DNA from: an uncultured Streptomyces sp.
GTDB lineage: Bacteria > Actinomycetota > Actinomycetes > Streptomycetales > Streptomycetaceae
Direction of reading: 5' to 3'
DNA: 22,721 bases
Assembly: GCA_946480485.1 (NCBI GenBank)
Contig: CAMLJW010000025.1
Span: 1-22,721 of the forward strand
This document shows, one piece after another, positions 1 to 22,721 of this stretch (within the stretch, counting starts at the first letter, position 1; each line of letters starts with the position of its first letter). Both the position numbers and the translations under genes were made by a program. The notes under the pieces were generated by a model. The model was not told the origin of the DNA and made no database searches. It worked only from the letters and a program-made list of their open reading frames with translations.

Positions 1-313
1 CCATGGGGTGGGACCCACGCCGCCCCGGTCGCGTCTACTCAGGCAACGACGGCGGCGTCCATCGCTCCGACTCAGCCGGCGACGGCTGCCGGGTCAAGTC
101 CCGCCACCAGCCGTACACCCAGCTCTACAGCGCAGCGATCACAACGGCTCGCTGCGCTCCTGGGACGGAGAGAAGTCCAACGAGTACCTCGTCGGCGACG
201 GCGAGGAGGATGTCAGCAACCCGAGCGACGTGGACCACGTCTGCGCCTGCTACCAGTACGGCAACCGCGTATCGCCGGGGAGCAGTCGGCGAGTCGGCGC
301 GTCAGCTGTGTGA
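1..313 (+). pseudogene. Remnant of a BNR/sortilin-like beta-propeller protein
   Basis: The first part reads in frame 3 as WDPRRPGRVYSGNDGGVHRSD, with the GNDGGVxRS hallmark of BNR/VPS10-type beta-propeller repeats, and continues to QPYTQLYS near position 131. The homologous sequence then resumes in frame 2 as NGSLRSWDGEKSNEYLVGDGEED and VCACYQYGN, stopping at 313. In the family I would expect about 15 more residues between the two parts, so a frameshift with a small deletion is likely near 131-150. No propeller continuation follows the stop, so the 3' end is also missing. The 5' end lies outside the window. Related intact proteins are usually large secreted sialidase- or glycosidase-like repeat proteins; no function should be assigned to this fragment. 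Confidence 0.6.
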
Positions 314-429
314 GCGACGCCACGTCAAGTAACCCGCCAGTAGGGACATTTGACTCTATCGGTGTCCCGACAAGTCCGAATAATCCTCAAGGGAAACACC
401 AAGGAAACTCTTGAGAAGCGGAGTAGGAC

Positions 430-894
430 GTGGCCAAGAGAAACAGCAAGAACAAGAAGATCCGGCTCGCGGCGATCGCGGCGGCACTGTCCACCGGCGG
501 GATCGTCATCGCCCTGCTGCCATCGGCCAACGCGGACCAGAGCGACCAGAGGGCGCCCCAACCGACGGCGAAAACCGCGAATGCCGACGCGGGTAACAGG
601 CACTTCATTCACATAGCGACCCATGGTGCTCCCTCTTGGGATGCTAGGGCGTGGCTGTATGACGGCAAGGGAACGGAAGTCTACAGCTGGAAGGAACTGA
701 ACAAGTTCGGCAATTATGTGCAGTGGGAATTCACAGACGGTAACGACGGCGGCAGCATCACGGTGGAAATCGATGCGGTGAGGAAGCTGACAGAAACATT
801 CGATCTTGATCGGGATCAGTGTTTTCTGGTCGATGCGGGCGGCTTCCCGAAATATACGGGTGACAGTGTCACCGGTGGCTGTACCTCGGAGTGA
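430..894 (+). CDS. Secreted protein of unknown function
   Basis: This encodes a 154-residue protein that I do not recognise. The GTG at 430 is chosen because GGAG lies at 420-423, six bases upstream, and because translation from there gives a typical exported N-terminus: Lys/Arg-rich residues 1-12, a hydrophobic stretch at about 13-31, and a probable cleavage site after SANA near residue 35. The mature part starts with a Gln/Thr/Ala-rich linker and then a compact domain rich in aromatics, with motifs such as HIATHGAPSWDARAWLYD. Two cysteines (in DQCFL and GGCTSE) could form a disulfide after export. The 3' half has weaker G/C bias at third positions than the core genes. It sits alone between gene remnants, which suggests an accessory, strain-variable gene. 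A small extracellular protein is the only safe inference. Confidence 0.7.
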   Translation: MAKRNSKNKKIRLAAIAAALSTGGIVIALLPSANADQSDQRAPQPTAKTANADAGNRHFIHIATHGAPSWDARAWLYDGKGTEVYSWKELNKFGNYVQWEFTDGNDGGSITVEIDAVRKLTETFDLDRDQCFLVDAGGFPKYTGDSVTGGCTSE

Positions 895-947
895 GAGGGT
901 ATCCGGAGTTTTCCCGCCATGATCTGTTGCCAGGCCTGGTCGACTGC

Positions 948-976
948 GGGCTGATTGGCCTCGGCGTATTCAGCCC
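948..976 (+). terminator. Possible hairpin terminator of the secreted-protein gene
   Basis: GGGCTGA (948-954) pairs with TCAGCCC (970-976) around a 15-base loop, 54 bases after the stop of the secreted-protein gene. A competing stem TCGGCGT (961-967) / ACGCCGA (991-997) overlaps it. There is no T-run. The call is weak. Confidence 0.3.
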
Positions 977-1002
977 ATGCCGGTGATCTGACGCCGAGTT
1001 AG

Positions 1003-1075
1003 AGAAAGGTGCCGTTGACCTGTTAAGGATGCGATGGTGACGTCGTATCCGAGCAGAGATCAAGGGCACCTTTCT
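1003..1075. repeat. Long imperfect inverted repeat in front of a transposase fragment
   Basis: AGAAAGGTGCC (1003-1013) is perfectly complementary to GGCACCTTTCT (1065-1075). Pairing continues inward with TTGA and CT on the left against TCAA and AG on the right, with single mismatches, and again as GGAT-CGA near 1026-1033 against TCGTATCC at about 1043-1050. The whole 73 bases can therefore fold as one hairpin ending two bases before the GTG at 1077. It could be an IS terminal repeat pair, a small non-autonomous element, or a leader hairpin that limits read-in expression of the transposase. Confidence 0.55.
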
Positions 1076-1076
1076 G

Positions 1077-1304
1077 GTGAGCGAGCGTACAGGGTGGAGC
1101 CGTCGGCTGGTTGTGGCCGCCGAGGGGCAGGTCGGACATGCGGGTGTGGTGCTGCTGCACCAGGTCGCCGACCGGGTCGGGCTGACCGCGGCGCTTGCCG
1201 GGCTGTTCCCTGTGGGGGGAGCGCAACCTGGCGTGACCGCGCGCACCTGGTCGTGGCCTTGGCCAGCAGCATCGTGCTGGGGCCGGCGAACCCGTCGGAA
1301 TCGT
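1077..1304 (+). mobile_element. IS1380-family transposase fragment, frameshifted
   Basis: From the GTG at 1077, frame 3 reads SERTGWSRRLVV and then VGHAGVVLLHQVADRVGLTAAL. This is the N-terminal pattern of IS1380-type transposases (GHAGVVLLRKVADRxGLT). Near 1215-1235 the homologous sequence moves to frame 2, giving WRDRAHLVVALASSIVLGPAN, the next conserved block (WxRGxxLVxLAVAIVLGAxNLSE). Nothing after about 1304 resembles the rest of the roughly 450-residue enzyme, so only its first fifth or so remains and it cannot be active. It marks past transposition in the accessory segment. The family call rests on remembered consensus, not on a search. Confidence 0.6.
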
Positions 1305-1350
1305 GTAAAAGGGGGTCCGGTTGCAATAGCGCGCAATCGGGCGAGGCATG

Positions 1351-1369
1351 CGCCGGAGTCCACCTTCAC
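1351..1369. repeat. Left copy of a 19-base direct repeat flanking the hisS cassette
   Basis: CGCCGGAGTCCACCTTCAC occurs here and again, identically and in the same orientation, at 3742-3760. The two copies bracket the synthetase gene and its broken partner. Sequences outside the 19 bases differ on both sides. This copy lies at the 5' edge of the DUF397 remnant. Confidence 0.7.
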
Positions 1370-1374
1370 GCAAG

Positions 1375-1549
1375 TGGCAGAAGTCCAGGTGCAGCGAGGG
1401 TGGCGCCGACACCTGTGTAGCACTCGCCACCGACGGCGCGTCGCACCCACCTGTGTGAGAGTGACACCCCCGCGACCGTTATCGTCACCACGCCGGTGGC
1501 GCTGCGTGCTTTCCTCCGTGGCATCAAGGAGGCGGGGAAGAGCGGCTGA
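1375..1549 (+). pseudogene. Frameshifted DUF397-family gene remnant
   Basis: In frame 1 from 1375 the sequence reads WQKSRCSEGGADTCVALATDG, the classic start of the DUF397 domain (WxKSSxS...G.xCVEVA). It stops at a TGA after about 28 codons. In frame 2 the second half of the same domain appears as ESDTPATVIVTTPVALRAFL and then RGIKEAGKSG with a stop at 1547-1549. A single-base frameshift near 1440 separates the halves. DUF397 proteins are short (about 60-90 residues) and in actinomycetes usually lie downstream of an XRE-type helix-turn-helix regulator, which is not present here. The gene is therefore an orphan relic whose regulator was lost or lies elsewhere. Confidence 0.65.
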
Positions 1550-1627
1550 CCGGGCGCGGGCAAGGTGTGCTTGGTCTGCGGTGCCACGAGCCGCGTGGCG
1601 CAGAACGAGACACCCTCGCGCCGTGTT

Positions 1628-1657
1628 TTGCCCCGAGCCGATGGCTTCCGAGACTAT
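1628..1657 (+). promoter_or_regulatory. Possible promoter for a leaderless hisS transcript
   Basis: TTGCCC (1628-1633) and GACTAT (1652-1657) are 18 bases apart and resemble -35 and -10 boxes. The -10 box ends six bases before the ATG at 1664, so transcription would begin at or next to the start codon. No Shine-Dalgarno sequence precedes that ATG, which fits a leaderless mRNA. Confidence 0.35.
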
Positions 1658-1663
1658 GGCCGC

Positions 1664-2992
1664 ATGGCCTCCTTGAAGCAGTTCGACCCCGCGTCCGGGA
1701 CCCGCGATTTCCTCGCCGCCGAGTTCGAGCGGCGCGAACGCGCTTTCGCGGCCATCCGCACCGTGTTCGCCCGCTACGGCTTCCAGCCGCTCCAGACCCC
1801 GGCGTTTGAGCGGCTGGACGTGCTCACCGGCAAGTACGGGGACGAGGGCGACAAACTGATCTTCAAGATCCTTCGGCGCGGTGAGCACGAAGCCACCGGA
1901 GAGGCCGACCTTGCCCTTCGCTACGACCTCACTGTCCCTCTGGCCCGCGCGGCAGCGGCGTACGGCAGCCAGCTTCCGTCGCCGTACAAGCGGTACGCCA
2001 TCGCGCCGGTATGGCGGGCAGACCGGCCGGGCAGGGGACGGTTCCGCGAGTTCGTCCAGTGCGACCTGGACATCGTGGGCTCATCCTCGCCGCTGTCCGA
2101 CGCCGAGATTGTCCTGGCGCTGCATGACGCCCTTGAAGCGCTCGGCGTACCGGAGTTCCGTTTCCTGGTGAACTCCCGGCACGCTCTGTTCGGTCTGCTG
2201 GAGGCGTACGCCGTCCCGGAGGAGCTTGGTGCCGGTGCACTGATCACCTTGGACAAGCTCGACAAGCTCTCGCCGGAGGCTGTCGTAACCGAGCTGGTGG
2301 CCAGCCGTGGCCTGTCACCGGAGGTGGCACAGGGTTTGGTCGATGACCTCACCGCGCCCGATGCTGTTGAGCGGGTGAGGGGAGAGCTGAAGTCCAGTGA
2401 AACCGGTCAGGCTGGTTTGGCGGAGGTAGACCGACTGCTGGAACTCACCAAGGACGCGATCCCCGCCGAGCGCATCGCGTTCACGCCAAACCTCGTGCGC
2501 GGGCTCGACTACTACACCGGCATCATCTTCGAAGTAGTCGCCCCCGGCATGCCCGGATCGATCGCATCCGGTGGCCGCTACGACGGTCTCATCGGCCGCC
2601 TCGGGGGCAAGGACTCCCCCGCCTGCGGCGGCTCACTGGGCATCGAACGCATCCTGCCCCTGCTCTCACTGGCAGACGAAGTCACCTACTCACAGATTGA
2701 CGTGACCGTCACGGTCATGGGCGAGGATCAGGCCGCCGACACCTTCCGGCTTGCGGCCGAGATCCGCCGTGCCGGAGTCCGCACAGGTGTCTATCTCGGG
2801 TCGAGTGGGAAGTTCGCCAAGCAGATGAAATGGGCCAGCGACCAGGGAGCCCGTTTCTGCGTGATCTACGGTGCGAACGAACGCGAAGCCGGTACGGTCA
2901 CGCTGCGGGACATGGACAGTGGCGAACAGGTCCAGGTCCCGATCGATCAGGCTGCCGCAGAACTTGCACGGCGGTGCGCACCATCCAGTTGA
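1664..2992 (+). CDS. hisS: Histidine--tRNA ligase, divergent (archaeal/eukaryotic-like) type
   Basis: This 442-residue class II synthetase charges tRNA-His with histidine in the cytoplasm. Motif 1 lies near residues 38-49 (YGFQPLQTPAFE). Motif 2 is at about 111-133, with RADRPGRGRFREFVQCDLDI. The histidine-specific motif LVRGLDYYTG is at 277-286, and motif 3, GGSLGIERI, at 322-330. The C-terminal anticodon-binding domain starts near residue 346. The REFxQCDxDIxG form of motif 2 resembles archaeal and eukaryotic enzymes rather than the RxFxQ form of the usual bacterial HisRS, so this is probably a second, acquired copy (inference). The ATG at 1664 is preferred because homology begins there; in-frame GTGs at 1565 and 1595 are alternatives. 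The partner gene starts 47 bases downstream, suggesting cotranscription. Confidence 0.88.
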   Translation: MASLKQFDPASGTRDFLAAEFERRERAFAAIRTVFARYGFQPLQTPAFERLDVLTGKYGDEGDKLIFKILRRGEHEATGEADLALRYDLTVPLARAAAAYGSQLPSPYKRYAIAPVWRADRPGRGRFREFVQCDLDIVGSSSPLSDAEIVLALHDALEALGVPEFRFLVNSRHALFGLLEAYAVPEELGAGALITLDKLDKLSPEAVVTELVASRGLSPEVAQGLVDDLTAPDAVERVRGELKSSETGQAGLAEVDRLLELTKDAIPAERIAFTPNLVRGLDYYTGIIFEVVAPGMPGSIASGGRYDGLIGRLGGKDSPACGGSLGIERILPLLSLADEVTYSQIDVTVTVMGEDQAADTFRLAAEIRRAGVRTGVYLGSSGKFAKQMKWASDQGARFCVIYGANEREAGTVTLRDMDSGEQVQVPIDQAAAELARRCAPSS

Positions 2993-3039
2993 CGCGTAGC
3001 GGACCCATTCCGCTGCCGACTCGTTCCGAGGAGGAGCGG

Positions 3040-3651
3040 ATGGGAACGCAAGGCGATCGCATCTTCCAGATCACTGCCGAGCGGGGGTTTCCGGACCCCT
3101 GGCTCAGCTTCGGGGACTCCCTATGCGATGAGGCAGCCCTGAGCACGGAACTGACCCGTGCCATCAGCAAGGCCCGCAAGGAGCCCGCCGACGGGACGCG
3201 CGCAGAGGCGACCCGGGTCTTCCAGGCGAAGAAGGCGAACCTTCGCCGCTGCGCGGGCAACTTGGACCAGGTCCTGAGCGACTACGACGCGTCCGGCATG
3301 TGGGGTGTGCTGGACGAGCGAGCCGGCAGGCTCAACGTCGCGGATGTGCTGGAGACTTGGGGCCGCACCCAAGCGCTGCACCCGTTCCCCGTCGTGCTCA
3401 GAAGCCTTGAGTTCAACTGGGGCTACATGAAGGAGCACGGCGTCCGGGCGTTCTACGAGATGACGTGACGCTACGTCTCGCGGCTCCAGGAGAACACCGA
3501 GCGGTGGCATGAAGCCTGGAACGGCGAAGTCGCCACCGGCATGGTGGACCGCATCACGTCCATCGAATGCGATCTCGCCAGCATCGAAGCGCCGATGCAC
3601 TGCGACGTGTGCAAGAAGACGATCACGGCGCTGCTGTACCTCGACGAGTAG
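3040..3651 (+). pseudogene. Unrecognised partner gene of hisS, interrupted by an in-frame TGA
   Basis: An ATG at 3040 follows a strong AGGAGG (3029-3034). The reading frame runs 142 codons to a TGA at 3466-3468. The same frame then stays open for 60 more codons to TAG at 3649-3651, with the same G/C-rich third positions and plausible protein sequence (RYVSRLQENTERWHEAW...). The simplest reading is a Trp codon (TGG) mutated to TGA in a gene of about 203 residues; the 142-residue product may still be made. I do not recognise the family. Visible features are a Lys/Arg/Glu-rich, probably helical middle, several Trp residues, and a C-terminal CDVC pair that could bind metal. There is no signal peptide or membrane segment. 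The position directly after hisS suggests a function tied to it. Confidence 0.65.
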
Positions 3652-3677
3652 CCCGCGGTAACGCAGTCGGCATGGAG

Positions 3678-3734
3678 GAGGCCCCCGCTCCGGCACTCGA
3701 CCTGTCCAGGTTCGCCAGCCGGAACGGGGGCCTC
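3678..3734 (+). terminator. Hairpin terminator after the hisS cassette
   Basis: GAGGCCCCCG (3678-3687) pairs perfectly with CGGGGGCCTC (3725-3734). CCGG (near 3690-3693) and CCGG (3719-3722) can add an inner stem. It lies 27 bases after the TAG at 3651. The loop is long and there is no U-tract, as is common in Streptomyces. Confidence 0.65.
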
Positions 3735-3741
3735 TCTGTCC

Positions 3742-3760
3742 CGCCGGAGTCCACCTTCAC
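3742..3760. repeat. Right copy of the 19-base direct repeat
   Basis: This is identical to 1351-1369 (CGCCGGAGTCCACCTTCAC) and lies eight bases beyond the terminator hairpin. The distance between copies is 2391 bases. No gene remnant like the DUF397 fragment accompanies this copy. Confidence 0.7.
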
Positions 3761-3784
3761 AGCGGGCACGGGCCCACCGCGCCC

Positions 3785-3860
3785 GGGCGGCCACCGCGGT
3801 GAGAGGGGCGGCCACTGCGGTGCGGGGCGGCTGCTGTGGTGCGGGGGCGGCGGCTGCACC
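3785..3860. repeat. Four degenerate 18-20-base tandem repeats upstream of the peptide importer
   Basis: Units begin at about 3785, 3805, 3824 and 3843. Each opens with a G-run followed by CGGC (GGGCGGCCACCGCGGTG, GGGGCGGCCACTGCGGTGC, GGGGCGGCTGCTGTGGTGC, GGGGGCGGCGGCTGCACC). The first unit contains the palindrome CACCGCGGTG. The block lies about 110 bases upstream of the importer start and could be an array of regulator sites or simple slippage-derived sequence. Confidence 0.5.
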
Positions 3861-3883
3861 CGGACGGACGGGATGAGAGTGCG

Positions 3884-3905
3884 TATGATCCTTTATCGGC
3901 CGATA
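3884..3905 (+). promoter_or_regulatory. Possible promoter and operator of the peptide importer operon
   Basis: TATGAT (3884-3889) is a good -10 match, though no convincing -35 box lies 17 bases upstream. Five bases later comes a perfect 12-base palindrome, TATCGGCCGATA (3894-3905), placed where a repressor would overlap the transcription start. It is 63 bases upstream of the lipoprotein start codon. Confidence 0.4.
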
Positions 3906-3967
3906 TTTGCCGGTAATGGAACAGTGCCTCGGTGCCGGGGCCACAGCGCACTCTGAGGAGGCACTCC

Positions 3968-5602
3968 ATGCGTGGAGCCACGCACGCCGGATGGACCGCG
4001 GGGGCGGCGGCGGTAGCCCTCGCGGCGACCGCATGCGCCGGGGCACAAGGCGGCGAGGGCAGTGGCGGTGGCGGCACGGGGATCGTGAGTTCCTCGTGGG
4101 GCGACCCGCAGAACCCGCTGGAGCCGGCCAACACGAACGAGGTGCAGGGCGGCAAGGTCCTCGACATGATCTTCCGCGGGCTGAAACGGTACGACGCCCG
4201 GACCGGCGAGGCCGAGGACATGCTCGCCCAGAAGATCGAGACCTCGGACTCGCGGAACTTCACCGTCACCGTCAAGGACGGCTGGACGTTCAGCAACGGA
4301 GAGGCCGTCAGCGCCAAGTCCTTCGTCGACGCCTGGAACTACGGCGCGAGCCTCAAGCACCACCAGCGGAACGCGTACTTTTTCGGATACATCGAGGGAT
4401 ACGACAAGGTCCACCCGGAGGGCGGCGGCAAGCAGAGCGCGGACACACTGTCCGGGCTGAAGGTCACCGGCGAGCGCACCTTCACCGTCAGGCTCAACCA
4501 GAAGTTCTCGAGCTTCCCCGACACCCTCGGGTACGCGGCCTTCTCGCCCCTGCCCAGGGCGTTCTTCGACAACCACGCGCTCTGGCTGAAGAAGCCGGTC
4601 GGCAACGGCCCGTACATCGTCGACTCGTACACCAAGGGCTCGCAGATGTCCCTGCGCAAGCGGGACGACTACCCCGGTGACGACAGGGCCGAGAACGACG
4701 GCGTGGACCTCAAGGTCTACACCGACAACAACACCGCCTACACCGACCTGATGGCGGGCAACCTGGACCTGGTCGACGACGTCCCGGCCTCCCAGCTCAA
4801 GAACGTCAGGAGCGATCTCGGCGACCGGTACATCAACCAGCCCGCCGGCATCATCCAGACCCTCGCCTTCCCGTTCTACGACAAGGCCTGGAAGAAGGAC
4901 GGCATGGCGAAGGTCCGCAAGGGGCTGTCCATGGCGATCGACCGTGAGCAGATCACCGAGACCCTCTTCCAGAAGACCCGGACCCCGGCCACCGACTGGA
5001 CCTCACCCGTCCTCGGCGAGGACGGCTACAGGACGGGGCTGTGCGGCGAGGCCTGCGAGTACAACGCCGCTGAGGCGAAGAGGCTGATCAAGGAGGGCGG
5101 CGGACTCCCCGGCGGGCAGATCAAGATCACCTACAACGCGGACACAGGCTCCCACCGGGAGTGGGTCGACGCCGTCTGCAACTCCATCAACAACGCGCTC
5201 GACAACGACAGGGCCTGTGCCGGGAATCCGATGGGTACGTTCGCCGACTACCGGAACCAGATCACGCGGTCCAAGTTGTCCGGCCCCTTCCGGGCCGGCT
5301 GGCAGATGGACTACCCGCTGATCCAGAACTTCCTGCAGCCGCTCTACTACACCAATGCCTCCTCCAACGACGGCAAGTGGTCGAACGCCGAGTTCGACCG
5401 GCTCGTCGACGAGGCCAACGCCGAGACCGACCCGGCCAAGGCGGTCAAGCTCTTCCAGCAGGCCGAGGAGGTCCTCAGGGACGACATGGGCGCCATTCCG
5501 CTCTGGTACCAGAACGGCAGCGCCGGCTACTCGGAAAGGCTCTCCGACGTGACGTTGAACCAGTTCAGCGTGCCCGTCTACCACCAGATCAAGGTCAACT
5601 GA
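3968..5602 (+). CDS. oppA: Oligopeptide ABC transporter substrate-binding lipoprotein (family 5)
   Basis: This 544-residue extracytoplasmic protein captures peptides and delivers them to the membrane permeases encoded next. The ATG at 3968 follows GAGGAGG (3955-3961) at six bases. The N-terminus is a lipoprotein signal with lipobox ATAC and the acylated Cys at position 23, followed by a Gly-rich linker. The mature part has the family 5 fold signature: NPLEPANTNE near the N-terminus, repeated lobes around MIFRGLKRYD and FTVTVKDGWTFSNGE, RKGLSMAIDREQI in the middle, and ADYRNQITRSK and DYPLIQNFLQPLYYT toward the end. Length fits OppA/DppA/BldKB-type proteins. It is the first gene of a five-gene operon. 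The substrate cannot be read from sequence; oligopeptides are the usual cargo. Confidence 0.9.
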   Translation: MRGATHAGWTAGAAAVALAATACAGAQGGEGSGGGGTGIVSSSWGDPQNPLEPANTNEVQGGKVLDMIFRGLKRYDARTGEAEDMLAQKIETSDSRNFTVTVKDGWTFSNGEAVSAKSFVDAWNYGASLKHHQRNAYFFGYIEGYDKVHPEGGGKQSADTLSGLKVTGERTFTVRLNQKFSSFPDTLGYAAFSPLPRAFFDNHALWLKKPVGNGPYIVDSYTKGSQMSLRKRDDYPGDDRAENDGVDLKVYTDNNTAYTDLMAGNLDLVDDVPASQLKNVRSDLGDRYINQPAGIIQTLAFPFYDKAWKKDGMAKVRKGLSMAIDREQITETLFQKTRTPATDWTSPVLGEDGYRTGLCGEACEYNAAEAKRLIKEGGGLPGGQIKITYNADTGSHREWVDAVCNSINNALDNDRACAGNPMGTFADYRNQITRSKLSGPFRAGWQMDYPLIQNFLQPLYYTNASSNDGKWSNAEFDRLVDEANAETDPAKAVKLFQQAEEVLRDDMGAIPLWYQNGSAGYSERLSDVTLNQFSVPVYHQIKVN

Positions 5603-5644
5603 GCGACGGAGGTCAGTGACCGAGGTCGTTGAGCGACCGAGGTC
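5601..5644. repeat. Short direct repeats between oppA and oppB
   Basis: GAGCGACGGAGGTC (5601-5614), AGTGACCGAGGTC (5615-5627) and GAGCGACCGAGGTC (5631-5644) are near-identical units that start inside the oppA stop codon. The gap between the two genes is 117 bases, the only sizeable gap inside the operon, so these repeats may influence relative expression of the binding protein and permeases. Confidence 0.5.
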
Positions 5645-5719
5645 GGCCGAGCCGCGCGGAACAGCTGTCCTCGGACGGCGTCCCACACCCCTCACCCCCA
5701 ACCCCACTTCGGAGTGTCC

Positions 5720-6643
5720 ATGGGACGGTACGTGATCAGGCGTCTGCTCCAGATGATCCCGGTCTTCTTCGGCGCCACGCTGTTGATCTTCCTGATGGTG
5801 AACGTGATGGGTGACCCCGTCGCGGGTCTGTGCGGCGACCGGCAGTGCGACGTGGCCACGGCCGCCCAGCTGCGCAAGGAATTCGGCCTCGACAAGCCCG
5901 TGTGGCAGCAGTACGCGACCTACATGGGCAACGTCTTCACCGGCGACTTCGGCACCGCCTTCAACGGGCAGCAGGTCACCGAGCTGATGTCGACCGCCTT
6001 CCCGGTCACCATCCGGCTCACCCTCGTCGCGATCCTCTTCGAGATCGTCATCGGGATCACTTTGGGCGTCGTCACCGGGCTGCGCCGCGGCCGTCCCGTC
6101 GACACCGGCGTCCTGCTGGTCACCCTGGTCGTCATCTCAGTACCGACCTTTGTCACCGGTCTGCTGCTCCAGCTGCTGCTCGGCGTCGAGTGGGGCTGGA
6201 TCAGGCCGTCCGTCTCCTCGGCCGCCGCCCTAGGCGAACTCATCGTGCCGGGCCTGGTACTCGCCTCGGTCTCCCTTGCCTACGTGACCCGGCTGAGCCG
6301 TACGTCCCTCGCGGAGAACAGCCGCGCCGACTACGTCCGTACCGCCGTCGCCAAGGGCCTGCCCCGGCGCCGCGTCATCACCCGGCATCTGCTCCGCAAC
6401 TCGCTGATCCCCGTGGTCACCTTCATCGGCACCGACATCGGAGCGCTGATGGGCGGTGCGATCGTCACCGAGCGCATCTTCAACATCCACGGCGTCGGCT
6501 TCCAGCTCTACCAGGGGATTCTCCGGCAGAACACCCAGACGGTCGTCGGTTTCGTGACCATCCTCGTCATCGTCTTCATGGCGGCCAACCTGCTGGTCGA
6601 CCTTCTGTACGCCGTACTCGACCCGAGGATCCGCTATGCCTGA
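5720..6643 (+). CDS. oppB: Peptide ABC transporter permease, OppB/DppB type
   Basis: This 307-residue inner-membrane protein forms half of the translocation channel. The ATG at 5720 has GGAG (5711-5714) five bases upstream; the GTG at 5714 overlaps that site and is less likely. Residues 1-30 (MGRYVIRRLLQMIPVFFGAT...) form the typical first membrane helix of the OppB family. Further membrane segments occur near 100-122, 131-155, 172-190, 230-250 and 278-300. The EAA-type loop that contacts the ATPase lies near residues 209-228 (TAVAKGLPRRRVITRHLLRN). The gene overlaps oppC by eight bases (ATGCCTGA), which indicates coupled translation and matched stoichiometry of the two permeases. Confidence 0.92.
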   Translation: MGRYVIRRLLQMIPVFFGATLLIFLMVNVMGDPVAGLCGDRQCDVATAAQLRKEFGLDKPVWQQYATYMGNVFTGDFGTAFNGQQVTELMSTAFPVTIRLTLVAILFEIVIGITLGVVTGLRRGRPVDTGVLLVTLVVISVPTFVTGLLLQLLLGVEWGWIRPSVSSAAALGELIVPGLVLASVSLAYVTRLSRTSLAENSRADYVRTAVAKGLPRRRVITRHLLRNSLIPVVTFIGTDIGALMGGAIVTERIFNIHGVGFQLYQGILRQNTQTVVGFVTILVIVFMAANLLVDLLYAVLDPRIRYA

Positions 6644-7703
6644 GCAGCCGTACGAGTCCGAGGGCGCCGTCGCCGCTACGGGTACGGGCGGCGCGACGGA
6701 CCTGGCCGCGAGCGAGGCCGCCACGCCGGAGAAGACCACGCCGGAGAAGACCACGCCGGAGAAGTCGCCGGGCGGACCGGACGCGGGCGGACCAGGCAAG
6801 GATGGCTGGCCGCAAGGCACGGGAGCGGGCGGATCAGACGGAGCGGGGCCGCAGCAGAGGCCCCGTTCCCTCTGGTCCGACGCCTGGCGCGACCTGCGCC
6901 GCAACCCCGTTTTCGTCATCGCGGGCCTGATCATCCTCTTCCTGGTGTTCATCTCCCTGTGGCCCTCGGCGATCGCCTCCGGGAACCCGCTCACGTGTGA
7001 CCTCGCCGAAGCGCAGGAGGGCTCCCGGCCCGGACACCCCTTCGGATACGACGGTCAGGGCTGCGACGTCTACACACGGACGGTTTACGGGGCGCGGGTG
7101 TCGGTCACCGTCGGTGTCTGCGCCACCCTCGGGGTCGCGCTCCTCGGCGGCGTCCTGGGCGGTCTCGCCGGGTTCTTCGGCGGGGTGGGGGACACGATCC
7201 TGTCCCGGATCACCGACGTCTTCTTCGCGATCCCGGTCGTCCTCGGCGGTCTGGTGCTGCTGTCCGTGGTGACCGGCACCACCGTCTGGCCCGTGATCGG
7301 GTTCATGGTGCTGCTCGGCTGGCCGCAGATCTCGCGCATTGCACGCGGGTCCGTCCTCGCCACCCGGCAAAGCGACTACGTCCAGGCGGCCCGCGCCCTC
7401 GGCGCCTCCCCCTTGCGCCTGCTGCTGCGGCACATCACGCCCAACGCCGTCGCGCCGGTCATCGTCGTGGCGACCATCGCGCTCGGTACGTACATCGCGC
7501 TGGAGGCGACCCTCTCGTACCTCGGTGTCGGGCTGAAACCGCCGACGGTGAGCTGGGGCATCGACATCTCCTCGGCGTCCCAGTACATCCGGCAGGCGCC
7601 GCACGCGCTGCTCTGGCCGGCCGGCGCCCTCGCGATCACCGTGCTCGCGTTCATCATGCTCGGCGACGCGGTGCGCGACGCCCTCGACCCGAAGCTGAGG
7701 TGA
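6636..7703 (+). CDS. oppC: Peptide ABC transporter permease, OppC/DppC type, with long N-terminal extension
   Basis: This 355-residue second channel subunit starts at an ATG inside the oppB stop (eight-base overlap). The core begins near residue 76 with RPRSLWSDAWRDLRRNPVFVIAG, the standard OppC start. The first membrane helix spans about 92-110, and others follow near 155-182, 197-215, 215-230, 271-290 and 325-345. The EAA loop is RALGASPLRLLLRHITPN near 253-270. The preceding 75 residues are an added cytoplasmic tail rich in Gly, Pro, Thr and Glu, with a TPEKT repeat at 30-43 encoded by near-identical 15-base units (6723-6764). Two Cys (121 and 143) sit in the first extracytoplasmic loop. 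The tail is not needed for the family fold and its role is unknown. Confidence 0.9.
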   Translation: MPEQPYESEGAVAATGTGGATDLAASEAATPEKTTPEKTTPEKSPGGPDAGGPGKDGWPQGTGAGGSDGAGPQQRPRSLWSDAWRDLRRNPVFVIAGLIILFLVFISLWPSAIASGNPLTCDLAEAQEGSRPGHPFGYDGQGCDVYTRTVYGARVSVTVGVCATLGVALLGGVLGGLAGFFGGVGDTILSRITDVFFAIPVVLGGLVLLSVVTGTTVWPVIGFMVLLGWPQISRIARGSVLATRQSDYVQAARALGASPLRLLLRHITPNAVAPVIVVATIALGTYIALEATLSYLGVGLKPPTVSWGIDISSASQYIRQAPHALLWPAGALAITVLAFIMLGDAVRDALDPKLR

Positions 7704-8693
7704 GTGGCAGTGCTGCTCGAAGTGCGCGACCTGCACGTGGAGTTCAGGACCAGGGACGGCGTCGCCAAAGCCGTCAACGGGGTCACCTGCGGCGTCGACG
7801 CAGGTGAGACACTCGCCGTGCTCGGCGAGTCCGGCTCCGGCAAGTCCGTGACCGCGCAGGCCGTCATGGGGATCCTCGACATGCCGCCCGCGAGGATCAC
7901 CCGGGGCGAAATCCTGTTCCGGGGACAGGATCTGCTGAAGCTCAGAAAGGAGGAGCGGCGGCGGATCCGCGGCGCACAGATGGCGATGATCTTCCAGGAC
8001 GCGCTGTCGTCACTCAATCCCGTGCTCCCCGTGGGGGCCCAGCTCGCCGAGATGTTCACCGTCCACCGGGGGATGTCGAGGAAGGACGCGAAGGCGAAGG
8101 CCGTCGAGCTGATGGACCGGGTGCGGATCCCCGCCGCCCGTGCCCGTGCCCATGACTATCCGCACCAGTTCAGCGGCGGAATGCGCCAGCGCATCATGAT
8201 CGCCATGGCGATGGCCCTCGAACCCGCGCTGATCATTGCCGACGAGCCGACCACCGCCCTCGACGTCACCGTCCAGGCCCAGGTCATGGACCTGCTCGCC
8301 GAGTTGCGGCGTGAGCTCGGCATGGGGCTCATTCTCATCACCCACGACCTCGGCGTGGTCGCGGACGTCGCCGACAGGATCGCCGTGATGTACGCGGGCC
8401 GGATCATCGAGTCGGCGCCGGTCCACGACATCTACCAGGCCCCCGCTCACCCGTACACCAAAGGCCTGCTCGACTCCATCCCACGCCTTGACCAGAAGGG
8501 CCAGGAGCTGTACGCGATCAAGGGCCTGCCACCGAACCTGATGCACATCCCGCCGGGCTGCGCCTTCCACCCCCGCTGCCCCATGGCCCAGGACATCTGC
8601 CGAACCCTGGCGCCCCCACTGGCAGAGGTGGACGATGCGGACGCGGCCCGCGGGAGCGCCTGCTTCTTCTGGCGGGAGACGCTCGATGCCTGA
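7704..8693 (+). CDS. oppD: Peptide ABC transporter ATP-binding protein, OppD/DppD type
   Basis: This 329-residue cytoplasmic ATPase is one of two that power the importer. Walker A is GESGSGKS (41-48), the Q-loop [12 protein letters not shown] is near 95-106, the ABC signature FSGGMRQ is at 156-162, Walker B LIIADEP at 176-182, and the switch His at 214. The C-terminal region (about 250-329) has the Opp/Dpp-specific extension with [13 protein letters not shown] and a cysteine cluster ([15 protein letters not shown]...C), which in this family can ligate an iron-sulfur cluster. The GTG start at 7704 directly follows the oppC stop, with GAGG at 7697-7700; the GTG at 7710 is an alternative. The last eight bases overlap oppF. 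Confidence 0.93.
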
Positions 8694-9759
8694 GGCGATT
8701 CTCGAGGTCAGCGGCTTGGTCAAGCACTACCCCCTCACCCGCGGCATCCTCTTTCGCAAGCAGGTCGGCGCGGTCAGAGCCGTCGACGGTGTCGACTTCG
8801 CACTCGGGCAGGGCGAGACCCTCGGCATCGTCGGTGAGTCCGGCTGCGGCAAGTCGACGGTCGCCAGAATGCTGGTCAGCCTGGAGCGGCCGACGGCGGG
8901 CTCGATCACGTACAAGGGCGAGGACATCACCAAGCTCTCCGGTCGCGCCCTGAAAGCCGTACGCCGCAACATCCAGATGGTCTTCCAGGACCCGTATACC
9001 TCGCTCAACCCCCGTATGACCGTCGGCGACATCGTCCAAGAGCCGTACGAGATCCATCCCGAGGCCGCGCCGAAGGGCGACCGTCGCAAGAAGGTCCAGG
9101 ACCTGCTGGACGTGGTCGGACTCAACCCCGAGCACATCAACCGCTATCCGCACCAGTTCTCCGGCGGGCAGCGCCAACGCATCGGTATCGCACGGGGGTT
9201 GGCGCTGCGGCCCGAGATCATCGTTGCCGACGAGCCGGTCTCGGCCCTCGACGTCTCCGTACAGGCCCAGGTGATCAACCTGCTCGACCGGCTCCAGGAC
9301 GAGTTCAGCCTGGGGTATGTCTTCATCGCGCACGACCTGTCGATCGTGCGGCACATCTGCGACCGGGTCGGCGTGATGTACCTCGGGCGGATTGTGGAGA
9401 TCGGCAAGGACGCCGAGATCTACGACCACCCGACGCATCCCTATACACAGGCCCTGCTGTCCGCCGTGCCCGTCCCGGACCCTCGGGCACGGGAGCGCCG
9501 GGAGCGGATCATCCTCCACGGTGATGTGCCCTCACCTGCGAGCATCCCCTCCGGCTGCCGCTTCCGTACCCGCTGCTGGAAGGCCAGGGAGCGGTGCGCG
9601 CTCGAGGTGCCGCAGCTCGCGGTGCCCGCCGGTTTCCGGTACGACACCGGTCCCGCCGTGCACGACTCGGCATGCCACTTCGCGGAGGACGTATCCATGG
9701 GGCGCTGCGCGCCGGGGCAGGTCGTGCCGCCCGAGGAACCCCTGGGTAGCATGAAATAG
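8686..9759 (+). CDS. oppF: Peptide ABC transporter ATP-binding protein, OppF/DppF type
   Basis: This 357-residue second ATPase pairs with the preceding one. Walker A is GESGCGKS (50-57), Q-loop [18 protein letters not shown] near 97-114, signature FSGGQRQ (158-164), Walker B IIVADEP (178-184) and switch His at 216. [16 protein letters not shown] near 251-266 and the following [11 protein letters not shown] segment are typical of the Opp/Dpp ATPase C-terminus. The insertion [17 protein letters not shown] between the first two strands is normal for OppF. The ATG at 8686 lies in the oppD stop (ATGCCTGA overlap, the same octamer as at oppB/oppC). It is the last gene of the operon, and transcription should end at the hairpin at 9867-9901. 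Confidence 0.93.
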
Positions 9760-9866
9760 CAGTATATGTAGTCATCAACGTCGTTAACACGCAGGCAACT
9801 TGGCTGACGCGGTACCGATATACGGGCGCGTCAGTCTGAATCTCGTACGGCCGTGCGGGTGCCGTA

Positions 9867-9901
9867 GACCGGCCGGGCGCGCCATGTCTCCCCGGCCGGT
9901 C
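9867..9901. terminator. Bidirectional hairpin between oppF and the S9 peptidase gene
   Basis: GACCGGCCGGG (9867-9877) is perfectly complementary to CCCGGCCGGTC (9891-9901) around a 13-base loop. It lies between two convergent genes, 107 bases from oppF and 59 bases from the peptidase stop, and can serve both. Confidence 0.75.
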
Positions 9902-9960
9902 GCCCGCCCTCTTTTGCGGATGTCGCAGGCAGATGCGGCCGTGCATCCAAGCCTCTGTCC

Positions 9961-12132
9961 TCAGCTCAGGCCAAGGGATCGGCGGAGGAAGTCCAGCTGG
10001 AGGAGCAGCAGGTTCTCCGCGACCTCCTCCTGCGGGGTCATGTGTGTCACCCCGGAGAGCGGCAGGACCTCGTGCGGTCGGCCGGCGGCCAGTAGCGCCG
10101 AGGACAGCCGCAGCGAGTGCGCCACCACCACGTTGTCGTCGGCCAGGCCATGCATGATCATCATCGGCCGTGCCGGTTCCGCGGCGCCCACCAGGCCCGT
10201 GTCGTCGATCAGCGAGTTCTCGCTGTACACCTGCGGCTGCTCGGCCGGGTGACCCAGATAGCGCTCCTGGTAATGGGTGTCGTACAGGCGTAGATCGGTG
10301 ACCGGAGCCCCCACGACGCCCGCGTGGAAGACGTCCGGGCGGCGCAGCACCGCGAGCGCCGCCAGATAACCGCCGAAGGACCAGCCGCGGATCGCGACGC
10401 GGGTGAGATCGAGCGGGAAGTCACCGGCCAGGGCCTGGAGTGCGTCGACCTGGTCCTGAAGGACGACCGCCGCCAGGTCGTCCTTGATCGCCTTCTCCCA
10501 GGCGGGCGAGCGGCCCGGCGTGCCGCGCCCGTCCGCGACGATCACCGCGAAGCCCTGGTCGGCGAACCACTGCGAGGTGAGGTGCGGGTTGTGCGCGGCC
10601 AGCACGCGCTGTCCGTGCGGGCCGCCGTACGGGTCCATCAGGACCGGCAGCGGGCCGCCGGTGTGGCCGGTGGGGAGCAGCACCGCGCACGGCACGCGGC
10701 GCTCGCCCGCCTCCGTGAGCGTCATGCGCGGGCTCAGTCCGGGGTCTTCCGCGTACGAGGCCACGGTCGCCGCACTGCCCCGGCCTCCGACCCGGGGGAC
10801 CCGCGTCTCGCCTCGCTCCCCGTCGCGCACCACACGTACCTGCGCCCCCGGCCGGCCGGGCACCGACGAGACGAGCACCGTCACACCGCCCGTACGGACC
10901 GCCGAGTGCACCCCGGGCTCCTGAGAGAGCCGCTCCACACCGAGGTCGTTGACCCGGTAGACGTGGATCTCACCGATCTCGGGGGCCGCCGCGTCCTCGC
11001 CCGCCGACGCGGACACCAGCACATCGTCGTCCGACACGTCGAGCACCGCGCGTACATGCAACTGCGATCCCGTCAAAGGGCGTTCACCCACCGCGAGCAC
11101 CCGCGCCCCGCCCTCGTCGGCGATCCGTACGAGCTGTCCGCCGGGGCTCCAGCACGGCACTCCGGCGAAAAGATCAAGCCATTGTGGGTCTTCGTCCGCG
11201 TGCACCATCCGGGTCGCCCCGGTGTCCGGGTCCACGGCCAGGTAGAGCTGGCTCGCCTGGTCCCGGGCCTGTACGAGCAGCAGCGGTGCCCCGGCCACCG
11301 ACCAGTGCACGCGTGCCAGATAGGGGTAGCGGGCCCGGTCCCAGACGACCTCCGTGCGCTTTGTGTCGAGCCCGATCACGAAAAGGCGTACCTCGGCGTT
11401 GTCGGTGCCGGCCGCCGGGTACGCGACCTGCTGCGGAGCCCGGTCCGGCCGCGCGGGATCGGCGATCCACCAGCGGCGTACGGGCGCGTCGTCGGCCCGC
11501 GCGACCAGCAGCCGGTCGGAGTCCGGCGACCACCAGAAACCGCGTGAGCGCCCCATTTCCTCGGCCGCGATGAACTCGGCCAGCCCATAGGTGACCGTCG
11601 CCGAATCCGCCGCCGAGGGGTCCGGCTCCGCGAGCGCCCGGTCGCCCTCGCCCTCGGCACCGACGACCCGCAGGGCGCCTGCGGAGACGTAGGCGACGAG
11701 CCGTCCGTCGGGGGAGGGGCGCGGGTCCAACACCGGTCGTGGAACGGGCAGTTCACGTGCGGTGCCGGCCCGCAGCTCCGCTGTGAAAAGCCGCCCCGAC
11801 AACGCGAAGGACGCCAGCTCCACCGCCCTGTCGGTGGCATAGCCGACGATGCCCGCACCGCCCTCCCGGCTGCGCTCCCGGCGTGCCCGCTCCTGGGCGG
11901 ACAGCCGCTCGGACGCGCCCCCGAGCAGCGCCTGCGGGTCGGCGGCCACGCGTTCCCCACCGTCCGCCACATCGAGGACCCACAGCTGGTTCGCCCGGTC
12001 CGTACCCGAGCCCGATCGCAGGAACACGACCCGGGAACCGTCGGGGGCCACGGTGAACGCGCGAGGCGCGCCGAGCGTGAAGCGCAGGGTGCGCGCCTGC
12101 CGGCGTGGAAAGGAGAGAGGCTCGGTCGTCAT
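9961..12132 (-). CDS. S9 family peptidase (dipeptidyl peptidase IV-like)
   Basis: This 723-residue protein is likely a cytoplasmic exopeptidase that removes dipeptides from peptide N-termini. The N-terminal two thirds form a beta-propeller (DPPIV_N type). They contain FIAAEEMGRSRGFWWSPD, whose Glu pair (191-192) matches the double-Glu that anchors the substrate amino terminus in DPP-IV enzymes. The C-terminal alpha/beta hydrolase carries the nucleophile Ser in GWSFGGY (Ser 585), Asp in HGLADDNV, and His in GVTHM (His 697). DPYGGPHGQ and ADGRGTPGR are further family motifs. No signal peptide is visible. The ATG at 12132 (MTTEPLSFPRR) is chosen by remembered homologue starts; ATGs at 12159 and 12168 in frame are alternatives, the latter with AAGGGGG upstream. 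Its convergence with a peptide importer suggests use of imported peptides. Confidence 0.88.
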   Translation of the reverse strand: MTTEPLSFPRRQARTLRFTLGAPRAFTVAPDGSRVVFLRSGSGTDRANQLWVLDVADGGERVAADPQALLGGASERLSAQERARRERSREGGAGIVGYATDRAVELASFALSGRLFTAELRAGTARELPVPRPVLDPRPSPDGRLVAYVSAGALRVVGAEGEGDRALAEPDPSAADSATVTYGLAEFIAAEEMGRSRGFWWSPDSDRLLVARADDAPVRRWWIADPARPDRAPQQVAYPAAGTDNAEVRLFVIGLDTKRTEVVWDRARYPYLARVHWSVAGAPLLLVQARDQASQLYLAVDPDTGATRMVHADEDPQWLDLFAGVPCWSPGGQLVRIADEGGARVLAVGERPLTGSQLHVRAVLDVSDDDVLVSASAGEDAAAPEIGEIHVYRVNDLGVERLSQEPGVHSAVRTGGVTVLVSSVPGRPGAQVRVVRDGERGETRVPRVGGRGSAATVASYAEDPGLSPRMTLTEAGERRVPCAVLLPTGHTGGPLPVLMDPYGGPHGQRVLAAHNPHLTSQWFADQGFAVIVADGRGTPGRSPAWEKAIKDDLAAVVLQDQVDALQALAGDFPLDLTRVAIRGWSFGGYLAALAVLRRPDVFHAGVVGAPVTDLRLYDTHYQERYLGHPAEQPQVYSENSLIDDTGLVGAAEPARPMMIMHGLADDNVVVAHSLRLSSALLAAGRPHEVLPLSGVTHMTPQEEVAENLLLLQLDFLRRSLGLS

Positions 12133-12306
12133 GACCCCCGACCATATGGCCCCGACCATATTGGCCATGCGCCCCCTTGTGCGGCCGTGCGCCGATCGAT
12201 GCGCAAGGATGGATAGTTATGATCAATGGCGCCGTGTGGGTATGAACCTGCTGGCTGATACGTGGATCTACACAATGCCCCTGCTCTGGGTTGGAGGTGA
12301 GCCGCC

Positions 12307-12501
12307 GTGGCACTCTCGATTTCGGCGGTGGTGCTGCTGGCGATCATCGTCTTTTTGCTGGTCAAGAAGTCAGGCTTAAAGCCCGGACACGCGGTCGTTT
12401 GCGTCCTGCTCGGCTTCTACCTGGCCAGCTCGACGATCGCGCCCACGATAAGCGAGCTGACGACCAACATCGCGGGCATGATCGGGAACCTCAAGTTCTG
12501 A
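12307..12501 (+). CDS. Small membrane protein with a TTA codon
   Basis: This 64-residue protein starts at a GTG at 12307, preceded by a near-perfect ribosome site GGAGGTGA (12293-12300) at six bases. It has a hydrophobic helix at residues 3-19, a short basic loop (KKSGLKPGH), a second hydrophobic helix at about 28-46, and a polar C-terminus ending in GNLKF. I do not recognise a named family; small membrane proteins like this are conserved near mshB in Streptomyces, from memory. Codon 24 is TTA (12376-12378), the rare leucine codon read only by the bldA tRNA in Streptomyces, so translation is probably delayed to the developmental phase. No other TTA was found in frame in the complete genes of this window. 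Confidence 0.8.
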   Translation: MALSISAVVLLAIIVFLLVKKSGLKPGHAVVCVLLGFYLASSTIAPTISELTTNIAGMIGNLKF

Positions 12502-12548
12502 CCAGCGCCTGAGCTGCCGTACGCGCTTCCGTCCGCGCCGCAGTCCCC

Positions 12549-12580
12549 GAGGCCGTCTGCGGGGCTTGCGCCGCGGCCTC
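12549..12580 (+). terminator. Possible hairpin between the small membrane gene and mshB
   Basis: GAGGCCG (12549-12555) pairs with CGGCCTC (12574-12580). It ends two bases before the putative mshB -10 box, so it could end the upstream transcript or act as a regulatory structure. Confidence 0.35.
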
Positions 12581-12581
12581 G

Positions 12582-12587
12582 TACAGT
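12582..12587 (+). promoter_or_regulatory. -10 box for a probable leaderless mshB transcript
   Basis: TACAGT fits the actinobacterial TAnnnT -10 consensus and ends seven bases before the ATG at 12595, placing the transcription start on or beside the start codon. No clear -35 box is seen. dapE shows the same TAnnnT-7-ATG layout. Confidence 0.4.
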
Positions 12588-12594
12588 GGGGTCC

Positions 12595-13569
12595 ATGACG
12601 GAACTGCCCTCGCCCAGCGTCCGGCCGCAGGGGCCCCCATCTCGCTTTGCTCGCCGTCTGCTGCTGGTGCACGCGCACCCGGACGACGAGGCGATCAACA
12701 ATGGCGCGACCATGGCCCGGTACGCGGCCGAGGGCGCCCATGTCACTCTGGTGACCTGCACGCTCGGCGAGCGGGGCGAGGTCATCCCGCCCGAGCTCGC
12801 GCATCTGACGGGCGGGGCCCTTGGCAGCCACCGCCTGGTGGAGCTCGGCACGGCGATGCGGGCGCTCGGCGTGCACGACTTCCGCTCCCTCGGCGGCTTT
12901 GGCCGGTACCAGGACTCCGGGATGAGGGGCGGACTCGAGAACGACGACCCGCGCTGCTTCTGGCAGGCGGACGTCGACGAGGCCGCCGCGGACCTCGTCC
13001 GGATCATCCGCGAGGTACGCCCGCAGGTACTGGTCACCTACGACCCCGACGGTGGTTACGGCCACCTGGACCACATCCAGGCCCACCGGGTCGCGATGCG
13101 CGCCGCCGACCTGGCCGCGCAGCCGGACTTCCGCCCGGAGCTCGGCGCACCGTGGACGATCACGAAGATCTACTGGAACCGCGTGCCGCGCTCCGTGGCC
13201 GAGGAAGCCTTCGCGCGTCTGAAGGACGACCTGGCCGAGCTGCCGTTCCCCGCCTCCGCAGCCGTCGACGACGTACCGGGTGTGGTGGACGACTCCGTGA
13301 TCACCACGGAGATCGACGGCACGGCGTTCGCAGCCGCGAAGGCAGCCGCGATGCGGGCGCACGCCACGCAGATCGAGGTCGCCGAGCCGTGGTTCGCGCT
13401 CTCCGACCAGCTCGCCCAGCCACTGTTCGTCGTGGAGTACTACGAGTTGGTGCGTGACCAGAGGGCTGGGGCGCCGAGGGCGGGAGCACGTACCGGGGAG
13501 GGTGGTGAGACGCAGGCCGGGGTGCGTGCCGGTGTGCGTGAGACCGACCTGTTCGCGGGGATTTCTTGA
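12595..13569 (+). CDS. mshB: N-acetyl-1-D-myo-inositol-2-amino-2-deoxy-alpha-D-glucopyranoside deacetylase (mycothiol biosynthesis)
   Basis: This 324-residue zinc enzyme of the LmbE/PIG-L family removes the acetyl group from GlcNAc-inositol to give GlcN-inositol, the second stage of mycothiol synthesis in the cytoplasm. The motif AHPDDE (27-32) supplies His28 and Asp31 as zinc ligands and Asp30 as probable general base. [12 protein letters not shown] (149-160) supplies His160 as the third ligand, with His157 and Tyr155 matching active-site residues of the mycobacterial enzyme. The CTLGERGEV and [12 protein letters not shown] segments separate MshB from the conjugate amidase Mca. The final 40 or so residues are a Gly/Ala/Arg-rich tail. 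No Shine-Dalgarno precedes the ATG, fitting a leaderless mRNA. The DUF6113 gene follows after 12 bases. Confidence 0.9.
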
Positions 13570-13581
13570 GGTGAGTGCCTG

Positions 13582-14097
13582 ATGAGTACGGCGAACAAGT
13601 CCGGGTCGGGAAGGCCTGGAGCGAAGAGGGCCGGGGCTGGAAGGTCCGGTGCGGGAAGGTCCGGCGTGGGCAGCTCCGGTGCGGGCAGCTCTGGTGCGGG
13701 GAGCATGCTCGCCCGGCCGCCGGCGTTGCCGCCGGCCGCCCGAATCGCCGCCTACCTGGTGCTCTTTGTCCTGGGTGCCGTGGTCGGGGTGGCCGGTGGG
13801 CTGGTGCAATCCGGCTGGTTCCCGGGCGGGTTGCTGCTCGCGCTGGCCGGCGCAGTCGGGCTCTTCCTGGGCGGGGCGCGCGCCATGGGCAGCCGGGCCG
13901 GTGCCGTCGCGCCCGTGGCCGGGTGGATGATCGCTGTCATCCTGCTCACCACCGGCCGCCCGGAAGGCGACTTCCTCTTCGGCGCGGAAGCCGTCTCCTA
14001 TCTCTTCCTCCTCGGCGGGATGGCTGTGGCTGTGATGTGCGCCACCCTTGGTCCGGGGCGGCGAACAGGTGGCCCCGCAGTCCGACTTGGCAAGTGA
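13582..14097 (+). CDS. DUF6113 family membrane protein
   Basis: This 171-residue integral membrane protein has no known function. The ATG at 13582 follows GAGGTGAG (13568-13575), which overlaps the mshB stop, so translation is probably coupled to mshB. Residues 1-41 are a low-complexity Gly/Ser/Ala/Arg stretch built from repeated SGAG-type units; the conserved part starts near 45. Four membrane helices are apparent at about 53-75, 80-100, 108-125 and 133-153, ending in the short tail GGPAVRLGK. The helix pattern and terminal LGK match what I remember of DUF6113 proteins, which typically lie beside mshB in Streptomyces. A role linked to mycothiol is only suggested by position. Confidence 0.8.
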   Translation: MSTANKSGSGRPGAKRAGAGRSGAGRSGVGSSGAGSSGAGSMLARPPALPPAARIAAYLVLFVLGAVVGVAGGLVQSGWFPGGLLLALAGAVGLFLGGARAMGSRAGAVAPVAGWMIAVILLTTGRPEGDFLFGAEAVSYLFLLGGMAVAVMCATLGPGRRTGGPAVRLGK

Positions 14098-14261
14098 CGT
14101 ACTACTTCGCCGCAGAACGCGCGTGCGGTCGGGTGTGGGTTTCCTCAGCGGTCGCGGGATACGGGCCAGAAGTGGCCAGTATGGTGGTGCGCGCCGCCGA
14201 GCCGCCCGAAAGAGGTTGACGTCGAGTACACGGGCGGTGGAGCCAACCGGGAGAAGCTGCC

Positions 14262-16514
14262 TTGAGTCGTGAAACTGACAGTTCGTCCTCCGGGCCCAAG
14301 GGGCGCGGCGGAGCCGCATACCCGTCGGGTACGCCGCCGTACGGGACCCCCACGGGTTCCGAGGGCGGCGCCGATGCTGGGCGTTCCGCCGGTGACCGGC
14401 CGGAGGAGCGTAAGACCGAGACCAGACTGACGACGCGGGTCCGGATCAACATCCCTGGGTCGAGGCCCATTCCACCGGTCGTCGTGCGCACGCCCGTCGC
14501 GGACGCCGAGGGATCCGACAACGGTACGAACGGGTCGGGGTCGGCCGCCGCGGAGCCCCCGCCGACTGCCTCCTCGAGCGCGCCCGGGTCCGCGGAACAC
14601 GCCCCCGCTTCCTCCTCCGGACCCGCCGCTCCCGCAGAGGAGAAGGCGAGTGACTGGTTCGTGCCCCGCAAGTCGGGTGCGCCCCATGGCGGTCCGGGTG
14701 GTGGCGGCATCAACGGCGCGCAAGCCGCCGGGACGCCCGGCGGCTTGGGCGCCCACGGCTCGGGACCGGGTACCCCTGCGGGAGTTGACGCGGGCACACC
14801 GAGCGGTCCCGGCGTGACCGGTACCGGTGGCGCGCGGCCCGGCGGTTCGGGTGCCGGTGGGCGGCTGCCCACCGTTCCGGGTCCTCGGCCCGGCGGCGCG
14901 AACGGCCCGACCGGTGCCGGGCTGCCCGGCGCGGGCGGCACCACCCCCGTGGCGCCGGGGCACGGCGGCGGTACCGGGTCCTTCGACGTGTCCAGTGCGC
15001 TGGCGGCGGGGCCGCTGGGCCATGGCAGCGGGGCGCACCCGACGAGAGCGAACGGCGCGGGTGACGGCGACGAGGCGTCACGGCGCCATGACCCGCCGTA
15101 CTTCTCCGACTTCTCCGACATCCCCGAGAACGGCGGGGTCGGGCTGGCGGGCCCGACCGGCGGACCGGTCACCGGAGACGGGCCGCTGGCGCCGCACGCC
15201 GGTGCCGGAGGCCCGGGCGGGCCGGGCGGGCCGGGCGGGCCGGGCGGCCTAATGGACCCCAACGGTTATGGCGGTCCCGGTGGCCCCGGTGCTCCGGGCG
15301 GTGGCCCCGGCCGACCCGGTGGCGGTCTGAGTGACGACACCGCGATCCTCACCCCGCAGAAGCCCGCCCCCGAACCGCCCGGCTTTGCCGTCGGCATCGG
15401 CGAGAACTTCGCCGGGGACACCCTGACCAGCCACCTCCCCGACGTACCGCCCCCCCCGAACTCGCCGTTCGGGCCGGGCGTGCACGTCGACGGCCCGCTG
15501 CCGCACCAGCCCCCGAAGCTGCCCGAGCCGGTCTCGCCTGCCGCACCCGCCGCCGCCAAGCCGAAGAAGAAGGGGCGCAGCAAGCTGATGCTTTTGGGCA
15601 TCGGCATGGTGGTCCTCGGCGGTGGCGTCTACGGCGCCGGGCTGCTGATGAACCACTCCGACGTGCCCAAGGGCACCACCGTGCTCGGCGTCGACATCGG
15701 CGGCGGCACTCGCGACGAGGCGGTCAAGAAGCTCGACGAGGCCTTCGGGAAGAGCACGGACCAGGCGCTGAAGCTGACGGTGGGCGGCGAAACGGTGTCG
15801 CTACAGCCGGACCGGGCGGGCCTCCAGTTCGACAGCCAGGCCACGGTCCGCGCCGCGGCGGGCAGCGACTACAACCCCGTGTCCGTGGTGGGTTCGCTGT
15901 TCGGCAACGAGCGCATAGTCGCCCCGGTGATGCCCGTCGACGAGGAGAAGCTGCGGGCAGCCCTGGAGCGCGAGGCCGGCGGCTCCGGCTCGGCGACCGA
16001 CGGCACGATCAACTTCGAGTCGGGCAAGGCCGTCGCCGTGTACGGCAAGGCGGGCGAGGGCATCGACGTCAACCGGTCGGCCGAGGCCGTCGAGGCGGCG
16101 TACCGCACACAGGTGGAGACCGGGAGGAGCGACCCCGTGAAGGTCTCCACCACGACGAGGGAGCCCACGATCTCGAAGGCCGAGGTCGACCGCAAGATGA
16201 AGGCGTTCGCGGAGCCGGCGATGTCGGGCATCGTCACCGTCAGGGCCGGTACCGCCGAGATCGCGTTCAGCCCGGAGAAATCGATCTACAAGTTCCTGAC
16301 CGTTCGCGCGGTCGAGGGCAAGCTGGTCGAGCACTACAACCTCGACGTGCTCAAGGAACTGTACGGTGACACCTTCGACGGCGTCTTGATCACAAAGGGA
16401 AACGGCAGTAAGAAGCCGGTGAGTCCGGAGGAAGTCGCATCTGCGGTGGGTCGGGCCTTGCGCGGCAGCACGCCCGCGGAACGAATCGTCACCATTCCGA
16501 CAGACCCGAGCTGA
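14262..16514 (+). CDS. Membrane-anchored protein with putative peptidoglycan-binding (PG_binding_4/VanW-associated) domain
   Basis: This 750-residue protein starts at a TTG at 14262, six bases after GGGAGAAG. Residues 1-435 are a low-complexity, mostly Gly/Pro/Ala/Ser-rich region predicted to be disordered and cytoplasmic, with a collagen-like PGG run (encoded at about 15214-15250). A basic patch (KPKKKGRSK, near 430-439) precedes a single membrane helix at about 440-460. The external part opens with VPKGTTVLGVDIGGGTRDEAVKKL near 467, the recognisable start of the PG_binding_4 domain found before L,D-transpeptidase and VanW modules. A second copy-like segment (VAVYGKAGEGIDVNRSAEAVEAAY) lies near 600. 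No catalytic domain follows. It probably tethers the membrane to, or senses, the cell wall. Confidence 0.8.
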   Translation: MSRETDSSSSGPKGRGGAAYPSGTPPYGTPTGSEGGADAGRSAGDRPEERKTETRLTTRVRINIPGSRPIPPVVVRTPVADAEGSDNGTNGSGSAAAEPPPTASSSAPGSAEHAPASSSGPAAPAEEKASDWFVPRKSGAPHGGPGGGGINGAQAAGTPGGLGAHGSGPGTPAGVDAGTPSGPGVTGTGGARPGGSGAGGRLPTVPGPRPGGANGPTGAGLPGAGGTTPVAPGHGGGTGSFDVSSALAAGPLGHGSGAHPTRANGAGDGDEASRRHDPPYFSDFSDIPENGGVGLAGPTGGPVTGDGPLAPHAGAGGPGGPGGPGGPGGLMDPNGYGGPGGPGAPGGGPGRPGGGLSDDTAILTPQKPAPEPPGFAVGIGENFAGDTLTSHLPDVPPPPNSPFGPGVHVDGPLPHQPPKLPEPVSPAAPAAAKPKKKGRSKLMLLGIGMVVLGGGVYGAGLLMNHSDVPKGTTVLGVDIGGGTRDEAVKKLDEAFGKSTDQALKLTVGGETVSLQPDRAGLQFDSQATVRAAAGSDYNPVSVVGSLFGNERIVAPVMPVDEEKLRAALEREAGGSGSATDGTINFESGKAVAVYGKAGEGIDVNRSAEAVEAAYRTQVETGRSDPVKVSTTTREPTISKAEVDRKMKAFAEPAMSGIVTVRAGTAEIAFSPEKSIYKFLTVRAVEGKLVEHYNLDVLKELYGDTFDGVLITKGNGSKKPVSPEEVASAVGRALRGSTPAERIVTIPTDPS

Positions 16515-16545
16515 CGGCAAGCGCTCGCGTGCCCCACGGCGTTCA

Positions 16546-16580
16546 GACGGCGTAGGTCCCTGTACCGGGCCTGCGCCGTC
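16546..16580 (+). terminator. Hairpin terminator after the wall-binding protein gene
   Basis: GACGGCG (16546-16552) pairs with CGCCGTC (16574-16580). The stem extends inward through a wobble pair, AGG/CCT and CCC/GGG with one bulge. It begins 31 bases after the stop codon at 16514. Confidence 0.6.
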
Positions 16581-16756
16581 GGCTTGTCCGGCGGCTGTTG
16601 CTCTGAACCGTTTACGCATGCGGGCGTCGGCCGCGGTCCTGCGTCTGTCCCTGGGGATGGTCCGCGGCCACCTCTCCACGGCGATCCAGAAGATAGCGGT
16701 ACCGAACCGGGCGGAGGCGGGTACGGATCGCGCGGGAGAAGGGCGGGGGCGTGTTG

Positions 16757-16795
16757 CAGCCCGGTTGCCGGGCTGAGCCGGCTCGGTCGAGCCGG
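16757..16795. terminator. Tandem hairpins at the convergent junction
   Basis: CAGCCCGG-TTG-CCGGGCTG (16757-16775) and CCGGCTC-GGTC-GAGCCGG (16778-16795) are two perfect back-to-back hairpins. They lie 16 bases beyond the stop of the minus-strand gene at 16812, so they most likely end its transcript. The remaining sequence from 16581 to 16756 shows no gene or clear element. Confidence 0.65.
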
Positions 16796-16811
16796 GGTCG
16801 GTGGAGTCAGG

Positions 16812-17666
16812 TCAGTTGAGCATCGCGCGGGCCGCGCGGGCCTGTTGGCGCATGCGGTCCGCGGCCGGTTCGTCGACGGCGGCCACGATGTCGGCGTACG
16901 CGTCGAGTTCCGTTGCGCCCGTAAGGAATTCGCCGCGCTGGACAAGGAGTTGGGCGCGGTCGTAACGGAGGCGGGCCGGGTGGGACGGAAGGAGGAGGGA
17001 GAGGTCCACGGCCCACAGGGCGACGTCACAGTGTTCGGGGCGGGCGGCGGCCCAGGCGCGGATGTTGTTGAGGACACGCAGGACGACATCGAGCGGGTCG
17101 GCAGGGGTGAGCATCGAGGGGTCCAGGGGCGCGCCGGTGGCGCCCGCCACGAGCAGCTCCGCGTCGATGCCGGTCAGTACGCGCCCGCCGTCGAAGGGGT
17201 CGGCGAGGACCTGCCGCTCCGGGTCCCGCCCGAAGCCCACCACGAAGTGACCGGGCAGGGCGACCCCGTACACGGGCGCCCCGGCCCGGCGTGCGACCTC
17301 CATCCACACCACCGACAGCAGGATGGGCAGCCCGCGGCGCCGCCGCAGCACCTCGTGCAGGAGCGAGGACTCCAGCCGCTGATAGTCACCGGGCCTACCG
17401 CGGAACCCGCAGCGCCCGCCCAGATGCTCGGCAAGCGCCGTGGCCCACGACCGCGGTCCACCCGGCCGGAACGGCAACTCCCCGGCCAGCCGGTCCAACT
17501 CGATCTGAGCGGCATCCATCCCCGCCTCGTCCAGCGACTCGTCCGCTTCTGCGCCGATGAGTAGGCACAGCGTCGCCACATCGGGCCGTTCGGCCCGCGC
17601 CTCATCAGCGAACCACCGCCGCCACACAGCACTCCGCTCCGGCCCGGGAGAATGAGCAGGACCCAT
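16812..17666 (-). CDS. SirB1-type transglutaminase-like protein with TPR-like C-terminus
   Basis: This is a 284-residue cytoplasmic protein of the SirB1 family. A Transglut_core2-like domain spans about residues 35-180: RRRRGLPILLSVVWMEVARRAG (108-129), PGHFVVGF with His140, and LADPFDGG with Asp156 match the family core. The usual transglutaminase Cys is replaced around the GLPILLS segment, as in most SirB1 proteins, so catalysis is uncertain. Residues from about 190 on form helical TPR-like repeats (VVLRVLNNIRAWAAA, VDLSLLLPSHPARLRYDRAQLL). The ATG at 17666 has GAGG six bases upstream; longer in-frame starts would add low-complexity sequence not expected in the family. The biochemical role is not established. 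A palindrome at 17706-17719 may control it. Confidence 0.82.
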   Translation of the reverse strand: MGPAHSPGPERSAVWRRWFADEARAERPDVATLCLLIGAEADESLDEAGMDAAQIELDRLAGELPFRPGGPRSWATALAEHLGGRCGFRGRPGDYQRLESSLLHEVLRRRRGLPILLSVVWMEVARRAGAPVYGVALPGHFVVGFGRDPERQVLADPFDGGRVLTGIDAELLVAGATGAPLDPSMLTPADPLDVVLRVLNNIRAWAAARPEHCDVALWAVDLSLLLPSHPARLRYDRAQLLVQRGEFLTGATELDAYADIVAAVDEPAADRMRQQARAARAMLN

Positions 17667-17705
17667 AGCTGCCTCGCGCCCTTTCCCACCGATCGATACC
17701 GCTTT

Positions 17706-17719
17706 GTGGTACTTACCAC
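17706..17719 (-). promoter_or_regulatory. GntR-like palindromic operator upstream of the SirB1-type gene
   Basis: GTGGTACTTACCAC is a perfect 6-2-6 inverted repeat 40 bases upstream of the gene start. The GGT...ACC form resembles sites bound by GntR-family regulators. No such regulator gene is present in the window. Confidence 0.4.
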
Positions 17720-17927
17720 CAGTTTCCCCACCATGCCGCCCCGGGCGCGCCCCACCGGAGCCGCCACCCCGCCGCACTGGGCGCCGCGGCTCTGCCGGTC
17801 CCCGTGTGCGCTTGCCTGAGCCGCCGCCCTGTCGGGCCTGTGTGCCTCTCGGGAGCCGCCGTCCCACTGAGCTCGGGGGCTCGCCGAATCCGGCGCGCCC
17901 GGACGCCGGTGTCCCGCCGGGCGGGGC

Positions 17928-19163
17928 TCACGCAGTGCCGGTGCCGGTGCCGGTGCCGATGTCGGGGTGGCCGTTGTCCTGGTGGCCCGGCCCTTTGCCG
18001 GAGCGGGTGTCGCCCTGGGCGGGAGGCCGGCTGTCCGAGGACGGCGCGGCGGCGGTCTCCACCGCGCGGGTGACCGAGTCGACCGTGCTCGACCGTTCCT
18101 CCGTCGAGACGTTGTCCTCGCCGCCGAGCTGAGCGGGGAGCCGCCCGTCGGCGGTGCCGTCCGGCGCCGCCGGGCCACGGTAGTGGTGGTATGCGTGGTG
18201 GGCCGTGAAACCCAACCCGGCGTACAGGGCACGTGCGGCCGCGTTGTCCGTCTCCACCTGGAGCCACGCCGCCGAGGCGCCCTCGGCCAGGGCCTGTCGG
18301 GCAAGGGCCGCCATGACCGCGGTGGCCAGGCCCTGGCGGCGCAGGGACGGGTCGACCTCGACCGCGGCGAAGCCGGCCCAGCGGCCGTCGACCACACAGC
18401 GGCCGACCGCGGCGGGCCGGCCCGGCCCGGCGCCGGGCACCGTGGCGAACCACACCGAAGGCCCGCTGCCCAGCACCTTCAGGGCCACGTCGCTCACGCC
18501 CTTGCGCTGGTAGCGGCCCAGCCACGCCTCGTCCGCCGTGCGGGAGAGGACCACCGGGCGAGTGGGGTCCGGGAGGTCGCCGATCGGGGCCAGCGCGCCG
18601 ATCCACATCTCGGCGCTCACCTCACACATCCACCCCTGTCCCTCCAGCTCCGAGCACAGCAGCTCCTGCGTGCCCTCGGCCCCGGTCGCGGTCTGGATGT
18701 AGGCGGGCAGGTCACGGGCCGCGTACCAGTCACCTACGACAGACAGCGCCGCGTCGAGTGGCCGGCCCGGGTCGCCGAGCGGCAGCACCGAGTTGGCCCG
18801 TCGGGTGAATCCGGCGGCGGCACGCAGCTCCCAGTCGCCCAGACGCGCCCGCTCCACCGGCTGCCACGCCCGCGCGGCGACCCGCGCCAGCTCCTCGTAC
18901 ACAGCGGAAGGCCCGCGTCGACGGGCCGGCGCGGACGGGACCACCTTGCCCGCCACCAGCGAAGCTTCCGGAATGCGGACCCTCTCCCCCGACCGTCGAG
19001 TGATCAGCAGCACACCCTTGTCCCATGATGTGAGAACGCCAACCGTGTCGGTGAACTTCTCACCCTTGGGAGCGTCTTCGTCCAGCTGCCGTACCGAGAC
19101 GCGTTTGCCCACGTCAGCAGGGGTGACGCGGACCTCGAGACGTATGCGTGCGGAGAATTCCAC
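17928..19163 (-). CDS. GNAT N-acetyltransferase with N-terminal SH3-like domain
   Basis: This 411-residue protein starts at a GTG at 19163, with GGAG six bases upstream; an upstream in-frame ATG at 19199 is less well placed. Residues about 10-76 (VTPADVGKRVSVRQL, VGVLTSWDKGVLLITRRSGERV) resemble an SH3-like barrel. The GNAT fold occupies roughly 195-328, with the acetyl-CoA pyrophosphate-binding motif RRQGLATAV at 275-283 and the terminal LYAGLGF motif near 313-319. The substrate is unknown; the fold would transfer acetyl from acetyl-CoA to an amine. The last 80 or so residues are a low-complexity tail ending in a GT repeat. It is divergent from fdxA with a 141-base shared promoter region. 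It lacks the double GNAT layout of mycothiol synthase MshD. Confidence 0.8.
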   Translation of the reverse strand: MEFSARIRLEVRVTPADVGKRVSVRQLDEDAPKGEKFTDTVGVLTSWDKGVLLITRRSGERVRIPEASLVAGKVVPSAPARRRGPSAVYEELARVAARAWQPVERARLGDWELRAAAGFTRRANSVLPLGDPGRPLDAALSVVGDWYAARDLPAYIQTATGAEGTQELLCSELEGQGWMCEVSAEMWIGALAPIGDLPDPTRPVVLSRTADEAWLGRYQRKGVSDVALKVLGSGPSVWFATVPGAGPGRPAAVGRCVVDGRWAGFAAVEVDPSLRRQGLATAVMAALARQALAEGASAAWLQVETDNAAARALYAGLGFTAHHAYHHYRGPAAPDGTADGRLPAQLGGEDNVSTEERSSTVDSVTRAVETAAAPSSDSRPPAQGDTRSGKGPGHQDNGHPDIGTGTGTGTA

Positions 19164-19183
19164 AGCTGACTCCAACCCTCCTG

Positions 19184-19213
19184 TTCGGATCATGCCCAAG
19201 AACGGAGATACTA
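19184..19213. promoter_or_regulatory. Overlapping divergent promoters between the GNAT gene and fdxA
   Basis: On the plus strand, TTCGGA (19184-19189) and GATACT (19207-19212) are 17 bases apart and could drive fdxA. On the minus strand the same bases read TAGTAT (19213-19208), a good -10 box for the acetyltransferase gene. Polymerase at one would exclude the other. Confidence 0.4.
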
Positions 19214-19304
19214 GGTGCGGGCATCGACGACGCCGCGCTCCCGCGCGCCAGGTGGCGGAGCCTGTGGACGGCTCGCCAGCGCCCTATCGAGGAGGAACGA
19301 CAGC

Positions 19305-19625
19305 GTGACCTACGTCATCGCGCAGCCTTGTGTCGACGTCAAGGACAAGGCGTGCATCGAGGAGTGCCCGGTCGACTGCATCTACGAGGGCTCCCGGTCC
19401 TTGTACATCCACCCGGACGAATGCGTCGACTGTGGAGCCTGCGAGCCGGTCTGCCCGGTCGAGGCGATCTTCTATGAGGACGACACTCCGGAAGAGTGGA
19501 AGGACTACTACAAGGCGAACGTCGAGTTCTTCGACGAGCTCGGCTCGCCCGGTGGCGCCAGCAAGCTGGGACTGATCGAGCGCGACCACCCCTTTGTCGC
19601 AGCGCTGCCGCCGCAGAACCAGTAA
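19305..19625 (+). CDS. fdxA: 7Fe ferredoxin ([3Fe-4S][4Fe-4S])
   Basis: This 106-residue soluble electron carrier starts at a GTG at 19305, eight bases after GAGGAGGA (19289-19296). Eight cysteines are in the FdxA pattern: Cys9, Cys17, Cys21, Cys25, Cys40, Cys43, Cys46 and Cys50. In the family, Cys9, Cys17 and Cys50 hold the 3Fe-4S cluster, and Cys21, Cys40, Cys43 and Cys46 the 4Fe-4S cluster. The wider spacing between Cys9 and Cys17 (seven residues) is what marks the 3Fe site. The C-terminal half (EEWKDYYKANVEFFDELGSPGG) is the long tail normal for the actinobacterial 7Fe type. It supplies electrons to cytoplasmic reductases or P450s; no dedicated partner is adjacent. dapC follows after a strong hairpin. 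Confidence 0.95.
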   Translation: MTYVIAQPCVDVKDKACIEECPVDCIYEGSRSLYIHPDECVDCGACEPVCPVEAIFYEDDTPEEWKDYYKANVEFFDELGSPGGASKLGLIERDHPFVAALPPQNQ

Positions 19626-19647
19626 GCGGCCCGCATCCGCGCCGCCT

Positions 19648-19694
19648 CGGTCCCGTACGGCCTGATCACCTGATCATCCCGCTGTACGGGACCG
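19648..19694 (+). terminator. Hairpin between fdxA and dapC
   Basis: CGGTCCCGTAC (19648-19658) is perfectly complementary to GTACGGGACCG (19684-19694). The loop contains two TGATCA hexamers that can pair with each other. It starts 23 bases after the fdxA stop, and probably ends or attenuates the fdxA transcript. Confidence 0.6.
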
Positions 19695-19764
19695 ACGCGT
19701 TTGCCGTACGAGCGGTGAGCGGGGTCGCCATGGAGCGTACGTACGAGAAAGTGAGCCAGAACCC

Positions 19765-20856
19765 GTGTCTGCAGTATCCGACCGGCTTCCTGTCTTTCCC
19801 TGGGACAAGCTGGAGCCTTTCAAGGCGACGGCCGCCGCTCACCCGGGCGGCATCGTCGACCTGTCCGTCGGCACCCCGGTCGACCCGGTGCCCGAGCTGA
19901 TCCAGAAAGCCCTGGTGGCCGCGGCCGACTCACCGGGCTACCCGACCGTCTGGGGCACGCCCGAACTGCGCGACGCGATCACGGGCTGGGTCGGGCGGCG
20001 GCTCGGCGCGCGTGGTGTGACCCACCGCCACGTCCTCCCGATCGTCGGCTCCAAGGAGCTGGTGGCCTGGCTTCCGACCCAGCTGGGCCTCGGCCCCGGG
20101 GACAAGGTCGCCCACCCGCGCCTCGCGTACCCGACGTACGAGGTCGGCGCCCGCCTGGCCCGCGCGGACCACGTGGCGTACGACGATCCAACGGATCTCG
20201 ACCCGACCGGCCTCCGGCTCCTGTGGCTCAACTCGCCGTCCAACCCCACGGGCCGCGTCCTGTCCAGGGAGGAACTGACCCGGATCGTCGCGTGGGCACG
20301 CGACCACGGCATCCTCGTCTTCTCCGACGAGTGCTACTTCGAGCTGGGCTGGGAGGCCGACCCGGTCTCGGTCCTGCACCCCGACGTGTGCGGCGGCTCG
20401 TACGAGGGGATCGTGTCGGTCCACTCGCTCTCGAAGCGGTCGAACCTCGCGGGCTACCGCGCCGCCTTTCTGGCCGGCGACGAGACCGTCCTCGGCGATC
20501 TCCTCCAGATCCGCAAGCACGGCGGCCTGATGACGTCCGCGCCGACCCAGGCCGCGGCGGTCGCAGCACTCGGCGACGACACCCATGTACGCGAACAGCG
20601 CGAGCGCTACGCGGCCCGCCGCACGGCCCTGCGCGGCGCCCTGCTGAAGCACGGCTTCAGCATCGAGCACAGCGAGGCGAGCCTGTACCTCTGGGCGACC
20701 CGGGACGAGTCCTGCTGGGACACCGTGGCCCACCTGGCGGAGCTGGGGATCCTGGTGGCGCCGGGCGACTTCTACGGGCCGGCGGGCGAGCGGTTCGTGC
20801 GCGTGGCGCTGACGGCGACGGACGAGCGGGTACGGACGGCAGTGGAGCGCCTGTGA
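19765..20856 (+). CDS. dapC: Succinyldiaminopimelate aminotransferase
   Basis: This 363-residue PLP-dependent fold-type I aminotransferase converts N-succinyl-2-amino-6-ketopimelate and glutamate to N-succinyl-LL-diaminopimelate and 2-oxoglutarate in the lysine/meso-DAP pathway. Visible motifs are NSPSNPTG (156-163), FSDECYF (186-192, with Asp188 contacting the PLP ring nitrogen) and HSLSKRSNLAGYR (220-232), with Lys224 as the Schiff-base lysine. The short N-terminus (SDRLPVFPWDKLEP) and the VGTPVDPVP segment are typical of actinobacterial DapC. The GTG at 19765 is chosen by homology; the ribosome site is poor. dapE, the next enzyme in the pathway, lies 1 kb downstream on the same strand, separated by a minus-strand gene. 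A bidirectional terminator ends the gene. Confidence 0.92.
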   Translation: MSAVSDRLPVFPWDKLEPFKATAAAHPGGIVDLSVGTPVDPVPELIQKALVAAADSPGYPTVWGTPELRDAITGWVGRRLGARGVTHRHVLPIVGSKELVAWLPTQLGLGPGDKVAHPRLAYPTYEVGARLARADHVAYDDPTDLDPTGLRLLWLNSPSNPTGRVLSREELTRIVAWARDHGILVFSDECYFELGWEADPVSVLHPDVCGGSYEGIVSVHSLSKRSNLAGYRAAFLAGDETVLGDLLQIRKHGGLMTSAPTQAAAVAALGDDTHVREQRERYAARRTALRGALLKHGFSIEHSEASLYLWATRDESCWDTVAHLAELGILVAPGDFYGPAGERFVRVALTATDERVRTAVERL

Positions 20857-20876
20857 GTACGTAGGGCTTCGTACGT

Positions 20877-20921
20877 ACGTCGAAGGGGTCCAGGTGGCGT
20901 TCATCCGGACCCCTTCGACGT
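20877..20921. terminator. Strong bidirectional terminator after dapC
   Basis: ACGTCGAAGGGGTCC (20877-20891) and GGACCCCTTCGACGT (20907-20921) form a perfect 15-base-pair stem with a 15-base loop. It sits between dapC and the convergent exported-protein gene, 21 and 13 bases from their ends. Confidence 0.85.
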
Positions 20922-20933
20922 GTGAGCGGGGCG

Positions 20934-21443
20934 TCAGCCGACCGGCAGGTCGCCCTTCAGCGGCAGCTGCTCCGCCGGCAGGGAGCCGCCCTGGGTGAGG
21001 CTGTCGGTCGGCAGGCCTCCGCCCGTCGACTTCGCGGTGTCGCCGACCACGTCACCCGCGGACCCGGCGACCCTCTGCGTGGTGGGCGTCGCGCCCTGGA
21101 CGGCCTTCCCGCCTGCCCTGGCCACGGACGGCACGGTCTTGTCGACCGTCTTGGTGGTCGCCTTGGTGGCTGTCTTGGTGGTCGCCTTGGTGTCCGCGTC
21201 GCCCGCGAGCCGGGAGACGTGCTGCGTGGCGCCGTCGACAGTGGCGCCGTCGACAGTGGTGCCGTTGACGGTGGTGCCGTCGACGGCGGTGCCCGCGTCG
21301 TCCAGCGTGGTCAGCCCGCCGAGGTCGGAGGTGGCCGGCAGTTCGGCCGCGCCGGCGGAGCCGGCCGCACCGACCACGGGCGCCGCTCCCGCTGCGACGA
21401 GCAGCGCGGCACGGGCGATCCGACGGGTCAGGGGGAGGGACAT
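20934..21443 (-). CDS. Exported repeat-rich small protein
   Basis: This 169-residue protein starts at an ATG at 21443 with AAGGAG a few bases upstream. MSLPLTRRIARAALLVAAGAAP...AGAA is a clear Sec-type signal peptide with cleavage near residue 32. The mature chain is low-complexity: a run of five-residue units of the type VDGTT/VDGAT at about 48-72, then ATTK/TATK-type four-residue units, then Gly/Ser/Thr-rich sequence ending in LPLKGDLPVG. No enzyme fold is visible. Similar genes between dapC and dapE in Streptomyces are often labelled 'ATP-binding protein'; no nucleotide-binding motif (Walker A) is present here, so that label is not supported. A wall-associated or secreted structural role is possible. 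Confidence 0.8.
   Translation of the reverse strand: MSLPLTRRIARAALLVAAGAAPVVGAAGSAGAAELPATSDLGGLTTLDDAGTAVDGTTVNGTTVDGATVDGATQHVSRLAGDADTKATTKTATKATTKTVDKTVPSVARAGGKAVQGATPTTQRVAGSAGDVVGDTAKSTGGGLPTDSLTQGGSLPAEQLPLKGDLPVG
21149..21300. repeat. Two in-gene tandem repeat arrays
   Basis: Four 12-base units (21149-21196, CTTGGTGGTCGC type) encode the Lys/Ala/Thr repeats. Five 15-base units (21226-21300, GTGGCGCCGTCGACA type; the first two are identical) encode the VDGA/VDGT repeats. Unit lengths are multiples of three, so copy number can change without breaking the exported protein. Confidence 0.75.
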
Positions 21444-21571
21444 GATGCTCCTTAGACGGGAGAGAACGGTGAAGTGTCCGACCGTGCCTGGGCGCTGACC
21501 GGCTGGCTGCTGATCGTTTCCGGGCTCGGACGCACTGACTACCGCTCGAAGTCCGCGAAGGTTGCGGTGAC

Positions 21572-21602
21572 CCAACGTAAAGAGTTGGCAATGCGTCGCA
21601 TT
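21572..21602. promoter_or_regulatory. Adjacent inverted repeats in the dapE/exported-protein upstream region
   Basis: CCAAC (21572-21576) pairs with GTTGG (21584-21588), directly followed by the 13-base palindrome AATGCGTCGCATT (21590-21602). They lie 130-160 bases upstream of the minus-strand exported-protein gene in an A/T-richer patch, so they may be operator sites for it. The rest of 21444-21698 shows no clear gene. Confidence 0.4.
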
Positions 21603-21698
21603 ATCTGCTCAGGGGAAAAACGGGCAAAAGGCGCCCGGTGGGAAAGTCTGCTGAATCCTTATGGCCCTTTGTTCCCAAGCGCTTTGGTGGAGAGGGAA

Positions 21699-21869
21699 GT
21701 GCAGGGGTCGAAAACCGTGCGCGCCGTGGACATGGCGCACCGGTCGCTCCCTCTGACGAGTGAAGGATCGCACTGCTGCTCGGTCTACTGCCCGGTGACG
21801 ATGCTGACCGCGCTCGGCGAGGCCGTCGGGGCCCTCGGGCGACTCGGTCGGCCCGGCCCGGCGCGTTAG
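21699..21869 (+). CDS. Possible small upstream ORF of dapE
   Basis: A GTG at 21699 directly follows GGAGAGGGAA and opens a 56-codon frame ending at TAG 21867-21869, ten bases before the dapE start. The product contains SHCCSVYCP and then an Ala/Leu/Gly-rich stretch. An ATG at 21732 would give 45 residues. No family is recognised. The stop codon falls inside the proposed dapE -10 box. It could be a short hypothetical protein, a leader peptide, or chance. Confidence 0.3.
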
Positions 21870-21872
21870 GGT
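21867..21872 (+). promoter_or_regulatory. -10 box for a probable leaderless dapE transcript
   Basis: TAGGGT fits TAnnnT and ends seven bases before the ATG at 21880, the same spacing as at mshB. No Shine-Dalgarno sequence precedes the ATG. Confidence 0.4.
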
Positions 21873-21879
21873 CGACGGT

Positions 21880-22721
21880 ATGGCTGACACCCCGCTTGAC
21901 CTCTTCCTGGACGCCGCCCGGCTCACAGCGCAGCTCGTCGACTTCCCCTCCGAGAGCGGCAGTGAGAAGCCCCTCGCGGACGCCGTGGAGGCCGAGCTGC
22001 GCGCCCTGCCGCACCTGACCGTCGACCGGTACGGCAACAACGTCGTCGCGCGTACGAACCTGGGGCGGGCCGAGCGTGTGATCCTGGCCGGCCACATCGA
22101 CACGGTCCCCATCGCGGACAACGTCCCCTCGCGTCTGGACGAGGACGGCGTGCTGTGGGGCTGCGGCACCTGCGACATGAAGGCGGGCGTCGCCGTGCAG
22201 CTGCGCATCGCGGCCACGGTGCCCGCACCCAACCGGGACCTCACCTTCGTCTTCTACGACAACGAAGAGGTCGCGGCCCATTTGAACGGTCTGGGGAAGG
22301 TGGCCGAGGCTCACCCCGACTGGTTGGAGGGCGACTTCGCTGTGCTGCTGGAACCCTCCGACGGGCAGGTCGAGGGCGGCTGCCAGGGGACGCTCCGGGT
22401 GCTGCTGAGGACGAAGGGCGAGCGCGCGCACTCCGCACGCGGCTGGATGGGCTCCAACGCCATCCACGCCGCGGCGCCCATCCTGGCCAGGCTGGCCTCG
22501 TACGAGCCGCGTTGTCCGGTCATCGACGGGCTGGAGTACAGGGAGGGCCTGAACGCGGTCCGCGTCGAGGGTGGTGTGGCCGGCAACGTCATCCCCGACG
22601 AGTGCGTGGTGACCGTCAACTTCCGTTACGCGCCCGACCGTTCGGAGGCCGAGGCACTCGCGCACGTGCGTGAGGTGTTCGCGGACTGCGGGGTCACGGA
22701 GTTCGTCGTCGACGACCACAG
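21880..22721 (+). CDS. dapE: Succinyl-diaminopimelate desuccinylase (3' end beyond window)
   Basis: The frame from the ATG at 21880 is open to the last base, giving 280 residues of an enzyme normally about 360-375 long. It hydrolyses N-succinyl-LL-diaminopimelate to succinate and LL-DAP, using two zinc ions, in the cytoplasm. M20-family motifs are visible: LAGHIDTVP (69-77) with His72 and the catalytic-site Asp74, [10 protein letters not shown] (94-103) with the bridging Asp99, FYDNEEVA (125-132) with Glu129-Glu130, and Glu158 in LLEPSDG. The usual lid/dimerisation domain begins near residue 170, with [14 protein letters not shown] (183-196). [11 protein letters not shown] near the N-terminus is typical of the actinobacterial DapE branch. 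It acts immediately after DapC. The lack of a ribosome site and the -10 box at 21867 suggest leaderless transcription. Confidence 0.93.

Follow-up and report, generated by a model that had tools for sequence, protein, structure and literature searches.

An accessory histidyl-tRNA synthetase and its partner gene in a putative mobile unit of Streptomyces

Extra aminoacyl-tRNA synthetases are common and mostly uncharacterised, according to the relevant sections of PMC9437257, whose table of auxiliary synthetases gives no auxiliary function for HisRS and names only HisZ. IleRS2 (mupirocin) is a divergent second synthetase beside the housekeeping one (excerpts of PMC7916415 and PMC9437257), and Streptomyces ProRSx is accompanied by its own unusual tRNA (excerpt of PMC9437257). 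The HipBA and HipBST toxins are described, in the excerpts that deal with them, as kinases that inactivate a synthetase. According to PMC10364602 (in part), fourteen XRE-DUF397 pairs of S. coelicolor have a regulatory role and do not work as toxin-antitoxin systems, and neither "hisS" nor "histidyl" occurs in the text of that paper.

We analysed a 22,721-nt stretch of DNA from an uncultured Streptomyces sp. (the window), in which an accessory histidyl-tRNA synthetase gene (hisS2) is followed by a partner gene. On balance we favour the reading, which we consider moderately probable, that the two form a mobile accessory unit in which hisS2 keeps tRNA-His charged and the partner depends on hisS2, and that a 19-mer repeat at the locus is an insertion scar. 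To our knowledge, the first known role of an auxiliary HisRS would be that of such a mobile enzyme with a partner of its own.

Layout of the unit and its insertion site

The features of the locus are as follows.
1001..1299, + strand: broken IS1380-family transposase fragment, left of the insertion, with similar DNA in plasmid records
1348..1549, + strand: frame-shifted DUF397 gene, probably resident; its four best relatives are XRE-linked and lie 5' of oppA
1351..1369, + strand: left 19-mer copy, in the first codons of the DUF397 reading frame
1589..3744, + strand: widest DNA homology to cassettes elsewhere (locus L026)
1626..1657, + strand: promoter-like block (TTTTGC at 1626-1631, GACTAT at 1652-1657), a putative promoter
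1664..2992, + strand: hisS2, accessory histidyl-tRNA synthetase, 442 aa, intact, above the TIGR00442 cut-off
3040..3651, + strand: partner gene of a 203-aa family, with an in-frame TGA at codon 143 (3466-3468) in the window copy
3684..3728, + strand: terminator-like hairpin closing the unit, from predicted folding energy
3742..3760, + strand: right 19-mer copy, at the right edge of the hisS2-partner unit
3968..5602, + strand: oppA (SBP_bac_5), 3' of the insertion; the upstream region is homologous to the best relative from 3839

The promoter-like block, hisS2, the partner gene, and the terminator-like hairpin make up a self-contained unit at about 1590-3741. Across the window and 16 Streptomyces-type loci, TTTTGC was exact in 16 of 17 and GACTAT in 11 of 17, and the spacing of the block to the start codon at 1664 suggests that the hisS2 transcript would be leaderless. 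The hairpin had a predicted energy of -25.6 kcal/mol (3684-3741; z -1.8), and 12 of 200 shuffles were equally stable. Among 20 matches to 1001-1299, four (H2, H9, H10, H15) are annotated as IS1380 family transposase, the others having no listed feature or annotation. A 34-nt stretch at 1309-1342 matched one genome (G064), far from the hisS2 of that genome.

DNA homology to the seven closest loci ended at 1589-1623 on the left and at 3735-3744 on the right; none of the seven had flanking DNA in common with the window, and several shared flanks among themselves. One further match, between locus L015 and the opp ATPase genes of the window (7953-9399), was taken to reflect paralogues. In a set of 246 genomes, the four best relatives of the DUF397 gene all come after an XRE-DUF5753 gene and sit upstream of oppA, so DUF397 was probably there before the insertion; the window gene is homologous to these opp-linked genes from 1367-1375 onward, at the left 19-mer or shortly past it. 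By this comparison, it is probably the resident gene of an XRE-DUF397-oppA locus from which the XRE gene is gone. hisS2 was absent from the 20 best oppA loci and from four XRE-DUF397-oppA loci, and the unit entered between the resident DUF397 gene and the opp operon; the partner would have gained its stop codon later.

The preliminary description had proposed a discrete inserted hisS cassette, and this is borne out by homology confined to the unit, by its rarity (7 of 295 genomes), and by opp loci without hisS2. The contents that it placed between the 19-mer copies (a frame-shifted DUF397 gene, an intact hisS, a partner, and a terminator-like hairpin) were all found as named, but it overlooked the TGA in the partner and the membership of DUF397 in the resident opp locus. 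The latter changes the picture: because the enclosed DUF397 is resident, judging from its opp-linked relatives, the 19-mers are not the cassette's own ends, as had been supposed, and the expected empty site, bearing one 19-mer but no cassette, was looked for and not found.

The 19-mer repeat

The repeat, CGCCGGAGTCCACCTTCAC, occurs exactly at 1351-1369 and 3742-3760 on the + strand, 2391 nt apart and in the same orientation, as had been reported. No further site with up to three mismatches was found in the window (shuffle expectation, mean 0.02 sites per shuffle), and among the exact repeats of the window only a 21-nt tandem at 21148 exceeds it in length. Two candidate identities were rejected: the preliminary description would have been undermined by a common dispersed repeat, yet the 19-mer was present in none of 295 Streptomyces genomes, and as a terminus common to other copies it had no site with two or fewer mismatches in 56 loci, the sole three-mismatch site being in L029.

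Some other copies of the unit are flanked by 54-262-nt repeats of host sequence. At L007 the empty site (pirin) was found in 6/6 relatives examined; the insertion at L023 is not proven because the flanks of its relatives (11 loci) do not include the left gene. Repeats of at least 17 nt bracketed three copies out of 30, compared with four of 1456 shifted positions, a control in which positions overlap one another, thresholds were picked after seeing the data, and the window was not counted; with thresholds of 15, 17, and 19 nt, the 30 copies gave counts of 3, 3, and 2 and the 1456 positions counts of 8, 4, and 3, with copies of matched span below 1500 nt omitted (including L035, with a 203-nt repeat), the repeat of L007 lying too far out to count, and that of L012 (37 nt), which was counted, sitting in transposase-like frames. 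Left and right flanks of different loci had at most 14 nt in common (1332 permuted pairs).

We therefore weighed several origins for the 19-mer. None of 60 order-1 Markov shuffles of the window reached 19 nt (longest direct repeat, 18 nt), in line with the earlier view that the repeat is unlikely by chance; that view is weakened by the related loci (each up to 20.6 kb), 18 of 36 of which contain, inside 3 kb, some exact direct repeat that is 19 nt or longer, and the length of the 19-mer cannot by itself decide the question. Chance nevertheless appears very improbable, given the shuffles, the coincidence of the right copy with the edge of the unit, and the short matches between flanks of different loci. 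A plain target-site duplication around an inserted piece of DUF397, hisS2, and partner would explain why copies stand at both ends of that block and why homology of DUF397 to its relatives begins at or just past the left copy; it is unlikely, as the opp linkage of all four best DUF397 relatives suggests that this gene was already present, no transposase or recombinase gene was seen between 1351 and 3760 (the genes there are DUF397, hisS2, and the partner, and other frames overlap them), and the repeats around other copies differ in length (54 to 262 nt). It is conceivable, though not probable, that end joining mended the insertion break with filler DNA templated by the start of DUF397 close by: the right copy coincides with the right-hand edge of the unit, some 240 nt would have separated the left copy from the point of insertion, and the 19-mer is missing from all the genomes searched, but the longer repeats elsewhere suggest a common process and not a one-off repair. 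Under the reading that we prefer, the 19-mer is an insertion scar and would most likely be what survives of a longer host-sequence duplication such as some other copies show. By analogy with L007 it may have arisen in this way, with just 19 nt left in the window.

hisS2, its partner and their distribution

Profile search placed hisS2 above the curated HisRS cut-off (TIGR00442, 357 against 287 bits), with matches to PF13393 and PF03129, and found both the class II core and the anticodon-binding domain. It is not HisZ: TIGR00443 scored 188 bits against a cut-off of 272, and the remaining HisZ models were likewise under their cut-offs. The best solved relatives by sequence were PDB 6nhi, 3net, and 4g84, of eukaryote/cyanobacteria-type HisRS (3net being cyanobacterial), and the RGLDYYTG and GGRY motifs, conserved in HisRS, were kept in the alignment to 6nhi. 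A housekeeping HisRS was also present in all 21 genomes of cassette-bearing loci that were searched (out of 36 loci), mostly 26-40% identical to hisS2. The 442-aa, eukaryote-like hisS2 is thus a HisRS deeply divergent from the housekeeping enzyme, as first described, and is predicted from its sequence to charge tRNA-His.

Both genes are under purifying selection (dN/dS 0.07-0.11 for hisS2). hisS2 was more alike between genomes than housekeeping HisRS in 104 of 105 pairs (15 Streptomyces-type genomes), part of which a slower rate of hisS2 could explain. Distances of the two correlated over 20 genomes (r 0.91; 0.37 within the 15 Streptomyces-type ones), and therefore part of the history of the unit is vertical.

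The partner family had no Pfam, NCBIfam, or PADLOC match and no match among 50,697 records of phages and 72,556 of plasmids, and comparison of its predicted model with known folds gave no clear match, which leaves a heme-oxygenase-like fold as one candidate among others. PADLOC assigned neither gene to a family. Among 36 loci found with the partner as query, full-length hisS2 adjoined in 31, was fragmentary in two, and was absent in three. Across 42 copies, an intact partner never occurred without an intact hisS2 (0/42), while an intact hisS2 stood with a broken partner in seven, although 36 of the 42 were found with the partner as query, which should favour intact partners. The seven lesions lie at differing places; five are in Actinomadura, their independence not being proven, and the frame shift near the start of the L140 partner and the TGA in the window could be sequence errors.

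The unit is scattered over actinobacterial genomes. A spare HisRS was found in 7 of 295 Streptomyces genomes; in the seven genomes found with hisS2 as query, a partner match adjoined in six, three of them already known and the new L140 being frame-shifted. hisS matches occurred in 22 phage records, all below 60% identity, and the hisS2-partner pair on one IMG/VR contig (L086). Prophage head genes adjoin the unit in L003, L002, L001, and L086, with tail and lysis genes in L003 recognised by visual inspection of the reading frames. The L005 copy is flanked by direct repeats of tRNA-Ser (760/13159 and 786/13185) and accompanied by RepSA (319 bits) and GntR (64 bits) genes, an FtsK-like gene (FtsK_SpoIIIE, 21.9 bits against a Pfam cut-off of 24), and a second integrase-like gene (Phage_integrase, 22.8 against 27.1 bits; its relative inside the element has no Pfam match), and this element looks AICE-like. 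An XRE-DUF5753 gene was found within 3 kb of the unit in 25 of 37 loci, with search seeds taken from those loci themselves. No tRNA-His was found beside the unit in the window or in 31 loci examined of 37; a tRNA-Leu prediction at 14688 of the window had no Rfam support.

Possible function and known systems

In the function that we favour, hisS2 would sustain tRNA-His charging should the housekeeping enzyme or its substrate be attacked, escaping because its active site differs, and the partner would work together with hisS2 and be useless or harmful without it. The one-sided loss fits a protecting hisS2 and a dependent partner, perhaps a toxin with a substitute-target antidote. A resistance or defence role is plausible; a literature search on self-resistance clusters for HisRS inhibitors returned no papers. 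That the partner is a toxin blocking housekeeping HisRS or tRNA-His, with an insensitive hisS2 as immunity in an addiction or anti-phage module on mobile elements, is conceivable but not probable. It draws on the loss pattern, seen in a sample biased toward intact partners, and on the unit being cargo of mobile elements; on the other side stand the lack of a clear fold match, the Actinomadura lesions of unproven independence, and the possible sequence errors. As with toxins of type II systems, which are not kept without their antitoxin, the partner was not kept intact without hisS2, a pattern equally expected of a subunit that depends on its enzyme. More doubtful is a version in which the partner blocks host histidyl-tRNA charging and the foreign, eukaryote-like hisS2 stands in for the poisoned enzyme, in place of an antitoxin that binds the toxin; phages and AICE-like elements would carry this unit, which would also enter chromosomal sites without its own recombinase, duplicating host sequence. 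Duplicated synthetases are known to be recruited to biosynthesis (PMC9437257, in part), but that hisS2 and the partner supply His-tRNA or His-AMP as a building block is quite improbable, since clustering shows phage, AICE-like, and XRE-DUF397 genes as the recurrent neighbours.

As a compact two-gene system, the unit may link tRNA charging to conflicts among bacteria, phages, and conjugative elements, and it offers a lead to possibly recombinase-free movement of gene units in actinobacteria. The extra synthetase recalls ProRSx, but no tRNA-His was found near hisS2. On the toxin reading alone, the unit resembles HipBA and HipBST as a mobile module acting on tRNA charging; unlike in those systems, a synthetase would here play the antidote, and no kinase was seen. 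XRE-DUF397 pairs of Streptomyces are related by position, XRE-DUF5753 genes recurring as neighbours. Eukaryote/cyanobacteria-type HisRS is nearest by sequence, and hisS2 differs from it as an extra copy beside another HisRS. With IleRS2 it shares the position of a divergent second enzyme accompanying a housekeeping one, as in every genome searched; unlike IleRS2, it is a HisRS, is paired with a conserved partner, and has copies on prophages and an AICE-like element.

Insertion site and extent of the hisS2 unit

The accessory histidyl-tRNA synthetase (HisRS) gene of the window and its surroundings are arranged as follows.

1348..1549: DUF397 gene
1351-1369: 19-mer, left copy, within the first DUF397 codons
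1664..2992 (+): hisS2, 442 aa
3040..3651 (+): partner gene
3742-3760: 19-mer, right copy
3968..5602: oppA

The oppA stretch was matched in 294 of 295 Streptomyces genomes (E up to 0.001), and the DUF397 stretch in 5 of 246, four with an opp-linked DUF397 gene and the fifth with a 34-nt match. The best DUF397 relatives (genomes G127, G247, G020, and G109) each lie 3' of an XRE-DUF5753 gene and 5' of oppA, directly in the first three and 1.4 kb apart in G109, with neither hisS2 nor the partner at these loci. Since opp-linked DUF397 loci exist without the unit, sequence comparison indicates that it came in between DUF397 and oppA, bearing out the insertion proposed in the preliminary description. 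The predicted empty site with a single 19-mer was not encountered: the 20 best oppA loci contained neither hisS2 nor the 19-mer, and a DUF397 gene of this type was present in 1 of 20 wider regions upstream of oppA. In the window, the XRE gene is absent and an IS1380 fragment occupies its place; adjoining it, 1309-1342 (34 nt) is 97% identical to a G064 site remote from the hisS2 of that genome. The accessory left flank also holds a 154-aa frame (430-894), secreted-looking by eye and without a Pfam match. The tRNA-Leu (caa) called by ARAGORN at 14688-14779, without Rfam support, is probably false.

A genome search with the 27-member partner alignment A1 yielded 36 loci (L001-L036). Immediately 5' of the partner, 31 loci had a full-length relative of the window HisRS, two a fragmentary one (L029, L032), and three none (L018, L028, L034). 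When window DNA was compared with these loci (matches up to E 1e-8), the seven closest (L005-L009, L012, L026) showed 87–93% identity restricted to 1589-1623 through 3735-3744, supporting the discrete cassette described earlier. Most remaining loci matched in the two genes and little beyond, with L015 matching additionally in opp ATPase genes; the window flanks were common to no other locus. hisS2 occurred in 7 of 295 Streptomyces genomes (one copy broken), a figure that includes the centre genome G008, picked because it carries hisS2.

In the window and 16 Streptomyces-type loci, TTTTGC and GACTAT blocks lie 5' of the hisS2 start codon, the first conserved exactly in 16 of these 17 copies and the second, which ends 6–8 nt before that codon, in 11 of 17; together they form a putative leaderless promoter of these copies. 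The hairpin 3' of the partner had a z of -1.8, its stability being equalled in 12 of 200 shuffles.

Bracketing repeats and the 19-mer

Exact matching confirmed the 19-mer pair, which ranks second by length among the exact direct repeats of the window, after a 21-nt tandem at 21148. Its improbability by chance held only in part: 60 order-1 Markov shuffles gave repeats of up to 18 nt, yet repeats of at least 19 nt within 3 kb were present at 18 of the 36 related loci, so that length alone is little proof. Nor is it a common dispersed repeat, being found in 0 of 295 Streptomyces genomes.

Direct repeats around the unit at other loci
L023: 54 nt; host gene an unnamed frame (by eye)
L010: 74 nt, 93%; host gene DUF397 (Pfam)
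L035: 203 nt, 93%; host gene an unnamed frame (by eye)
L007: 262 nt, 99.6%; host gene pirin (Pfam)

In all six L007 relatives examined, out of 11 retrieved, pirin runs uninterrupted into DNA found 3' of the L007 unit, which at the sequence level makes the L007 case a genuine insertion accompanied by duplication. Ahead of the displaced pirin copy are two more pirin fragments, 39 and 16 nt long, as would be left by deletions eroding a longer duplication. Between the pirin repeats, the insert (L007 7937-12447) also carries a gene with NAD-binding and DUF1932 domains, so the inserted piece can exceed the two-gene unit. At L023, a candidate insertion, DNA of relatives matched solely past the right repeat. 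Repeats of at least 17 nt bracketed 3 of 30 copies with matched spans of 1500 nt or more (a count that excludes the window and the shorter-matched L035; the L007 repeat is too distant to score, and the L012 repeat lies in transposase-like frames) versus 4 of 1456 shifted positions, which overlap and were scored with thresholds picked after the data were seen. By analogy with these longer repeats, the right 19-mer of the window would be best read as the remnant of a DUF397 start that was once duplicated; an origin as repair filler is possible, as is a plain 19-nt target duplication.

Integrity and history of the two genes

The partner family (203 aa; 96 proteins out of 225 candidates) has exclusively actinobacterial named members and no match in Pfam (E 0.001), NCBIfam, or PADLOC. 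Its predicted structure is a helical bundle (pLDDT 86.5), for which structure comparison gave no clear relative. The conserved C-terminal EAPMHCDxC motif lies, in the window, 3' of an in-frame TGA (3466-3468, codon 143). Against six close relatives, dN/dS was 0.08–0.15 for codons 1-142 and 0.04–0.15 after the stop; because conservation is equal on both sides, the TGA would be either a recent loss or a sequence error.

Integrity was scored in 42 copies (the 36 loci, IMG/VR contig L086, the window, and L140-L143). Both genes were intact in 29, including L027 (coverage 97% and 93%), and both were broken or absent in six (L018, L028, L029, L032 at a contig end, L034, L143). An intact hisS2 accompanied a broken partner in seven (window, L030, L031, L033, L035, L036, L140), whereas the reverse was found in none. 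Excluding L140, whose partner is frame-shifted close to the start, leaves 6 to 0. The broken partners terminate at different points, although five of the seven are from Actinomadura and may not be independent. The asymmetry between the two genes suggests a dependence of the partner on hisS2, like that of an effector on its antidote or of a subunit on its enzyme.

By family profile search, the hisS2 product is a full HisRS (dN/dS 0.07–0.11 versus six close relatives), whose closest solved relatives are 6nhi, 3net, and entries named cytoplasmic histidine--tRNA ligase. A 68% identical HisRS, P0204, is labelled Mycobacterium tuberculosis; our guess is that the assembly is perhaps mislabelled. A second HisRS was found in all 21 genomes searched from those behind the 36 loci, with five one-piece matches at 32–35% identity and the rest two-piece at 26–40%. 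Among 15 Streptomyces-type genomes, hisS2 identity exceeded housekeeping HisRS identity in 104 of 105 pairs. The two identities were correlated over 20 genomes (r 0.91) and weakly so among the 15 Streptomyces-type ones (r 0.37, p 0.02 by permutation), which would argue against a purely horizontal history of hisS2; the corresponding values for hisS2 and partner were 0.92 and 0.47.

Mobile contexts and possible function

Flank DNA common to L001-L004 represents a phage context. 5' of the unit, L003 carries small and large terminase, portal, scaffold, decoration, and major head genes, followed past the unit by tail-like and lysis-like genes (by eye). Relatives of every L003 head and terminase gene named occur in L002, of the large terminase and portal in L001, and of the portal, scaffold, decoration, and major head genes in L086; L004 shares only small neighbours with these loci.

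Flank DNA common to L005, L014, and L026 is AICE-like. L005 has RepSA, GntR, and excisionase-like genes, with FtsK-like and integrase-like genes scoring below Pfam cut-offs, and L014 and L026 also have RepSA, FtsK-like, and GntR relatives. Two stretches of the L005 tRNA-Ser (760-777, 786-807) are repeated at 13159 and 13185, on the opposite side of the unit, which apparently places the unit within an AICE. Immediately 3' of the right tRNA-Ser repeat, a second integrase-like and excisionase-like pair (13159-14818) suggests two elements in tandem.

Taken together, these comparisons point to hisS2 and its partner as a selected, mobile unit on prophages and an AICE-like element. The synthetase may maintain histidine charging while the housekeeping route is under attack. 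A comparable HisRS module was not reported in the literature searched by title, abstract start, and term counts, which covered few subscription journals.

At 25 of 37 loci, an XRE-DUF5753 gene was located no more than 3 kb from the unit. Counted per flank bin, with search seeds taken from the same loci, such genes occurred in 35 of 143 bins within 3 kb versus 1 of 245 farther away. Past the XRE gene, downstream of the unit, a HATPase-type-regulator-like gene (by eye) was present in L001, L002, L003, L010, L014, L024, and L086, one copy matching a PHROG transcriptional regulator. These downstream neighbours are reminiscent of the whiJ/bldB/abaA kind of cluster.
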